NCBI RefSeq assembly: GCF_020177375.1
Contig: NZ_JAIWHV010000019.1
Location: 1-64,000 of the forward strand
Direction: 5' to 3'
DNA: 64,000 nt
From: Saliphagus infecundisoli
GTDB taxonomy: Archaea; Halobacteriota; Halobacteria; Halobacteriales; Natrialbaceae
This document shows, one piece after another, positions 1-64,000 of the stretch (positions are counted from its first letter, which is position 1; each line of letters starts with the position of its first letter). Position numbers and translations under genes: made by a program. Under the pieces are notes generated by a model, which searched no databases, was not told the DNA's origin, and saw only the letters and a program-made list of their open reading frames with translations.

Positions 1-129
1 GCGAGCACGCTCGCGCAACTTATCGGAGGGAAACGCTCTTTGAATCCGGTCAACAACTACGGAATCCGGTGGGGTGTAAGTCATACTCTCCACCGGGTTC
101 CTCAAACTGGTAGCACCAGCGATATGTAA
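1..129 (+). CDS. C-terminal end of an unidentified protein (partial)
   Basis: Frame 1 is open from the first base of the window to a TAA at 127-129, giving 42 residues that end in GSTSDM. I do not recognise the family; the stretch has no membrane segment or clear motif. The start lies outside the window. It is reported because the frame is open to the edge and a small opposite-strand frame follows at once, but a chance open frame of this length is possible. Confidence 0.3.
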   Translation, partial: ASTLAQLIGGKRSLNPVNNYGIRWGVSHTLHRVPQTGSTSDM

Positions 130-132
130 TCA

Positions 133-234
133 TCAGATGGCGGTGGTTCGGGTCGTTAAACTAGAAGGGATGACGACGAGTACGATTCCGAGCACGATGC
201 CCAACATAAACGTGGACGGACTGGAATTCGCCAT
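133..234 (-). CDS. Possible 33-residue hydrophobic peptide
   Basis: An ATG at 232-234 (read leftward) opens a 33-codon frame ending in TGA at 133-135. The middle is strongly hydrophobic (LGIVLGIVLVVI) and would make one membrane helix; the tail is short and polar. Very small single-helix proteins are common in haloarchaea but are easily confused with chance frames. No function can be assigned. Confidence 0.25.
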   Translation of the reverse strand: MANSSPSTFMLGIVLGIVLVVIPSSLTTRTTAI

Positions 235-482
235 ATACGAACCCCTGTGTGGGACAGGCGTATAGGTTTCCACTCGTGACGACCTGATTCACCGCTCGTC
301 GCTGTTCCGGGACGGATGCCAGAGGATAGTTCACAGATGCTCGTTGTCCGCTGAAGAGGGGATTCAGTTGTCGCTGGAGTCAATCGGCTGGGGCGATTGA
401 CGCTGACGGTCCTGTCTGCTGTGCGGATTCGATAGAATAGATCAGGCTCTCTGCGAACAGAACGACACTTCCGATGATAAAC

Positions 483-1877
483 CATTGGTGTTCGGTTAAG
501 CATTGGATCGCCTTGTGAAGGCTTCAGCCACTCGTTCGCTGAGTAAGAGGCGTGATTTCTCTGGTTGACGAGCATCACGAAACATCAACTCCGACAGGTT
601 CGGCGGTGGATGCCCGAACGACTGGCTCAAATCTTCAAGGATGAGCTGGGCGAGAGACCGGAAGGTCTTCGCCCAGCGTTCCCGGGGGAATATCGTCTCA
701 GGGAACAGCTCCTGAAACACACCGAGTAAGGCTCTGCTGACCACAAGCGTCAGCAGAGCCGCCACAACCAGCAGTTCCACGATTGCTGGATCGCTTGTCT
801 GGAACTTCTCCAGCCCGTATAGCGATTTTAACTCTCGGAACAGCAACTCCACCTCCCACCGCAACCCATACAGCGCCGCAACCTGTCTCGGAGTGAACTC
901 ATCGGGCAAGTTCGTGACGTACAGATGGTAGTCGTCGGTGTCCTCGTTGCGGACACCGACGACGCGGAACTCCATCGTGTCGGTTGACTGTTTCCCAGCG
1001 TACGGCCGTCGCTTGAACGTGATCTCCACAGTCACGTCGATGAGCTCTCGTGTGAGGTCGCCCAGAACGTCCTGAAGGCGACGGCCTGGCAAGGAAATGG
1101 CGCGCCCGCGCCATTTCCGCCGCTCTCCGACGATTAACGGGTTCGCGTTCGATTTCAGCCGCGTCAGAAAGAACCCGCCGTTTTCCTCGATCAACGCGAA
1201 CCGGCGGAAACTGTAGAACCCGAGATCGAACAGCAACAACCGGCCTCGCAGCCAGCTCCCTGTGTGGAGCTGGCTGCTCTCCTGGGTGCGTTCGTCGGTG
1301 AGCTGGAATTGTTCGAGGCTCTGAGTAGTGGCATTATGGACGAGGTGAAGCTTTGCGCCGGACTGATCCGAGTGAGTCGCTGGAAACTCGCTGAGGAGCC
1401 GATGCAACCGGAAAACGGTTGCATCGGCGATCAGCACCTCACGAAACAACTCGAACCGTGGAGCAATCGTGTGAGGAACCGCGACCTCCTCGAGAGCATG
1501 CTCGAGGAGGTCGCTCATCAATGCAGCAAGTGCTGGTGTGAACCGATCGTAGAAGCTGGAGCGAGCAACAGTCTGGTTAGTCGCTGCGGAGTAGGCACGC
1601 TGAAACCCGGCGATAGTACGGGCTTCGCCGTCGACGGCGAAGCCCATGATAAGCGTCCAGACGAGCATCGTGATGTCGATCTTCCGGGTGCGTTCGACGA
1701 CATCGCGCTCGCGCGCGATGTCTTCGATAAGCGCTGCTGGAAAGAGGGAAGTCAGCCGCCGTCGAATGAGGTCTGGGGAGAGTTTCGTTAGCACAACCTC
1801 TCCCCACGCGGTCTACAACGATAACTTCGTCAACAGAGCGCAGTCTCTCGGTTTCTCGGCTTAACCGAACACGGATG
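483..1877 (-). mobile_element. Intact ISH8-type (IS4 family) insertion sequence
   Basis: The element is 1395 bp and carries one transposase gene. Its ends are near-perfect inverted repeats: the left end begins CATTGGTGTTCGGTTAAGC and the right end, read inward, begins CATCCGTGTTCGGTTAAGC. It is flanked by a perfect 10-bp direct repeat GATGATAAAC at 473-482 and 1878-1887, the expected target duplication. Matching ends, an intact transposase and an unmutated duplication indicate a recent insertion, apparently into non-coding DNA. Confidence 0.93.
496..1794 (-). CDS. IS4-family (ISH8-type) transposase
   Basis: A 432-residue DDE transposase that cuts and pastes the surrounding element. The first acidic motif is around LIADATVF (about residue 120) and the second around LLFDLGFYS (about 187). 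The C-terminal IS4 signature Y-x2-R-x3-E-x6-K is complete in YGLRWEVELLFRELK near residue 308. The start is a GTG. The frame is uninterrupted and the gene fills the element between its inverted repeats, so it is probably functional. Family assignment to the ISH8 group rests on length, signature and the end sequences. Confidence 0.92.
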   Translation of the reverse strand: MLTKLSPDLIRRRLTSLFPAALIEDIARERDVVERTRKIDITMLVWTLIMGFAVDGEARTIAGFQRAYSAATNQTVARSSFYDRFTPALAALMSDLLEHALEEVAVPHTIAPRFELFREVLIADATVFRLHRLLSEFPATHSDQSGAKLHLVHNATTQSLEQFQLTDERTQESSQLHTGSWLRGRLLLFDLGFYSFRRFALIEENGGFFLTRLKSNANPLIVGERRKWRGRAISLPGRRLQDVLGDLTRELIDVTVEITFKRRPYAGKQSTDTMEFRVVGVRNEDTDDYHLYVTNLPDEFTPRQVAALYGLRWEVELLFRELKSLYGLEKFQTSDPAIVELLVVAALLTLVVSRALLGVFQELFPETIFPRERWAKTFRSLAQLILEDLSQSFGHPPPNLSELMFRDARQPEKSRLLLSERVAEAFTRRSNA

Positions 1878-1887
1878 GATGATAAAC

Positions 1888-2182
1888 AGGGTACTGATTG
1901 AGACGCGGAATCGACAAACACCCAGTACAGCGGCGCGGCAATGGATGGCTTCGTGCCAGTGCCGCGATTTTGGCGACGAGGGGCCACAGCATCCACAGGT
2001 ACACAAGCCTACAATTGCAGCGCTTTCCGCAGTTCTCTCCGTCAGACCCGCACGTTCTCGCCAATAGCGGGCGATGAGCGACGCATTCAATCTGATTAGC
2101 GTGCTCAGCATTCCGACGACGATGAGTTGGACGTGTCGCAAAGTCCTTAGAGCAAATTGCATCGATTATTTGATGACGACAA
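1888..2182. other. Non-coding stretch right of the IS element
   Basis: About 300 bases between the ISH8-type element and the next promoter. Several frames are open by chance, but none has a convincing start or family resemblance. It is the continuation of the DNA into which the element inserted. Confidence 0.4.
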
Positions 2183-2191
2183 ATTTATATG
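2183..2191 (+). promoter_or_regulatory. TATA-box candidate for the sensor-regulator gene
   Basis: The A/T-rich motif ATTTATATG is centred about 31 bases before the ATG at 2218, the usual place for an archaeal TATA box on a transcript with little or no leader. No ribosome-binding site is seen before the ATG, which fits a near-leaderless message. Confidence 0.5.
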
Positions 2192-2217
2192 AATGAGTAT
2201 TCAATTATGAACCACCT

Positions 2218-5064
2218 ATGGTACCTATTGATTCCGTTCTAAACTCTTCCCGTGTCTTGTTGGCTGGCACGACTGAATGGGTAGAAACGTTCGAAGAGAA
2301 ACTTCGGACACAGACCGAAGCATCCATAATGAAAGTTAACACAGCTCAGGAAGTCCACAAGGCTCTTGAAGAGCCACTTGACTGTCTCGTCACCGAGTAC
2401 GTCCTTGAGGGGACAAGCGGGACTGATCTACTCTCAGTAATTCGAGCCGAAACGATGACACTTCCGATCATCATCTGTACTGCAGATGGAGATGAGGCCG
2501 TCGCCAGCGAGGCAGTCAGTGCTGGTGCGACCGACTACGTCCCGATCGGTGGCTCGGCTTACGGAGTTGAGGAACTCTTCGAGCGGACCGAACGTGCCGT
2601 CCGTTCGGCCCGGCGAGCGACGACCCGCCGCGAGCGTGCAAAGCAGTTCGACGCCGTCTTTCACGACACACGAACGGCGACGTGGGTTTTAGACCCTGAT
2701 GGCAGTGTGGCCCGTCTCAACCGAACGGCCCGCGGGATGGTCGAAGCCGACGCTGTGAACGTCGTCGGAAAACTCTTTTCGACGCTTTCTTGTTGGCAGA
2801 AATCTGGAGACGATATCGAATCACTGGTCGAAAACGCCCGTGAGGGTGGATTCGCTAGTGCGGTCGTTTCTCAACCGTCTCGTCTCGAGGATCCCCGTGT
2901 CGTCGAGCTCTCGGTACGCACTGTTGAGAACGAACGCAACGAAATCGTCTCAATCGTCGTCGAGGGCGTCGATATCACCGACCGGGTCGGCCTCGAACGT
3001 GACCTCCGGCGCTCGGAGGAACTCCACCGGGTCACGTTGAACAATATGACTGACACCGTCCTCATTACCGACGAGAACGGCGAGTTTACCTACGTTTGCC
3101 CGAACGTCCACTTTATTTTCGGGTACACTGCAAAGGAGATCCGTGAGCAAGGAACGATTGAGGACTTGCTCGGAGGGGACCTCTTCGACCGGCAGAAACT
3201 CGCTAAACAAGGCGTCCTCAAAAACATTGAGTGTACGGCGACCGACAAAGCAGGTCGAGAACACACCCTATTGGTCAACATCCGAGAAGTCTCGATCCAG
3301 GGCGGGACCCTTCTCTATAGCTGTCGGGACGTCACGAAGCGAAAGCAACGCGAGGAGGCCCTGGCGACCCTCCAGGGAACCGCCCGAGACTTCCTCTACG
3401 CGGGGACTCACGCCGAGATCGCCGGCCACGTCGTGGACGACACGCCGGGCGTGCTCGATCTCGAGACGAGCGCCGTCTACCTCTTCGACGCCGACGCCAA
3501 CGACCTCCGTCCGGCGGCCCAGTCGGCGGCGATGGAGGAACTCAACGGGCCCCTCCCGACGGTCCACGCCGACGGCGAGACGCTTCCGAGCCACAGCTTC
3601 GTCGCCAACGAGGTACTGTTTCTTGCGGACGTCCACGACGACGACCGACTCGAGAACCCAGCAACGGACCTCCGAAGCGCGTGTTATATCCCTCTCGGCG
3701 ACCACGGCGTTTTCGTCGCTGGCTCCCCGGAGGTCGGTGTCTTTGATGAGGTGCGCCGAGAGCTTGCAGACCTCCTCGCCGCGACAGCGGAGGCAGCCCT
3801 CGATCGAGTCAATCGAGAATCTCGTCTTCGAGAACAAGATCGAACCCTGAAGCGCCGGAATGACCAGCTCACCGATCTGAATCGAGTCAACGAGACGATC
3901 CGAGAGATCGACCAGGCGATCGTCCAGGCCGAGACACGCTCGGAGATCAACCACGCGGTCCCCGAACTTCTGACCGCCGACGACCGCTTCTCGTTCGCCT
4001 GGATCGGGACGGTTGATCCAGATGGCGACAATCTCGAACCCCAAACCTGGGCTGGTAATGAACAGGGGTATCTCGACAGCCGGTCGTTTCCCGCCGAGTC
4101 CTCGGAGACCGAGCCCGCGAGTCGGACCGCAGCAACCGGGACGATGACAACGGTCGAAAACGTCGCCAAAGGGCTTCGTGAGGAGCCATGGCGGTCGGAC
4201 GCCCTCGCTCGGGACTACCTGTCGGTACTAAGCCTCCCACTGGCCTACAACGACCTCACCCACGGTATGCTGACGGTCTACGCTGACAGTCGGAATGCGT
4301 TCGATGGCACGACCCGAGACGTGCTGGTCGAACTCGGGGAAACCATCGCCGCCGCGATCAGCGCAATTGAACGCAAGAATGCCCTGCTCACGGCATCGAT
4401 GACCCGTCTCGAGTTCACCGTCAATGATCCAGGGTTCGTCCTTTCTCGGATCGCTCACAATGCTGACTGTCGGCTCTCCTATCGAGGCGGGATTCAGCAG
4501 ACTGCGGAGGGGAGTTACGTGTTCGTCGCCGTTGAGGACGTCGACGCCGTCACGGAGGCGGCAGTCGACCTCGTCGGGGTCGAGACCGTCCAGCAGATTA
4601 GCGCCGACAACGGAGAAGGAATCCTTCGGTTGGAGCTCGCAGCCCCGTTCATTGCCCTGGATCTGGCAGATCACGGTGCCGTATTCCGGGAAGCCACTGC
4701 AGAGCCGTCTGAAACGACGATCGTGATCAATGTGCCTGAGACGGTCGACACTCGGGCGATCACCAGGCTCATTCAAGAGGCGTTCAACGACGTGAAGTTA
4801 CGCGCCAAGCGGACAGTAGACCGAACGCCGGAGGACAACTCCTCTACCGGTGCTCTTAGCGAATTAACCAACCGCCAACTTGAGGTCGTCCAGACAGCGT
4901 ACTACAGCGGCTTTTTCGAGTCGCCCCGCGAGAGTACAGGTCAGGACGTCGCAGCAGCCCTCGACATCTCACCAACTGCGTTCTACAACCATATCCGGAC
5001 CGTCCAGAAGAAATTGTTTACAGCATTGTTCGATGATGGATCGCCACCAGTTGCCACAGCTTAG
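2218..5064 (+). CDS. Multi-sensor bacterio-opsin-activator-type regulator with degenerate receiver
   Basis: A 948-residue cytoplasmic regulator. In order it has a receiver-like domain (about 1-125), two PAS domains (about 143-255 and 262-375), two GAF-like domains (about 380-520 and 545-715), a bacterio-opsin-activator domain (about 720-870) and a C-terminal HTH_10 DNA-binding domain (about 880-935, ending in the TSPTAFYNHIRTVQKKL recognition segment). This is the haloarchaeal Bat layout, so it probably senses a small ligand, redox state or light and controls transcription. The receiver is unusual: the position of the phosphorylated Asp is Glu60 (CLVTEY), and the usual Lys near the end of the domain is missing (ATDYVPIG). 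It is therefore unlikely to be switched by phosphorylation. The target genes are unknown; no operon partner is adjacent. Confidence 0.88.
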   Translation: MVPIDSVLNSSRVLLAGTTEWVETFEEKLRTQTEASIMKVNTAQEVHKALEEPLDCLVTEYVLEGTSGTDLLSVIRAETMTLPIIICTADGDEAVASEAVSAGATDYVPIGGSAYGVEELFERTERAVRSARRATTRRERAKQFDAVFHDTRTATWVLDPDGSVARLNRTARGMVEADAVNVVGKLFSTLSCWQKSGDDIESLVENAREGGFASAVVSQPSRLEDPRVVELSVRTVENERNEIVSIVVEGVDITDRVGLERDLRRSEELHRVTLNNMTDTVLITDENGEFTYVCPNVHFIFGYTAKEIREQGTIEDLLGGDLFDRQKLAKQGVLKNIECTATDKAGREHTLLVNIREVSIQGGTLLYSCRDVTKRKQREEALATLQGTARDFLYAGTHAEIAGHVVDDTPGVLDLETSAVYLFDADANDLRPAAQSAAMEELNGPLPTVHADGETLPSHSFVANEVLFLADVHDDDRLENPATDLRSACYIPLGDHGVFVAGSPEVGVFDEVRRELADLLAATAEAALDRVNRESRLREQDRTLKRRNDQLTDLNRVNETIREIDQAIVQAETRSEINHAVPELLTADDRFSFAWIGTVDPDGDNLEPQTWAGNEQGYLDSRSFPAESSETEPASRTAATGTMTTVENVAKGLREEPWRSDALARDYLSVLSLPLAYNDLTHGMLTVYADSRNAFDGTTRDVLVELGETIAAAISAIERKNALLTASMTRLEFTVNDPGFVLSRIAHNADCRLSYRGGIQQTAEGSYVFVAVEDVDAVTEAAVDLVGVETVQQISADNGEGILRLELAAPFIALDLADHGAVFREATAEPSETTIVINVPETVDTRAITRLIQEAFNDVKLRAKRTVDRTPEDNSSTGALSELTNRQLEVVQTAYYSGFFESPRESTGQDVAAALDISPTAFYNHIRTVQKKLFTALFDDGSPPVATA

Positions 5065-5183
5065 TAGGGGTTCGATAATCAACCTTGACTGTATTGGTGG
5101 TTCGATTATCATTGATCAGATATACCCTTATACACTTAGTATTATTTTACGAGCCCCGGTCACAGACCGGTGGCCTGATCATA

Positions 5184-5327
5184 ATGAGAGACGTCGAAAT
5201 CAACTCCGACGACGAAAGCCCTTACGAGTGTTTCGAGTGTGGCACCATCATCGTCGCAGAGGACAATCCCGGCACCTGTCCGGACTGTGGCGGCTCGATG
5301 CGCAATCGATGGACCCCTATTGAGTAA
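5184..5327 (+). CDS. Small rubrerythrin-like zinc-ribbon protein
   Basis: A 47-residue protein with two CxxC pairs (CFECG at residue 16 and CPDCGG at 32) forming one zinc ribbon of the rubrerythrin-like type (I believe the DUF7129 group). The ATG at 5184 is chosen because it starts just before the conserved acidic N-terminus; an upstream in-frame start would add unrelated residues. It ends two bases before the glutamate dehydrogenase start, so the two are almost certainly co-transcribed and perhaps translationally coupled. That arrangement suggests a link to nitrogen metabolism, but its biochemical role is not known. Confidence 0.8.
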
Positions 5328-5329
5328 CG

Positions 5330-6616
5330 ATGGCTTCCCCATCCAGCCTTCCCGAGACGTCTGCGGACTCAAGCGAGCCTGAGCCAGCCGTCGAAACGGC
5401 TCGTCGGCAGCTTCAACACGCCGCTGGTCACCTCGAGATCGACCCGAATATCGTCGAGCGCCTGAAACATCCGACGAAGGTCCATGAAGTGAGGGTCCCC
5501 ATCGAGCGCGATGATGGGACCGTCGAGATGTTTACCGGTTATCGGGCCCACCACGACAGTGTCCGCGGGCCCTACAAGGGCGGGCTCAGGTACCATCCCG
5601 ACGTGAGCCGGGATGAGTGCGTTGGTCTCGGGATGTGGATGACCTGGAAATGTGCGGTGATGGATCTCCCTTTTGGCGGAGCCAAAGGCGGCATCGCCGT
5701 TGATCCCAAGCAACTTAGCAGCGACGAGAAGGAACGTCTCACCCGGCGGTTCGCCGAGGAATTACGAAACGTCATCGGTCCGACCATCGACATCCCCGCC
5801 CCCGACATGGGCACCGATCCCCAGACGATGGCATGGCTGATGGATGCCTACTCGATGCAGGAAGGCGAAACCATCGCGGGCGTCGTCACCGGCAAGCCCC
5901 CAGTGATCGGCGGCAGCGAAGGCCGCGAGGAGGCACCCGGCCGAAGTGTTGCCATCATCACACAGTTAGTTTGTGAACACTTCAATCGTCCCCTCGAGGA
6001 GACGTCCGTCGCGGTCCAAGGCTACGGCAGCGTCGGATCAAATGCTGCCCGCCTGCTCGATGAGTGGGGTGCCACGATCGTCGCGATAAGCGACGTCAAT
6101 GGTGCAATGTACGACCCCGACGGGATCGACACCCGCGCGGTCCCCTCTCATGACGAGGAGCCCGAGGCCGTCACCGATCACGCCGACGACGTGATCACGA
6201 ACGAAGAGTTGCTCACCCTGGACGTCGACGTGCTCATCCCTGCAGCACTCGGAAACGTCATCACGGAGGACAACGCAGACGCGGTCGCCGCAGATATCGT
6301 CGTTGAGGGCGCGAACGGCCCGACGACCTCAACGGGGGACGCGATCCTCGCCGACCGGGGCATTCAGGTGATCCCCGACATCTTAGCGAACGCGGGCGGG
6401 GTCACAGTGAGCTACTTCGAGTGGCTTCAGGACATCAACCGGCGAGCGTGGTCCTTACAACGGGTCAACGACGAACTCGAGGCGGAGATGCGCTCGGCCT
6501 GGCAGGCTGTTCGGGCTGAGTTCGAGGATCGAGAGGTCACCTGGCGGGACGCGGCCTACATCGTCGCGCTCTCGCGAGTCGGGGAAGCCCACGAAGTTCG
6601 AGGTCTCTGGCCATAA
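5330..6616 (+). CDS. gdhB: Glutamate dehydrogenase (Glu/Leu/Phe/Val family)
   Basis: A 428-residue cytoplasmic enzyme interconverting glutamate with 2-oxoglutarate and ammonium using NAD(P). The substrate region shows [11 protein letters not shown], the catalytic-lysine block PFGGAKGGI and PAPDMGTD. The Rossmann domain starts near residue 215 with [17 protein letters not shown], followed by NGPTTSTGD and [12 protein letters not shown]. Length and motifs are normal and nothing is missing. It follows the small zinc-ribbon gene by two bases. Haloarchaea usually carry several paralogues, so the letter in the symbol is tentative. Coenzyme preference cannot be read from the sequence. Confidence 0.93.
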
Positions 6617-6725
6617 CAGAGTGGACCTCAGCCTTCAGACGATCAATTTCTGGTTCGACTTGACGTACGGTCCTCGCTCGGTTGACCTATTGTGATCGGC
6701 GTGTGAGTGAGGGTCCTAAAATCTG

Positions 6726-7184
6726 TTATCGGGCTGTGGTGACGACGTAGCCGTCGAAATTGAGGATGACCGCCTGGGCAGTGTCGCCAAAGATTGCCTT
6801 CCCTGCCGGGCTGCGCCGGCGTCCCAGGAGGAAAACGTAGTCACAGTCGCGCTCCTCGGCAACCTCGATGATCGCGTCGGCACGGTCGCCATCGTCGTCG
6901 ACGTACCGGCCGACAGCCTCGGTCTCGACGTCCCGATCGGTGAGCAGGTCGCTGATGGCGGTCTCGGCGACCTCCTGGGCGTACGTCGCCGGCTCGACGC
7001 TGTACGAGGAGCCCTCCATGTCCGCGATGGCGCCCAGCACCTCGGCATCGTTTTGGTACTCTTCTTCAGTAACGACGGTCAGAACGGTAAGAGGAGCTCC
7101 CGAGAGTTCTGCGAGCTCTCCGGCTTCCTCGATGACGTCGATGACGCTATCACTCGAATCGGTGACCACGAGCGGTCGGTCCAT
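6726..7184 (-). CDS. Universal stress protein (UspA family)
   Basis: A single-domain Usp of about 152 residues, starting MDRPLVVTDSSDS; an earlier ATG at 7206 is possible but adds residues not found in the family. The Rossmann-like fold is recognisable from the first strand (PLVVTD), the central CDYVFLLGRRRS and the final strand (YVVTTAR). The nucleotide-binding GxxGx9GS motif is altered: RRRSPAGKAIFGDTAQAV keeps only part of the pattern, so ATP binding is uncertain. It is convergent with gdhB. Its role is probably stress or ligand signalling in the cytoplasm; the partner is unknown. Confidence 0.8.
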   Translation of the reverse strand: MDRPLVVTDSSDSVIDVIEEAGELAELSGAPLTVLTVVTEEEYQNDAEVLGAIADMEGSSYSVEPATYAQEVAETAISDLLTDRDVETEAVGRYVDDDGDRADAIIEVAEERDCDYVFLLGRRRSPAGKAIFGDTAQAVILNFDGYVVTTAR

Positions 7185-7240
7185 ACCGATTGATGAGCAG
7201 AGGATCATTAGAAGGTTGGGGCGGTTCGGGCCGAAAGCTG

Positions 7241-7716
7241 TTAATCGTCAGCAGGGGCTGTCTCGGGCCGGTAGCTCTCGCTGATCGCCTTCCACTTGCC
7301 GGTCCGAAACCGGAGGTAGTTGATGGCCGCGGGAACGGTCGTCTCTGCGAGGAACGCGAGGTAGAGCCCCCAGTAGCCCAGGTCGGTCGTCGCGCCGAGA
7401 TAGGCAAGGGGGATCGAGCCACCGAACATCCCAATGAACTGGCTGACGAACGGAACTCGCGTGTCACCGCTTGCATCAAGGGGACCAGCCGCCGCGCCCG
7501 CAACACCCTGAAAGATAACCGCGACGCAGGCCGCGTAGACGAGACTGACCGCGATCGGGACCTCGGGACTGGTCGGGTCGTCAGCAAATAAGCCGACGAT
7601 CTCGGGTGCGAGAGCAGCGACGATCAGGGCTGAGACGAGGTATGTCGCGACCGCAAACCGAATGATGTCCCTGCCGTAGGACTCTGCGACCGCTTCTTTG
7701 TTGGCGCCGAGATGCT
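7241..7716 (-). pseudogene. 5'-truncated MATE efflux transporter
   Basis: A continuous frame encodes about 160 residues of a MATE-family multidrug/cation antiporter C-terminal half. It starts at GQHLGANKEAVAESYGRD, the conserved loop after the first bundle, continues through three or four membrane helices, and ends EYRPET-type before a stop. A full MATE is about 450-480 residues. Upstream of the GQHLGA block the frame runs into unrelated sequence, and no start codon fits. The N-terminal part is therefore lost and the gene is dead. Confidence 0.8.
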
Positions 7717-7776
7717 GACCGCCTCCTCGAGGACTCCGAAACTGATGAGAACCTGTACCTGTCCCTCTCTCATCGG

Positions 7777-8106
7777 TTATCCCACGATCTTCTCTTCTGG
7801 GTTGACGACGTCGAAATTATCCGGTGACTCCCCATACCCGATCGTGGCTCGTTCGACCCAGAACTCGGCATGGGGTTGGACTTCGAGTATCGCCTTCCAC
7901 GCTCCCTTTTGACCATCGTGCGGGACCGCGCTGATACGGCGGCCGGTCTGTTCGTCGGCTCGATCGTCCCACAACGACCACTCCATCAGGATCCGCGGCT
8001 CGTCGTCATCCGCAGTGTTAGACGGAGGATCATCCACACCTGTGGTTTGAGCGCCAGCGGCGAGAGCGTGATGCCTGTACTTGCCACAGCAGACGTACGC
8101 CATCAA
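7777..8106 (-). CDS. Hypothetical protein
   Basis: A 109-residue acidic frame between the MATE remnant and the divergent TFB gene. The last 75 residues (RILMEWSLWDDRADEQ onward) have the composition of a real soluble haloarchaeal protein; the first 25 (with YVCCGKYRHH) look less natural, so the true start may be internal. No family recognised. Its position beside a truncated gene means it could itself be a remnant. Confidence 0.4.
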   Translation of the reverse strand: MMAYVCCGKYRHHALAAGAQTTGVDDPPSNTADDDEPRILMEWSLWDDRADEQTGRRISAVPHDGQKGAWKAILEVQPHAEFWVERATIGYGESPDNFDVVNPEEKIVG

Positions 8107-8182
8107 GCTCTGATAATATAATGATAATAGTATCTACTCGAAAGGAGATCTTAAGGTTCTTCAGAATGGTATCCTTGGTAAC

Positions 8183-9145
8183 ATGGAACGACCTGTCCGC
8201 CAACGTGAAACGAAGAAAGACTCGACGCAGGCCGAAAAACAGGACGAACAAACCTGTGACGAGTGTGGCTCGACCGCCCTCATCATGAGTAGCGATCAGG
8301 GTGAGATCGTCTGCGAAGAGTGTGGATTAGTTGTTGATGAGAAGAATATTGACCATGGACCAGAGTGGCGAGCGTTCAACGCGACCGAACGGAACGAGAA
8401 ATCCAGGGTTGGGGCACCGACCACCCAGACGATGCACGACAAGGGTTTGACGACGACCATCGACTGGAAGAATAAAGACGCCTATGGACGATCGCTCTCG
8501 TCGGACAAACGTCAGCGGATGGGCCGGCTTCGCAAATGGCAAGAACGCATTCGAACCAAAGACGCTGGTGAGCGGAATCTTCAGTTCGCACTTACTGAAA
8601 CTGATCGAATGGCGAGCGCTCTTGGGGTTCCTCAATCGGTTCGCGAAGTGGCGAGTGTCATCTATCGACGAGCGCTCTCGGAAGATCTCATCCGGGGCCG
8701 GTCGATCGAGGGCGTCGCAACGAGCTCACTGTATGCAGCATGTCGCCGAGAGGGTATCCCGCGGAGTCTCGAGGAAATCACCGACGTTTCCCGAGTCGAA
8801 CAAAAAGAGATCGCGAGAACCTATCGGTACATCGCTAACGAACTCTCTCTGGAGATGAGGCCAGTTGATCCGGTGGAGTACGTCCCGCGATTCTGCTCGG
8901 AGTTGGAGGCCAGCGAAGACGTCCAGGCGAAAGCCAAGGAGATCATCGAGACCACGGCCGAGAAGGGATTGCTCTCAGGGAAGTCACCAACGGGGTTTGC
9001 AGCTGCCGCGATCTATGCAGCGTCGTTACTCTGCAACGAGAAGAAAACGCAGAAAGAAGTTGCAGACGTTGCCCGCGTCACTGAAGTCACGATTCGTAAT
9101 CGCTACCAGGAACAGATCGAAACAATGGAACTGCTGTCTTCGTGA
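8183..9145 (+). CDS. tfb: Transcription initiation factor IIB (TFB)
   Basis: A 320-residue archaeal TFB that bridges TBP/TATA DNA and RNA polymerase. The N-terminal zinc ribbon uses C25, C28, C44 and C47 (CDECG...CEECG). The B-reader/linker contains GPEWRAFN, and two cyclin-like repeats follow (about 125-215 and 220-315), each with the usual helix pattern; the second ends in a helix-turn-helix ([11 protein letters not shown]). Haloarchaea carry many TFB paralogues that select different promoters, so this may be an accessory factor serving accessory genes. The ATG is used because it immediately precedes a typical basic, charged N-terminus. Confidence 0.94.
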
Positions 9146-9311
9146 GGAGACTCTCTGTCATCAATTGTTCCGACGACAAGCCAAAAATCGCTCTGCGAGT
9201 TGGTGGATCTTTATAACAAGCTCGAAGACGCGGTTAGAAGCCAGGACATCGTCAAGCAGGTTAACCACCATCCCGGTAGATCCGCAACCAGATGCAGAGC
9301 CTGAAACTCCT

Positions 9312-9560
9312 TCAGTTGATCGAGGATGTTTCAGGACTAAAGCCAGCTACAAGGCGACCGCGACGGCCGACGACGCCCTTCGGAAGGTGAATATGAATTA
9401 TCGTGATTAGTCGGCGTTGAGCCATTTCTTCGTCGATAATTTCGAAATCAAGATCTGAATCGATTAGAGTACCCTCGATCGGTGCCTCGTAATCACGGAG
9501 GGCACTAATGATCTGACGGCGAGTGGGATGTATAATGAGTCAAAGGATCCTCTCGTTCAT
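9312..9560 (-). pseudogene. DUF7344-like winged-helix regulator with in-frame stop
   Basis: Read leftward from an ATG at 9560 the frame is MNERIL, then TGA, then LIIHPTRRQIISALRDYEAP continuing about 76 residues to TGA at 9312-9314. HPTRRQIISALRDYE and the later IIHIHLPK match the start and the HxHLPKL landmark of small haloarchaeal DUF7344 HTH proteins, but the end is degraded. The stop at codon 7 and absence of another start argue for a dead gene. The frame-by-frame debris at 9175-9310 (for example ELVDLYNKLEDAV on the plus strand) suggests more decayed genes here. Confidence 0.6.
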
Positions 9561-9656
9561 AGTGAATATCAGAAAACGCAATGAGAAATTACCACCGGAG
9601 CGAAGAATTATTCACTCAAGCAAAAGAGATTTGTACGAAGATGTGGTTAATGCGCT

Positions 9657-9917
9657 ATGAGTTCCTCCTGCACCCAGAATCAGGTAGCCAGACAGGAATT
9701 TGACTGGTCGGAAACACCACCAAGTGTCGCAGTTGCCTATACGATCGCCGCCATAGACAACACAGTCGTTACGGAGGTCTCCCCACTCTATGAATACGTT
9801 GATCCGCAATCACTTGATTCCCTCGTTACAGATACCGGGACGGTCACCATTTCGTTCACAGCATACGGATACTCGGTTCAACTCACTGATTCGACAGTAA
9901 TCGTGAGAGAGAAGTAA
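9657..9917 (+). CDS. HalOD1 output-domain protein
   Basis: An 86-residue protein made almost entirely of a HalOD1 domain: PPSVAVAYTIAAIDNTVVTEVSP, then PLYEYVDPQSLDSLV, then the two-strand end GTVTISFTAYGYSVQLTDSTVIV. HalOD1 is a small haloarchaeal domain found alone or at the end of signalling proteins; its target is unknown. It stands alone between a pseudogene and an HTH_10 regulator on the same strand. Confidence 0.82.
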   Translation: MSSSCTQNQVARQEFDWSETPPSVAVAYTIAAIDNTVVTEVSPLYEYVDPQSLDSLVTDTGTVTISFTAYGYSVQLTDSTVIVREK

Positions 9918-10039
9918 CTAATTGGGCTTGTAAATACCGAACGAAGGTGGGATTATCTCAATACGAGTTCTAATTTATTACGTAGTAAATCACTAGCCTC
10001 GAGTTAACTTCTTTTACCAGTAGAAATAACTAGACGGAT

Positions 10040-10726
10040 ATGGCGACAATAGTTGAGTTTACCATTCCATCCGAGGAATTCGCACTCAGCAGGACCCTTT
10101 TGGAACTTCCCGAGATGGTGTTCCAGATTGATCGGGTTGTCGCGCATGATACGGACCATCTCATGCCGTTCGTTTGGGCCTCTAATGGTGATTTTGAGGC
10201 ACTGACAAGTGTTCTAGAGGATGATCCGACGGTAACAGAGGTTGACCACCTTATGTCGCTCGAGGACCAGCGATTCTACCGAATGGAATGGACTGATGAG
10301 GCCCAACTCGTCGGAAATATGGTTGTCGAACAAGGTGGGACCGTCCAACAGGCGACAGCATTTGACGATCGATGGCACCTTCGCGTGTTCTTTCCAGAGA
10401 GGAACCACATCTCAGCAGCCTACGAGCATGCCGAGAACAATGGCCTCCAGTTTGATGTTACTCGTATTTATGACATGAGCAATATACAGCAAGCACGATT
10501 TGGTCTCACTGAAGAGCAGTTCGAGGTTCTCAGGATGGCAGTCGAGCACGGCTATTTTGATATTCCTCGACAAATCCCGCAGGAACAGCTCGCCGAGAAG
10601 CTCAATATCTCTCATCAAGCAGTGTCTGAACGACTTCGTCGTGCGATCAAGGGACTTGCCGAGAATGCGGTATGCACAGAGGGAGGTGAGACCTCCCCCA
10701 CTGGTAACGAATGCAAAATCTCATGA
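10040..10726 (+). CDS. Bacterio-opsin-activator/HTH_10 transcription regulator
   Basis: A 228-residue stand-alone regulator. Residues 1-155 form the Bat-type sensor-like domain (MATIVEFTIPSEEFALSRTL, then LEDQRFYRMEW). Residues 160-212 form the HTH_10 domain (FGLTEEQFEVLRMAVEHGYFDIPR, then LAEKLNISHQAVSERLRRA). It probably binds DNA in response to an unidentified signal. It is a shorter relative of the protein encoded at 2218-5064. No promoter-proximal partner; targets unknown. Confidence 0.88.
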   Translation: MATIVEFTIPSEEFALSRTLLELPEMVFQIDRVVAHDTDHLMPFVWASNGDFEALTSVLEDDPTVTEVDHLMSLEDQRFYRMEWTDEAQLVGNMVVEQGGTVQQATAFDDRWHLRVFFPERNHISAAYEHAENNGLQFDVTRIYDMSNIQQARFGLTEEQFEVLRMAVEHGYFDIPRQIPQEQLAEKLNISHQAVSERLRRAIKGLAENAVCTEGGETSPTGNECKIS

Positions 10727-10837
10727 TGGAACCGATACTGTGGCCACTCCTAGAGTGGTGGGAGGCGGTTAGACGCTACTGGATGGCCATACCCCAGTGA
10801 CAACTATGAAGAGTGCCAGAAGAACAGCGATCTCCTC

Positions 10838-11539
10838 TCACTCGTTCGTCTTCCACTCGCCAGTCTCGCCCTCCCGAAACTCGCCCATCGCCTCACGATC
10901 CCGCGGCCAGTAGGCGATAGCGACTGCTCCGGAGTAACACACTGCGAGCATCCCAACGATTATCCATCCAGGGACGGCAGCGATCGATGCCGTCGTAAGC
11001 CACTCCTCTGCAGGGACGAACGCCGTGATCCGGAACACCCAGGCGAGGACGAGGACCGTCAGCAAGGGGAGATAGATCCGACGCAGTCGGTTCGAGAGCG
11101 CCTCGAACGTCGTCACTTTCAACGTCGGCCGCTGGTAGTCCTCACTGAGTTTGGCCCGCCAGTTCTCGTGTTCAACCCCTGTTTCGGGGTTGAGCGTGTT
11201 CGCGAGCAGGTTCCCCTGTATCAACCGAACTCGAGCACGATAGACGTCGTAGTCGCGATAGCGCCTCGCTTCGATGGAGAGGAATGTCCCGACCGCGAGG
11301 ACACCGATCAAGATAATGTAGTGAGGGTTGTCTCCACTGGAGAACGCCCACGTCAGAATCGCCGCCATCACAGTGACACTCCAGGTCGTCGTCTGATCAA
11401 GTCGTGAGCGCCAGGTCGTCTCCCGATCGAGTTCACCACGGTACGTATCGCCCAACAAGGCGCCAAGCGTCGCCATATCATCGACCGCCCCGCCCACTTC
11501 ATCAGTCGGTTCGTCCTCTGGAAGGGATGAGCCTGCCAT
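10838..11539 (-). CDS. DUF2270 membrane protein
   Basis: A 233-residue integral membrane protein of the DUF2270 family. A cytoplasmic N-terminus (GDTYRGELDRETTWRSRLDQTTTWS) leads into a pair of helices (about 53-87); a charged segment follows (RRYRDYDVYRARVRLIQGN), then two more helices (about 155-210). Function unknown. It is divergent from the BrkB-type gene, with an A/T-rich shared intergenic region around 11580-11640 that must hold both promoters. Confidence 0.8.
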   Translation of the reverse strand: MAGSSLPEDEPTDEVGGAVDDMATLGALLGDTYRGELDRETTWRSRLDQTTTWSVTVMAAILTWAFSSGDNPHYIILIGVLAVGTFLSIEARRYRDYDVYRARVRLIQGNLLANTLNPETGVEHENWRAKLSEDYQRPTLKVTTFEALSNRLRRIYLPLLTVLVLAWVFRITAFVPAEEWLTTASIAAVPGWIIVGMLAVCYSGAVAIAYWPRDREAMGEFREGETGEWKTNE

Positions 11540-11664
11540 ACAGATACTCCGCCGATCAGTGATAAAACCATACGGGGGAATTATTTATATAAAATTTATC
11601 ATATTGGGCTGATAACGACGTATTCAGCCCACCGATTTATTGTCCAAACCACGAGACCAGCCGT

Positions 11665-12723
11665 ATGGATCGCCAGTCGGCCATCTCGCAAGCGAAGCTA
11701 GTCAAGAGCGTGTTCAGCGAGAAAAACGTCACGTTCCTCGCGGGGAGCATCGCCTACAGCGCGTTCGTCTCACTCGTCCCGTTGATCATGTTCGTGCTTC
11801 TCGTCGTCTCGTTCGGTGCTCCCGACCTTCAACAAGACGTGATCGAGGTCACGACCGACAGTGTTTCTCCATCGGTTGGTGGCGTCATCGAGGTGATGAT
11901 CGAACAGCAGTCGGGCGCCGGTGCTGGATCGACTATCACTGCCTCCATTATCGGAGTCCTCACACTCGTCTGGGGTGCTCTCAAAGTGTTTCGGGGCATC
12001 GATACCGCGTTCTCAGAGATTTACGAGACGGTTGCTCACGACTCGTTCACCGGTCAGATCAAAAAGGGGCTGTTGATGCTACTGACACTGACCCTTGGGA
12101 TCGTTGCGATGGTTGCGGCAACCAGCGTTGTTGCGCTGTTTTCGTTCATCCCGTTCATTGGAGCCGTCGTCCCACTTTTGCTCGTCGTTGGTCTCATTGT
12201 GGCGTTCTTCCCGATGTACTATCTGTTTCCGGATATCGACGTCGAGCCACGGGACGTGCTTCCGGGGACGCTTGTCGGAGCCATCGGCTGGGCAGTCCTC
12301 CAGGTGCTGTTTCAGGTGTATGTCTCCCTGAGTGGCGATTCGAGTAATCTGATCGCGAGCATCCTCTTGTTGGTCACGTGGTTATATTTCAGCGGCGTTG
12401 TCCTCCTCCTGGGCGCGGTCGTGAACGCTGTCGTCATCGACCGGGCAAGCGATATCGTTCGCACTCCCGTTGAGCCGACGTTACTGGATTCAGAGATGAG
12501 TCGCGACGAACTCGCAGCGTATCTCCAGCAGCTCCAGACCGATCTTACCGGCCACTCTGGGGAGATCGGACAACCGGACGAAACAATGGTCGGACCCCGG
12601 GCGACGCCTCGAGAGTCGATTTCCGTTACAGAAGGCGTTCGAGACGGCGAGGAAGAGACAACGCATGAGGTACGACTTAGGTGGCACTCGGAGAGGTCAA
12701 TTCAACAGTCAGAGGAGACGTGA
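11665..12723 (+). CDS. YihY/BrkB family membrane protein
   Basis: A 352-residue protein with six predicted helices between about 30 and 265. Family features include FLAGSIAYSAFVSLVPLIMF near the start and LLVTWLYFSGVVLLLGAVVNA before the hydrophilic tail. The last 80 residues are charged and cytoplasmic. The family is conserved in all domains; transport or envelope roles have been proposed but none is proven. A TATA-like ATTTATTG lies about 30 bases before the ATG. The end overlaps possible upstream starts of the next gene, so the two may be co-transcribed. Confidence 0.85.
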   Translation: MDRQSAISQAKLVKSVFSEKNVTFLAGSIAYSAFVSLVPLIMFVLLVVSFGAPDLQQDVIEVTTDSVSPSVGGVIEVMIEQQSGAGAGSTITASIIGVLTLVWGALKVFRGIDTAFSEIYETVAHDSFTGQIKKGLLMLLTLTLGIVAMVAATSVVALFSFIPFIGAVVPLLLVVGLIVAFFPMYYLFPDIDVEPRDVLPGTLVGAIGWAVLQVLFQVYVSLSGDSSNLIASILLLVTWLYFSGVVLLLGAVVNAVVIDRASDIVRTPVEPTLLDSEMSRDELAAYLQQLQTDLTGHSGEIGQPDETMVGPRATPRESISVTEGVRDGEEETTHEVRLRWHSERSIQQSEET

Positions 12724-12793
12724 ACGAGCCGTTTCAGACGATCAACCCACTCCTTTCCAAACTCCCATGTGGGTGTCCATCCTATCAGCGCCC

Positions 12794-13951
12794 ATGAGGC
12801 AGGTCGTCATCGTTGTGTTTGTTGCGGTGTTGTTACTGTTCGCTGGCTGTGCGGATAGCGCCGGCCAGAATGCGACAACCCAGACTGATGAGGGAGACAC
12901 CGATACTCCTCCTGACTCTAACGAAACAAACGAGACGGAGGAGACAACCACGACTTCCACTCCTGCTGAGTCTGACGACAACGAATCCTCCAATCAGACG
13001 CCACCATCAGAGAATGAAACATCCTCTTCAGAGAACGAAACCGCTCCTTCGGACGAAGTCGATGGTGAACTCGAAATTCATCATATCGACGTGGGACAAG
13101 CCGATGCAACACTGATCATCGAACCCTCAGGGGAGACGATGCTCATCGATTCCGGTGACTGGCGACAAGGGGGCGAAGACGTCATTGCGTATCTCGAGGA
13201 GCAGAACGTAGAGCGAATCGATCATCTCGTCTCGACCCATGCGGACGCCGATCATATCGGCGGCCACGACGCGATCATCGAACACTACGAAACCGAACGA
13301 GAGGGGATCGGCGCCGTCTATGATTCGGGTGTAACTGCGACGAGCCAAACGTACGAGCGCTATCTCGATGCCATCGAGGCACACGACGTCGAGTTACTGA
13401 CTGTCGACGAGGGCGATAGTTTTGCGTTCGGGGACGCGACTGTCGACGTCTTGAATCCACCAGCAGGCGACTCGGGATCGGACAAACAGTACAACAGCAT
13501 CTCACTCACAATCGAGTTCGGGGAGTTCTCATATCTCACTACTGGTGATGCGGAGGCTGACGCCGAAGAACGGATGACCGACGAGTATGGGGCCGCACTC
13601 GAATCAGATGTGTATCAAGCAGGCCACCACGGCTCATCTACGTCCTCAACGCAGCCGTTCATGGATCAGGTCAACCCGGACGTAGCCATCATTTCGAGCG
13701 CCTACGACTCCCAGTACGGCCATCCCTCTGAGTCGGTTCTTGAGGAGTACGCTGCCCGAGAGATCGAGACGTATTGGACCGGCGTTCATGGAACGATCGT
13801 TCTCACGAGCGATGGAGCAGACTACACGCTCGAGACCGAACACGAGTTTTCGACTGACGCCGAGGATCTCCTCGAGGAGAAACCAGCTGAAGAATCCCAA
13901 GAGCAGATCGCACCCCCGATTCATATGGATGCACCACCAGTAACACCCTAA
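12794..13951 (+). CDS. MBL-fold hydrolase lipoprotein (ComEC C-terminal-like)
   Basis: About 385 residues. The ATG at 12794 gives a proper lipoprotein signal (MRQVVIVVFVAVLLLFAGC, lipobox LFAGC); upstream in-frame ATGs would place 43 extra residues before it. A Thr/Glu/Asn-rich linker of about 85 residues follows. The metallo-beta-lactamase domain begins at HHIDVGQADATLI and has the metal motif STHADADHIGGH plus GHHGSST further on, as in the detached C-terminal domain of ComEC/Rec2. It is probably anchored outside the cell, where it might act on DNA or a phosphodiester. It shares one base with the DUF3006 gene that follows. Confidence 0.85.
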   Translation: MRQVVIVVFVAVLLLFAGCADSAGQNATTQTDEGDTDTPPDSNETNETEETTTTSTPAESDDNESSNQTPPSENETSSSENETAPSDEVDGELEIHHIDVGQADATLIIEPSGETMLIDSGDWRQGGEDVIAYLEEQNVERIDHLVSTHADADHIGGHDAIIEHYETEREGIGAVYDSGVTATSQTYERYLDAIEAHDVELLTVDEGDSFAFGDATVDVLNPPAGDSGSDKQYNSISLTIEFGEFSYLTTGDAEADAEERMTDEYGAALESDVYQAGHHGSSTSSTQPFMDQVNPDVAIISSAYDSQYGHPSESVLEEYAAREIETYWTGVHGTIVLTSDGADYTLETEHEFSTDAEDLLEEKPAEESQEQIAPPIHMDAPPVTP

Positions 13952-14226
13952 TGAGTGAGACATACACCGCCACCCTGGATCGCATCGAAGATGGACAGAT
14001 AGCAGTGCTGCTACTGGAAGAAGACGGCGAGACTGTCGAGCAATTGGATGTCAATATCGAGCGACTTCCAGAGGATGGCCAACAGGAAGGAGCCGTTCTA
14101 GAAATTTCAGTAGAAGAGGGTTCCCTTCAGACCGCAGAATATCTGCCTGATGTGACCCAATCGCGGCGAGAATCCGCCCAAGACCGATTCGATCGTCTCT
14201 CCTCGGACTTCTCTGATCGAGAATGA
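13951..14226 (+). CDS. DUF3006 protein
   Basis: A 91-residue acidic protein of the DUF3006 family: YTATLDRIEDGQIAVLLLEEDGE is the typical opening strand pair. Its ATG overlaps the TAA of the MBL lipoprotein (TAATG), so translation is probably coupled. DUF3006 proteins are repeatedly found next to extracellular MBL hydrolases of this kind, which suggests they work together, but the role is unknown. The C-terminal 25 residues are charged and probably helical. Confidence 0.85.
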   Translation: MSETYTATLDRIEDGQIAVLLLEEDGETVEQLDVNIERLPEDGQQEGAVLEISVEEGSLQTAEYLPDVTQSRRESAQDRFDRLSSDFSDRE

Positions 14227-14373
14227 GTGCACAATTTTGTGCGGCTACGGCCGTCGAGCAGGTATCTCTCTATCCCTGAAATGAAGTGGGGTGACAATTG
14301 GATGGGGCTTGCATGATAAAGCAATAATGATTAAGTTCCTTGTTGTCGTCTCGCGAGAGTGGAGGTTCAATCA

Positions 14374-14517
14374 ATGAGTTCCAATCTACCCGATCCCCAA
14401 GAGGTCAACGTCGACGACCTACAGACCCTGATCGAGAACATGCCCGAAGAAAAACGACAACAGCTGATGTCACAGCTCGATCTGGGCGATATGGGTGGCA
14501 GCAACATCGGACTGTAG
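14374..14517 (+). CDS. Small conserved-looking 47-residue protein
   Basis: A short frame with a strong ribosome-binding site: GGAGGT at 14361-14366 ends seven bases before the ATG. The product is 47 residues, acidic, with a probable amphipathic helix (VDDLQTLIENMPEEKRQQLMSQL) and a Gly-rich end. No family recognised. The good ribosome site and helix-forming, coding-like composition support a real gene; function unknown. Confidence 0.55.
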   Translation: MSSNLPDPQEVNVDDLQTLIENMPEEKRQQLMSQLDLGDMGGSNIGL

Positions 14518-14647
14518 TCCGACTCAAATCTTCCCAACAGCATTCTTCCGGTCGCTACGAGAGAGGGTGTAGCAGTGCGACTCAAGGACGTCTGAGAAAT
14601 TGAGAGACCGTGTTTGCTATCGATCTTTCTTCGGTCCTCGCGTTTTG

Positions 14648-15703
14648 TCAGTCATCAGTAGGTCCAGATGAGTCAAACTCATCGTTCGGCCCAGTGTCCG
14701 GTTCGTTGTTGAGCTCCGAGACACTTCCCCGTGCGTTTGCGACCCATCGATCAATGTTCTCGGCGACGTAGTCTTTGCTTCCCCAGCCGACTCCGATCCC
14801 AATGCCGAGGGCAAGCGCTACACCCAGTGCACCGAAGAACGCTGTAACTGCTGCGGTGAAGAACGTTGTGAGGACGCCCGTCGCAAACCCGACTGTGTCG
14901 AGAGCGATCGTGATGGTAATGTAGTAGACGAATAACTTCACTCCGAGTCCAGCCAGCGACGTCAGGCGGCTCCGATCCGTATTCGCTACGATCTCCTCGA
15001 GACGGTTAGCGAGGAAGACACCCACGATCAGGACGAGGATGCCTCCAATCAGTGCCGGAATGAAGGCTGCAAAATCATTCAGTAACTCCGACAACGCAGG
15101 AATCTGGACGATGTCCGCCACGGCAAGTGCCGTGAGGAAATAAATGAAGTACTCGACGAGACTCCCGATCGCGTTACCAATCCCACCGGCGGAGCGAGTG
15201 ATATTTTCGAGGGGAGTTCCCCGTGCGTACGTCGAGAACCCGAACCCATCGACGATCTGTGCGACGAGATCACCAACGGTCCGTCCAATGATAAATCCGA
15301 TGACAAGGACGATCGCTGCCGAAAAGATGAGCGGTAGAAACGCCCCGATCTCCGAGAACAATTCCGATAACATCGAAATGCCCAGCACGTCCGCCGCCGC
15401 GAGTGCAGCGTAGAAATACACGATATACGCGATCAATGTGCCTATTGCGCTCGCGATTCCACCGTCTCGATCCACCGGCGTATTACGTGTATAGCTCGAA
15501 AGCCCAATTCCTTCAAGAACTCGAGTGACGATTCCCCCCAGGATGCGCCCGAGTATCCACCCGATCAGCAGGATGAGGAGTGCACCGACAATCGCCGGGA
15601 TGAATCCGACGATATCCGCCACAGTGTCCTGAAGATAATCCGGGACTTGGATTTGCAACACGGTACGACTTACAAACGCGATTGGTGTTGGCAGTGGTAT
15701 CAT
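14648..15703 (-). CDS. Mechanosensitive-channel-like TM-helix repeat protein
   Basis: About 351 residues from the ATG at 15703, which is preceded by GGAG five bases upstream; a farther upstream start is less likely. It contains three related blocks, each a long hydrophobic helix followed by GRxxG and a short loop (LLILLIGWILGRILGGIV, AIVLVIGFIIGRTVGDLV, GILVLIVGVFLANRLEEIV), the pattern of the TM_helix repeat found in MscS relatives. It lacks the MscS pore-lining helix and beta domain. It lies in tandem with a true MscS, so a role in osmotic release or as an accessory is plausible. Confidence 0.8.
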   Translation of the reverse strand: MIPLPTPIAFVSRTVLQIQVPDYLQDTVADIVGFIPAIVGALLILLIGWILGRILGGIVTRVLEGIGLSSYTRNTPVDRDGGIASAIGTLIAYIVYFYAALAAADVLGISMLSELFSEIGAFLPLIFSAAIVLVIGFIIGRTVGDLVAQIVDGFGFSTYARGTPLENITRSAGGIGNAIGSLVEYFIYFLTALAVADIVQIPALSELLNDFAAFIPALIGGILVLIVGVFLANRLEEIVANTDRSRLTSLAGLGVKLFVYYITITIALDTVGFATGVLTTFFTAAVTAFFGALGVALALGIGIGVGWGSKDYVAENIDRWVANARGSVSELNNEPDTGPNDEFDSSGPTDD

Positions 15704-15929
15704 ATCTTCTCCGTAACACCCACTTGTTAGGTTAACCTGTCGTGGGTGCAAATGGAACATCCATATCGACGATAGTAAAGACTATGCCAAAAAGTTATTA
15801 TATACATTCTTCTCTCGTCACTATTCGTTCTGGAATACGCACGACTATATCGACATAAAGAGAGTCTTTGACCGAACGCTTGGAATGACGAACTTTCGAC
15901 AGCTAACTCACAAACCGAAAATCCCTTTG

Positions 15930-16811
15930 TCAGTCATCAGCAGTCGTCTCGATTGTACTGGTGTTTGAGACGGTAATATCTCCAGTGAGTTCGGTGTTGG
16001 GATACGGCATGTCGAGGCCCTCTTCGTCGAAACGCTCTTTGACTGCTTCGATAAAGCGAGCGCGAACGGGACCATAACTACTCTCGTCGGTGTCGATCCA
16101 GATCCGCCCTTGGAGTACGACCGCCGAGTCGCCCAGTTCGGTCACGGGAGCCGTTGGTACGGGGTCGGTCAGCACCCCATCCATACGCTTCGCTTCGTCG
16201 ATAATTGCTTTGCGGGCTTGTTTGATATCGTCGTCATAGCCGATGCCGAAGTCGACCGAGATACGGCGTTCATCGTTTGCCTCGTTGTTAATCAATGCCG
16301 CATCCGCAAGGTCGCTATTGGGTACTGTAACAAGCTGGTTGTCGAACGTATCGAGTTTCGTTACTCGAAGTTGGACCTCTCGAACCACACCCGAGTTCCC
16401 GTCCCACTCAATCCAATCACCAGTTGTGAACGGCTTATCCTGAATAATAAATACGCCAGCGACGAAGTTCTCGATGAGGTCTTGTGCCGCAAAGCCAATC
16501 GCGAGTGCGAGGGCACCCGCTAACGTTGCAAACGCGGCCAGAACGACACCGAATCCAGCGACAGTCGCGGCTAATGCGACCGCTACAACAGCGACCACTA
16601 CCCCGGTCGTACTCACAGCGAGGTCGATAAGCGTTTGATCGAAATCACGGTGTTCGAGTCCGCGTTCAACCGTTTGGGACATGAACGATTTCCCGATCCA
16701 ATAAATGAGAGCGAACGCGACGACAAATAATACGACCGTCGTGACCGCGCTCACAAGCGGTGAAATATACTGTTCGGGATTGATGGACACTCCCTGCTGA
16801 AGCGGTAACAT
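15930..16811 (-). CDS. mscS: Small-conductance mechanosensitive channel (MscS family)
   Basis: A 293-residue channel. Three helices lie within about 15-120; the pore helix has the Ala/Gly-rich pattern GVVLAAFATLAGALALAIGFAAQDLIENFVAGVFI. The beta domain opens with the family motif GDWIEWDGNSGVVREVQLRVTKLDTFDNQLVTVPNS, and an alpha/beta C-terminus follows (about 185-285). It opens under membrane tension to release solutes on osmotic downshift. It lies upstream of the TM-helix repeat protein on the same strand, about 230 bases apart, so the two may be separately promoted. Confidence 0.92.
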   Translation of the reverse strand: MLPLQQGVSINPEQYISPLVSAVTTVVLFVVAFALIYWIGKSFMSQTVERGLEHRDFDQTLIDLAVSTTGVVVAVVAVALAATVAGFGVVLAAFATLAGALALAIGFAAQDLIENFVAGVFIIQDKPFTTGDWIEWDGNSGVVREVQLRVTKLDTFDNQLVTVPNSDLADAALINNEANDERRISVDFGIGYDDDIKQARKAIIDEAKRMDGVLTDPVPTAPVTELGDSAVVLQGRIWIDTDESSYGPVRARFIEAVKERFDEEGLDMPYPNTELTGDITVSNTSTIETTADD

Positions 16812-16973
16812 ACCTATTTGGTGGGGATGTAAGGCGTTTATTTAAATTCTATGAAGTTTAGAAGTGTGCTTCATCTGTTTGGTCCCCGGGGTGACAATGT
16901 TGATAATGAGCACATCAAGACTTCAGCCTCTATAAGCGATCCTATAGGATGAATGAAGGAGGAAAAAGTCGGT

Positions 16974-17504
16974 TTAGTCAGGGTCTTCAGCCGGTGCAAC
17001 CATATCGTCGATTTGGAGCACGAGGATGTTGTCCGTCTCGTCGATCCCATCAACGTGACCCTCGATTGTGAGCTTCGAGAGCGGCGTCGGACCAACGGTA
17101 ACGCCGTCGTCCTCATGAAAATCGGTAATCGAGCCCTGAATATGGACTTCTGCGCGACAGAGATCGGGGTGGTGGACGCTCGAGAGGTCGATCTCCTCGA
17201 CAATGACGTTTTCGACGTCTTCGTCCTCGTGTTTGAGTGGGACCGACTCGGGGTCGTTCATCTGCTGGATCTCGAGAGCCTCGTAGGCCGTTGCCGTCGG
17301 CTTGTAGCCGCCTTTCGGTCCGGGGACGCCCTCGACGAGCTGGAGCGCTTTCAGACTCTGCATCTGGTTGCGGATCGTGCCGGGATTCCGGTTGACCTCC
17401 TCGGCGATCTTCTCGCCTTTGATTGTGTCTTCGGATTCTCTGTGAAGGTTCGTCAGCGTACGCAGGATCTTCTTCTGACTCGATGTAAGCTCGATCGAGG
17501 ACAT
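16974..17504 (-). CDS. Winged-helix regulator with C-terminal sensor domain
   Basis: About 176 residues from MSSIELTSSQKKILRTL; the longer frame would add 25 residues over the promoter. Residues 1-75 form a winged helix (IAEEVNRNPGTIRNQMQSLKALQLVEGVPGPKGGYKP, the wing being the GPKGG turn). The rest is a beta-rich domain (about 95-170) ending LSKLTIEGHVDGIDETDNILVLQIDDM, which resembles a haloarchaeal ligand-binding module often annotated with Rrf2-like regulators. Ligand and targets unknown. Confidence 0.75.
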   Translation of the reverse strand: MSSIELTSSQKKILRTLTNLHRESEDTIKGEKIAEEVNRNPGTIRNQMQSLKALQLVEGVPGPKGGYKPTATAYEALEIQQMNDPESVPLKHEDEDVENVIVEEIDLSSVHHPDLCRAEVHIQGSITDFHEDDGVTVGPTPLSKLTIEGHVDGIDETDNILVLQIDDMVAPAEDPD

Positions 17505-17850
17505 ATGAGAAGCCCCACTATAGATGCTGATAAAATTACCGGGTCTTTTGTCCCTACATGAGGAGAAACGGTACCTCACTCAGATCCAACTCTGCATTCC
17601 TCGGAGACAGTTGAAGAAAGTGCACCGTCCGCAGGATCCCATCTCCTAATCAGGACTGCGTTGCCAGCCATGCCACATCTAACCAGACAGGGAAGATTCA
17701 CCTGCTCTTCGGTCGAACCTGGCATCTGAATCACTCACAATCACCCACCATTGAAACTCCCTCTCTTAGTTAGATAATTCCGCATGTGTAAGACCCACAT
17801 GCACGACCTGGTTTCCCTTCCAGAATGTTCCCATCAGGTTGTGCGACCTG
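17505..17850. other. Intergenic stretch without a recognised gene
   Basis: Lies between two minus-strand regulators. It must hold the promoter of the winged-helix regulator at its left edge. Open frames here have no start context or family resemblance. I see no RNA gene or repeat. Confidence 0.4.
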
Positions 17851-18144
17851 CTAATGTGATTCCGATCGGGTCGCATCACCACTCCCGGCCCGGTCGGGTT
17901 CACACGTATTACGATCGGATTCCGGGATTAGATAGAGATTCTGTCGTGCATCTCGAATGTAGATGTCTTCCTCGACCAGACCTCTGGATTCGAGTCGCTG
18001 TAATGCATCGCGAACCGTGCGCTTCGAAAGGCGCGTCTCGTCAGTAAGTTCGTTTTGTGTTAATTCACCTTTATCTTTGAGCGCTATATAAACAAGTTTC
18101 GAACTCGGAGGTGAATCCTTTAACTCCTGCGTTAATTCTAGCAT
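17851..18144 (-). CDS. MarR-like winged-helix DNA-binding protein
   Basis: A 97-residue protein from the ATG at 18144; a GTG 33 bases upstream is also possible. The core PPSSKLVYIALKDKGELTQNELTDETRLSKRTVRDALQRLESRGLVEEDIYIRDARQNLYLI is a classic haloarchaeal MarR-like winged helix, with the recognition helix at LSKRTVRDALQRL. The C-terminal 20 residues are charged and disordered. It likely regulates nearby or distant genes; targets unknown. Confidence 0.78.
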   Translation of the reverse strand: MLELTQELKDSPPSSKLVYIALKDKGELTQNELTDETRLSKRTVRDALQRLESRGLVEEDIYIRDARQNLYLIPESDRNTCEPDRAGSGDATRSESH

Positions 18145-18404
18145 TTGGGTCAGTATAGTGTTCCTTTCCCATATCACTGCAAGTCAGTTTCGATCTCTGC
18201 GTGACGGAATACATAACGATTGATAGCCCAACCAGTGGTTCACCTGTCCAACTCGATCGAGGACATGTTCGCCCTGCAAGACCAGATCGTGGACTACGAA
18301 CCCTAATTTCCCCAATACGGTGAGAAAATCTCAGCGTTCACGCCGGACTGAGTGTCAATGATGCCTTCGATCAACAGTCCCAGTAGTCGTTGGTCCTGAT
18401 TCTA
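18145..18404. other. Intergenic stretch with possible gene debris
   Basis: About 260 bases. A short plus-strand frame at about 18240-18307 (SIEDMFALQDQIVDYEP, then a stop) has a natural composition and may be the relic of a gene end. Nothing else can be supported. Confidence 0.3.
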
Positions 18405-19748
18405 TTAGTCCCCACCGGAACCGCCGACACGTTCGACCGTATCGAGAACGTTGATCCGACCAGCACCGAACTCGGGACTGCTCCGGCCCTGGACGAGGTC
18501 TGCCCCGTGGGCGATGATGTTCTCGACCTGATTGACTTTCAGACCGGGCTTAAGCTCTCGAACGAGTCCGACAAGGCCGGCGACCTGCGGGGCCGCCATT
18601 GACGTACCGGCCTTCCAGCCGTAGCTCGCTCCAGGAATGCTCGAGTAGACGAGGTTCGTCGGGTAGGGCCACTCGACATCGGCGGTGGGATCAACTGTCT
18701 TTGCCAGGGTTTCGTAGCCGCCGCCTGGCGCGCCAACCTCAATCGCGTTCGTGCCGTAGTTCGAGTAGAACGCGAGTTCATCGTTCGGCGTGGTCGCAGA
18801 GATAGTCATCACACCCTGGACGGTCCCCGGGACGTAGTGCCAGTTGTCACAGACCATATCGACTACTTCGCCATCGTCGTTCGTGATCTCCCGACAGGAC
18901 TGTCCCTGTTGGAGGTTCGTCTCGTTGTTGCCCGCCGAGACCGTCAGGACTGTTCCACGCCGGGCGACGTCCTGCATGACCTTCTGGACCGCGACGCGAA
19001 GGCCGTCACTGTTGGCCTGTGATGGGTACGGTCCTGCGCCGAGACTGAAATTCGCTGCATCGGCGCCGATCTCCGCGGCATAATCTGCGCCGGCGAGGAC
19101 GTCGGCGAACGAACTGCTGTCAGGGCCGAGCACCCGCACCGAAACGATTTCGGCATCGGGGGCGGTGCCAGTGATCCCGACGTCGCCGGTCGCTGCCGCG
19201 GTTCCCGCGACGTGTGTCGCGTGATCTCCGCCGGCCGGCCCCATGTGGGGGGCCTCCTCGCCGCCATTGATGAACGAGCGACTCAGCCCTTCGTTGAAGT
19301 TGCCTGCGAGGTCCGGATGAGTACCGTCGACACCGGTATCGGCGATGACGATTCTCGTATCATCGCCAGTCGCGTAGTGGTGAGCCTCGAAGGTGTCGGT
19401 GATTTCCTTGTCCCACTGGAGTTCAGTGAACGATGCTTGTTTGGTCGTGTGGTCCTCAGTGACCGGGTTAGCAAGTTCGACTTCGAAGTTCTCAGTGACG
19501 CCGCTAACGCCCCCGACGGATTTGAGGTCGCTCTCGGCGTCGGCAGGTCCCGAAACGATCGCTACGGAACCCCCCGCGAGTTCGCGGGTCACCGAAAAAC
19601 CGGCCTTCTTGAGCTTTCGCCGCGAACCACCGGTGACAACATAGGTGGTTCCCGACTCCGCGCTTCCCGTACCAATGAAACCGATCGTGAGACCGGAGGC
19701 TGCGATTCCCTGTAATACTCGTCTCCGTGTGGATGTGTGCTCTGACAT
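18405..19748 (-). CDS. Tat-exported subtilisin-like serine protease (S8 family)
   Basis: A 447-residue secreted protease of the halolysin type. The signal peptide has a Tat motif (TRRRVLQG), expected for folded export in haloarchaea. A short I9-like propeptide spans about 33-95 (TYVVTG...SVAIVSG). The catalytic triad is D137 (VIADTGVDGTHPDL), H176 (HATHVAGT) and S383 (GTSMAAPQVAG), with the oxyanion Asn274 in SAGNNE. A cysteine pair around 285 and 300 could form a disulfide. It lacks the C-terminal extension found in larger halolysins. It probably degrades extracellular protein. Confidence 0.93.
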   Translation of the reverse strand: MSEHTSTRRRVLQGIAASGLTIGFIGTGSAESGTTYVVTGGSRRKLKKAGFSVTRELAGGSVAIVSGPADAESDLKSVGGVSGVTENFEVELANPVTEDHTTKQASFTELQWDKEITDTFEAHHYATGDDTRIVIADTGVDGTHPDLAGNFNEGLSRSFINGGEEAPHMGPAGGDHATHVAGTAAATGDVGITGTAPDAEIVSVRVLGPDSSSFADVLAGADYAAEIGADAANFSLGAGPYPSQANSDGLRVAVQKVMQDVARRGTVLTVSAGNNETNLQQGQSCREITNDDGEVVDMVCDNWHYVPGTVQGVMTISATTPNDELAFYSNYGTNAIEVGAPGGGYETLAKTVDPTADVEWPYPTNLVYSSIPGASYGWKAGTSMAAPQVAGLVGLVRELKPGLKVNQVENIIAHGADLVQGRSSPEFGAGRINVLDTVERVGGSGGD

Positions 19749-20096
19749 AGCTGCACATCTTCTCTGTGGATATGATTAATAAGAATTAGGGATGGTCAGG
19801 TTTTAGAGAGTCTAATCTGAACTATCAAGATGTCCGCACAAAGAAGAATCGATATAGCATACACTAGTAGTGGTAAGTAATAAGTGATGGTATTAATCCA
19901 CAAATGGCTAAAATGTCGGTATCGACAGTTGATTCCTCAGAAAGATTCCTAACTCCTTCGAATCGATCAGCGCGTTTGGACGGCCTACAGTACGTATATA
20001 GTACGTAGTCACGTAGAATCGATAGATAGTTTTTCTAATATCAGTGATGGGTAATCGAACAAAAAGCAATAAAACCCTCGTATCTAAAATCTGTAT
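19749..20096. other. A/T-rich intergenic region with TACGTA palindrome
   Basis: About 350 bases between divergent genes. It contains TACGTA-TATAG-TACGTA at 19991-20007, two palindromic hexamers five bases apart, about 90 bases upstream of the 20097 start. This could be an operator. No protein-coding or RNA gene is convincing. Confidence 0.45.
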
Positions 20097-20375
20097 ATGA
20101 ACGACGAGTTTGAATCTGGTGATGAGGTCGAGATTGCATACGAATCGACGCGGTCAGGGAACACAGTTTCACGAACGGGAACAGTAGTCCAGACCCCCGA
20201 AGGGGACGGGCAAACTGTACTTTTCGTCAAAACCGACGACACCCAATTCACTGGCGTTACATCCGACTACGTGTTCAGTGTCTCGGCCGAAGAGTTTGAT
20301 CCTGACGCCGATAGCGAATCCCGTATCCAACGAACTGTGTCTCTCGGACCTCTCAAGTCCGTGAGGGCTCGATAG
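20097..20375 (+). CDS. Hypothetical small acidic protein
   Basis: A 92-residue soluble protein with a probable small beta-barrel: DEVEIAYESTRSGNTVSRTGTVVQ, then TVLFVKTDDTQFTGVTSDYVFSVS. The arrangement (a strand with a basic or polar turn, then GTV) is reminiscent of short SH3-like or PRC-like barrels, but I cannot assign a family. It converges on the Lrp regulator, with the two stop codons one base apart. Confidence 0.6.
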   Translation: MNDEFESGDEVEIAYESTRSGNTVSRTGTVVQTPEGDGQTVLFVKTDDTQFTGVTSDYVFSVSAEEFDPDADSESRIQRTVSLGPLKSVRAR

Positions 20376-20376
20376 T

Positions 20377-20838
20377 TCAGTAGCCCTCAACAGTCAGTTC
20401 GAACTGCTCGTTTTCAGTGACGGCGTTAAGAACAACGCTGGTGTTGGACTCGTTGATATCGGAATCGGCGAGCAAGGCCTTGATCTGGTCGTTCATTTCG
20501 TCCGTGTCCCGGAACCGCCCGATCGCGATCACGTCGTAGTCGCCGGTCACCTCGTAGACGTTGGTCATCTGCTCGAACTCACGCAATCGGTCGCTGATCT
20601 CGGGAAGTCCATCACCCTCGACTTTGAGTTGGATGACCGCCGTGACATCGAAGCCGAGGGCGTCGTAATTGAGCCGTGGAGTGAACCCCTGGATGATATT
20701 TTGGTCCTCAAGGTCAGAAAGGTGATTTGAAACGGTCGTCACTGAAACGTCGAGATCTTCGGCGAGACTTCGGAGACTGGCTCGACCGTCGTCCAGCAGT
20801 GCGTTCACAAGTTCCGCATCGAGATTTTCGTACGTCAT
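20377..20838 (-). CDS. lrpA1: Lrp/AsnC family regulator
   Basis: A 153-residue regulator from [18 protein letters not shown]; the longer start adds six hydrophobic residues and is unlikely. The N-terminal HTH ([29 protein letters not shown]) is followed by the alpha-beta RAM ligand domain ([21 protein letters not shown], then [16 protein letters not shown]). It closely resembles haloarchaeal LrpA-type proteins linked to glutamine or amino-acid metabolism, which fits gdhB elsewhere in the window. The symbol is tentative. Confidence 0.85.
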
Positions 20839-21578
20839 CAACCACAATAATACCATCCACCTACAATACTGTGACGAATGTACACCTGACTAGGCGGTAG
20901 CTGGGTGGTTCGCCACTAACGACAAACTTAGCCTTCTTGATCGCCGGCAGCACTCTCGCTAGCCAGGGACCAGGGATCACATTTCAAGATGAGCCGTAGT
21001 CGAGAATGGAAACTGGTCGTCAATCGACCCTCGGTGCTCGGAAACAGCAAAAATCGAAATCGGGCGTCAAGCAACCGGCTCACCACTGTAAGTTTGGGAG
21101 GATAAGTCGATCGTGATGACAGGGATGCCCGAGATCTGGCCCATCGTGAATACGCCAACGATAGCAATTATCTCTCGATGGATCCGGTGGTGAGCGATCA
21201 ATTCTCCCAATGACCGGCGAGACGTGAATGGATTCTATCTATTCTATTTTCGTCTCTGATACGCTTACCCACGAAAGCGAATGTTACTATAGGGGAGCCT
21301 CAATACGTAAGAGCACGCGATCTCGATCTCCTGTGTTACTATACCATGAACAAACTGAACCAATCAGATCACTGGAGGGTGATTCCTAATCCAATGTCAA
21401 CCATAGTAGTTGGTTCATCATGGGCCGGTACATTTTGGTGGTCACCATCAAAAAGGTCTGGCAACACGATAAACGGCCACACTTGGGGTGAATAAAATGG
21501 CGCTATTGAAATGGCATCATGACAGTGCCAATTTCATGACCTTATCGAGAGTAACTGAGGGAAGCGAGAAGGCTACTA
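20839..21578. other. Long intergenic region, no supported gene
   Basis: 740 bases without a convincing gene. A minus-strand frame near 21065-21170 reads IAIVGVFTMGQISGIPVITIDL, which could be the relic of a membrane protein. The sequence TGTTACTATA occurs at both about 21283 and 21333. Promoters for Lrp (left end) and the membrane protein at 21579 (right end) must lie here. No RNA gene is visible. Confidence 0.4.
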
Positions 21579-22661
21579 ATGAGTGATTCAACAACCGATG
21601 GAGAGAGCGTCACACGACCAGCCGACACGATGCGGGAGCGTGTCGGTGAGAGTCGGCTCAAGATTTGGTTTCTTATCACCGCAAATCGATGGTTAGTTAC
21701 GCTATTCTTTTCGGGGGTTGCATACGTAACGCTCCTCTTCCTCCTCGTATTCGGGCCGAGTTCGATTCGTCAACTCCTCACGACGAGCGCGGTGACCTCG
21801 CTGTTCTCATCGGTTATCATTGCGCTCATCACGAGTATCACTCTCGTGCTTTCGATTTCCCAGTTCGTACTTTCAGAGGAGATCGATACGCTCGGCAAAC
21901 AGCGGGAACAGATGCAAAACGAAACCGAATTCCGTGGAGATATAGAGGATACCGCGGGAATTGCGGTCAGTCCCTCAGAGCCATCACGATTTCTCCGAAC
22001 TCTCATTGAGACGGCAGATGAGCGTGCACGAGACCTTCGAGAGATCGTCGCTGATCAAGATGAGGACCAATTCCAGGAGATCACGAGCTTTGTCGATGGA
22101 CTCCTGGAACACAGTCAAACCGTAAGTGACGAGCTGGCAAGCGCTGATTTCGGTTCGTTTGATGTGCTCTTGCCTGTTCTCAACTACAACTATTCGTGGA
22201 AGATATTCGCTGCACGCAACCTCAGAGCAAAATATTCCGATTCTCTCTCGACGGAGGCTGACCAAGCTTTCGAGGAATTGATTGATACGTTGCGGTTTTT
22301 CGGTCCGGCACGCGAGCATTTCAAAACATTATATGTCCAATGGGAAATTATCAATATTTCTCGGGCGGTTCTCTATGGCGCAATGCCCGCGTTGGCGATC
22401 GCCGCGTACATGATGCTCGCTTTCGATGCTTCACAGTTGTTTGGGTCCTCGTTATTTGGGATTGATATTACCTATCTGTTCGTGAGTCTGATGTATGTAA
22501 TTACTCTCTTGCCATTTGCTGTAGTGCTCGCGTACGTTATTCGGGTGCTCACGGTCATTAAGCGAACGCTGGCGATCGGTCCGTTCGTACTCCGAGAAAC
22601 CAATCAGCTGGAGTCGGCACGCTACGACGAGTTGTCTGCCATCGAAGGCGAGAAAGAGTGA
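21579..22661 (+). CDS. Four-TM membrane protein, family A paralogue 1
   Basis: A 360-residue protein of a family I do not recognise, with two more members in this window. A charged N-terminus ends in TMRERVGESRLKIWF. Two helices follow (about 38-60 and 73-97, the second ending SISQFVLSEE). A cytoplasmic middle domain of about 165 residues has landmarks EPSRFLRTLIE, FGSFDVLLPVLNYNYSWKI and FGPAREHFKTLYVQWE. Two C-terminal helices end with RTLAIGPFVLRE. No channel or enzyme motif is seen. The HPP gene follows 83 bases downstream on the same strand, so they may form an operon. Confidence 0.75.
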   Translation: MSDSTTDGESVTRPADTMRERVGESRLKIWFLITANRWLVTLFFSGVAYVTLLFLLVFGPSSIRQLLTTSAVTSLFSSVIIALITSITLVLSISQFVLSEEIDTLGKQREQMQNETEFRGDIEDTAGIAVSPSEPSRFLRTLIETADERARDLREIVADQDEDQFQEITSFVDGLLEHSQTVSDELASADFGSFDVLLPVLNYNYSWKIFAARNLRAKYSDSLSTEADQAFEELIDTLRFFGPAREHFKTLYVQWEIINISRAVLYGAMPALAIAAYMMLAFDASQLFGSSLFGIDITYLFVSLMYVITLLPFAVVLAYVIRVLTVIKRTLAIGPFVLRETNQLESARYDELSAIEGEKE

Positions 22662-22744
22662 TCTTCTGATCCGAAATCGGATCTGAAACGCGAATTTACG
22701 ACCGGAATCGCCGTGGTTATCATCTTGATGGCGATAGACGAGCC

Positions 22745-23248
22745 ATGGACGAGACGGTCGGGACGACGCTGCACACGACCGTACTTGTGATGGTTGCGGC
22801 CCTCGCAGCCTGGCTCTCAGGTCTACCAACGCTGTTTCCGAGCCTCGGTCCTTCGGCGTTCGTACTGGCGATGTTTCCTCGGAGCGAGGCCAGCAATGCC
22901 CAGCGAGTGATCGGGGGGCATGCTATTGGTGTCGCCGCCGGGCTCCTTGCCTATTGGCTGTCCGGCGCGAACGGTTCGATGATCATCACCGCCGAACCGG
23001 GCTCGATCGCCGGCCTCCGACTTGCAGGAAGCGGAGTCATCGCGATTGCACTCACAGTCGGCGGAATGCTCACGACCGACCTACGCCATCCACCGGCCTG
23101 TGCGACGACATTGATCGTCGCGCTCGGTCTACTCTCGACGCCCCTAGAAGGTGCTCTGATCCTCGCCGCGGTCGTGGTCATGGTCGCTGCCCACCGCCTC
23201 CTACTGTGGACCGAGCGGATCGGTGGGGTCGGTCCTGGGACGTCATAG
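22745..23248 (+). CDS. HPP family membrane protein (candidate nitrite transporter)
   Basis: A 167-residue protein with four or five helices. The family's His-Pro-Pro motif is at RHPPACATTL (about residue 118), preceded by LFPSLGPSAFVLAMFPRSEASNAQRVIGGHAIGVAAG, another HPP landmark. HPP proteins of cyanobacteria and plastids have been reported to move nitrite across membranes; that this one does so is inference. Downstream of family A paralogue 1 and convergent with paralogue 2. Confidence 0.87.
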   Translation: MDETVGTTLHTTVLVMVAALAAWLSGLPTLFPSLGPSAFVLAMFPRSEASNAQRVIGGHAIGVAAGLLAYWLSGANGSMIITAEPGSIAGLRLAGSGVIAIALTVGGMLTTDLRHPPACATTLIVALGLLSTPLEGALILAAVVVMVAAHRLLLWTERIGGVGPGTS

Positions 23249-23330
23249 GGCGTGTATTCGGTGAACCGATGTGGTGAAAGGTCAGGCTCCGTTCTGAGAT
23301 TGTATCGAAACGGTCGGACAGTGGTCCATC

Positions 23331-24374
23331 TCAATCGCCGACGTCGCTTGTCTCAACGTCCTCCCGGGGAAGCTGTTCTTGCAGGACGAACGGGCCGAAG
23401 TCGGCGGCTGTCCGTCGAGCAATCGTCGCAATTCGGAGGACATAGAAGAGCAAGACGGCGAACGGGCTGAACAGTGCCGTCACCGTCGTGGCGACAATGA
23501 GAGCGTAGACAGCAGGATGGAGCCCCAAAGCCAGCAGATTGCCGTATGAGAGGATGATAAACGCCCCTCCAAGGAGCGTCGGGAAGCCGACGTATAACAG
23601 AATCTTGGAGAGGTCCGCGAGTTCTTGTTGCATGTAGACCGTCTTGAAGTACTGACGAGCAACGTGAATGTCTTCGAGCAGGTCTTCCAGTCGATCGAGC
23701 TGCCGCCGGGCGGGCTCAGAAAGTCGGTGACGGTGGCTCGAGCGGAGCTGGCGGACTTCCTGGAGTTGCCAGGGGTCGTTATAATGGAGGATCACCGAAA
23801 TGACGTCGAACGAGCCGAATGAGGTATCATTGAGGCGTTCGATCGCACGTCCATCACGGGAAGCCGTTGTCTCCACGTAGTCGGCAACATCATTGTGGAG
23901 CTCATCGGGAGCGTCCAGACAGACATTTCGCAGTCCAAGGACGGTCCGGCGCTTTGCCTCGATGAGCACACGTAGAAACTCCGAAGGTTCGACTGGACTC
24001 GGCCGATAGCCCGTATGGTCCTCGATTGTCCGACGGTACTCTCGGGAGGCCTCAAGACGATCGAAGAAGGTGCCAGTGGTACCAAACTCTTCAGAGAGGA
24101 TGAGCTGGTTAATCGCGAGCACAACAGTGATAAAGGGAAGCATGCCACCAATCAGTGCCCCTGAGAGGGTCGTAACATCGCCTGCTTCTGCGGGTGTGAT
24201 CAGCCCCTCATGAATCAAGAGGAGACAGACCATGAAGACGACGCCGAGCAAGAGAAGCGAGAGAACGCCTCGATTGCCGTGGAGGTAGAGCCACTGAACG
24301 ATGGCCTCGAAGCGACCTTTCTCCCCAACGGTGGGATCCGGTTGGGAGGCCGGAGCGTCGTCCGTTTCGTCCAT
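23331..24374 (-). CDS. Four-TM membrane protein, family A paralogue 2
   Basis: About 347 residues from the ATG at 24374; an upstream TTG is less likely. It has the same plan as the protein at 21579-22661: two N-terminal helices (the second ending AINQLILSEE), a cytoplasmic domain with VEPSEFLRVLIEAKRR, FGSFDVISVILHYNDPWQL and VARQYFKTVYMQQELADLSKILLY, then two helices and TIARRTAADFGPFVLQE. It is more diverged from paralogues 1 and 3 than they are from each other. Function unknown. Confidence 0.75.
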   Translation of the reverse strand: MDETDDAPASQPDPTVGEKGRFEAIVQWLYLHGNRGVLSLLLLGVVFMVCLLLIHEGLITPAEAGDVTTLSGALIGGMLPFITVVLAINQLILSEEFGTTGTFFDRLEASREYRRTIEDHTGYRPSPVEPSEFLRVLIEAKRRTVLGLRNVCLDAPDELHNDVADYVETTASRDGRAIERLNDTSFGSFDVISVILHYNDPWQLQEVRQLRSSHRHRLSEPARRQLDRLEDLLEDIHVARQYFKTVYMQQELADLSKILLYVGFPTLLGGAFIILSYGNLLALGLHPAVYALIVATTVTALFSPFAVLLFYVLRIATIARRTAADFGPFVLQEQLPREDVETSDVGD

Positions 24375-24565
24375 CACGGTCAACGTTTTGTTGCTCCCCT
24401 TGTAGTAGCTTCGTGACGCTCTACAGTTTCGGTCGCCACGAATGAGCTTGGATGCTCGCTTCTAGAATGTGATGAATCTTCACCCACTCCAGATACAATT
24501 CGAGAAATATTCTTTGAGACTAAATTACTATTGTCACGATCTGAATGTCGTGGTGAAACAGGTGG

Positions 24566-25876
24566 CTATTGCTCTTGAGGAGGTGGCGTTTGTTGGTAAT
24601 CAAGGAATCGGACCTGTACAGTAACCTCCCGAGACGTGTCTGCTGTGATTTGTTGTTGGAGAGTCTTGGATAGTTCGGGATGATCTGTATCCGAAGACCG
24701 TCCAACTACGACAGTGATTGAATCAGATTGGTGGTCGCCAAGGAGAGTTCCACCACCATAGGCGAGACGAGACTGCTCAAGTTTTAGCTCGGAATATTCC
24801 GATTCTGATAATACATCATCTACGTTCTGGTTCACAGTTTGAGTGAAAATGAAATATTGATACGTACTGATTAACACACCCACGAGAAGTAGCGCCACGA
24901 CAACAGCACCGACAGCCCCAGCAACCGTACGGAGATCAAACGAAACGATTTCACGGAAATTGTTAGAACTGGTTGATCGATACCCGATTCCCCAGAGAGC
25001 GATATACGCTGTAATATTGATGAGAATTACGTTAATGAGAAGGAGGACAAGCGCGCCAATCGCCAATAGTGGTTGGAGCCAGACGATTCCAAGCCCGACG
25101 GCGGCGGCAGCAGGAACAATTGCGGCTGCAACTGCGACGCCAGCGATCGAGACAGGAAGATCCGTCGCAAGCGCGAGAGCACCACCAGCACCAGCAAAGA
25201 TTGCAACCATCAGGGTGAGGACACCAGGTGCGGTAAAGCTCCCAACCTGTCCGATATTCTCAATGGCCAGCCTTGGCGGGACGAGAAAACCCCACCTGAA
25301 CACGAACGCCGCGGCGGTGGCCCCGATGATCGCGACGGTAAGCCCGAGCAGTTGGGATTTGAAACTATCAATGATTGATTCATAATCACCGATGATTCCC
25401 CCTACACTCGCAGACAGCGATGAACCGGCGAACGGAGAGATCACCATCGCACCGGTGATGACTATTGCAGAATTGAGTAGTAAACCGGCCGACGCAACAA
25501 TAGAACTAATCATCGCAAAAACAATGAACATTGATCGCTGAGGTGTCAGTTCTCGAGCTTTCGTCCGCAACTCTGCGTGTGAGAGGCCAACTTCGTCATC
25601 AGGGCCCTGAGTATACTGTCCTTCGAGTTCGTCAAGACTCGGTGTCGTTGCCGTTTCGATCTTACTTACAATCGTGAACGCATCATCTTCGAGGCCATCC
25701 CCTCGAAGTCTATCCAATATCTCATCAACTGCCCCATCAGGTATGGGAAAATGAACTATTGAGGAATCCTTACCGGCCGCCTCGTCAGCGATCACGTAAT
25801 CAGCGTTTGCCTCATCAAGCGTATCAAGAACACTCTCCTGAGACTCATTTGAAACCCGTATCTGAACAAGACGCAT
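24566..25876 (-). CDS. TIGR00341/DUF389 membrane protein
   Basis: A 436-residue protein. A cytoplasmic N-terminal domain (about 1-110, MRLVQIRVSNESQESVLDTLDEAN) is followed by six or so helices (about 118-330). The DUF389 hallmark lies in SAIVITGAMVISPFAGSSLSASVGGIIGD and again in GVAVAAAIVPAAAAVGLG. A soluble C-terminal tail of about 95 residues follows. The family is widespread and its function is unproven. It is the largest member of the 21-31 kb membrane-protein island. Confidence 0.85.
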   Translation of the reverse strand: MRLVQIRVSNESQESVLDTLDEANADYVIADEAAGKDSSIVHFPIPDGAVDEILDRLRGDGLEDDAFTIVSKIETATTPSLDELEGQYTQGPDDEVGLSHAELRTKARELTPQRSMFIVFAMISSIVASAGLLLNSAIVITGAMVISPFAGSSLSASVGGIIGDYESIIDSFKSQLLGLTVAIIGATAAAFVFRWGFLVPPRLAIENIGQVGSFTAPGVLTLMVAIFAGAGGALALATDLPVSIAGVAVAAAIVPAAAAVGLGIVWLQPLLAIGALVLLLINVILINITAYIALWGIGYRSTSSNNFREIVSFDLRTVAGAVGAVVVALLLVGVLISTYQYFIFTQTVNQNVDDVLSESEYSELKLEQSRLAYGGGTLLGDHQSDSITVVVGRSSDTDHPELSKTLQQQITADTSREVTVQVRFLDYQQTPPPQEQ

Positions 25877-26145
25877 GGTATATAACCTGGAAGGCGAGTA
25901 AAAACACTTTATAAGGCTATCGAGCGATAGATTTCAGATCGAACAGTTGGTTATGCTAATTCGATTTTCCAGTCTGATTGGGAGTTGCCGCATTCGGAAT
26001 ATAGTTACAACCTTAGTCTCATAGGGTGTAATTATCATCCTATAAAGGGTCTCGCACCTAGACGAAGATACATCCCATCGATCTGGAATGATTGCATTTA
26101 TTGACCGCATGATTTATTCCTATCGAGGCCGGATTTCTGTGCACT

Positions 26146-26274
26146 ATGGATCACACATCAAAATGTTCTTCGTGCTCGGCTTTTTTCAAATCAAAGCTCA
26201 AAAAGTGCCCTATTTGTGGAACTAAGAACTCAGATGCCCGGCGAGGACGAAAATACCCATCGCTGTTTGGATGA
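26146..26274 (+). CDS. Small zinc-ribbon protein
   Basis: A 42-residue basic protein with two CxxC knuckles (CSSC at residues 7-10 and CPIC at 22-25) about twelve residues apart, enough for one zinc ribbon, followed by a basic tail (RRGRKYPSLFG). It is not acidic like most haloarchaeal proteins, which suggests nucleic acid or protein binding. It lies alone between DUF389 and HPP2, upstream of and on the same strand as HPP2. Confidence 0.55.
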   Translation: MDHTSKCSSCSAFFKSKLKKCPICGTKNSDARRGRKYPSLFG

Positions 26275-26444
26275 TTTAACCTTCCTTAATATTTTCCTAG
26301 AAAGCCATTTACCGTCAGTAGTGAAGAAATCTTACTGCTAATTCGGGAAACAACTAAACCAGCCGTTTGCAATTTGAGATTGTCTAATCAGGTTCGCTCC
26401 CATCAAGCACAGTTACTATACGTATTCCTCACCGCTTTTGAACT

Positions 26445-26945
26445 ATGTCAGGGGGACGAGACTGGAGGATACTCCGTATATTAATCGAGTTTGTTGTCCT
26501 CATAGTAGTCGCGCTTCTATCTAACAATCCGCTTATTCTTCTTGCTCTCGCTATCTCCGGCTACGAACTCGCAACCAATCCGACTTCCCCTTCGAATACC
26601 ACACCAAACGTTCTTGGTGGCCATTTCATCGCACTTGTTACTGGTTTGTTGATTTACCATGCAATTGCACCTGGTCTCAGCGCTCTTGAACCACCATCTT
26701 CTATGTCGCTCACTGGACTCAGACTGCTTGCCAGCGGATCCGCAGCCATGTTGGCAACGATGGTTAGTATGCAGATGACAGAGCTCTACCATCCACCAGC
26801 ATATGCAACAGCCGTTGCCCTCGGTCTCGGCCTTCTTATCTCACCTATGGGGGTAGCCGCGATAGTCGTCGGGGCAATTGCTCTCATTCTCACAGAGGCG
26901 CTACTTACCCAAATAGGGATGAACGCAGCTGACCCAGCAAATTGA
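26445..26945 (+). CDS. HPP family membrane protein 2 (candidate nitrite transporter)
   Basis: A 166-residue HPP relative with four or five helices. The motif is YHPPAYATAVALGLGLL near residue 115; VLGGHFIALVTGLLIYHAI and TGLRLLASGSAAMLATMVSMQMTEL correspond to the landmarks of the first HPP protein in this window. The N-terminus is shorter in conserved features (ELATNPTSPSNTTPNVLGGH replaces the phosphate-like loop), so it is a diverged paralogue. Nitrite transport is a family-based suggestion only. Confidence 0.82.
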   Translation: MSGGRDWRILRILIEFVVLIVVALLSNNPLILLALAISGYELATNPTSPSNTTPNVLGGHFIALVTGLLIYHAIAPGLSALEPPSSMSLTGLRLLASGSAAMLATMVSMQMTELYHPPAYATAVALGLGLLISPMGVAAIVVGAIALILTEALLTQIGMNAADPAN

Positions 26946-27107
26946 CTAATCTCATTCATAAGACAACAGTGGTACCCCGCCAAAATTTCTGGACGAAAAA
27001 GATAATGAATAGTATTACTAATCAACATCCAGAGAAATCACCGAACAGTGAAGACGGCCGAACCGCCAAACGATTAGCCAGTTGGCTGACTCAACTCGTC
27101 CAACGAG

Positions 27108-27295
27108 CGACTCTAATCCGCCGGATTCATCCGATCGAGACCCGGCCCCGTTCCGACGGGGAGAAACTCGATCCAAGACGCCGTCGAGCGCTCCAGAAAT
27201 GGCGCACCAGCGGTGGGTACGATCGTTTGAGACCGGTCTCTCGGGCGAAATCTTCCAGCTGATCGTCGCCGTCCAGGAAGCTCAGTACTCACCCA
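27108..27295 (+). pseudogene. Decayed copy of the 5' end of the FNT-Usp gene
   Basis: This stretch is an eroded duplicate of the first 180 bases of the gene starting at 27914. In both, a CCGGA/CGACCC/CCGTTCCGACGGGGAGAA series occurs in order, followed by the equivalents of GACGCCGT, GAGCGxTCCAGAA, GGCGCACC and GATCGTCGC. Translation shows NPPDSSDRDPAP beside the intact DPPDPTDRDAAR, then EIFQLIVAV beside EIFQRIVAV, but in different frames, with indels between. The similarity stops at about 27295, before the first membrane helix. It cannot make a transporter. Confidence 0.75.
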
Positions 27296-27347
27296 AGCGA
27301 GGGCAGAATAGGCCCGATTGTGATAGGTCAGAGTAGTCCACGAACAA

Positions 27348-27746
27348 TCAGTGGACAATTGTTACTGGAACTGATGCTTTCCGGGCGACGTTTTCTGCGA
27401 CACTTCCAAGCAGCATTCGAGAGACGCCTGATCGTCCTGCGCTCCCGACTATGATCCCGTCGACAGACTCTTCGTCGGCAAATTCGATAATCGCCGATGC
27501 AGGCGTGCCATTGATTACACAGGTGTTAATATCAGTGTCGTACTTCGCAGCAATCTCAGTAACAGTCTCAAAAAAGTCTGGCTCCACATCACCGTCGGCG
27601 CCGCTACCACCGCCGTAGTGGGACTCGAGTTCATCGACAACGTGAATCGCTATCAGTTCTGCCTCGGGAAAAACCTCGAGAGCATGTTCCAGACTCGCAA
27701 TGGAGGGATCCGAGCCATCGAACGCGATGAGCATCCGTCGAGTCAT
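27348..27746 (-). CDS. Universal stress protein (UspA family)
   Basis: A 132-residue single-domain Usp with an intact nucleotide site: MLIAFDGSDPS at the N-terminus, VDGIIVGSAGRSGVSRMLLGSVAENVARKASVPVTIVH at the C-terminus (the G-x2-G-x9-G-S pattern). It therefore probably binds ATP. It lies between the decayed FNT copy and the FNT-Usp fusion, divergent from the latter, so it may work with that transporter. Confidence 0.9.
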   Translation of the reverse strand: MTRRMLIAFDGSDPSIASLEHALEVFPEAELIAIHVVDELESHYGGGSGADGDVEPDFFETVTEIAAKYDTDINTCVINGTPASAIIEFADEESVDGIIVGSAGRSGVSRMLLGSVAENVARKASVPVTIVH

Positions 27747-27913
27747 ATTCCAAAATTCACGTCCTGGGCGTTAAAACTTGGTTTCGAAACGGAATTAATG
27801 GGCCACAGAACCAGTACACCAAGATAAACATGGTTTATTAAAATTATTTAGATAAGCTGTAAAGGCAACCGAAACGACAAACGATTAGTCCATCCGGTAA
27901 CTCGACCCGCTCA

Positions 27914-29746
27914 ATGAGCGGTTCTGATCCGCCGGACCCGACTGACCGGGACGCGGCCCGTTCCGACGGGGAGAACTCGGTCCGGGACGCCGTTGAGCGG
28001 TCCAGAAGCGGCGCACCGGCGGTGGGGTCGGTCGTTCGGGATCGGTTCTCTTCCGACGAGATTTTCCAGCGGATCGTCGCTGTCGCCGACGAGGAGGTCA
28101 CTTCGGAGAGTCGTGAGCTGTTCTTCAGTGGGCTCGCTGCTGGCTTCGCCATTTCGATTACAGTCCTCCTGTACGCCTCATTGTATGGCGCAACTGATGG
28201 TCACCCGGTCCTGAGCGCCCTGCTCTACCCGCTTGGGTTCATTTACATCATCATTGGGGGGTACCAACTCTACACCGAAAACACGCTGCCGCCGGTCGCG
28301 TTGACCCTGGAGCGGCTCGCGAGCATTCCCGCGCTTCTCCGTCATTGGTCAATCGTACTTGTAGGTAACTTCACAGGCGGAGCCATCGGCGCGGCCGTGC
28401 TCGCGTGGGGTGGGGTCTTCTCCCCGGAAGGTGCAGAGGCGGCGCAATATCTTGGAACCCACGGCGCTGAGACGGCGTGGCTTGCCCTCTTCTTCAAAGC
28501 TGCCTTCGCGGGACTGATCGTTGCGGGCGTCGTCTGGATGGTCTACGCCTCCCAAGGAACTATTTCTCGGGTCGTCGTCGTCTACATGGCCTTTCTCGCG
28601 ATCCCGATCGGGAACCTGTTTCACGTGGTCACCTCGTTCACCGAGATGTCCTACGTAGTCTTCATCGGCGAACTCTCGCTATTCGTGGGGTTGACCGAGT
28701 TCGTCCTGCCGGTCCTCTTGGGAAACACGATCGGGGGAATCTTGTTGGTCACCATCGTCAACTACTACCAGACCACCGAACACCGCCTCGCGTCGGCTCG
28801 CTTCGAGGGAGTTGAGCGTCGGCTTTCCGTTCGAGAGTGGCTGTTCGGTGGCTTTGTTGGCCGGTCGTATGTCCCCCTGATCGACACCGGTGAACCCTCG
28901 GTCCCGGACGGCCGGTACCGGGTGTTGGTCCCGATCTCGAACCCCCGAACCGAGGCGGGACTGATCGAACTCGCTGCCGCCGTCGCCGCCCAGCACGGCC
29001 CCGCGGTCGTCCACGTCGCCCACGTCGTCCAAGTGCCCGACATCGAATACGGCACCGGCCAGCGCGACCGGATCGTCGCCGAGTCCGAACGACTCCTCAC
29101 CGATGTCGTTGGGCCAATCGAGGCTCACGAGGTCGACTTCGAGACCTCGACGGTCGTTTCCCACCGGTCTATTGAGGAAATCTTCGAGGCGGCCGACCGC
29201 GAGAACGCCGACCTCGTCGTGATGGGATGGGGCCGGGACGACCAACTCTGGGGCAGCCCCCGCGCCGAGGGCGTCGTCGAGGAACTCACCAGCCAGCTTC
29301 CCTGTGACTTCCTCGTGCTCGAGGGATCCGAACTCGACACCTCGCGGATCCTGCTGCCGACCGCCGGCGGCCCCGATTCGGAGCTGAGCGCCGAGGTCGC
29401 CCGGACGCTCCGATCTGCGGCGGGCTCGGAGGTCACGCTGCTGTACGTCGCCGACGAGGGCGAACGCGAGGCCGGCGAGACCTTCCTCGAGGGGTGGGCT
29501 GACGACCACGATCTCGCCGACGCCGAGATCGTCGTCGACGACTCCGGGGACGTCGAGCGCGCGATCGCCCGCGAGGCCGAATCCCACACGCTCGTCCTCC
29601 TGGGGGCGACCGAGCGGGGCTTTCTCGCGCGGCTCGTCTCGGAGTCGGTTCACCCGGCGGTCGTCAGCGGCGTCAACTGTTCGGTGTTGCTTGCCGAGCG
29701 GCCCGGGAATCGAAGCCTGTTCGCGCGGCTGTTCGGCCTAAAGTAG
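27914..29746 (+). CDS. Formate/nitrite transporter fused to two Usp domains
   Basis: A 610-residue fusion. Residues 45-295 are a formate/nitrite transporter (FNT) domain of six helices: YTENTLPPVAL at 120-130 and GNLFHVVTSFTEM (H237) correspond to the conserved loop and pore histidine of FocA/NirC channels. Residues 333-475 and 478-600 are two Usp-like domains (RVLVPISNPR...ADLVVMGWGRD, then RILLPTAGGP...TLVLLGATERG). FNT channels pass formate, nitrite or similar monovalent acids; the Usp pair would sit in the cytoplasm and could gate by nucleotide or stress. A free Usp is divergent upstream and family A paralogue 3 converges downstream. Confidence 0.88.
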   Translation: MSGSDPPDPTDRDAARSDGENSVRDAVERSRSGAPAVGSVVRDRFSSDEIFQRIVAVADEEVTSESRELFFSGLAAGFAISITVLLYASLYGATDGHPVLSALLYPLGFIYIIIGGYQLYTENTLPPVALTLERLASIPALLRHWSIVLVGNFTGGAIGAAVLAWGGVFSPEGAEAAQYLGTHGAETAWLALFFKAAFAGLIVAGVVWMVYASQGTISRVVVVYMAFLAIPIGNLFHVVTSFTEMSYVVFIGELSLFVGLTEFVLPVLLGNTIGGILLVTIVNYYQTTEHRLASARFEGVERRLSVREWLFGGFVGRSYVPLIDTGEPSVPDGRYRVLVPISNPRTEAGLIELAAAVAAQHGPAVVHVAHVVQVPDIEYGTGQRDRIVAESERLLTDVVGPIEAHEVDFETSTVVSHRSIEEIFEAADRENADLVVMGWGRDDQLWGSPRAEGVVEELTSQLPCDFLVLEGSELDTSRILLPTAGGPDSELSAEVARTLRSAAGSEVTLLYVADEGEREAGETFLEGWADDHDLADAEIVVDDSGDVERAIAREAESHTLVLLGATERGFLARLVSESVHPAVVSGVNCSVLLAERPGNRSLFARLFGLK

Positions 29747-29757
29747 CTTCTACCCGA

Positions 29758-30831
29758 TCATCGTTGTGAGTCTCGGAGGATGAGCGGACCGATGGCGAGC
29801 GTCCGCTTCGAGATGGTCGCCACCCGGGCGATATACGAAATGAGCAACAAGAACGGAAGCGACGTAAACGCGAACGCCGCCGCCGTGATCCAGATGAGGT
29901 TCGGCACGCCGAGGGTTACGCCGGGAAGCGACGATCCGCCGATGTACGTCGTCATGAAGCCGGCGACGATGAGCGCCGGGACCGACAGGTAGAGGATGTT
30001 CTGTGAAAGGCTGATGAGTTCCCACTCGAAGTACAGCGTCTTGATGTGCTCGCGGGCGGGACCGAACATCGACAGTGCCGTCTTCAGGTCGTCGAGGATC
30101 ACGCGCGTTTCCTCTGTGAGTGCGTCGCTATGCTCGTCAGTGAGACGTTCGACCTGGAAGATCTTCCAGCCGTAGTTGTAGTCGAGTGCCGCCGAGACGA
30201 CGGTGTAGGAGCCGAACTTTCGGCCCTCGAGTTTGTCCGCCGCGGCCTCCGCGTTACCAATGAGGCTGTTCGTGAACTCGTCGACCTCCCCCTGGAGGTC
30301 CTCATCATCGTTGTCGTGAACCGATTCACGGAGTTTCTCGGCGTATTCCTTGCTCTCCAAGATCAGCGCGCGGAGAAACGCCGACGGATCTGCGGGCGTC
30401 GGGCTCCCGAAAATCTCTTTCGTGAACTCCCGAAACTCCATCGTGCCGTTCATGCGGTCGCGCTGGTCGCCCAGCGGACCGTTCTCCTGGGAGATGACGA
30501 TCTGGCTGATGGTCAACACCAGCGTGACACCGGTGATGATGGCACTGATCATCGTCGAGAACACCGTCTCGACGGTGTCGGCCGTCTGTGCGTCCGTGAG
30601 GTAGTACTGGTAGAAGAAGGTTCCTCCCAGGACGAATACCCCGAAGATGAGCAGCGCGAGCAGGGCCGTAACGACGAGTCGGTTGCCGTCGAGGGTCAGC
30701 CAGACCTTGAGTTTGGTCTCGCCGGTTCGCTCGCGCATCGTGTTTGCCGTCCCGATATCGTCGACGCTGGATGCATCGAGATTCGGGTCCTCCTCGCTGC
30801 TATCAACGTTCTCGGTCGTATCGTGACTCAT
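29758..30831 (-). CDS. Four-TM membrane protein, family A paralogue 3
   Basis: A 357-residue relative of the proteins at 21579 and 23331. The N-terminus has NTMRERTGETKLKVWLTLDGNR, nearly the same as TMRERVGESRLKIWF of paralogue 1. The second helix ends TISQIVISQE. The middle domain has ADPSAFLRALILESK, FGSYTVVSAALDYNYGWKI and FGPAREHIKTLYFEWELISLS, and the end is TISKRTLAIGPLILRD. It converges on the FNT-Usp gene with 11 bases between stop codons. Function unknown. Confidence 0.75.
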   Translation of the reverse strand: MSHDTTENVDSSEEDPNLDASSVDDIGTANTMRERTGETKLKVWLTLDGNRLVVTALLALLIFGVFVLGGTFFYQYYLTDAQTADTVETVFSTMISAIITGVTLVLTISQIVISQENGPLGDQRDRMNGTMEFREFTKEIFGSPTPADPSAFLRALILESKEYAEKLRESVHDNDDEDLQGEVDEFTNSLIGNAEAAADKLEGRKFGSYTVVSAALDYNYGWKIFQVERLTDEHSDALTEETRVILDDLKTALSMFGPAREHIKTLYFEWELISLSQNILYLSVPALIVAGFMTTYIGGSSLPGVTLGVPNLIWITAAAFAFTSLPFLLLISYIARVATISKRTLAIGPLILRDSQR

Positions 30832-31049
30832 GGCTTCGATCTTATTGGATTACCATTCCAAATCTGTCTCGGTCTCGAGAAACGAGAGACCAATTTATTG
30901 TGGTTAGCACGCGTCATATCAGCGGTTCTGTAGAAATGGGGGACTCACTTGAGCTCTCCGTTCTGCCAGTACAAGTACCGGTCCTGGGACGTTACAAATT
31001 GAACTTCCATCCGTGGAATCATAAGGATGGCCCGCGGACGGACCGCTAC

Positions 31050-31439
31050 ATGGATACGACGTGGAACAGGTCAGTGGCGATTCTGGTAGTCGCCGCTCTA
31101 GTGATTATGGGCGGCTGTCTCACCGTGTCTCCAACCGTCGAAACCGACGACTCGGACACCTTCCGAAACGTCACGACGGACAGCCAGTGGGGAACATCGT
31201 CGGTCCAGGCGACCGTCACGTTCTCCTCCTCGGCGACGACGGCCGACGGCGTGAATCGAGTGAACGTCATCACGGAAAGCGGCGGCTCCTTCTACTCGAC
31301 GACTCTCGATGCCGGACAGACAACGGTTTCGCTGCCGCTGCCGACCGAAACACCTGCGACGTTGTACGCGGTCAACACCACCGGCGGGAGCGTCGTGGCC
31401 ACACAGAACGTGACCGTCGGCGGCTCGACGCTCCCGTAG
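31050..31439 (+). CDS. Small lipoprotein
   Basis: A 129-residue secreted lipoprotein. The ATG at 31050 gives a signal peptide ending in the lipobox IMGGC; earlier in-frame starts run through non-coding sequence. The mature part is Ser/Thr/Val-rich and beta-type (VQATVTFSSSATTADGVNRVNVITESGG, then TLDAGQTTVSLPLP), which suggests a small immunoglobulin-like domain on the cell surface. No specific family recognised. Confidence 0.7.
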   Translation: MDTTWNRSVAILVVAALVIMGGCLTVSPTVETDDSDTFRNVTTDSQWGTSSVQATVTFSSSATTADGVNRVNVITESGGSFYSTTLDAGQTTVSLPLPTETPATLYAVNTTGGSVVATQNVTVGGSTLP

Positions 31440-31557
31440 CCCTCCTGCTGCTCGAGGGAAGATCCGTACGACTCCCCCTCGAATTCTCCGAATGGGCGGC
31501 GCCGCCCGCGACCTCAACGTCGGGACCGACCACGTCGGTAACGACGCGCGCGTCCGA

Positions 31558-31607
31558 ACCTTGTGCAAAATCGTCGCCTCCATGGAAGGCTGGATGTTGC
31601 ACAAGGT
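31558..31607. repeat. 11-bp perfect inverted repeat (hairpin)
   Basis: ACCTTGTGCAA at 31558-31568 is repeated inverted as TTGCACAAGGT at 31597-31607, with a 28-base spacer that itself holds an imperfect palindrome around CCATGG. It lies about 120 bases after the lipoprotein gene. It could be a structured 3' end or the relic of a mobile element. Confidence 0.55.
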
Positions 31608-31995
31608 GCGTTATCGTCACAACTTTTACCTCCCCTGCAACATATTCACGCGCACAGCTCAAGCAACACACTAGCCATGATTGTGGGGCTGTGCCTGTAC
31701 GTACTCAGGGCGGGGGCGCCCCATCCCCGCCCACTCATATTCCCAGCGAACGCAAGCGTTTCCTGCAGGGTTCACACCTAGACAAACGGAGAAGCATCTC
31801 GTGAGAGCTCAAACCCACGGTGTATTACCGAAGTTAGACACAATAGAACTGGACCCCAGTCTGAGTGAGCTCAACTCACCGGAGTCATTTTTTCACAGGA
31901 TGAGAAGCTGATTGTCGCGTTACATCCAGATGCGAATGTGTCATTACGAACTGGTCGCCAGAACAACTATATTAGTGGAGTCAGTTTATATACAT
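31608..31995. other. Intergenic region carrying dispersed repeat copy A
   Basis: No supported gene. It includes a GC-rich hairpin-like tract near 31705-31735 (GGGCGGGGGCGCCCC) and the dispersed repeat at 31827-31926. A loosely similar GC-rich tract precedes repeat copy D near 63580, so the repeat may extend leftward for about 150 bases. Confidence 0.45.
31827..31926 (-). repeat. Dispersed repeat, copy A
   Basis: About 100 bases, read on the minus strand from TGTAACGCGACAATCAGC to TCTAACTTCGGT. It aligns by eye over its full length with copy D (63670-63764, minus strand) and over about 75 bases with copies B (36141-36215) and C (37081-37170) on the plus strand. Shared landmarks are TGTAAC-CGA, CGTGAAAAA, GAGTTG-GCT and ACTGAGA or ACTCAGA, then TGGGGTCCA. 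Confidence 0.7.
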
Positions 31996-32667
31996 ATGAA
32001 CGATCGCATCACGTTGCTCTACGAGAACAGCCATTTCCGAACGCTCGTCGTATCCGTTGGCATACTGGTCCTTTTCGTAGCTTTCACCGGGATGACTCTC
32101 CAGACAGCGATTCCAATCGTTATTTTGTGCGGTGCAATGATGGGTCGCGAGATCGCCGATGAGTTCTACGATTTACCTGAGGGAACGAACTGGCTTGTCT
32201 ACGGGGCGTCTCTCGTCGCTGTCGGGGCATACTGGATGGTTGTATCATCGCCTCCGTGGGTCGGTGGTTTCTTAGGTCTCGTTGGGGTCTGGTTCGTCTT
32301 CGATGGTGTGACGACGATCCAATACGGACGGTCGCGGACGATACCAGAGTATGTGTCCGATCTCGAAAAACAGCGGTGGGGAGAGACGATGATCCAGATG
32401 CAGACGTTGAACGTCATCTATCAAGATCTGAAAAACGCGGACGGCCCACGGACCGCCCCAGAGCTTGCTGCCGATCTTGACCTTACCGAATCACGAATCG
32501 AACGAGCTCTCGAGTATCTGGAACATGAGGGCCGTATCGAACACGAGAACAGCCACTATCGAGTCGATCCGCCCCGGTGGGGTCGATTGACCCCTGTCGT
32601 CCAGTTCGTTGTCTGGCTCCCGCGTCGAGTCAGTCGGCCGTTTCGTCGAGTAACCGCCAACGCATAG
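31996..32667 (+). CDS. Membrane protein with C-terminal winged helix
   Basis: A 223-residue protein from the ATG at 31996. Two to four helices lie within about 15-105 (TLVVSVGILVLFVAFTGMTL, then WLVYGASLVAVGAYWMVV and FLGLVGVWFVFDGVTTI). A short linker leads to a winged-helix domain at about 140-195 (PRTAPELAADLDLTESRIERALEYLEHEGRIE), and a basic tail ends the protein. Membrane-bound one-component regulators of this design occur in haloarchaea; signal and targets unknown. A TATA-like TTTATATACATATG lies very close to the ATG. Confidence 0.75.
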   Translation: MNDRITLLYENSHFRTLVVSVGILVLFVAFTGMTLQTAIPIVILCGAMMGREIADEFYDLPEGTNWLVYGASLVAVGAYWMVVSSPPWVGGFLGLVGVWFVFDGVTTIQYGRSRTIPEYVSDLEKQRWGETMIQMQTLNVIYQDLKNADGPRTAPELAADLDLTESRIERALEYLEHEGRIEHENSHYRVDPPRWGRLTPVVQFVVWLPRRVSRPFRRVTANA

Positions 32668-32782
32668 ATCCGTAACTGAGCAGTATGTGAGTCCCCTGTA
32701 CCAAGCACGAGATCTGGTCAGGAAGCGGCCGAATTGAAAACGCAACGGTTGCTCAGTCCAAGTGCATGTGTATCGGCGATCT

Positions 32783-33199
32783 ATGGGTTACATTTTTGTT
32801 ATTGTAGGAGTTATTGCAAGTATGGTCGAACTCAAATCTCTCGCTGTCGGTAGCCTCGTTGGAGCGGCCATATTCGGTCTCGGTTACGTAGATGGGATAG
32901 AGAGCCTGCAGTTCGTGGGGGTGCTCGGGCTCGTCTGGGCCATTGCGGGTTGGTCGCTGGCGCGGAACCACCGGGTCTGGCGGGAAGCAGACACGCTCCC
33001 CTCACTGCTGTTCATTCTGCTGGCAGTTGGAGTCCCACAGTTTGGCACTCCCTCTGCCCTCCCACTCGGTGATTTTCGGGCTCCGATTATGCTTCTGGCA
33101 ATGGGAATCGCGGTCGCAGGAATGGGACTGGGTATGGAAATGAATAACTCGGAATCAATTGAGGAGGAACCAACGACAGCTGCTATGTCCGCAGACTAA
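32783..33199 (+). CDS. Small membrane protein
   Basis: About 138 residues from the ATG at 32783; ATGs at 32762 and 32822 are alternatives. Four helices: YIFVIVGVIASM, LAVGSLVGAAIFGLGYV, LQFVGVLGLVWAIAGWSLA and TLPSLLFILLAVGVPQF, followed by PIMLLAMGIAVAGMGLGM and a polar tail. No family recognised. It stands between the winged-helix membrane protein and tatC on the same strand. Confidence 0.6.
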   Translation: MGYIFVIVGVIASMVELKSLAVGSLVGAAIFGLGYVDGIESLQFVGVLGLVWAIAGWSLARNHRVWREADTLPSLLFILLAVGVPQFGTPSALPLGDFRAPIMLLAMGIAVAGMGLGMEMNNSESIEEEPTTAAMSAD

Positions 33200-33417
33200 C
33201 ACTGACTCGATCCTTACTGGAAGAGCTATCCCCTGTACGTAACGATAGCTCGTTTGATCGGCTAACACACTTCTCATAACGTTACTGGGAGATATGTGAG
33301 TCAACTTTTGCTTACGATCCCTCCGGGATGACGGGGTCCCGGGGAAAATGGGTGATTGTCCGGAGGTCCCGACACGAAAAGTTGATAATTAGATATAAGA
33401 TACCGTTCGGGTACGCG

Positions 33418-35775
33418 ATGAGCTCCGCCGTCGACGAAGACACTCTCCGGGCGATCGACAGCGGCAGACAGACGATCGCTGAAGTGCTCTCGATCGCACA
33501 GACCCATCTCCAGAAGATCTTCATCGTCTTCGTCATCGGTTTCATCGGCTCCTTTTACGCCCTCCGGATCTACGTCTGGGACTTCCTCAAGGCGACGGCT
33601 GAAGCTGAAATGTCGGGTCAGCTCGCCGGACAGACCGACTTCATCACCCGGACGCCCACTGAGGTGATCCTGTTACAGGCCAAGATCGGGATGATCGTCG
33701 GCGCGATCGTCTCGATCCCCGCCATCCTCTACTTCGCGCGGAAGCCGATCAGGGAACGAGGTTACGAGTCGGCGATCCCGATCTCGCGGGCGTCGGTCGT
33801 CGGCTTCGTCGTGTCCGCCCTAGGCCTGTTCTGTCTCGGGATGGTCTACGCCTACGCCGTCTTCTTCCCCTTCGCCTTCGAGTTCCTCGCGGGCAACGCC
33901 GACAGCGCGGGCGTCAACCCCAACTTCGGGATCACCGAGTTCACCGAGTTCATGGCGTTGCTCACCATCTCGTTCGGGCTCGCCGCCCAGCTCCCCCTGT
34001 TCATGGGCGCGCTCGCCTACACAGAGATCGTCCCCTACGAGACCTTCCGGGACAAGTGGCGCCACTCGATCGTCGCCATCGCCGTCTTCGGCGCGCTGTT
34101 CTCGCCGCCCGACCCCTTCACGCTGATCATGTGGATGATCCCGCTGACCGCCCTCTACGCGTTCAGCCTCGGGTTCGCGAAGCTGCTGACCAACACCCGC
34201 AGGCGGGGCGCCGCCGAGGCGATCGGCGGCACCAGCCTGCTCCGAAAGCGGGCGCTCCAGGCCGGCGGAGTGCTGGGCGTGGTCTGGCTCGCCGTCGCTG
34301 GCTTCGTCGAATTCGGCGGCTTCGACGTCCTCGAGGACGAACTCTATCCCCTCCTCCCCGAACTGATCCGGCCGGGCGGGCCGACCGCCCTCGAGACCGT
34401 CGGCGCCGAGTACGGTACCGCGGGCGCGCTCCTTGCGGGCCTGCTCGTCGCCGCCGTCATCGGCTTCCTCGCGCTCTTCGTCTACACGATCAAGGTGCTC
34501 CAGGAGCCGGTCCACCCCCGGATCGACCAGATCCGGACCGGCCAGCCCGAGGAGATCGACATCGACGTCCTCGACGCCGACGCCATCGACGCCGTCCCGC
34601 CACAGGCGTTCCTCAAGATGGACGAGGAAGAGGCGATGGATCACGCCCGCCAGGCGATGTTCGACGAGGACAAGGAGAAAGCCCAGGCGATCCTCGATCG
34701 GTTCGACACCCTCCACGCCGAGGAGGGAGGACCGACCGCCGAAGGGGAGAGCGGTGCTACGGGCGCCGCCGCCGGCGCCTCCGCGGCCGCGGGCGACGCT
34801 GAGGGCGGCGAGGGTGCGCCGGCTCCCGAAGAGGAGGAGGGCAACGTCTTTTCGAGTACCGCCGCCGACATCCTGAACTCCTTTACCGAGGAGGAGACGA
34901 CCGAGGAGGACATCGGGGGGTACGCCTACGACATCGCGTTCATCTTCCAGAGTCTTACCTCGCGGATGTTCCGCATCGTCGGCCTGTTCATGGTCGTGAT
35001 GGGCGGGGTGTTCATGGGGCTTTACTCCGGCGGGCTCGGGATCATCCTCGAGACGTTCGTCTCGAACGTCCCCCGCGAGCTCCTGGTCTCGCTCGCGGAG
35101 CTCCAGGGGACCGACATCTCGCCGAGCGCCGACACCCAGACGCTGATCCAGGAGGGCGACTTCGTCATCGCCCTCCACCCCGTCGAGGTGCTGATCTTCG
35201 AGGTGAAGGTGAGCGTGATCGCGGGGATCATCGCCGTCCTCCCGCTGATCCTCTACTACGCCTGGCCGGCGCTGAAAGAGCGCGGGCTGGCCCGGGGCGA
35301 CCGCCGGGTGTTCATCGTCTGGGGCGCCAGCCTGATCGCCGGCTTCGCCGTCGGCACCTTCCTCGGGTTCTTCTGGATCGCGCCCTCGGCGATCTCCTAT
35401 CTGATCTCCGATTCGATCGACGCCGGGATGGTGATCTCCTACCGGATCAAACACTTCGTCTGGATGGTGATCTTCACCACCATCGGCATCGGCTTCTTGC
35501 TCAACATCGTCGTCACGATGGCCCTGTTTCACGTCGGCGGGCTCGTCCCCTACCGGACGATGCTCAAGGGCTGGCGGGTCGTCATCGTCGCGATCTTCAC
35601 CGCCGCGGCCTTCGCCAGCCCCTCGGGGATCCTGACGATGCTCCTACTCGCGTTCCCGATCGCCGCCACCTACCTCCTCGGGCTCGCCGTCCTCTACGTG
35701 CTCACCGCCGGCGGCCGGTTCTTCGGAGGCAAACGGAAGGGGCCGACGCTCGACACCGGCCTTCTGAACCGCTGA
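33418..35775 (+). CDS. tatC2: Tat translocase subunit, double TatC fusion (TatCt)
   Basis: About 785 residues from MSSAVDEDTLRAI; the longer frame adds 30 residues with a poor start. It contains two TatC domains joined in one chain: one at about 20-255 (FGLAAQLPLFMGALAYTEIV is the LP-loop region) and one at about 525-775 (MALFHVGGLVPYRTMLKGWR). Between them lies a helix pair plus an acidic Ala/Gly/Glu-rich cytoplasmic linker (about 410-520). This TatCt form is specific to haloarchaea, where most secreted proteins use Tat; substrates in this window include the subtilase, NirK and the halocyanin. The partner TatC and TatA are not in the window. Confidence 0.93.
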   Translation: MSSAVDEDTLRAIDSGRQTIAEVLSIAQTHLQKIFIVFVIGFIGSFYALRIYVWDFLKATAEAEMSGQLAGQTDFITRTPTEVILLQAKIGMIVGAIVSIPAILYFARKPIRERGYESAIPISRASVVGFVVSALGLFCLGMVYAYAVFFPFAFEFLAGNADSAGVNPNFGITEFTEFMALLTISFGLAAQLPLFMGALAYTEIVPYETFRDKWRHSIVAIAVFGALFSPPDPFTLIMWMIPLTALYAFSLGFAKLLTNTRRRGAAEAIGGTSLLRKRALQAGGVLGVVWLAVAGFVEFGGFDVLEDELYPLLPELIRPGGPTALETVGAEYGTAGALLAGLLVAAVIGFLALFVYTIKVLQEPVHPRIDQIRTGQPEEIDIDVLDADAIDAVPPQAFLKMDEEEAMDHARQAMFDEDKEKAQAILDRFDTLHAEEGGPTAEGESGATGAAAGASAAAGDAEGGEGAPAPEEEEGNVFSSTAADILNSFTEEETTEEDIGGYAYDIAFIFQSLTSRMFRIVGLFMVVMGGVFMGLYSGGLGIILETFVSNVPRELLVSLAELQGTDISPSADTQTLIQEGDFVIALHPVEVLIFEVKVSVIAGIIAVLPLILYYAWPALKERGLARGDRRVFIVWGASLIAGFAVGTFLGFFWIAPSAISYLISDSIDAGMVISYRIKHFVWMVIFTTIGIGFLLNIVVTMALFHVGGLVPYRTMLKGWRVVIVAIFTAAAFASPSGILTMLLLAFPIAATYLLGLAVLYVLTAGGRFFGGKRKGPTLDTGLLNR

Positions 35776-35864
35776 TCATCGGGGGACAAACCGGTTGGCG
35801 GGTCAACTAACGCTCTTGCCGAATTTGATGAGTTACATCAAGGTGCGAACTGAGCAGATTACGG

Positions 35865-36080
35865 TCAATCCTCAGAAAAGAGGCTTCTGAAACCGCGCCA
35901 TGAGAACACGATGATCATCAGAATCACAGTCCAAAAGACTGCTCCAAAGAGTCCCCATATAATTGCGTATAGAACGCTGTTCGAAGCTGCGTAGCCCATT
36001 ATTGTACTAAGGACAAGTAGACCTGCGGCAACGATTTGCCATTCGCTGATCGTTTGGGGTGCCGTGAGTGTCCTGTTCAT
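35865..36080 (-). CDS. Small two-helix membrane protein
   Basis: A 71-residue protein from MNRTLTAPQTISEWQ; an upstream start is unlikely. Two helices: IVAAGLLVLSTIMGYAASNSVLYAII and WGLFGAVFWTVILMIIVFSW, with a short positively charged end (RGFRSLFSED). It converges on tatC. No family recognised. Confidence 0.55.
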   Translation of the reverse strand: MNRTLTAPQTISEWQIVAAGLLVLSTIMGYAASNSVLYAIIWGLFGAVFWTVILMIIVFSWRGFRSLFSED

Positions 36081-36140
36081 ATGGCAAATGTAAATCCATA
36101 TGTCCATATATTTTTCCACTGTTGTTCTCGAGATGTCTTT

Positions 36141-36215
36141 GTCCTGTATGTAACACGAGGATCAGCCGTGCCCGGCGTGAAAAATAGTTTCCACGAGTTG
36201 GGTTTACTGAGATAA
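36141..36215 (+). repeat. Dispersed repeat, copy B
   Basis: Reads GTATGTAACACGAGGATCAG through CGTGAAAAATAG to GAGTTGGGTTTACTGAGAT. It is similar to copy C (37081-37170) in the same orientation and to the reverse complement of copies A and D. It lies just beyond the 3' end of the hotdog gene, while copy C lies just before its 5' end, so the gene is bracketed by direct repeats. Confidence 0.65.
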
Positions 36216-36240
36216 TCCGATAGTTACATCGAGATGCTTA

Positions 36241-36990
36241 TCAATCATCTGTCCTGGATACGCTCAGCGGTACTCCCCAATCGGTGAGAACCAACGTGTG
36301 ACGAGCCACTGCTTTCACCCGCCCGTCAGCGTCGACGATGGCGGCTGCGGCAGGCCAGGTATTCGAGCGGCGCTCAAGCGGCCACGCCATCACGACATGT
36401 GGCTCAGTCTCTCGGATCGGTTCCTCGGACCGAACGGCCAAACGACCCGTCACCACGTGGTCGGGACACTCTGATGGCGCAGCTTCCATAACGGCCCAGA
36501 TGCTCGGGCAATCGACAGCTGCCCACACGTACTCGAGGGGAACCGTCCCATCGGAATCGGCCTGGTTTGGATGGGGTGTCCAAGGACCCGCGACGATGGC
36601 CTCTGTTCCGACCGGCCCTGGGAAGATTCTGAGTCCCTCTCCGTCCGACCGCTCGGTCCCACAGGTAAAACACGATGGATACGGGTGCTCGTGGAAGCCA
36701 ACGTATGATTCTGAAGCCTCCATGGCGGACTCTGGAAGCACTGTGTCGGCGATTTCGACGTCAATGGTTGTAGATTTTGCAGTGGCGACAGTATCCCCGT
36801 CAAACAGGAGTTCCACAGTGGAATCCCGTGTCCTCATCTCAAGTTCGTCCCCCGTTCGAATCGGTTGATGAAGGGTGACCTCGGCCTCGGGACCGATTCG
36901 TTGGGCCATGAGACCACCAGTGATTCCCCCAAGCGCGTAACCTGGAAAGCCCTGAAAGCGGTCGTCGATTGAAAAGGTAGTGGTAGACAT
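36241..36990 (-). CDS. Hotdog-fold thioesterase-like protein
   Basis: A 249-residue soluble protein that appears to contain two hotdog-like halves. The first (about 1-95) has the hotdog helix in FPGYALGGITGGLMAQRIG and strands to TTIDVEIAD. The second (about 105-245) opens with the conserved YPSCFTCGTERSDGEGLRIFPG and ends in TGRLAVR...AIVDADGRVKAVARHTLV. Relatives with this CFxCG block are annotated as acyl-CoA thioesterase-like. No catalytic residue can be assigned with certainty. It lies between direct copies of a dispersed repeat. Confidence 0.7.
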   Translation of the reverse strand: MSTTTFSIDDRFQGFPGYALGGITGGLMAQRIGPEAEVTLHQPIRTGDELEMRTRDSTVELLFDGDTVATAKSTTIDVEIADTVLPESAMEASESYVGFHEHPYPSCFTCGTERSDGEGLRIFPGPVGTEAIVAGPWTPHPNQADSDGTVPLEYVWAAVDCPSIWAVMEAAPSECPDHVVTGRLAVRSEEPIRETEPHVVMAWPLERRSNTWPAAAAIVDADGRVKAVARHTLVLTDWGVPLSVSRTDD

Positions 36991-37080
36991 AGACTAGCAT
37001 ATGAGGGCTATGATATTAGTCTCATCCATATTTGAAAGCCCACAGTAAAGTTAGCTCCCGAAGTGCATCTGATGACTCCC

Positions 37081-37170
37081 TTTCCGGTATGTAATGCGAG
37101 AATCAGTCGCTCCAGTCGTGAAAAATAGGTCTCGCGAGTTGGGCTTAGCGAGATGGGGCCCAACTCACGG
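37081..37170 (+). repeat. Dispersed repeat, copy C, with internal hairpin
   Basis: Reads GTATGTAATGCGAGAATCAG, CGTGAAAAATAG, GCGAGTTGGGCTTAGCGAGA, then TGGGGCCCAACTC. It has a perfect 9-base inverted repeat (GAGTTGGGC at 37136-37144 and GCCCAACTC at 37158-37166), which the other copies keep only partly. Confidence 0.65.
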
Positions 37171-37389
37171 ACCACCACATCGAGCACTCAGCAGCAGTTG
37201 ACAGCGACCCTGTTTTCGTCTCGCGAGCGGGAACTTCGCTTCCCGCTCGCTCCCCTCGTACACCACGTACTCCGTCCAATAGGAGATTGTCGTGTCCAGT
37301 TTGGATTCATCCCATGGCTCAAGTTGGTGGGCATTTTCCTGTTACCCATGTGACGACACCGTCACGGTTCGTACCGCTCGTTGATCCGA
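37171..37389. terminator. Hairpin downstream of the RND-TrmB operon
   Basis: GCGAGCGGGAA at 37223-37233 pairs perfectly with TTCCCGCTCGC at 37240-37250 around a 6-base loop. It lies about 140 bases beyond the TrmB stop codon on the minus strand. It may act as a transcript end or RNA stabiliser; there is no T-run of bacterial type. The remaining sequence has no supported gene. Confidence 0.45.
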
Positions 37390-38145
37390 CTATTCCATCG
37401 GCGCCTCGGTATTGGCCTCGACCAACCGGATCAACACTGAGGCGAACAGCGAGCCCGCGCTCCAGATCGCGGTCTCGCCGCCGTCGTCGCCGACCACGCT
37501 CAACAGGACGCTGTCGTCGTCGACGATCACGATCCGCCCTGAGACCTCGTCGTCGGCGCGGTCGTCGGCCGGCGGGATCGTCGCGACGCCGTCGAACTCC
37601 TCGACCCGGTTGCGGACTGCCGACGACCGGCTGATCACCGTCACCTCGACTCCCTCGGCGGCCAGCTCCTCAAGGATCTCCCCGATCTCCCCGGTCAGCT
37701 GGTCGGTAGAGCGGATCCCGAAGACGATCCGCTCGTCGGCCCCCGAGACGATGTCGACGACCCGATCGTCGATCCGGTCGCTCCCTCGGACCGTCCAGAT
37801 GTCCTCTTGGCGCTCCTCAGTGTCGGACTCCTCGCGAACCCCTTCGACGTACTCGAAGGCGCGTTCCTGCTCGTTCTCGAAGCGAGTCCGGAGCGTCTCA
37901 CGGGCCTCCTCGACGCCGACCGGCCGGTACCGGATCGGGCTCGACTGCTGGACCTCAAGCAGTCCCCTCTCCTCTAAGCTCTCGGCGACGCTGTAGACCT
38001 GCGAGCGGGGGACATCGGCGACCCGGGCGACGTCGCGGGCGGTACCCGAGCCCAGACGCTGGAGCGCAATGAACACCTTCGCCTCGTAGCTCGTCAGCCC
38101 GAGGCGCTCGAACGCCCCGACCGCCTCGCTTTCCTCCGTGGCCAT
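37390..38145 (-). CDS. TrmB-family transcription regulator
   Basis: A 251-residue regulator. The N-terminal TrmB winged helix is LGLTSYEAKVFIALQRLGSGTARDVARVADVPRSQVYSVAESLEERGLLEV (about 14-65). A coiled linker follows (about 75-110), then a phospholipase-D-like C-terminal domain (about 115-245) with GADERIVFGIR and GVEVTVISRS. Its ATG shares one base with the stop of the RND transporter gene (TGATG), so it is the second gene of that operon and probably controls it. The sugar-binding domain of classical TrmB is not evident. Confidence 0.88.
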   Translation of the reverse strand: MATEESEAVGAFERLGLTSYEAKVFIALQRLGSGTARDVARVADVPRSQVYSVAESLEERGLLEVQQSSPIRYRPVGVEEARETLRTRFENEQERAFEYVEGVREESDTEERQEDIWTVRGSDRIDDRVVDIVSGADERIVFGIRSTDQLTGEIGEILEELAAEGVEVTVISRSSAVRNRVEEFDGVATIPPADDRADDEVSGRIVIVDDDSVLLSVVGDDGGETAIWSAGSLFASVLIRLVEANTEAPME

Positions 38146-41100
38146 CAGTCCTCACCCTCTGGTTCCCCGCCGTCGGCGGCCGCGGCGGTCGCTTCCGCGT
38201 CGGCGTCGAAGGCGACGTCCGGCCCGAAGTACCGCGTCCAGACCACCAGCAGGCTCGGAAGGACGATCACGCTCGCGAGGAAGGCGTACGTGATCGTCAG
38301 CGCGGTGATGATCCCGAACTGCTGGAGCGCGGGCAAGATTGCGAAGGCGAGCACGCCGAAGCCGCCGACGGTCGTCGCCGCGCTGCCCAGCAGGGCGCCG
38401 CCCGTCCCGGTCACGGTCGTCCGCATCGCCGACCAGACGTTGCCCGTGCGCTCGAGCTCGAGGGTGTAGCGGGCGCTGACGTGGATGCTGTAGGCGACCC
38501 CGAGCCCGACCGTGAGGCTCGTGATCATCCCCGTCAGGACGTTGAACGGCATCCCGATGAGGTACATCGTGCCGAGGATCCAGCTCACCGAAAAGGCGAC
38601 CGGGAGCAAGGTGATGGCTCCCAGCGTCGCCCCGTTGCCCGTCAGCCAGTAGGCAACCGTGAGGAAGACGAACACCGCCACGAGCGTGATCGCCAGGCTC
38701 TCCAGCACCGTATTGAGGAGATCCTGTTCGACCAGGTGGCTGACGATCGGGTTGCCGGTCGCGATGACCTCCCACTCGCCGTCGATGCCGTCGGCGATCG
38801 CTCTGGTCTCGCTCGTCACCTCGTCGAAGCCGGCGTCGCCCTGGACGCCGACGATCATCCGGACGGCCTCGTACTCGCCGTCGTCGGTCCGGTAGACGAC
38901 GTTGCTCGCGGCCGTCTCGTCGACCTCGAACAGCTGGTCGTACAGCGACTCGACGTTCTCGTCGGGGACGCCGTCGCCGTCGGTGTCCGCGGCGCTAAAG
39001 GACTCGTTGAACGACTCGTTCTCGCTCGCAGCCGTCTCCATTACGGAGAGGGGACTCTGGACGTCAGCCTCGCCGGTCGGTCCGACGTAGGCGACGTCAC
39101 TGTCGGCGGCGTCCGCCGTCGCTTGATCGATCTCCGCTAACGTCCCGTCGTCGGTCACCGGCCCGCGTATCAGGATCTGGCTCTGTGAGTCCTCTCGCTG
39201 GAAGTTCTCGTTGACGAACTCGAGGTCGTCTTTGGCCTCGTACTCCGCGGGCGCGAGCGGGCCGAGGTTCTCGGTCCACTCGGGCGGGCTCTCGGCGAGG
39301 AAGTCCTCCTGCTGGAAGCTGGTGTCGACCTGGGTCGCGCCGTAGACCCCGCCGGCCGACAGCAGGAGGGTGACGACGATGACGGCAAGCGGCGCCTTCC
39401 GTGCGGCGGTCGCGCCGACGGTCAACACCCGGCCGAAGGCGCCGCCGCCGGTCCCGAACGCACGCTTGCGCCGGTCGAAGCCGCGGGACTCGAGCAGGGC
39501 GTCGATCTCGACTTTCGCGGCCGGGATCAGGGCGCCAAAGACGATCAGTGCTGCGAGGATCCCGAACGCGCTGACGATGCCGAATTCTTGGATCGGGCCG
39601 ATCGGGCTAACGAGGTTCGAGAGGAAGCCGATGACCGTCGTTGCGGTCACCCAGATTAGGGCAACGCCGACGCCCCCGAGGGCGATTTTCATCGAGCCAC
39701 GGACGCCGCTCTCGTCCTCGACGCCCTCCTCGCGCTGTTCGCGGTGGCGCATGAAGACGTGGATCGCGTAGTCGATCGAGAGCCCGATCAGGAGCACGGG
39801 GACGGCGATCATCATCTGGTTGAACGAGATCCCGGCCCAGCCCATGAAGCCGAACGTCCAGGCCAACACCGCGAGGATCCCAAGCACTCCGAGGACGATG
39901 TCGACGGGGTCCCGGTAGGCGACCGCGAGCGCGCCGACGACGAACAGCAGGGCCAGCGGACCGACGATTGCCAAGCTGTCGCCCATCGAGTTGTTGATCT
40001 CCTCGGTGATGATCCCGGCGCCGAAGACGGCGTACTCGTTGCCCTCCTGGCCGTCCGCGAGCTCGCGCATCTCGAGTTGGGCGTCCATCGCATCGCTCTC
40101 GCCGCCACCCATCCCGCCCTGGGCTCCGCTCGTCTCGCTCACCTGGGTAACGAAGATCATCCGGGCGTCCGCCGAGGTGGTGCCAGGGTCGTAGTCGGTC
40201 GGCATCAAGTTGAGCGCTGGGCTCCCACCCTCGCTCTCCGAAAGGACCGTTGTGAGGTTCTCCTCGAACTCCGACTCGGAGAGGCCCTCGATTGCCTCGA
40301 TCTGCTCGTCAAGCGTCGGCGTCCCACCCTCCTGGAGGGCTTCCCGTTCGTCTTGGAGCTCCTGGCCGCGCTCCTCGAGTTCGGCGCTTTCGTTTTCAAG
40401 CGCCGCTTGCTCATCCTGCAACTCCTGACCGCGTTCCTCGAGTGCAGCGCTTTCGTTTTCGAGCGCCGCCCGTTCGTCTTGGAGCTCCTGACCGCGTTCC
40501 TCGAGGTCGGCGCTATCGTTTTCGAGTGCGGCCTGTTCGTCCTGGAGAGCCTGGCCGCGCTCTTCGAGCTCCTGGCCGCGCTCCTCGAGCTCCTGGCCGC
40601 GCTCCTCGAGAGCGGCGAGTTCGTCAGCGAGGACGCCGACGGTCCCCGCCTCGTAGGCACTCGCGAGGTCGTTTTCGACGGCGACGAGGTCGGATGTCGT
40701 CGTCCGGACCTCCGTCGCGCTCACGACGAACGTCGCGCTCTGGGCCGGACCGAGGTCCGCGGTTGCGTTCGTCCAGACCTCGGCGATTTGGGTCTCTAAC
40801 GTGGCTCGTTGGTCCTCATCGTCGGTCGCCTCGATCTCGCGCTGGAGCTGGGCGGTCTCGTTCAGTGCCGCCTCGAGTTCGGCCTGCGTCTCGGGGTCGT
40901 CGGTGACGCCGGTTCCGGTCGCGTAGGCGCCCGCGAGAGCGGTCTCGTTTTCGACTCGGTCGCTTGTCAGGGACCGGACGTCGCCCGCGGCGGCCTCGAA
41001 TCGCTCGGCCTGCTCGGGCTCCAAGTCGGCGGTCGTCTCTGCCCACAACTGCGCAATCTCGTCCTCGATTGCCGCCCGCTCCCCGTCGCTTTCGGCCTGC

Positions 41101-41840
41101 TCGTAGGCGGCCTGGAGTCGGGCGGTCTCGTTCAGCGCCGCCTCCTGGGCGGCGAGTTGGGCCTCGATACGCTCGCGCTCTTCCTGGAGCGCCTGGCTGT
41201 CGTTTTCGAGGGCAGCCCGGTCTTCCTCGAGTTGTTGGCCACGTTCTTCGAGTTCCTGGCCGCGCTCTTCGAGTGCGGCCGTGTCGTTTTCGAGTTGTTG
41301 GCCACGTTCTTCAAGTTCCTGGCCGCGCTCTTCGAGTGCGGCCGTATCGTTTTCGAGTCGTTGACCGCGCTCGGCGAGGTCCTGGCCCCGTTCCTCAAGT
41401 GCGGCACTGTCGTTCTCGAGCTCTTGAGCACGTTCGGCGAGTTCCTGGCCGGCTTCGGTTTGGATGGCCGCGATGCCGAGGGCGTTTCCGACGCCGAAGG
41501 TCGACTGGTCCTCCGCGAGGGTTGCATTGATCGACTCGTTGTTTCGGAGCGTCTGCTGAAGGGCGAGCGAGTCGAGCAGTGACTCCTTGGTGAGGACGTT
41601 TTCGCCCTTGACTATCAGCTGCACCGTCGTCGTGTTTTCCTGGTCGTCGGCCGTGAAGTTCTCGTTGGCATACTCGACGGCCTGTGCTTCCGCCGAGTCA
41701 GTTTCGAACTGGCTAAGCGAGGACTCATCGTCGATCATCGGTGCGCCCGCACCGATCAGGACAGTCGCCACCAACAGAACGGCCAGCACTGCCTTACTGT
41801 GGCTCGTCACGACGCTTGCGATTCGTTCGGGCGTGCTCAT
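38145..41840 (-). CDS. RND/MMPL-type transporter with giant coiled-coil insert
   Basis: A 1231-residue membrane transporter. TM1 is AVLAVLLVATVLIGAGAPM (about 14-32). The first extracytoplasmic part, about residues 35-590, holds a very long coiled coil built of heptads such as ALEERGQ-ELEERGQ-QLENDTA, in two blocks around a less regular middle. Helices resume at SLAIVGPLALLFVVGALAVAY, with GLSIDYAIHVFMRHR the RND TM4-like signature; a second half repeats the plan (GLGVAYSIHVSARYTLE). It likely exports lipids, drugs or other hydrophobic compounds using the ion gradient. The coiled coil may reach into the S-layer space. The TrmB regulator overlaps its end. Confidence 0.9.
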   Translation of the reverse strand: MSTPERIASVVTSHSKAVLAVLLVATVLIGAGAPMIDDESSLSQFETDSAEAQAVEYANENFTADDQENTTTVQLIVKGENVLTKESLLDSLALQQTLRNNESINATLAEDQSTFGVGNALGIAAIQTEAGQELAERAQELENDSAALEERGQDLAERGQRLENDTAALEERGQELEERGQQLENDTAALEERGQELEERGQQLEEDRAALENDSQALQEERERIEAQLAAQEAALNETARLQAAYEQAESDGERAAIEDEIAQLWAETTADLEPEQAERFEAAAGDVRSLTSDRVENETALAGAYATGTGVTDDPETQAELEAALNETAQLQREIEATDDEDQRATLETQIAEVWTNATADLGPAQSATFVVSATEVRTTTSDLVAVENDLASAYEAGTVGVLADELAALEERGQELEERGQELEERGQALQDEQAALENDSADLEERGQELQDERAALENESAALEERGQELQDEQAALENESAELEERGQELQDEREALQEGGTPTLDEQIEAIEGLSESEFEENLTTVLSESEGGSPALNLMPTDYDPGTTSADARMIFVTQVSETSGAQGGMGGGESDAMDAQLEMRELADGQEGNEYAVFGAGIITEEINNSMGDSLAIVGPLALLFVVGALAVAYRDPVDIVLGVLGILAVLAWTFGFMGWAGISFNQMMIAVPVLLIGLSIDYAIHVFMRHREQREEGVEDESGVRGSMKIALGGVGVALIWVTATTVIGFLSNLVSPIGPIQEFGIVSAFGILAALIVFGALIPAAKVEIDALLESRGFDRRKRAFGTGGGAFGRVLTVGATAARKAPLAVIVVTLLLSAGGVYGATQVDTSFQQEDFLAESPPEWTENLGPLAPAEYEAKDDLEFVNENFQREDSQSQILIRGPVTDDGTLAEIDQATADAADSDVAYVGPTGEADVQSPLSVMETAASENESFNESFSAADTDGDGVPDENVESLYDQLFEVDETAASNVVYRTDDGEYEAVRMIVGVQGDAGFDEVTSETRAIADGIDGEWEVIATGNPIVSHLVEQDLLNTVLESLAITLVAVFVFLTVAYWLTGNGATLGAITLLPVAFSVSWILGTMYLIGMPFNVLTGMITSLTVGLGVAYSIHVSARYTLELERTGNVWSAMRTTVTGTGGALLGSAATTVGGFGVLAFAILPALQQFGIITALTITYAFLASVIVLPSLLVVWTRYFGPDVAFDADAEATAAAADGGEPEGED
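40342..40622 (-). repeat. Heptad-coding DNA repeat block 2 in the RND gene
   Basis: About 280 bases of tandem, slightly diverged 21-base units coding for heptads such as ERGQELQ-DEQAALE-NESAELE. The plus strand shows recurring TCCTGGCCGCG and TCGTTTTCGAG. Such arrays can expand or shrink by slippage or recombination, so the coiled-coil length may vary between strains. Confidence 0.8.
41224..41421 (-). repeat. 63-bp tandem repeat block 1 in the RND gene
   Basis: Three near-identical 63-base units, each encoding ALEERGQ, (E/D)LxERGQ and xLENDTA heptads. The plus strand repeats TTGTTGGCCACGTTCTTC and CTGGCCGCGCTCTTCGAGTG almost without change. The closeness of the copies suggests recent duplication within the gene. 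Confidence 0.8.
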
Positions 41841-42014
41841 CCGACCACCGGAGAAGAGGGGATCATCTGTTGGTAGGATTCTACAAACGGATGCTCATAT
41901 ACTTGTTGTTACTGCGCTACTCACATCGACACGAGTCAACCAATTCGGATCGCTCGGATCAAGCGGCCGGACTCGCACCGATTCCGCGTTTACGTATCTC
42001 TGGCGACGAGGTGA

Positions 42015-42343
42015 AGATACGATAGCCCGTTCGATCTCGTCCATCTCAACCACGAGAACGAGCGGTATCTGGATGGGTTAGAGACAGTACGCGAGAAGGT
42101 CTCTCAGGGCGGGATGATCGTCGCCGACAACGTCCTTCATTCGGGAGATCGATGTCCCCTGCGGACCTGCGAGCCGTACTCGATGGAGCACACTCTCCTG
42201 ATGAGGGCTCATCGCTTGCGGGAATTGCCGAGTACTACGATCATGTTTCTGACGATCCGGAGTTCGAAACGAGCGTTATTCCGGTCGGTGAGGGCATCTT
42301 CGCTTCCGTGCGATTGGAAGCGAAACTCCACGAGTATGGCTGA
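42015..42343 (+). pseudogene. Frameshifted O-methyltransferase remnant
   Basis: The C-terminal part of a SAM-dependent O-methyltransferase is readable in two frames. From 42021: FDLVHLNHENERYLDGLETVREKV, then GGMIVADNVLHSG, the metal-binding DN region. It then shifts frame near 42150: SPADLRAVLDG, then GIAEYYDHVSDDPEFETSVIPVGEGIFASVR to a stop at 42343. An in-frame TGA just before the first piece and the absence of the SAM-binding N-terminal half show that it is truncated as well as frameshifted. Confidence 0.75.
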
Positions 42344-42644
42344 TGCGCAACGGCCGTGCGATTTTCTCTCGGAGGCTGAGAGGAAATAAGAGAAATATCA
42401 GCCGGTGGCCTGCTGATTTTCGTACTTGCTACAGACGACCGAAATAGCGCTTAGGAGAGCCAGACGCTCTCTTGGATTTCCCAGTTGTGAACATCTGGGC
42501 GAGGGTCTGCCCATTTTCAGGGGATGGCCCATCGATCAAGGCTGGTGGGAGCGGCTACAATTAATTAAATCGCCGAAACGATCTCCCCCATCGCTCTACG
42601 TCCGAAAAAGGGCAATCCGATCAATGCCTACGTACCTGATTCCG
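42344..42644. other. Intergenic stretch beyond nirK
   Basis: 300 bases between the methyltransferase remnant and the nirK stop. A minus-strand frame reads KWADPRPDVHNWEIQESVWLS, ending near 42450, a natural-looking gene end without a start. Probably debris; no feature can be supported. Confidence 0.35.
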
Positions 42645-43730
42645 TCAGTCGAGTGGATCAAACACGTCTGTATTTTCCGGTCCTTCGGCGGTGATTGCCG
42701 CGAGCGCCCCCTTGCGTGCGACTCGAGAGAGGGCGTGGTCAACCAGCTTGAAGGTTCCTGGTACCGGGAACGACATCGTCGCGACGCAGGCGCTCCCGGG
42801 GAGAACCGGCGTCGTCTGCACGTAACGCATCGGTTCACTGGCGAGTGCGCCCTGTTCCCAGACTTCGTCCCAAACGCTGCCGATCGGGTGGAAACTTGAG
42901 AGTTGATTCGGGCCACCCACCCCGTAGAAGATACGGGCAGTCTCGCCCGTCTTCACGTTCATCTCGGCGTAGTTGTCGGGCGTGATGGCGTGCTTCTCGC
43001 CGTTTATCAGGACGTATGTCGGATCCTCCATCGCCATCCGGTCAAAGTCGAACTTGTGGTGACCCTCCTGTCCCGTCTTCCCGTTCGTGTAGAGTTCGTG
43101 TTGACCGAGGTAGAACTCGTGGTCCACCTTGGGCAACCCCTCTTCTGGTTCGACGAGGATGATCCCGTACATTCCGCTCGAGATGTGGTAATCGACGTTC
43201 GCCACCGCACAGTGGTAAACGAATGCGCCGGGGAACGTGACTTTGAACCGGAGGTGCGCCTCCTCACCGGGCTCGACATTTGTCGCCTCCGCACCACCAC
43301 CCGGTCCACGGCAGGCGTGGAAGTCCACGTTATGGACCATCGAGTTGTCCTCGTGATTCCGGATAGTGAGATCAACGGTGTCACCCACGCGAGTCCGGAT
43401 AAACGGACCGGGGATCTGCCCATTGAAGGTCATGGCCGTGAACGTGACGCCGGGTTCGATCTCGGCTACCTGCTCGAGCGTCTCCAGTTCCACCGAAACC
43501 GTCTCCGGCGTCGTTCGAGTAATCGGAGCCGGGATATCTCGGGGATCAGCCGCAACCCGGTCGACATCAACGGGCTTGGCCAAGTCGAGTTCCTCCTCAG
43601 TTTGGAGCTGGAGCGGGCTCGCCTGAACGTTATTACTCCTCGGGGGTCCGCCAATACATCCGGCTAACGCCATCGTTCCACCAATTCCGGCTGTCTGGAG
43701 TACCTGTCGTCGAGTCGTAGTGTGGGTCAT
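42645..43730 (-). CDS. nirK: Copper-containing nitrite reductase (NirK)
   Basis: A 361-residue enzyme reducing nitrite to nitric oxide outside the membrane. The signal has a Tat motif (TRRQVLQ) and a lipobox ending at C25, so it is probably a surface-anchored lipoprotein. Both cupredoxin domains and all copper ligands are visible: type 1 H133, C174, H182, M187; type 2 H138, H173, H281; and the catalytic Asp136 in VHNVDFH. The active-site His of the second domain lies near 232-246 or in the LSSFHPIG block. It is divergent from a halocyanin, its likely electron donor, with operator-like palindromes between them. Confidence 0.95.
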   Translation of the reverse strand: MTHTTTRRQVLQTAGIGGTMALAGCIGGPPRSNNVQASPLQLQTEEELDLAKPVDVDRVAADPRDIPAPITRTTPETVSVELETLEQVAEIEPGVTFTAMTFNGQIPGPFIRTRVGDTVDLTIRNHEDNSMVHNVDFHACRGPGGGAEATNVEPGEEAHLRFKVTFPGAFVYHCAVANVDYHISSGMYGIILVEPEEGLPKVDHEFYLGQHELYTNGKTGQEGHHKFDFDRMAMEDPTYVLINGEKHAITPDNYAEMNVKTGETARIFYGVGGPNQLSSFHPIGSVWDEVWEQGALASEPMRYVQTTPVLPGSACVATMSFPVPGTFKLVDHALSRVARKGALAAITAEGPENTDVFDPLD

Positions 43731-43738
43731 TAGTCGTA

Positions 43739-43758
43739 TCCTCTACCTCAGTAGAGGA
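43739..43758 (-). promoter_or_regulatory. Perfect palindrome at the nirK transcription start
   Basis: TCCTCTAC-CTCA-GTAGAGGA, two 8-base arms around four bases. It lies between a TATA-like CCATATATAG (43768-43777, read leftward for nirK) and the ATG at 43730, about where transcription should begin. That is the usual site for a repressor of an archaeal promoter. The binding protein is unknown. Confidence 0.65.
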
Positions 43759-43790
43759 GTAATAATACCATATATAGCGATTACAATTCC

Positions 43791-43822
43791 CACCGTCTAA
43801 GAACGGTGTTTTCCTATTATAT
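43791..43822 (+). promoter_or_regulatory. Halocyanin promoter: inverted repeat plus TATA box
   Basis: CACCGT at 43791-43796 and ACGGTG at 43803-43808 form an inverted repeat just upstream of the TATA-like CTATTATAT at 43814-43822, which is 24-32 bases before the halocyanin ATG. An activator site or structured BRE region is possible. A promoter ending at the start codon fits a leaderless transcript. Confidence 0.55.
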
Positions 43823-43845
43823 GGCGTTCTCGTGTAGACATATAC

Positions 43846-44865
43846 ATGAGTACAATTGATACCTGCCCGAACGTCAACCGACGCCAATTCTTACAGACTG
43901 CGACAGTTCTTGCGGTCGGGACGACAGCTATCGGAGCCGCACAGCCAGTCACTGCACAGCAGGATACCGATTTAACGAGCTGGTTCGGTGATGTGTCGAA
44001 CTACGATGGAATCGTGGATGAGCGCAGCAAAGCGAATGTGACTGTCGATGTCGGGGCTGAAGGGAACGGTGGTGGGTTCGCTTTCGGTCCACCAGCGGTC
44101 CGAGTCGATCCCGGGACAACGGTGACTTGGGAGTGGACAGGCGAGGGGGGAAGCCACGACGTCGTCGCTGAAAACGGTGCGTACGAGAGTGAGATGATCG
44201 CGACCGCAGGCGAGACATTCGAGTTCTCTTTCGAAGATGAAGGTGTGTCTACGTATGCGTGTACTCCTCACAAGGCGATGGGAATGAAGGGTGCAGTGAT
44301 CGTCGGCGATGCAGAGATGAACGTAGCATCACCCGAATCACTCTCTCAGTCACCCCAGGCATCCGAATTTGCCGACCAGGAACCCGATTACGGGGACTGG
44401 TTCGACGACGTCGACAATTTCGAGGGGACGCTTGACCTGCGTGGTCAGGACGAAGTCCGTATAGAGGTCGGAGCAAATGGCAACGGGAGAGGGTTTGCAC
44501 TCTCTCCACCGGCCGTCCACATTGACCCGGGTACTCACGTCATCTGGGAATGGGTGGGCGACGACGGGCCCCATGGATTCATGGCCAATAACGGAGAGTA
44601 CGCGAGTCCATCACAGTCTACTGGTGAGTGGGGCCTCGCGTTCGACGGGGTCGGCATTAGTAAGTACGCATGTGAACCACATGAGGACAGAGGAATGAAA
44701 GGGGCAATCGTTGTCGGAGATGTCTTTGAGGGGGCCTACGAACTTACTACGGATCATCTTACACTCCTCAGTGGAGTCGGGCTCACCGGTGCGTTGCTGT
44801 CAATGTTCGCACTGGCAGTCCGCAGTAAGACCCAAAACCATCGGAATGACTCGAAACGAACCTGA
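43846..44865 (+). CDS. hcp: Two-domain halocyanin, membrane-anchored
   Basis: A 339-residue exported blue-copper protein. The Tat signal is NRRQFLQTATVLAVGTTAIGAAQPVTA. Two plastocyanin-like domains follow. Domain 1 ligands are H104, C139, H142 and M147 (YACTPHKAMGMKG); domain 2 ligands are H243, C276, H279 and M284 (YACEPHEDRGMKG). Each begins with GGFAFGPP or GRGFALSPP. A C-terminal helix (LLSGVGLTGALLSMFALAV) anchors it. It probably carries electrons to NirK across the outer face of the membrane. Both copper sites look complete. Confidence 0.92.
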   Translation: MSTIDTCPNVNRRQFLQTATVLAVGTTAIGAAQPVTAQQDTDLTSWFGDVSNYDGIVDERSKANVTVDVGAEGNGGGFAFGPPAVRVDPGTTVTWEWTGEGGSHDVVAENGAYESEMIATAGETFEFSFEDEGVSTYACTPHKAMGMKGAVIVGDAEMNVASPESLSQSPQASEFADQEPDYGDWFDDVDNFEGTLDLRGQDEVRIEVGANGNGRGFALSPPAVHIDPGTHVIWEWVGDDGPHGFMANNGEYASPSQSTGEWGLAFDGVGISKYACEPHEDRGMKGAIVVGDVFEGAYELTTDHLTLLSGVGLTGALLSMFALAVRSKTQNHRNDSKRT

Positions 44866-45050
44866 CGGGTCGTGTCGGTGTTGGTGACCATTCCACAGTC
44901 GTCACAGAGAAGGTTTGCTTGCCTTGACGACTAGAATACGAATCCCGCGGTCGGATAAGATTCCGGGAGATACCTGTCAGCACCGACAATACTATCTAGT
45001 ACTGTCCATTTCGTTGTACATGTTCCGTACTACTAATTGTAGCGTTAAAG

Positions 45051-46597
45051 GAGCCTGTCTAAGAATTCCGCCTCACCGGTTCTCCTGACGCCAGCTGAAG
45101 ATACCGCTGCACGCTGCGACAGATCGATTCACCCGTCGACAACAAAGAGAACCGAGCCCAGTTACCCGGCGATCGCGTTCGCCACTTCGTGGCTGTCCGG
45201 CCCCTGGCCGGACCGCCACAGCTTCAACAGGTTGTGCGTCGCCGAAAACAACGACCACTCCGCTTGTGCTCCCGCCTCCCCGCGTAACAGGAATCGGTCG
45301 CAGCCACGGGTGACGTGCTGACCGAACACTGCTTCGACGCTCTGGCTGCGCTTGCGGTAGATGCCTTTGCCCCGTTTCGTCCGGAGTTTTCGCTCCATGC
45401 GTTCTTTCAGCCCGTACCACTTGGGGATCCGCCCTCGTGGCGGATCCGCTTCCCGGAGTTCTTTCCGTCGCTTCCAGTCTTTCGTTGTCGCGATGAACAG
45501 TTCGGTCTGCTCATCGGCTAACTGCGCGTTCGCTTTGCTCCAGTAGCCAGCATCGGCAAGCGCCTTCTCCGGGCGCTTGCCGTTCATCTCCTCGCAGGTC
45601 TCCAGCATCGGCTTGAGCTGCTGGACGTCGTTTGCGTCAGTAGTGATCTCCTGAGCAACGATGACCTGTGTGTCGCCGTCCACCATTGCTTGGCCGTTGT
45701 AGCCCTGTTTCCACCCGGTACTGGTTTTGAGCGTTTGACTCGCTGGATCTGTCGTGTTTGCCTTCGAGTCCTCCGGAAGCTCCACCTCCTCCGGAGGTGT
45801 GGGCTTCCGGCCACGCTTCTTCTGACCCGATTCTTTCTCCTCCTGTTCTCTGTGGCGGATTTTCTCGGCTTGCTCCTCTTTGAGCTGCTGTTCGGTGGCG
45901 TTGAGTCGGTCCCTGGCTTCCCGCAATCGATTCAGTCGGTCCTCTCGCTCCCGGAGTTCCTCCGGGAGCTCGTCTCCGCGTTTTTCTGGCCCGTATTCGT
46001 CGTCTTCGGCTTCGTCGACCTCGGCAGCCTCCTCAAGGATATCGTGGATTTCGTCGGTAATCTGCTCACGAGTGCGGTTTTGGTCGAGAGCCGCGTCGCC
46101 CTGGACGCGACGGCCGTCCAGGGCGACTTCGCCCATCTCAGCCATCCCAGCTTCTCGGCAGAGGCGAAGAATCTCGACGAAGAGGTGCTCGAACTCCTCG
46201 CGGTGGTTCTTGCGGAAGAGGCTGATCGTGCGGAAGTCAGGGTGTTGATTCGCGGCGAGGTAGCGAAAGGCGATGTCACGTTCGAGGAGGCGGTCGAGTT
46301 TCCGGGAGCTCCGGACGCCGATGCAGTAGCCGAAGACGAGGACTTTGAGCATCATCACGGGATGGGAGGACGGCCGCGGGCGGCCGTCCTCCCGATTATC
46401 CGGATAGAATGGGTCGAGCCGGCCCTCGTTGTCGAGATGATCGATAACGTCCGAAACGTAGCGTTCGAGGCTATCCTCTTCGACCCACTCCGCGACGTTC
46501 TTTGGCAGAAGGTGTTGCTGATCTTGATCGTATCGGATGAAGTTGAACGTCACGAGTGGATCCTTACGCTATACAGGAGTTTCTGCTAGATAAGCTC
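45051..46597 (-). mobile_element. IS1182-type insertion sequence
   Basis: About 1.55 kb around one transposase gene. The ends are imperfect inverted repeats: the left begins GAGCCTGTCTAAGAATTCC, and the right, read inward, begins GAGCTTATCTAGCAGAAAC (matching GAGC-T-TCTA). I see no clear target duplication of more than a few bases, so the exact ends are uncertain by one to three bases. Confidence 0.75.
45162..46553 (-). CDS. IS1182-family transposase
   Basis: A 463-residue DDE transposase with a GTG start. The N-terminal domain has SSHPVMMLKVLVFGYCIGVRSSRKLDRLLERDIAFRYLAANQHPDFRTISLFRKNH, typical of IS1182. The first acidic motif is GEVALDGRRVQGDA (about 145). A long charged coiled-coil insert spans about 160-270 and may help dimerise. 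The second Asp is in KALADAGYWS (about 338), and the Glu in YRKRSQSVEAVFGQHV (about 415). The frame is intact. Confidence 0.92.
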   Translation of the reverse strand: MTFNFIRYDQDQQHLLPKNVAEWVEEDSLERYVSDVIDHLDNEGRLDPFYPDNREDGRPRPSSHPVMMLKVLVFGYCIGVRSSRKLDRLLERDIAFRYLAANQHPDFRTISLFRKNHREEFEHLFVEILRLCREAGMAEMGEVALDGRRVQGDAALDQNRTREQITDEIHDILEEAAEVDEAEDDEYGPEKRGDELPEELREREDRLNRLREARDRLNATEQQLKEEQAEKIRHREQEEKESGQKKRGRKPTPPEEVELPEDSKANTTDPASQTLKTSTGWKQGYNGQAMVDGDTQVIVAQEITTDANDVQQLKPMLETCEEMNGKRPEKALADAGYWSKANAQLADEQTELFIATTKDWKRRKELREADPPRGRIPKWYGLKERMERKLRTKRGKGIYRKRSQSVEAVFGQHVTRGCDRFLLRGEAGAQAEWSLFSATHNLLKLWRSGQGPDSHEVANAIAG

Positions 46598-46828
46598 TAG
46601 GTCATATGAGCTCAGGACTTGTCGAATTTAATTTCTCTGTCGATGTTTCTTGGACAGGCTCTCAAGGAGCGAGCATAGCGAGCAAGTAAGGAGGGGAGGA
46701 GAGTGTCCGTATCGACTACAATCACTCACTATCGCTTGTTATTCGAGAACCAAGCATTCTCAGGATTGGGAAAAGCTTCTCTCGACCGATTACACGCACA
46801 GCACGTGGATTGAGCTGTCAGCCAGCTA

Positions 46829-47116
46829 CTACTCGTCGTCAGCTAATTCTGTCCGGACGTAGTATGGCCCTTCCCAGTTTTGGACCCACTCTGGAGCCGC
46901 AGGGTGAGATTGCAACTGATTTGCTTCGTACGACTCGTCTGGGAATATCGTTCCCTCTTCATCGGTTCCGTCTTCCCACGGCACTTCGAAGGTTACTGGG
47001 TCCCGGTTTTCGGCGGGATTTAGTTGTTTGTCTGCCCCATCGTCTAGATGGTACGGTCCGTCGACCCATTTTTGCGGGTTGAATGTGGCAACTATGTTAG
47101 ATTTTTCGTTTGTCAT
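46829..47116 (-). CDS. Hypothetical small acidic protein
   Basis: 95 residues from the ATG at 47116; a longer frame adds 23 residues of promoter-like origin. The sequence is rich in Pro, Trp and acidic residues (NPQKWVDGPYHLDDGADKQLNP, then WVQNWEGPYYVRTELADDE) and probably forms a small soluble fold. No family recognised. It is divergent from the cupin gene. Confidence 0.5.
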   Translation of the reverse strand: MTNEKSNIVATFNPQKWVDGPYHLDDGADKQLNPAENRDPVTFEVPWEDGTDEEGTIFPDESYEANQLQSHPAAPEWVQNWEGPYYVRTELADDE

Positions 47117-47292
47117 AGTATTGCTGTCCGGTGCGTAATCGACATTACTCGTGGAAGGCCGAAAAAGCATAGGGGCGATTCTCACTTTTGAGCTTGAAGA
47201 AACGCCAATATTCCTGTTGGGTAGTAACTGTCACAGCAAGAATAGAGTCATACTTCGATGGACATAGGGCTGTCCAGTGCCATTACGGGTTC

Positions 47293-47595
47293 ATGGCATC
47301 GGTGAAACCAATTGAAGACTGTGAAGGTGTACCGCACGCTAACGTGTTCCCGACCGAGGAACCGAAAACAATCCGATTATCTCTGGACGAAGGGGAAAGC
47401 GTCGGTGCACATAACCATCCTGAAAGGCAGGTCATTCTATATTTGATCTCGGGTGAGATCGATCTGCAACTCGATGGGGAGTCACATATAGTACAATCGG
47501 GAGATGTCGTCCAGTTCGACGGGACGTGTGAAGTAGCGCCAGCAGCAAAGATCGATAGTACTGCATTGATCGTTCTCGCCAAAAAGAGCGAATAA
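47293..47595 (+). CDS. Cupin-domain protein
   Basis: A 100-residue single-cupin protein from MASVKPIEDCEGVPHANVF. The first cupin motif is GAHNHPERQVILYLISGEIDL, with two His and a Glu-like position for metal binding (the usual G-x5-H-x-H-x3,4-E is partly kept). The second motif, GDVVQFDGTCEVAPAA, lacks the second-motif His, so metal binding may be weak. It lies upstream of a Usp gene on the same strand. Role unknown. Confidence 0.75.
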   Translation: MASVKPIEDCEGVPHANVFPTEEPKTIRLSLDEGESVGAHNHPERQVILYLISGEIDLQLDGESHIVQSGDVVQFDGTCEVAPAAKIDSTALIVLAKKSE

Positions 47596-47667
47596 CAGCG
47601 TTTCGCTCCAATTCGTCGGTTCATTGCGATGACCACCCTTATTGGGTAGCTGAACGAACGTTGCTCT

Positions 47668-48117
47668 ATGTACGACCAGATTCTACTTGCCACGGATGGA
47701 ACCATTGCGTCGAAGAACGCAGAATCCCATGCAATCGAACTCGCCGAGACGCACAATGCCACCCTTCATATACTCTTCGTCGTCGATGAGAGCATCTACA
47801 CGGCATACAGTGGGGACGAGTATGTCGACGAGGCCGAGGGGCCTGAGCATGGACTCGAAGAACTCGGCCAGGAAGCTATCAAGACGGTCCGGAGTAGTGC
47901 AGAAGACAGTGATGTCGAGAGAACTGGGGCTGTAAAACATGGCCACCCGGTCGATACGATACTCGAGTACGGAGATCGCCAAGATATCGATATGGTTGTC
48001 CTCGGCACGAAACACCGGCCAGCGGAATACCGCGCGCTACTCGGGAGTGTAACCGAGCGCGTGCTTCGGCTAACCACTCGACCGACAGTCGTCGTAAAAA
48101 CGGAAGTCGACAAATAA
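47668..48117 (+). CDS. Universal stress protein (UspA family)
   Basis: A 149-residue Usp. The N-terminal strand is YDQILLATDGTIASKNAESHAIELA. The nucleotide site is partly changed: DMVVLGTKHRPAEYRALLGSVTERVLRLTTRPTVVVKTE keeps the GS but has KHRP where G-x2-G is usual. A longer acidic loop after strand 2 (YSGDEYVDEAEGPEHG) is common in haloarchaeal forms. It probably acts in stress signalling. Confidence 0.88.
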   Translation: MYDQILLATDGTIASKNAESHAIELAETHNATLHILFVVDESIYTAYSGDEYVDEAEGPEHGLEELGQEAIKTVRSSAEDSDVERTGAVKHGHPVDTILEYGDRQDIDMVVLGTKHRPAEYRALLGSVTERVLRLTTRPTVVVKTEVDK

Positions 48118-48245
48118 TCGAGTTACTGTGGGTACTTTGGCAGAATCGTAATTCCTGTATCTTGGGATGATGTGATAGACCCACCACATTCCCAGATGTC
48201 GAACAATTCAAGCCGTGTCGTTCGAACTGAAGAGGCCGATGTTTG

Positions 48246-48435
48246 TCAGACTGCCTTGACGGTCTCGATGAGTTCATCGTAGTCTGGTTCGTTCGTCGGA
48301 TCTTCAGCTACCCACCTGTAGGTCACAGTCCGGTCTTCGTCAAGGATGAGCACTGCCCGATTGGCGACACCATACAGACCTAAGTCCTGGGTATCGATTG
48401 AGAAGGAATTTGACGTTCCAGTTTTCGAAGCATAG
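48246..48435 (-). pseudogene. 5'-truncated peroxiredoxin remnant
   Basis: Read leftward, the frame encodes DTQDLGLYGVANRAVLILDEDRTVTYRWVAEDPTNEPDYDELIETVKAV and ends at TGA 48246-48248. This is the C-terminal quarter of an AhpC/Bcp-type peroxiredoxin. The N-terminal part with the peroxidatic Cys is missing; upstream is unrelated sequence and then the SdhB gene on the other strand. Confidence 0.75.
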
Positions 48436-48554
48436 AAGCGATCAATGAGGCAGTTTCGAGGGTGTCCTCAGGGGCAGCTATTTGGATGGTCCCCTGTTAT
48501 CTTTGCGCGAAGAACCAGACCATCGACTCGATTGAACTTCATGTTCCCCCTAAT

Positions 48555-49427
48555 ATGAGTTCCCAACAGACACCATCTGAGACAGAATCCGACTCCAACA
48601 ATGGATCGTCACCACAGCAGCGACGTCTCGACAAGAAACACGAGCGGGCAAAAGAGCGGGAGGTACAGGCGGCCGCTGAAGCGCAGTCTCCCGCTGATGA
48701 GCAGACGATTCTCCTGAGGGTTTTCAGGTACGACCCAGAAGTAGAAGCCAAACAAGAACCTCAATTCGATGACTTCCACGTTCCCTATGAAAAGGGGATG
48801 ACGGTTCTGGACGCACTCATCTACGCTCGTGATCACTTCGATTCAAGTCTCACATTCCGCCACTCGTGCCAAATGGCGGTGTGTGGGAGTGACGGATTGT
48901 TCATCAACGGCAGCGAGCGACTCGGCTGTCAAACGCAAATTTCCGATCTCGATGAGCCAGTTCGCGTCGAGCCGCTACCCCATGAACCAGTGATCAAGGA
49001 CCTGGTGGTGGACATGGACCACTTCTTCGAGCGGATGGATTCCGTCGAACCGTACTTTCAGCCAGACGAGTTGCCCGATAGAGAACTGGAAGAACAGCGC
49101 CAATCCCCCGAGAATCGTGAGAAGATCAAGATGGCCTCGCGATGCATCCAGTGTGGGTGTTGTACGTCGTCGTGTAACCCTTCGCAGACCGACGACGAGT
49201 ATATCGGCCCTGCAGCTATTGTCAAGGGGTATCGGTTCTACATGGACGAACGCGAAGAGGAGGATGCGGGGGAACGTCGACTGGAGCTACTCGATAAGGA
49301 ACATGGCGTCTGGCAGTGCCATACCCAGTTCTCGTGTACAACCGTCTGCCCGAAGGACATCCCAATTACTGAGGAGATTCAGGAGATGAAGCGCGAGTCC
49401 GTCAAACAGAACCTGAAATTCTGGTAA
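48555..49427 (+). CDS. sdhB: Succinate dehydrogenase-type iron-sulfur subunit (orphan)
   Basis: A 290-residue iron-sulfur protein from MSSQQTPSETESDSNNG; an earlier start adds 31 doubtful residues. The N-terminal 2Fe-2S domain has the ligands in SCQMAVCGSDGLFINGSERLGC (Asp in third place, as in many SdhB proteins). The C-terminal part has CIQCGCCTSSCNP and QFSCTTVCPKDIP for the other clusters. It would pass electrons between a flavoprotein and quinone. No sdhA, sdhC or sdhD is in the window, so it is an orphan or a spare copy. Confidence 0.88.
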   Translation: MSSQQTPSETESDSNNGSSPQQRRLDKKHERAKEREVQAAAEAQSPADEQTILLRVFRYDPEVEAKQEPQFDDFHVPYEKGMTVLDALIYARDHFDSSLTFRHSCQMAVCGSDGLFINGSERLGCQTQISDLDEPVRVEPLPHEPVIKDLVVDMDHFFERMDSVEPYFQPDELPDRELEEQRQSPENREKIKMASRCIQCGCCTSSCNPSQTDDEYIGPAAIVKGYRFYMDEREEEDAGERRLELLDKEHGVWQCHTQFSCTTVCPKDIPITEEIQEMKRESVKQNLKFW

Positions 49428-49442
49428 GAGGCAGCAATCCCT

Positions 49443-49775
49443 TCAGAACGATTGGTTCTGGTCGTCGTGCGGATACTCGTAATCGCCTTCATTAATGTTT
49501 GCTCCGCGATCGTCATAGTATTTCCTGCCAATATAACTGTCGTCAAGATTGCCGTAAATCGACTCAACGAGATCACCTGTCGTTTCGTATATCCTGTCGT
49601 TATCACTGACTAAAATTTCATCAACGGTCTCAGAGTCAGTAACGTCAGGAGCATCAACGATGTTGTCACCTGTTTGAGCGATTACCATCGTATGATCTAC
49701 TGGATACTCGAATTCCTCTTGAAGGGTATCGTGTAATTGTTGAGGCCTCATTGTATCTTGCCCGGAATGAGTCAT
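49443..49775 (-). CDS. DUF5789-like small acidic protein
   Basis: A 110-residue acidic protein with a GGAG site ahead of the ATG at 49775. MRPQQLHDTLQEEFEYPVDHTMVIAQTGDNIVDAPDVTDSETVDEIL and YIGRKYYDDRG are landmarks of small haloarchaeal proteins annotated DUF5789 or similar. It probably folds as a small alpha/beta domain. Role unknown. It converges on sdhB. Confidence 0.65.
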   Translation of the reverse strand: MTHSGQDTMRPQQLHDTLQEEFEYPVDHTMVIAQTGDNIVDAPDVTDSETVDEILVSDNDRIYETTGDLVESIYGNLDDSYIGRKYYDDRGANINEGDYEYPHDDQNQSF

Positions 49776-49862
49776 TGCTTACTCCTCATTTCCGAGGAGG
49801 AAGACGTCCACTGCCGTTCACTCGACCTGAAACTACAGTTGCCATACCCAAAAAGATACCCC

Positions 49863-50585
49863 TTAATTTCGCTGAAGGCGGTGTTCGCGCTCGATATCCT
49901 GCAGCTGTGGGATTAGTTCTGACTCTCTCGCAACGTGGATGATATAGCGTGGGACGTCCTGTGTCGTCCGGGCCATGAACGGTTCACCCCAAAAACTCAA
50001 GAGCGCGTCTGTCTGCTCGTTTTCCGTTCCGCGAAGAATGAATGAGACGTTATCATCAAGGTCGCGCCAGATGGGTTCCTGTACCGTCTCGGCACCCGTA
50101 CACTTTCGCACCTTCGGTTGGACCTGGGTATTCCAGCGCTCCCGTTCACTCTCATCAAGGACGAATTGAATCGAGGAAACATTTGGATTTTCGATCGGTG
50201 GACGAAGCAACGCATCGAACAGATCCTGGGGGACGAACATAAGTAGACAGACGTTGAACCAGATCATTTCACCACGGGCACCCTGACCGAACTGCGTACT
50301 CCGCGATCTGAGTTGTGCTGGACCGATGAGTTCGAGATCGGGAGCATCCATACCTGCTCGGATTTCTTCGACAGTGCGTTCGGTTTGAGCAACTGACTCA
50401 GAGAGGTTCTCGGTTTCTGATTCGCGTCTAAGATGACTGATAAACAAGAACGCCATGAGAACGAGCGTAATCTGAAGAAGCACGCCTTCGTCCACGATGT
50501 GCAGGAAATGGAGTACAAGTGCGAGAACCGCCGCTAAGATGCCTGCGACCGCTTCCCATTCTATCTCCTTGATTTGCCATTTCAT
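49863..50585 (-). CDS. Membrane-anchored hypothetical protein
   Basis: 240 residues. Two adjacent N-terminal helices (about 11-50: AVAGILAAVLALVLHFLHIV and LLQITLVLMAFLFISHL) are followed by a short coiled coil (SETENLSESVAQTERTVEEIRAGM) and a cytoplasmic domain (about 85-235) that begins LELIGPAQLRSRSTQFGQGARGE. The two-helix plus soluble plan resembles membrane-bound effector proteins of some defence systems, and the soluble part has a loose likeness to phospholipase-D-like or sensor domains, but I cannot assign it. Confidence 0.6.
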   Translation of the reverse strand: MKWQIKEIEWEAVAGILAAVLALVLHFLHIVDEGVLLQITLVLMAFLFISHLRRESETENLSESVAQTERTVEEIRAGMDAPDLELIGPAQLRSRSTQFGQGARGEMIWFNVCLLMFVPQDLFDALLRPPIENPNVSSIQFVLDESERERWNTQVQPKVRKCTGAETVQEPIWRDLDDNVSFILRGTENEQTDALLSFWGEPFMARTTQDVPRYIIHVARESELIPQLQDIEREHRLQRN

Positions 50586-50631
50586 ATTGACTGTATCCCT
50601 GAAACAGAATTCTGGCTATAGGCACATTACT

Positions 50632-50872
50632 CTATTCAGTCGAGTACCGGAGTCCACAGGTGCCTTCTGGTGCTTCAAACCAGACATCCGGGACTCCCAT
50701 AGAATGTAGCTTCCTCACCCTCCCCTGGATCGGAGTTTGATGCTCCGTCAAGGTATTCGCGGAGTCCATGGATACCGACAAGTACCCAGTCAGCATAACC
50801 ACCATTCCCTTCTTGACCGCCAGTTCAGACTCTCCAGAGACTGTGCGTTTAGGCAACGTTTCGAGGTGGACT
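50632..50872 (-). pseudogene. Gene end cut by the ISH3-type element
   Basis: The frame ending in PIQGRVRKLHSMGVPDVWFEAPEGTCGLRYSTE has a natural composition and stops at 50632. Its upstream part runs straight into the left end of the ISH3-type element at 50873, so the original 5' part is probably gone. Internal ATGs at 50769 and 50796 could still start a short product. Family unknown. Confidence 0.4.
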
Positions 50873-52384
50873 GTCGCTAGTTGTCCACTCTGGCTCAGCA
50901 CCGTTCTAACTGACACGTCGTCGTGAAGGAAGCGGGTGAATCAGGTGACTGATTCATCCGCTGTCCGGATACGCACCTGATGAACCTACCAAAACTCACG
51001 CAGGTGCTCACAGATCCGAACGAGTTCATTACGAACAGCCAACTCAAGACTCTTGCTCTGGAGGTGCTCGAGTTGGTTCCATTGCCAGGAATCGAGGGCT
51101 CGCCCCTCGATTCCGTCGATATCATGGAAGTCGTCCTCCGAGCAGCCGTTGGAACAACCTCGGTCAACGGCGTCACGACCAATACAGAGGACACGCCCAA
51201 CAGAGAACCCGTCATGGACTGGCTCCATACGCTCAACAAAGAGCCGATGCTGAACGCTGTCAACGATATTCTCGCGACGCTGGCGATGTCGGTTCTCGAC
51301 CGATCGCGGTCGAGAACCGTCTGCATCGACTTCATGGATAACCCGTTTCATGGCTATCCCGACGACGAAACCGAGTTCAGGCGAATGCAAGCCCGTGACG
51401 GCACGACGAAGTGCCATAGGTACTGCACGGCGTTCGTGATCGCCCAGGGAAAGCCGCTGACGCTGGCAGTTGAACCGGTGGATGGCGACGACAGTGCCGC
51501 CGACGCGGTCGAGCGAGTGCTCGCCCGCGTCGAGCTGTATCCGTTCGAGATCGACCGCATTCTCATGGATCGAGCGGCCTATGTCGGAGAGGTAATCGGC
51601 GTTCTTCGGGCTGTTGCGCCGCCAGTCTTCCCGGTCAAGACCGGGAAGGCGACGCTTCGGGAGAAACTTCAGTGAACGCGTCATACATGGCCGAAGAAAC
51701 GATCTGTGAAGGCAAAGAGCACGAACAGACGTTTCCGATGGCCGTGCACATCACGTATCAGAACGGGGATCGTGGAAAGTCCGGCGTGAAAGCGACAGGA
51801 TACGCGGCGTACGGTCTGGAAGACCGCACGCCGCCACAAGTCGCACGTATCTACACTGATCGATCGCGAATCGAGAAGAGCTACGAGAAGTTTCGTGAGG
51901 CACGAGCCGTAACGACAACGCCGTCACCGACAATTCGGCTGTTCTACGTCGGCGTTGGGTTCCTGTTAGAGCAGCTGTGGATCGTGATCCAGTGGGCCGT
52001 GCTCGCCGCGCCACGACGTGGCGGGCGAGCACTCCCAGTAGAGTTCACGTTCGGAGATGCGTTTCTCCACGGGATCGAAGGAGTGCTCGACGATGAGCTG
52101 GGATGGAAAGAGAAGCATCGAACGAACGGGGTTGGATTGCCGGCTGGATGCGACCACGGTCTCGGCTGAGCCGCCTCGCTTCGCGTGAAGCGAGGCTGGC
52201 GAACAGCGACAGCGCTCTTCTGAGGTGGCCTCAGCGACGGACAGAGCCGGAATAGATGTGTAATCCGATATGTCCTCACATCCTCGCAGCGTATTTGTCG
52301 CTCTTCGGTCCTTTTTCGCCGTCCTTCCAATCTGAGACCGGACTTCTCCTTCCGTCGCTATCGATCGAGTGGACAACTAGCGAC
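50873..52384 (+). mobile_element. ISH3-type insertion sequence
   Basis: The element is 1512 bp, bounded by a perfect 18-base inverted repeat: GTCGCTAGTTGTCCACTC at 50873-50890 and its complement GAGTGGACAACTAGCGAC at 52367-52384. Between them is one transposase gene split by a frameshift. I see no target-site duplication, suggesting an older insertion or recombination at one end. Confidence 0.8.
50980..52169 (+). pseudogene. ISH3-type transposase split by a -1 frameshift
   Basis: The first frame (50980-51675, 231 residues) carries VCIDFMDNPFHGYPDDETEF, the ISH3-like first acidic motif, and FEIDRILMDRAAYVGEV, the second. It ends at TGA 51673-51675. The second frame begins at an overlapping GTG 51672 (GTGA), one base back, and carries the rest: RSRIEKSYEKFREARAVTTTPSPTIRLFYVG and APRRGGRALP. 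Together about 395 residues, close to the usual ISH3 length. Either this is a disabling mutation or expression needs a -1 shift; a mutation is more likely. Confidence 0.8.
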
Positions 52385-52541
52385 TGTGAAATGGGAGCGC
52401 TGAGAGGACATACTACTCGACTGGACTGAGAACTACGATCGACACCTCCTCCACACAGCTTCAGGGCGAGGTACTATGTATTTGGAGCGTATAGTTTTCA
52501 TGCTCTCACGTTCAGACGCTTGAACCGAGAGTGAACCCATT

Positions 52542-52907
52542 ATGAATGGATACATTACTAACATCGAAGAGGATACCCTCGAAAACGAGGATTATCGCCG
52601 CGTACTGTACACCGGTGAACACACACAACTTGTCCTGATGACGCTCCCACCGGGTGAAGAAATCGGACTAGAAACTCACGAAGAGCACGATCAGTTCATC
52701 CGCGTTGAGGAAGGGTCCGCTCAAGTGGTTCTTGACGAAGAAGAGGCTTCTCTCGGAGACGACGACATTGTCATCATTCCTGCCGGAGCCGAACACAACG
52801 TAACGAATACAGCGGATGAAACAGATCTGAAGTTATACACGCTCTATAGTCCGCCAGAACATCCAGATGGAACCATTCACGAGACGAAACAGGATGAAGA
52901 CTACTGA
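52542..52907 (+). CDS. Cupin-domain protein
   Basis: A 121-residue single-cupin protein. Motif 1 is PPGEEIGLETHEEHDQFIRVEEGSAQV (His-x3-His and Glu), motif 2 is DDDIVIIPAGAEHNVTNTA (with His). All four usual metal ligands are present, so it is probably a metal-binding cupin, perhaps an isomerase or storage-type protein. It lies alone between the ISH3-type element and the copper ATPase gene. Confidence 0.82.
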   Translation: MNGYITNIEEDTLENEDYRRVLYTGEHTQLVLMTLPPGEEIGLETHEEHDQFIRVEEGSAQVVLDEEEASLGDDDIVIIPAGAEHNVTNTADETDLKLYTLYSPPEHPDGTIHETKQDEDY

Positions 52908-53063
52908 ACCCGTGTTCTGAGTGCCACGACACTGGGAATTACCCCCGGTTTGTCACGACCTTTCTAGAACCGACTGTCTCGTTTCGGTAATAGACCGTCG
53001 CATCCGATAGGCAACACCATACTTTGAGGTAGCTGGCAGATCACCTTCAAAAGAGAACGTCTC

Positions 53064-55391
53064 ATGGATGACTGCCGAGATACAAATGAGAACCCAGCGG
53101 GAGAAGACAATCATCAGGACAACAGCAGTCACCACCAGCACGGACCCGGCGACCCTGATGAAGCGGTTGACGAGTCTGACGAACAACGGGTAGAACAGGA
53201 GCTACTGGAGGAAGAGGCGCAACCTGCCGCCGAGGGTAAGGCGGTTCTTCACGAGCAGCATAAGCACACCGAACACAAAAGCGAAGGACACGACCCCGGT
53301 TCCCACGAGGGGCACGGTGAGGGCCATGGCGGGATGCACGAGGGTCACGAGCAGATGTTCCGCCGGCGCTTTTTCGTCTCGACACTCCTGTCGATTCCCG
53401 TCCTCCTGTACAGCGAAACATTGCAGGGATGGCTCGGCTTCTCCGTCCCAGCGTTTCCGGGTAGCGAATGGATCAACCCCGTCTTCGCGATAATCATCTT
53501 CGCGTACGGTGGAGTTCCGTTCCTCCAGATGGCGGTGCCGGAGCTGAAAGACCGGACACCGGGAATGATGACGCTGATCTCGATGGCGATCACCGTCGCG
53601 TTCGTCTACAGCCTGGCCACCGTCATCTTCCCTGCACAGTCGGCATTCTTCTGGGAGCTCGTCACGCTGATCGACATCATGCTGCTGGGCCACTGGATCG
53701 AGATGCGGTCGGTCCGCCGTGCCTCGAGCGCGGTCGACGAGCTGGCGAAGCTGATGCCCGATATTGCCGAGCGGATCACCAACAACGGGGAGACTGAGGA
53801 AGTCCCTGTTAGTAAACTCTCCGAGGACGATCTCGTACTGGTCCGGCCAGGTGCAAATGTTCCTGCTGACGGCATCGTTGAGGAAGGTGATTCGGACGTT
53901 GAAGAGTCGATGATCACGGGCGAGTCAAAACCGGTCTCGAAGAAACCTGGCGACGAGGTCATCGGTGGGACGATCAACGGCGACGGCAGTCTCCGCGTGC
54001 GCGTCGGTGCGACAGGCGAAGAGACGACGCTCGCGGGCATCATGCGACTCGTCGAGGAAGCCCAACAGAGCAAGTCCAAGACGCAGGTGCTGGCCGATAG
54101 AGCGGCTGGCTGGCTGTTCTACGTCGCCCTCGCGGCGGCAGTCGTGACAGCAATCGCGTGGACAATCGCGGTCTCGTTCAATGCAACGGTTATCGAGCGC
54201 GTCGTCACGGTGCTCGTCATCGCCTGCCCGCACGCACTCGGGCTCGCCATCCCGCTGGTCGTCGCGATTAACACGTCACTCGCCGCTCGTAACGGGATGC
54301 TTATTCGTGACCGCATCGCGATGGAAGAGGCAAGAAATTTGGACGCCATCATCTTCGATAAGACGGGGACGCTCACCGAAGGCGAGCACGGGGTCGTCGA
54401 CATGGCGACCGTCGACGGCGTCAACGAGAATGACGCACTCGCCCTAGCGGCGGCCGTCGAGAGCGACTCCGAACACATGATCGCGCGAGCCATTGGCGAA
54501 GCCGCCACAGGGCGAGAGTTAACCCCTCCTGATGCGTCCGACTTTGAGGCCATCAAAGGAAGAGGTGTCCGCGCAAACATTGACGCCTCCGGCTTCACCG
54601 GAGGCCCGTCGAACTCGTCTGAAAGTGGCGACGAGGTGTACGTCGGCGGACCGAATCTGCTAACCCAGCTCGACAATGAGGTTCCTGACCACCTCCAGCG
54701 CTTCGCTGACGAGGCCGGCCAGAACGCACAGACCGTCGTGTACCTCGTCCGCGAGGGTGAGCTGATTGCCGCGTTCGCGATGGCGGACGTGATCCGCGAT
54801 GAGAGTTTCCGCGTCGTTGAATCTCTCCACGAACTCGGCATCCAGGTGGCGATGCTGACCGGTGACTCCCAGGACGTCGCCACCGCAGTAGCCGACGAGC
54901 TGGGTATCGACACCGTGTTTTCGGAGGTTCTCCCTGGGGACAAGGACAAGAAAGTGCAGGAACTCCAGGACCAGGGCAAACTCGTGGGGATGGTTGGAGA
55001 CGGCGTTAACGACGCGCCGGCGTTGACTCGAGCAGACGTCGGGATCGCTATTGGAAGCGGCACCGACATAGCGGTCCAGTCGGCCGACGTTATCCTCGTC
55101 CAGAACAACCCGATGGACGTGGTTCGGCTCGTTAAACTGAGCAAGGCGAGCTACCGGAAGATGCAGGAGAATATCGTTTGGGCGGCCGGCTACAATCTCC
55201 TTGCACTCCCGCTCGCCGCAGGAATTCTTGCGCCGATTGGAATCGTTCTGTCGCCCGCTGTGGGTGCGCTCCTGATGTCGCTGAGTACTATCATCGTCGC
55301 AATCAACGCGCAACTGCTTCGGCGCGTTGATCTCTCTATCCACAGTCTTCCAGGAATAGCTTCAACAACTGGCGCTCAACCTGCAGACTGA
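53064..55391 (+). CDS. copB: CopB-type copper-exporting P-type ATPase
   Basis: A 775-residue P1B ATPase. The first 100 residues are rich in His ([40 protein letters not shown]) and probably bind metal. Transmembrane motif CPH is at 388-390, the mark of the CopB (P1B-3) group that moves copper. The phosphorylation site DKTGT is at 432-436 and the hinge GDGVND at 645-650. In the nucleotide domain the usual HP pair is HM (H471-M472). It exports copper from the cytoplasm, fitting the nearby copper enzymes NirK and halocyanin. Confidence 0.93.
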
Positions 55392-55872
55392 GAGTCTCTG
55401 TTCACTTCAGGATGCCTTGTTTTGCCGCCGATTGACGGAAGCTTCAGACGCTCTCACGGGGAAAATTCCGTCAGGCTCCGCAGGATTTGGACGCCGTCTG
55501 ACGATATGGAATTGCTCAGACGGCTGTCGCGTCTAGATTACGCGTGAGTGATACCTGTTCGTGTTCGTCCCGATCCGTCGTCGATCCGGTCTCCGTCCAG
55601 AAAAACCTCAATCAGCGATCAAAGGAATCAAGCAAGTCGAGGTTGAGAAAACAATATTATCTCTCGAAAATACTTCAAATCATCCGACGAACAACAGGAG
55701 ATCGTAAAAAGTTTAGCATCCATAATCCATCAGGACATTATCGACCCATCGGATTTAATGTTAGAACAGATATCACGAAAAGAACTCGAAGAGACTCGTC
55801 CGATTGCTCAACTCTTCGACCTAGGAGATGAATTACAGGATTGTGACTGTGGGTCTCTCTCATGAAAGCGTG
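55392..55872. other. Region with an open frame lacking a start
   Basis: A plus-strand frame is open from about 55645 to a TGA at 55861-55863 and encodes KYFKSSDEQQEIVKSLASII, then IIDPSDLMLEQISRKELEETRPIAQLFDLGDELQDCDC. Its composition is that of a real acidic protein, but no start codon precedes it except an internal ATG near 55757. It is probably the end of a broken gene. The rest shows no gene. Confidence 0.4.
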
Positions 55873-55944
55873 CTATCTTAGCACGTGTGCTACCGTATAG
55901 GACCAACGCTCATCCCGATAGACCGTAACTTGGTGTAGAGCCAT
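55873..55944 (-). CDS. Possible 23-residue product behind the duplicated operator
   Basis: The ATG at 55944 opens a 23-codon frame (MALHQVTVYRDERWSYTVAH, then VLR and TAG). It is mentioned because it is placed after a TATA-like TTTTAAT and a copy of the GTGCACTGGGTGCAC palindrome in the same order as the ribbon-helix-helix gene. It may be the stub of a truncated second gene of that regulon. Confidence 0.25.
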   Translation of the reverse strand: MALHQVTVYRDERWSYTVAHVLR

Positions 55945-55977
55945 CTTGATTATCTACTATTGCGGGTGGAAAATGCT

Positions 55978-55992
55978 GTGCACTGGGTGCAC
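55978..55992 (-). promoter_or_regulatory. GTGCAC-type operator, copy 1
   Basis: GTGCACTGGGTGCAC, two GTGCAC hexamers three bases apart. The same 15 bases (16 with the preceding T) recur at 56232-56246. Here the site is downstream of the ribbon-helix-helix gene, followed leftward by the ATG at 55944, with an A/T-rich TATA-like element (TTTTAATC, about 55997-56004) just to its right. Confidence 0.6.
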
Positions 55993-56022
55993 GACGATTA
56001 AAATTGGTTAGAGGTCGTTTTT

Positions 56023-56208
56023 TCATCGACGGATAATTATCTCTCGAACGCGAGCAACGTGATCAACGTCAGATTCAAAATACGCTGTAAGGATTGCTTC
56101 CACGCTCTCGGAGCGTGAGGCTCCGAGATCAGCACATTCATCGACCAGTTCTTCAAGTTCGTCAACGAGTTCCTCCGGAAGAGCCACGCCAAACTTTTCT
56201 CTAGACAT
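56023..56208 (-). CDS. Ribbon-helix-helix DNA-binding protein
   Basis: A 61-residue protein whose first strand and helices read MSREKFGVALPEELVDELEELVDECADLGASRSESVEAIL, the ribbon-helix-helix plan of CopG/NikR-type regulators, where the strand KFGVAL contacts DNA. It ends in basic residues. A palindromic GTGCACTGGGTGCAC lies 23 bases before its ATG, so it probably represses itself by binding there. Antitoxins share this fold, but no toxin gene is adjacent. Confidence 0.82.
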   Translation of the reverse strand: MSREKFGVALPEELVDELEELVDECADLGASRSESVEAILTAYFESDVDHVARVREIIIRR

Positions 56209-56231
56209 AATTGAGACCCTCTAAAAACTCT

Positions 56232-56246
56232 GTGCACTGGGTGCAC
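56232..56246 (-). promoter_or_regulatory. GTGCAC-type operator, copy 2
   Basis: Identical to copy 1 at 55978-55992. It is between a TATA-like TTAAGATAA (about 56247-56255, read leftward) and the ATG of the ribbon-helix-helix gene, covering the expected transcription start: the place for an autorepressor. Confidence 0.65.
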
Positions 56247-56316
56247 AGTTATCTTAACGATTTACCGCAGTTTCTCTAACGTGGCTCTGCCGAGTTACAG
56301 TTTATCGAGATGAGCG

Positions 56317-57339
56317 TCACGCGAGTCCGATAGCCTCGGCAATCAGTTCGTGCGACCGAAGCGCGTCGGCGTGGGTTGCGTGGATGTGCTGTATCATCAC
56401 TTCGTCAACGCCAACACGTTCCGTCAACTGTTCGAGAAGAGACGCAAGTGTCTCCGGACTGCCGGAAATCGCTCGCGGCCATTCGTCAGCATCAAGTGTT
56501 CGGGGCGTCGGTTCGGGAACCTTCCCGAGTTCGTCGATAGCTTCTTCGATAGAGGGTCTTGTTCCGACGACACCACGTTGCATTCGCTTGTATGATGCCT
56601 CGGCTACGGCCCGGAGCCGTGCTGCCTCCTCATCAGTCTCGGCACAGACCGCGTTCACCGCAATCATTCCTTGTGGTTCGTCTATACTTCCAGCCAGTAC
56701 CGACGACTGGAATTGCTCGCGGTACTCCTCAAACGAGTGAGTGGCGAACTTCGGTCGAATAAACGCCGCGAAGCAGTACGGGAGCCCGAGTTTGGCTGCG
56801 ATTGCCGCGCTCGACGGGCTAGATCCGAGTGCCCACGGATCCGGAGTTCCCGTGCCTGACCGTGGAATCTGCAAGTCATTATACGGATGGTCGTCGGGGT
56901 AGTCGTTGTAGAGATGGTTGACGACAGCCTCAATCTTCTCCCTGTGATCTTCATCAGGATTTTGGACGTGCCGATCTGTCCCGAGTGCGCGGTCGGCGGC
57001 TGGCGACCCGTTCGCTCGGCCAAGTCCCGCATCGATACGTCCCGGAGCGAGCGCGTCCAGCACACCGAACTGTTCGGCGACTTTGAATGGGCTGTAGTGG
57101 TTGAGAAGTACCGCTCCGGAACCGAGCCGAATCGAGTCTGTTTTAGCAGCGAGGTGCCCGAGCAGTACTTCGGGCGTCGTCCCGGCGATAGAGTCCGCCA
57201 TACCATGATGTTCGGCGACCCAGAACCGAGAGTACCCAAGCCGTTCGGCGTGTTGGGCGGCCTCAACGGTGTTGGTGTACGCATCACTCGCAGTCCCGTT
57301 AGTGGGAACGGGGGAAAGGTCGACGATAGAGAGATCCAT
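56317..57339 (-). CDS. Luciferase-like flavin-dependent oxidoreductase
   Basis: A 340-residue LLM-class TIM-barrel enzyme using reduced FMN or F420. Family signs are MDLSIVDLSPVPTNGTASDAY, YSRFWVAEHHGMADSIAGTTPEVLLGHLAAKT, IRLGSGAVLLNHYSPFKVAEQFGVLDALAPGRIDAGLGRANG and PDPWALGSSPSSAAIAAKLGLPYCFA. Substrate unknown. Haloarchaea make F420, so F420 is plausible. It is divergent from a small FAD protein. Confidence 0.9.
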   Translation of the reverse strand: MDLSIVDLSPVPTNGTASDAYTNTVEAAQHAERLGYSRFWVAEHHGMADSIAGTTPEVLLGHLAAKTDSIRLGSGAVLLNHYSPFKVAEQFGVLDALAPGRIDAGLGRANGSPAADRALGTDRHVQNPDEDHREKIEAVVNHLYNDYPDDHPYNDLQIPRSGTGTPDPWALGSSPSSAAIAAKLGLPYCFAAFIRPKFATHSFEEYREQFQSSVLAGSIDEPQGMIAVNAVCAETDEEAARLRAVAEASYKRMQRGVVGTRPSIEEAIDELGKVPEPTPRTLDADEWPRAISGSPETLASLLEQLTERVGVDEVMIQHIHATHADALRSHELIAEAIGLA

Positions 57340-57516
57340 ACCTGAATTCGGGGGCTGTAACAGTTAACTGTTTGGTTAGTCAAGCACTTCCTTCCACCAG
57401 TTGATCAGACTCTCTCTGGGACGTGCTCAGGGATAGTCTCTCGACACGCCCTCGCTTGTGGCTTCGTCTCGATGAGATTGGGAAGCTTTTTCGTACTGAC
57501 CAAGTAATTAGCCAAT

Positions 57517-58104
57517 ATGGCAGATGTACTCGTTATCGGCGGCGGCCCGGCTGGCCTCAGTACCGCGCTGTTTACGGCGAAGAACGGTCTCGAAACGACT
57601 GTCTTCGACACCGACGATACGTGGATGCACAAGGCCCATCTGTTCAATTACCCCGGAATCGGATCAATCGACGGGTCGAACTATATGGCCACCCTCCGCG
57701 AACAAGTCGACGATTTCGGTGTCGTCCGTCACCAGGACACCGAAATCACGTCGGTTTCTACAACCGATGATGAGTTCCTCGTCACATCAGATGACGACGA
57801 ATACACTGCAGACTACGTCGTATTAGCGACGGGGGCAAATCGTGATCTCGCGGATGATCTAGGCTGTGCGTTTTCCGACGAGGGCGTCGTTGACGTGGAC
57901 GTGACGATGGAAACGTCGGTCGAAGACGCCTACGCAACGGGCGCGATGGTTCGAACTGAAGAGTGGCAGGCGGTTATCTCCGCAGGTGACGGTGCGGCAG
58001 CCGCGCTCAACATTCTCACAAAAGAGAAGGGCGAGCACTTCCACGACTTCGACGTACCAGCCGATGCTGAGGAACTCTTCGGGTCGTTAGTCGATACTGA
58101 GTAA
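57517..58104 (+). CDS. Short FAD-dependent oxidoreductase (thioredoxin-reductase-like)
   Basis: A 195-residue protein with one FAD domain: the dinucleotide motif VLVIGGGPAGLSTALFTAKNGLETTVFD at the N-terminus, YVVLATGANRD in the middle, and VEDAYATGAMVR...AVISAGDGAAAALNIL at the end. It lacks the NAD(P)H domain and the redox CxxC of thioredoxin reductase, so it is not a complete TrxR. It might oxidise a small thiol or work with a partner. It precedes a transporter on the same strand. Confidence 0.85.
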   Translation: MADVLVIGGGPAGLSTALFTAKNGLETTVFDTDDTWMHKAHLFNYPGIGSIDGSNYMATLREQVDDFGVVRHQDTEITSVSTTDDEFLVTSDDDEYTADYVVLATGANRDLADDLGCAFSDEGVVDVDVTMETSVEDAYATGAMVRTEEWQAVISAGDGAAAALNILTKEKGEHFHDFDVPADAEELFGSLVDTE

Positions 58105-58237
58105 TTAGTGCTCTTAGGTCTCCGCTCACCTTGTTCGCTACCTGTCCTGTATGCGGGAGTCTGCCCAAACAGGTGTAACCGATATCCCAGACACGATTCC
58201 GTCGGCCTGACGACGACCTCTTGATGAGTTCATCCCT

Positions 58238-59425
58238 ATGAGTGAACGATCCCGACTTGCGGCCGTCGTCTGGAGCGTCCTTGTTTCACAGGTGTTTCTC
58301 TATCCAGGACTCGACGAAATCGTCTCGGTGCTGGGGGGTGGTGAGAGTATTCTCTCGGGGACGTGGTTCTTGGTCGCTGAGTTCGGTTCGTTCGTCGTCT
58401 TTGCTGTGCTATGGGGCATCGCTAGTGATTCGCTTAGTGCTCGAACACCACTTGTCGTGCTTGGTGCTGCGGGAGGTGCAATGAGTTATCTTACAGTTGC
58501 GGTCGCACCCGCCGTCGGTCTCGAGTTCGGCGCCGTATTGTTGTTGCGTGTAATTGGCGGCGCATTCACGATTGGTGCGTTCTCGCTATCAATTACGATG
58601 CTGATGGACCTCTCAGGTGGTCACGGCCGAAATATGGGTGCGGCCGGGACGGCTATTGGACTCGGTGCGGCACTTGGTTCAGTCGTTGGCGGTCAACTCA
58701 CGAATGTTGACCCGCTTTCGCCTCTGTATGGGGGTGCAGCGCTCCTCGCTGGCGCAGCCGTCCTCGCTGCCACAGTTCCCGACCGGAGTTCTGCCGGCGG
58801 ACTTCCTGTCGACACAGTCGTCAATCGCATCCGAACTCGCCCGACGTTACTCGTACCGTTTGCGTTCGGCTACATCGATCGTTTAACTGCGGGGTTCTTC
58901 GCGTTGACTGGGGTTGCCTACTTTAGGGAGATGTTTGGTATCGATGCCGCACAAGCGGGTCTCACACTCGCGTTGTTCTTCGTTCCGTTTGCGGTGTTGC
59001 AGTATCCAGTCGGCTCACTCTCCGATCGGATCGGCCGCTTCTTCCCCGTTATCATCGGATCGATGTTATACGGAATCACGATCATTGCTGTCGCCCTCGT
59101 CCCCGGATACGGTATCGCAGCAAGCCTGATGATTCTCGTCGGTATCTGCGGAGCGTTAGTCTCTCCGACGACGATGGCTCTCGTCACCGATATCGTACCG
59201 GCGACAGAACGGGGCGCTGCCATGGGTGGATTCAACGTGTTCGGGAGCCTCGGTATGTTAAGCGGATTCATTATCGGGGGGACTGTCACAGAACTCTACG
59301 GCTATCTGCCAGCATTTTTCGCTGCCGGCGGGCTGGAGATAGCGATTGCAGTCGTTGCGTCAAAAGCTGTCTGGGAAATTACTCTTACCGAACGGGATCC
59401 GACGTCTCGCGCGGATAGCAACTAA
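58238..59425 (+). CDS. Major facilitator superfamily transporter
   Basis: A 395-residue MFS protein with about 12 helices. The loop-2/3 type signature is visible as GIASDSLSARTPLVVLG, and the half-repeat as GSLSDRIGRFFPVIIG. GAAGTAIGLGAALGSVVGGQL resembles the antiporter motif of drug-proton exchangers. Substrate unknown. It lies 133 bases after the short FAD protein on the same strand, possibly an operon. Confidence 0.88.
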   Translation: MSERSRLAAVVWSVLVSQVFLYPGLDEIVSVLGGGESILSGTWFLVAEFGSFVVFAVLWGIASDSLSARTPLVVLGAAGGAMSYLTVAVAPAVGLEFGAVLLLRVIGGAFTIGAFSLSITMLMDLSGGHGRNMGAAGTAIGLGAALGSVVGGQLTNVDPLSPLYGGAALLAGAAVLAATVPDRSSAGGLPVDTVVNRIRTRPTLLVPFAFGYIDRLTAGFFALTGVAYFREMFGIDAAQAGLTLALFFVPFAVLQYPVGSLSDRIGRFFPVIIGSMLYGITIIAVALVPGYGIAASLMILVGICGALVSPTTMALVTDIVPATERGAAMGGFNVFGSLGMLSGFIIGGTVTELYGYLPAFFAAGGLEIAIAVVASKAVWEITLTERDPTSRADSN

Positions 59426-59686
59426 GGAGACCAAACGAAATATCGAATTGAGCGGAATGGCATGGCATCCTCTGCGCGCGTCAGTATCACACTGATTCGA
59501 CACGCCAAGTGTATCTATATTCTCATTTACCATAATAGCATTTAACAATCGGGTTTGTAATCCACATCGAAAATTAAACCAGAGTACAGTATAGAGAGTC
59601 CAGATGAGAGAGGAAAAGATTCGTACCGTTAGGTAGCATGTCCTCTCGATAGGAAAGCTTTTACTTCCAGTGTTCAAAAATATTCT

Positions 59687-59902
59687 ATGGTTCTTCGAGA
59701 TTATTTTGAGTCTGACACTCGGTTCTACTATGCGATCGGTGTATTCATTATTCTAATCTACTGTAGTGTGGTTACCATAACTGCAATAAGTGGTCTCGCA
59801 GTCGTAGATCGACGAATCATTCCGCTCACAGTCGGATTCTTCATATTTATGTTTGTGTATTTTATTTCAATAAGCGTACAAGCACTCGAACCCGATGTTT
59901 AA
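59687..59902 (+). CDS. Small two-helix membrane protein
   Basis: 71 residues with two helices: FYYAIGVFIILIYCSVVTITAISGL and IIPLTVGFFIFMFVYFISISVQAL, joined by a short charged turn (VVDRR). No family recognised. Its composition is less acidic and more A/T-rich than its neighbours. Confidence 0.55.
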   Translation: MVLRDYFESDTRFYYAIGVFIILIYCSVVTITAISGLAVVDRRIIPLTVGFFIFMFVYFISISVQALEPDV

Positions 59903-60213
59903 ACAGTTCGCAGCGGTGCGGATGCACATATAGTTATCTCGCCTAGTTCAGTTGTCAGCAAATTTCTGAACGAAGAGACCATGCTACTATCTCCTGACAA
60001 GCGCTATATTTTCGATTGAAACTGTAGTCTCGCCATCCATCATAAGAAGAAGGTCTCTGGTAACCCGTATACGAACAGTATCGATCATGTTGACAGTCAC
60101 TGAGAGGTCGCCTTCGTCAGTTCACCTTAGATAATCAGATGGATTGCTTCCTATCTTTCTTAGGCGAGAGAATCCCGGTGCTCACGCCGGTGTGAATCGT
60201 CCACTCCCGGAGA
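59903..60213. other. Intergenic stretch with debris
   Basis: About 310 bases. A minus-strand frame (stop at about 59987) reads VTVNMIDTVRIRVTRDLLLMMDGETTVSIENIALVRR and could be the end of a lost gene. Near 60165-60192 is an inverted-repeat tract (CCGGTG...CACCGG on either side of CTCACG) that may be the end of the TnpB element. Confidence 0.35.
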
Positions 60214-60430
60214 TCAGTCTCCGGCAATTGGCAGGTGACTCTCGCCGTTCACCATCCCACCATTCACACGCACGTCTACTGGTACGTCTCCGCCCCCCGG
60301 CTTGGGCGAGGAACGGAATCTATGTGGTCGTTTCCGGGCGTATCGGAGCCCGATGTTTTTCGCTGCGTTGTAGTCAGCGTTGACCTCGTACCGCACTTCT
60401 GGCAGTGAAAGTGTTCGCTATTGTGGTCCC
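60214..60430 (-). pseudogene. TnpB (IS200/IS605) C-terminal remnant
   Basis: The last part of a TnpB RNA-guided nuclease. EHFHCQKCG (the second zinc knuckle) is in one frame; after a one-base loss, [21 protein letters not shown] (the final RuvC Asp block) is in another, followed by [23 protein letters not shown] and a stop at 60214. Upstream, an in-frame stop cuts the gene. The nuclease core is absent. Confidence 0.8.
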
Positions 60431-60611
60431 CTCCCTACTCGCGTCTCCGTGCGACAGAGCGTCGCACTTCCGGCGCTCGTTGAGGAAGGGGGCTCCGCCT
60501 TGCGAATAAGCTGAACCGACTGCAGCTCAGGGATGGGAGTAACGACACCGTGGTAGTGCCAGCACTTCGTCGGTGTGCAAACCTGCAACCACCCAACTCA
60601 GCAATACCGGT

Positions 60612-60650
60612 CTTATGGGAAGCCCCATCGTTTGCGACGGGGAGGATGTC
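60612..60650 (+). mobile_element. IS200/IS605-type right-end hairpin
   Basis: The sequence GAAGCCCCATCGTTTGCGAC followed by GGGGAGGATGTCAC forms a stem (CCCCATCG with CGACGGGG, one mismatch) and ends in GATGTCAC, a form I associate with right ends of haloarchaeal IS1341-like elements. It points the opposite way to the TnpB remnant at 60214-60430, so at least two element fragments or an inversion are involved. It abuts the end of the MBL hydrolase gene. Confidence 0.5.
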
Positions 60651-61506
60651 ACGAGGTGAGCGTGAGACCGTCTTCAGCTACTATCACATTACCGTCGAAG
60701 ACTGATTCGGCATTTCGTTGCATTGCATCGAGGTCGCGGTACGGCATGATGTGTGTGAGAACGAGGGTCTGCACGCCGGCGTTCTGTGCGATCTCCCCAG
60801 CATCGGTCGCATCGCAGTGGTTGGCAGTCAACGTGGACTCGTTAAGACCTTCTTCTCCTGCTGCATGCTGTGGCCACACGAACTGGTCCTCTTCGTTTGG
60901 AACACGGTTTTCGTCGACCGGTGCAGTGTTGCAATCCTGAACGAGGATATCGGCGTCAGCTGCGAACTCGGCGAGTGATGGGATCTTCCGCGTGTCGCCA
61001 GAAAAGACGAACGACGACCCGGTTTCGTGTTCTTCGAACCGGTACGCGTATGTCTCGATCGAGTGTTCGACTGGCAAAGCGTCGATCTCCCAGCCATCCA
61101 TCTGTTGACTGAACTCATCCGTCACACGTTTGGTCTCGATGCTCGAAATCCCATCCGTTGGATAGATGTCCTTCCGATACTCAATGTCTTCTGCATAGAC
61201 GTCGTACAGCGAATCAACGAGCCGGTCTGTTCCGTCTGGGCCATACACCGTAAGCGATTCACGACCTGCTTCCGTCCAGCTGGTAAAGGCGAAGTGAAAG
61301 AACGACGCGTTGTGATCTAAATGATGATGGGTGAAAAATAACCTCTCGATTTCTCCCATGTCGATATCGGAATCCATCAACCCATAGACTGTCTTGGGCC
61401 CACAGTCGATCAACACCGTGTCGTCCGCTATGTTAATCACGAGGCTCGTACCGCCACGTTCTGGGATTGGAACGGGACTCCCTGTCCCAACTAACGTGAT
61501 TTCCAT
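60649..61506 (-). CDS. MBL-fold metallohydrolase (RNase Z-like)
   Basis: A 285-residue soluble hydrolase. Metal-binding landmarks are MEITLVGTGSPVPIPERGGTSLVI, FFTHHHLDHNASF (the HxHxDH motif), FVFSGDTRKIP (the Asp), and LVLTHIMPY (final His). The plan is close to the RNase Z/arylsulfatase-like branch, but the substrate cannot be read. Its stop codon lies in the terminal bases of the IS right end, so its last residues or stop may have been set by that insertion. Confidence 0.87.
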   Translation of the reverse strand: MEITLVGTGSPVPIPERGGTSLVINIADDTVLIDCGPKTVYGLMDSDIDMGEIERLFFTHHHLDHNASFFHFAFTSWTEAGRESLTVYGPDGTDRLVDSLYDVYAEDIEYRKDIYPTDGISSIETKRVTDEFSQQMDGWEIDALPVEHSIETYAYRFEEHETGSSFVFSGDTRKIPSLAEFAADADILVQDCNTAPVDENRVPNEEDQFVWPQHAAGEEGLNESTLTANHCDATDAGEIAQNAGVQTLVLTHIMPYRDLDAMQRNAESVFDGNVIVAEDGLTLTS

Positions 61507-61606
61507 GCTTCAGAATAGCACGAGAGTACCTTTGTATGTTCGTGTTACCTCCAAATCCTACTGATTGGTCTCTTCTCGATATGTGAGTACGACTCAGAAG
61601 CCTCTG

Positions 61607-62455
61607 TTATCTTGGAACACGTTGTCTCCACACTCCAGCGATCAGGCCCGAAGCGACTACACCGATGAACGAGAAAGCGAGAACCACCGTAAGGACGTTC
61701 GGATCAGTAAAACTCGTCGTTGCGATAAATAATGCAATTGCTGCATTTCGAGCGGCGGTCGTGGTTGCAAGAACCTCCCGCGTATCCTGTGCCGGCCCTC
61801 CCATGCTATATCCAAGTAGTAACGCTGCACCGACAAGGACAACGGAAACCAGTAGTGCTCCAGTTCCGACGAGGAGAACCATTTCGTCAATGTACACAAC
61901 GAGCAATAAGACAATCAAAAAAGCAAACGAAAAATTAGAGAGTCGCTGTATCGGCGGATACAGACGGCTAGCGAGAAGCGGAGAGCGGATGTCGATTACG
62001 AGCCCGACAACAAGCGGGGCGAGTTGGACAGCAAAAACGAGCCAGGCGATCCCGAGGGGGTCTGCAGCCACATCGCCGGGCATGAGTAGTGCCACTGTTA
62101 GAGGGATCGTCACAACGGAAACAAATCCAAGAACAGTCATGAGACCACTCGCAAATGCGATGTCGCTCTCCGAAATTTCGGCGAGTTTTGGACCAAACGG
62201 TGCTCCGGGAGCCATCGCTATGAGTAGAAACCCAGCCGTATATCCAGCCTCCATAGGAAGGATACGGACAAGTAGATATGCAAGCAGCGGGACCGCTACG
62301 AGGTTGAGAACCAAGGATTTCGCCATGAGTCGCCGCTTCCTGAGAGAGTCCATTAGTTGGCCGATAGTCAACTCTAACCCCATCGAGAGCATCGTCGAGA
62401 GGACGAAAATCGTTGTAGTGAAATCTACGATCCCACCAACTGTGGCTTCTACCAT
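61607..62455 (-). CDS. Bile acid:sodium symporter family transporter
   Basis: A 282-residue membrane protein with about nine or ten helices. Features are MLSMGLELTIGQLMDSLRKRRLMAKSLVLNLVAVPLLAYLL, LIAMAPGAPFGPKLAEISESDIAFASGLMTVLGFVSVVTIPLTVALL and LATTTAARNAAIALFIA, matching the SBF/ArsB-ACR3-like superfamily fold. Substrate is probably an organic anion moved with sodium. Confidence 0.85.
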   Translation of the reverse strand: MVEATVGGIVDFTTTIFVLSTMLSMGLELTIGQLMDSLRKRRLMAKSLVLNLVAVPLLAYLLVRILPMEAGYTAGFLLIAMAPGAPFGPKLAEISESDIAFASGLMTVLGFVSVVTIPLTVALLMPGDVAADPLGIAWLVFAVQLAPLVVGLVIDIRSPLLASRLYPPIQRLSNFSFAFLIVLLLVVYIDEMVLLVGTGALLVSVVLVGAALLLGYSMGGPAQDTREVLATTTAARNAAIALFIATTSFTDPNVLTVVLAFSFIGVVASGLIAGVWRQRVPR

Positions 62456-62785
62456 CCGTACATTTTGTATGGCACCACAACAGAAATATCCACCATTACT
62501 TTCTCAGGTTACAATCTCTTTCTCCAGTGTGACTAAGTAATACTTCCCCTTATGTTGCCCCGTCTTGTTATCTGTCCTTGCTACCTCAGTCTTCCGCGGT
62601 GTTTGAGGATTTAGCACCCTTTCCTCCTGTATAGGTTGGAGATAGTGATTGCAGTACTCGCGGTCCGGTCGATTCAGTGAATAACGACTTCCGATGACAG
62701 ACTGTCTTCCGATAGGGGCGACGATTGAAGGCGACATTCTACTTATTGGTGATACCGAGATTGTCATTTGACGATGATTCGTCTT
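62456..62785. other. Intergenic stretch without a supported gene
   Basis: 330 bases. A 24-codon plus-strand frame (ATG at 62694; PIGATIEGDILLIGDTEIVI, then a stop) has a beta-strand-like end and could be the relic of a small domain such as HalOD1, but it is too short to call. No RNA or repeat is visible. Confidence 0.35.
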
Positions 62786-62962
62786 TTATCGCGACATGAT
62801 CTTGTTCACGATCCAGAGGAGTACCAGAATGGGGAGAAAAGGGAGGAGCAGGATAACCAACGGAGCAGCGACAAGATACCCAATTAAATTCATTTCAGGA
62901 TTCGAGTAGTCCGTCCGGAGACGACCCATTGATCTCGTCATATACGATACTACGTCTTCCAT
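62786..62962 (-). CDS. Small single-helix membrane protein
   Basis: A 58-residue protein from MEDVVSYMTRSMGRLRTDYSNPEMNLIGYL; a TTG upstream is less likely. One or two helices (MNLIGYLVAAPLVILLLPFLPILVLLWIVNKI) follow a cytoplasmic stretch. Similar short proteins ending in a Leu/Pro-rich helix and a basic tail are common in haloarchaea. Role unknown. Confidence 0.6.
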   Translation of the reverse strand: MEDVVSYMTRSMGRLRTDYSNPEMNLIGYLVAAPLVILLLPFLPILVLLWIVNKIMSR

Positions 62963-63105
62963 CAACAAAAACTGACTGGTTGATTAGTCCCTTAGAACGG
63001 GAATCAGGCTTATTAGCGGTATTTGTACTTGGAAATATCTCTATGACTGATTGAGTAGTTAATGAATGAAATGGACAAGCCTATTCGGCTAATGTTCCGA
63101 AATGC
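62963..63105. other. Short promoter region
   Basis: About 140 bases, presumably carrying the start signals of the small membrane protein at 62786-62962. Nothing else recognised. Confidence 0.3.
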
Positions 63106-63477
63106 ATGATCGGAACGCTACATGAGTCGGCTGTACCGATCGTCTTAGGAGGTCTCTGGGTACTCAGACCACCAGAAGTCCCCACGCTTAGGGTTCTCAT
63201 AGGAAGCATGGGTACACTCGTCTTAGTGACTATTCTTCGGATCCTAAGTCGGTTCAGTCGACGCGGGCGGCAACACCAGATTAAGACCCATCCCGTCAGC
63301 AGCCACTCCCTTCGTTACAGGGCAGGGAAAAGACGATATCTCATCCAGGTTTGGACACGTAGAACCCGCCCGCACTTCTCTCATATCTCCACCTTATCGC
63401 CAGAGACACTTAAAGCGAGAACAAGTGTCCGTCTGAGTTGCCCCATAGTAGGGATCGCGTCTAGACTCGTGGGGTAA
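63106..63477 (+). CDS. Uncertain membrane-protein fragment
   Basis: A 123-codon frame. Its first 60 residues (ESAVPIVLGGLWVLRPPE, then TLRVLIGSMGTLVLVTILRILSRFSRR) look like two membrane helices of a real protein; the rest is Arg/Ser-rich and resembles non-coding sequence. It may be the 5' part of a truncated gene joined to a hairpin region. Confidence 0.3.
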   Translation: MIGTLHESAVPIVLGGLWVLRPPEVPTLRVLIGSMGTLVLVTILRILSRFSRRGRQHQIKTHPVSSHSLRYRAGKRRYLIQVWTRRTRPHFSHISTLSPETLKARTSVRLSCPIVGIASRLVG

Positions 63478-63480
63478 CTC
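63438..63480. repeat. Imperfect inverted repeat (hairpin)
   Basis: AGTTGCCCCAT at 63438-63448 and GTGGGGTAACT at 63470-63480 can pair with two mismatches around 21 bases. It could be a mobile-element end. A dispersed repeat copy lies 190 bases to the right. Confidence 0.4.
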
Positions 63481-63669
63481 GGTGGATCGCCACCAACACT
63501 ACTATCACCGTTGGTGGCTGACATCTACTTGCACGGCCCTATTCCCGCATCTAACACAGGGCTGTGCACGGTGCGTCATGCCCTGGGCGGGTGTGGGGAC
63601 CCCCGCCTCGGTCATGCTCACTGTCAATCGCGACCTGCAGCGGCGTCGCTGCCTGGTCCACTGTGTACA

Positions 63670-63764
63670 ACCGAAGCTGGACACGGTAGAATTGGACCCC
63701 AGTCTGAGTAAGCTCAACCCGCCTGAGTCTTTATTTCACGGGATGAGAAGCTGTCTCGCGTTAC
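63670..63764 (-). repeat. Dispersed repeat, copy D
   Basis: Read on the minus strand from GTAACGCGAGACAGCTTCTC to GTCCAGCTTCGGT. It is the closest match to copy A. When the plus strand of both is translated, they share PKLDT(V/I)ELDPSLS(K/E)LN, and about half of the differing codons change only the third base, as if the repeat comes from the end of a coding gene. No full gene is seen at either site. Confidence 0.7.
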
Positions 63765-63833
63765 CTTCGCCTGCGTACCCAACCTTCAATACAACTGCCA
63801 TTTCTTTCAGGGTATATAGCAATTAGCCAAGGT

Positions 63834-63974
63834 ATGGTATTGGTTGAGAAGGTTGGCCTGATCCTCAGTCTAGTTCTACTCGCTTTGGGTACGACAGAAC
63901 TCGGCGGTGCTACCGATATATTTCCTGTAATTGGCTACATTCTCGTCCTCTGGATAATTGCCCTTCTCATGTAG
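63834..63974 (+). CDS. Small two-helix membrane protein
   Basis: A 46-residue protein: VGLILSLVLLALGTTEL forms one helix, and IFPVIGYILVLWIIALL a second, joined by a short polar turn (GGATD). The start ATG is preceded by a purine-poor AAGGT. Similar tiny membrane proteins occur elsewhere in this window. Role unknown. Confidence 0.5.
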   Translation: MVLVEKVGLILSLVLLALGTTELGGATDIFPVIGYILVLWIIALLM

Positions 63975-64000
63975 TTATACGGAAGGTGGCAATCGTAACT

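Follow-up and report, generated by a model that had tools for sequence, protein, structure and literature searches.

A widespread haloarchaeal membrane-protein family with a bestrophin-like predicted plan and branch-specific partner genes

The described proteins closest in plan to the family reported here are the bestrophins (PF01062), pentameric chloride channels with a central pore that include KpBest, E. coli YneE, VCCN1 and BEST1. They are built in the order TM1, TM2, cytosolic helices, TM3 and TM4, and the bestrophin-like proteins of PF14023 (DUF4239) follow the same helix order by eye, with a cytosolic part shorter than in the present family. The bestrophin order, at similar length, recurred in structural models of proteins encoded in a stretch of 64,000 nucleotides from the archaeon Saliphagus infecundisoli, referred to below as the window. 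These proteins belong to an undescribed membrane-protein family, confined almost entirely to Halobacteria, that is present in about 94% of the haloarchaeal genomes sampled and in eight copies in this genome, yet is labelled only "hypothetical protein", as in the NCBI records of its plasmid-borne relatives.

Three paralogues in the window and the spread of the family

The earlier note on this DNA had described three paralogues of an unrecognised four-TM family. All three open reading frames were present, at 21579-22661 (+ strand; member A, 360 aa), 23331-24374 (- strand; member B, 347 aa, for which the ATG at 24374 is a fitting start) and 29758-30831 (- strand; member C, 357 aa). When the source genome (4.53 Mb, 76 contigs) was searched with the 21579 protein, the 29758 protein was matched with E 1.4e-73 at 39% identity and the 23331 protein with E 1.1e-50 at 32% identity; by sequence comparison the three are thus homologous, far above chance. 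They proved to be three of eight copies in the genome, the other five lying on contigs C22, C44, C11 (two copies) and C76, and all eight could be aligned from end to end, 18 columns being invariant. The sequence blocks that had been listed as shared were found in the alignment, but three of them are only loosely kept in the 23331 protein, in which FGPAREH reads HVARQYF, YNYxWK reads YNDPWQ and RTLAIGP reads RTAADFGP.

The three genes are interspersed with genes for membrane and stress proteins. An HPP-family permease gene (TM_HPP, PF04982, E 9e-13; 22745..23248, + strand) follows member A on the same strand at a distance of 83 bp. Member B is convergent with this HPP gene and follows, 191 bp downstream and on the same strand, a gene for a DUF389/TIGR00341 membrane protein (24566..25876, - strand). 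A second TM_HPP protein (PF04982, E 3e-8) is encoded at 26445..26945 (+ strand) and a universal stress protein (PF00582) at 27348..27746 (- strand). Convergent with member C is a formate/nitrite transporter (FNT) gene (PF01226; 27914..29746, + strand), whose single protein joins the transporter to two C-terminal universal-stress domains. Divergent from member C is a small predicted lipoprotein gene (lipobox VIMGGC; 31050..31439, + strand). The last two-gene unit occurs twice in the genome: positions 29753-31472, comprising the family gene and the divergent lipoprotein gene and ending near gene boundaries, are duplicated on contig C44 (L010 5394-7106) as a 1.7-kb block with 87% DNA identity, and the C44 twin of the 29758 protein is 94% identical. 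The two blocks are recent copies of a two-gene cassette.

Of 391 Halobacteria genomes sampled, 368 contained a family match; only about five candidates were scored per genome, so that the copy numbers from this sample are lower bounds. When 295 genomes from the whole phylum were sampled, 45 contained a match and 44 of these were Halobacteria. The one exception, G408 (L212 8537-9586), carries its copy in DNA of 37% GC among transposase-like genes, and in the tree this copy is placed next to one from Halosimplex; we read this as a probable case of horizontal transfer, with another salt-living archaeon as recipient. When 84,980 species genomes were scanned, the best 80 loci were all haloarchaeal except for one "Euryarchaeota archaeon" MAG. 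The query of this multi-genome scan was biased toward branch C (see below), so that branch proportions do not represent natural frequencies. A viral origin was discarded, as family matches were absent from viral contigs and phage records and the viral structure library likewise gave no match.

The family was indeed unrecognised, as had been claimed: Pfam, NCBIfam, PHROGs, PADLOC and PDB sequences yielded no credible family match for its members, and a Pfam search of 69 members gave no family hit above cut-off. A PADLOC match of the 21579 protein to 1TM-TIR (E 4e-5, residues 299-333) was treated as spurious because it is confined to a single TM helix.

A tree of 184 sequences resolved at least seven subfamilies, and the three window copies fall into three different ones: 21579 into A (6 members), 23331 into B1 (21) and 29758 into C, the largest (83). 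B2 (28 members) and D (15), a sister of B1, are further branches, and the branches T16 and T7 supply tandem neighbours to B2, arranged consistently as B2-T16-T7. Of 145 loci, 24 contain more than one paralogue, and each of the six sampled A members has another paralogue within 1.5 kb; the trio in the window is therefore one instance of a habit. The fixed tandem of different paralogues suggests hetero-oligomers.

Predicted fold and comparison with known families

Two AlphaFold2 models were obtained, one of the 29758 protein with 69 relatives (pLDDT 86.7, pTM 0.79) and one of the 23331 protein with 44 alignment rows (pLDDT 84.6, pTM 0.77). In both, TM1 and TM2 are followed by five cytosolic helices, then by a helix of about 56 residues that leaves the bundle and continues into TM3, and finally by TM4. 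In the 29758 model the helices span 50-71 and 84-115, the cytosolic bundle 119-232, the long helix 239-295 and the last helix 310-346 (model numbering, equal to protein residue minus 1). The plan proposed in the earlier note, two helices, a cytoplasmic domain and two helices, was thus reproduced by two independent models; four TM helices with a helical cytosolic part between TM2 and TM3 is the bestrophin plan. The charge distribution supports a location of both protein ends inside the cell: K+R averages 4.7 at the N-terminus and 2.8 at the C-terminus, but 0.9 in one outer loop and 0.2 in the other. Across the family R51, P326 and R336 are invariant, and TM2 bears conserved polar residues at intervals of 3-4 positions (T100, T103, T107, Q110 and S114, with E116 at its end; protein numbering). 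As a helical moment this polar stripe was not significant (P 0.14), and a pore-lining TM2 face was consequently dropped as a statistical argument.

Foldseek searches gave no significant match for either model, the best E values being 0.15 and 0.10, and placed unrelated helical proteins equally high. Bestrophin chains were found in the top 50 of both searches (6ivm, 6ivq, 6ivn, 6iv0 and human BEST1 8d1i for the 29758 model; 7ek1, 7ek2, 7ek3 and 6jlf for the 23331 model), spanning nearly the full length with a best bestrophin E of 0.28. With VIA-align the 29758 model matched KpBest (6iv1_C) with Z 7.1 and 196 residues aligned over model positions 49-345, a score below the helical-protein noise level of about 13, and bestrophins were absent from the VIA top 50 for the 23331 model. 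The top of the VIA lists was taken by TTYH1-3 (Z 12-13), which we rejected as relatives: good fits (rmsd 2.5-2.8 Å) were restricted to the helical bundle, and full-span fits had an rmsd of 10-16 Å. The helical bundle of TTYH proteins is extracellular, and we judged the likeness to be one of common bundle arrangement.

Profile comparisons were made with hhalign in local mode against reference alignments of 12 bestrophins, 9 DUF2254 proteins and 4 DUF4239-like proteins. The family scored P 0.068 against bestrophins (reversed control 0.29), compared with P 3.7e-4 for the positive control of bestrophins against DUF4239-like proteins; neither this comparison nor the Pfam search of the 69 members thus gave a bestrophin profile match. 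PF14023 (DUF4239) likewise gave no profile match (P 0.24 versus 0.10 for the reversed control, with four reference sequences only); its sub-threshold members were found in methanogens of the same phylum. A search of 247 genomes with PF01062 returned no signal anywhere and is uninformative on presence or absence. The bestrophin TM2 motif GFRNN (FLGFRNNAGY in YneE) is absent from the family, whose TM2 ends in TxVTINQLVLSQE. A conserved Arg-rich stretch before TM3, AREHFKT in the family, is aligned with the bestrophin CERIKxTP in the profile alignment. MotA/ExbB/TolQ had no Pfam match in the 69 members and were absent among the listed fold matches. The plan is thus bestrophin-like, and the comparisons demonstrate homology neither to bestrophins nor to DUF2254.

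Partner genes differ between branches

Branches were named by their neighbours, which were counted at loci chosen only by family similarity, with heuristic gene calls outside the family hits. In branch C, 76 of 83 members are immediately preceded, on the same strand, by a DUF4177-like gene, versus 0 of 101 in all other branches. The partner matches Pfam DUF4177 just below cut-off (E 2.5e-5) and is named "DUF4177 domain-containing protein" by NCBI. In 61 of the 76 pairs its stop codon and a possible start of the family gene overlap by 4 or 8 nt; fusions of the two genes were not found in branch C. The 29758 copy and its C44 twin are among the seven branch C members without an upstream DUF4177 gene, and both have the small lipoprotein instead, relatives of which adjoin 23 of 83 branch C members.

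Branch D shows a different arrangement, DUF389 lying directly upstream on the same strand in 14 of 15 members from five haloarchaeal families, and a YCF48-type propeller lipoprotein accompanying 14 of 15. The order DUF389-then-member is the same as that of the B1 subfamily member at 23331. Two further uncharacterised genes also recur in branch D, one (L170 6659-7225 and relatives) two genes upstream of DUF389 on the same strand and one (L169 6085-6576 and relatives) three genes upstream on the opposite strand, each in 10 of 15 loci. Branch B2 in turn is accompanied by a Tat lipoprotein (25/28), PspA (22/28) and HPP (15/28), PspA within 3 kb being found beside none of the 83 C members. Fisher values for these associations, as low as 4.7e-44, count related rows as independent observations and so exaggerate significance; safer ground is offered by the differences among the branches and by the range of families covered. 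These fixed partners provide concrete pairings for three uncharacterised families, namely the present membrane family, DUF4177 and DUF389, and link the family to PspA.

Possible roles as channel, stress scaffold or transporter partner

The membrane body and the branch-specific, sometimes translationally coupled partners fit a regulated channel or a membrane-stress scaffold, and an unrecognised channel or membrane-stress module is the most likely candidate reading of the family. Our main reading, to which we assign a probability of roughly 0.35, is that of an oligomeric channel of bestrophin-like build that would be connected with membrane stress. Each protein would span the membrane with its two termini in the cytosol, two TM helices being followed by a cytosolic helix bundle and two further TM helices. 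Several copies, of one paralogue or of different ones, would join into an oligomer that conducts ions and is built as in bestrophins, with TM2 lining the pore and the cytosolic bundle forming the gate. The gate would be set by the partner of each branch: in the largest by the DUF4177 protein, translated from a shared, coupled message, in another by DUF389, and in a third by PspA, HPP or lipoprotein neighbours. Judging from these neighbours, the occasion would be membrane, osmotic or anion stress. In favour of this reading are the agreement of the two models, the helix order, the recurring bestrophin chains, the conserved TM2 residues, the coupled or ordered partner genes, the rise of haloarchaeal PspA at high salt (PMC3235422) and a statement in PMC4137279, citing Maeda 2014, on an HPP protein as a nitrite transporter candidate for which nitrite uptake was measured; against it are the fold and profile scores short of significance and the absence of GFRNN. 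If the family is a channel, it offers a candidate answer to the question of which non-selective or anion channels haloarchaea use upon salt shifts. In its boldest form, which we regard as doubtful, the proposal would be that of a class-wide haloarchaeal channel family with a bestrophin-like structure beyond sequence recognition, interchangeable regulators and oligomers of mixed tandem paralogues for salt and membrane stress.

About equally likely is that the proteins do not conduct at all, and that the cytosolic bundle instead docks DUF4177, PspA or DUF389, the membrane protein serving as an anchor or sensor that reports membrane or salt stress. The proximity of PspA in B2 and its absence in C would suit such a scaffold, as would the constancy of exported lipoproteins in B2, D and part of C and the coupling of a small soluble DUF4177 gene to branch C. 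PspA of Haloferax volcanii is up at high salt (PMC3235422), archaeal Psp networks have been described as largely unknown (PMC9239133), and yjzH, a DUF4177 gene of B. subtilis, is listed under sigma-W (PMC12456014). The cytosolic bundle, moreover, resembles generic four-helix docking bundles including those of the sensor domains McpZ and PilJ. However, a known docking or signalling domain was not found in the members, and the conserved TM2 positions together with E116 and R336, located in or at the ends of TM helices, exceed the needs of a pure anchor.

The transport genes in the window had prompted the suggestion of a partner or sensor for transporters. As an accessory subunit, the protein would gate or assemble a neighbouring anion permease (HPP, FNT or DUF389). 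HPP genes recur beside subfamilies A, B1, B2 and T at other loci and lie within 3 kb of 6 of 21 B1 and 3 of 6 A members in addition to the B2 loci given above. Together with the DUF389 genes of branch D, this part of the suggestion held up, HPP being a neighbour in two to three subfamilies. It failed for branch C, where HPP was found within 3 kb in 1 of 83 members (the window itself) and DUF389 in 2 of 83, and for FNT, which adjoins a family member at only two of 145 loci, the window (29758) and L111, so that an FNT partnership was rejected. Most family copies have no transporter gene nearby, and elsewhere the transport association is replaced by the non-transport partners DUF4177, PspA and lipoproteins. 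We therefore consider a transporter partner unlikely, and conceivable for branches B and D only.

Least probable is that the family is distantly related to DUF2254 (PF10011) or to some other bacterial family of membrane proteins, likewise undescribed, and has a function unlike those considered above: DUF2254 reached 8 of 69 members below threshold (best E 0.0051; curated cut-off of 28.8 bits unmet), its profile touching their first helices (E 0.04-0.8) with TM2 segments alike by eye, but hhalign gave P 0.025 versus 0.04 for the reversed control (probability 2%), and the fetched DUF2254 sequences have more hydrophobic segments directly after TM2 and no cytosolic bundle.

With respect to the genomic setting, the GC content of the window is 56%, versus 66-68% at the genome's other loci, which suggests a plasmid or acquired region. 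Further along, the window encodes a double TatC-like protein with two TatC stretches in 815 aa (33328-35775) and a 1,231-aa MMPL/Patched-type transporter (38145-41840) adjoining a TrmB-like regulator (37390-38145).
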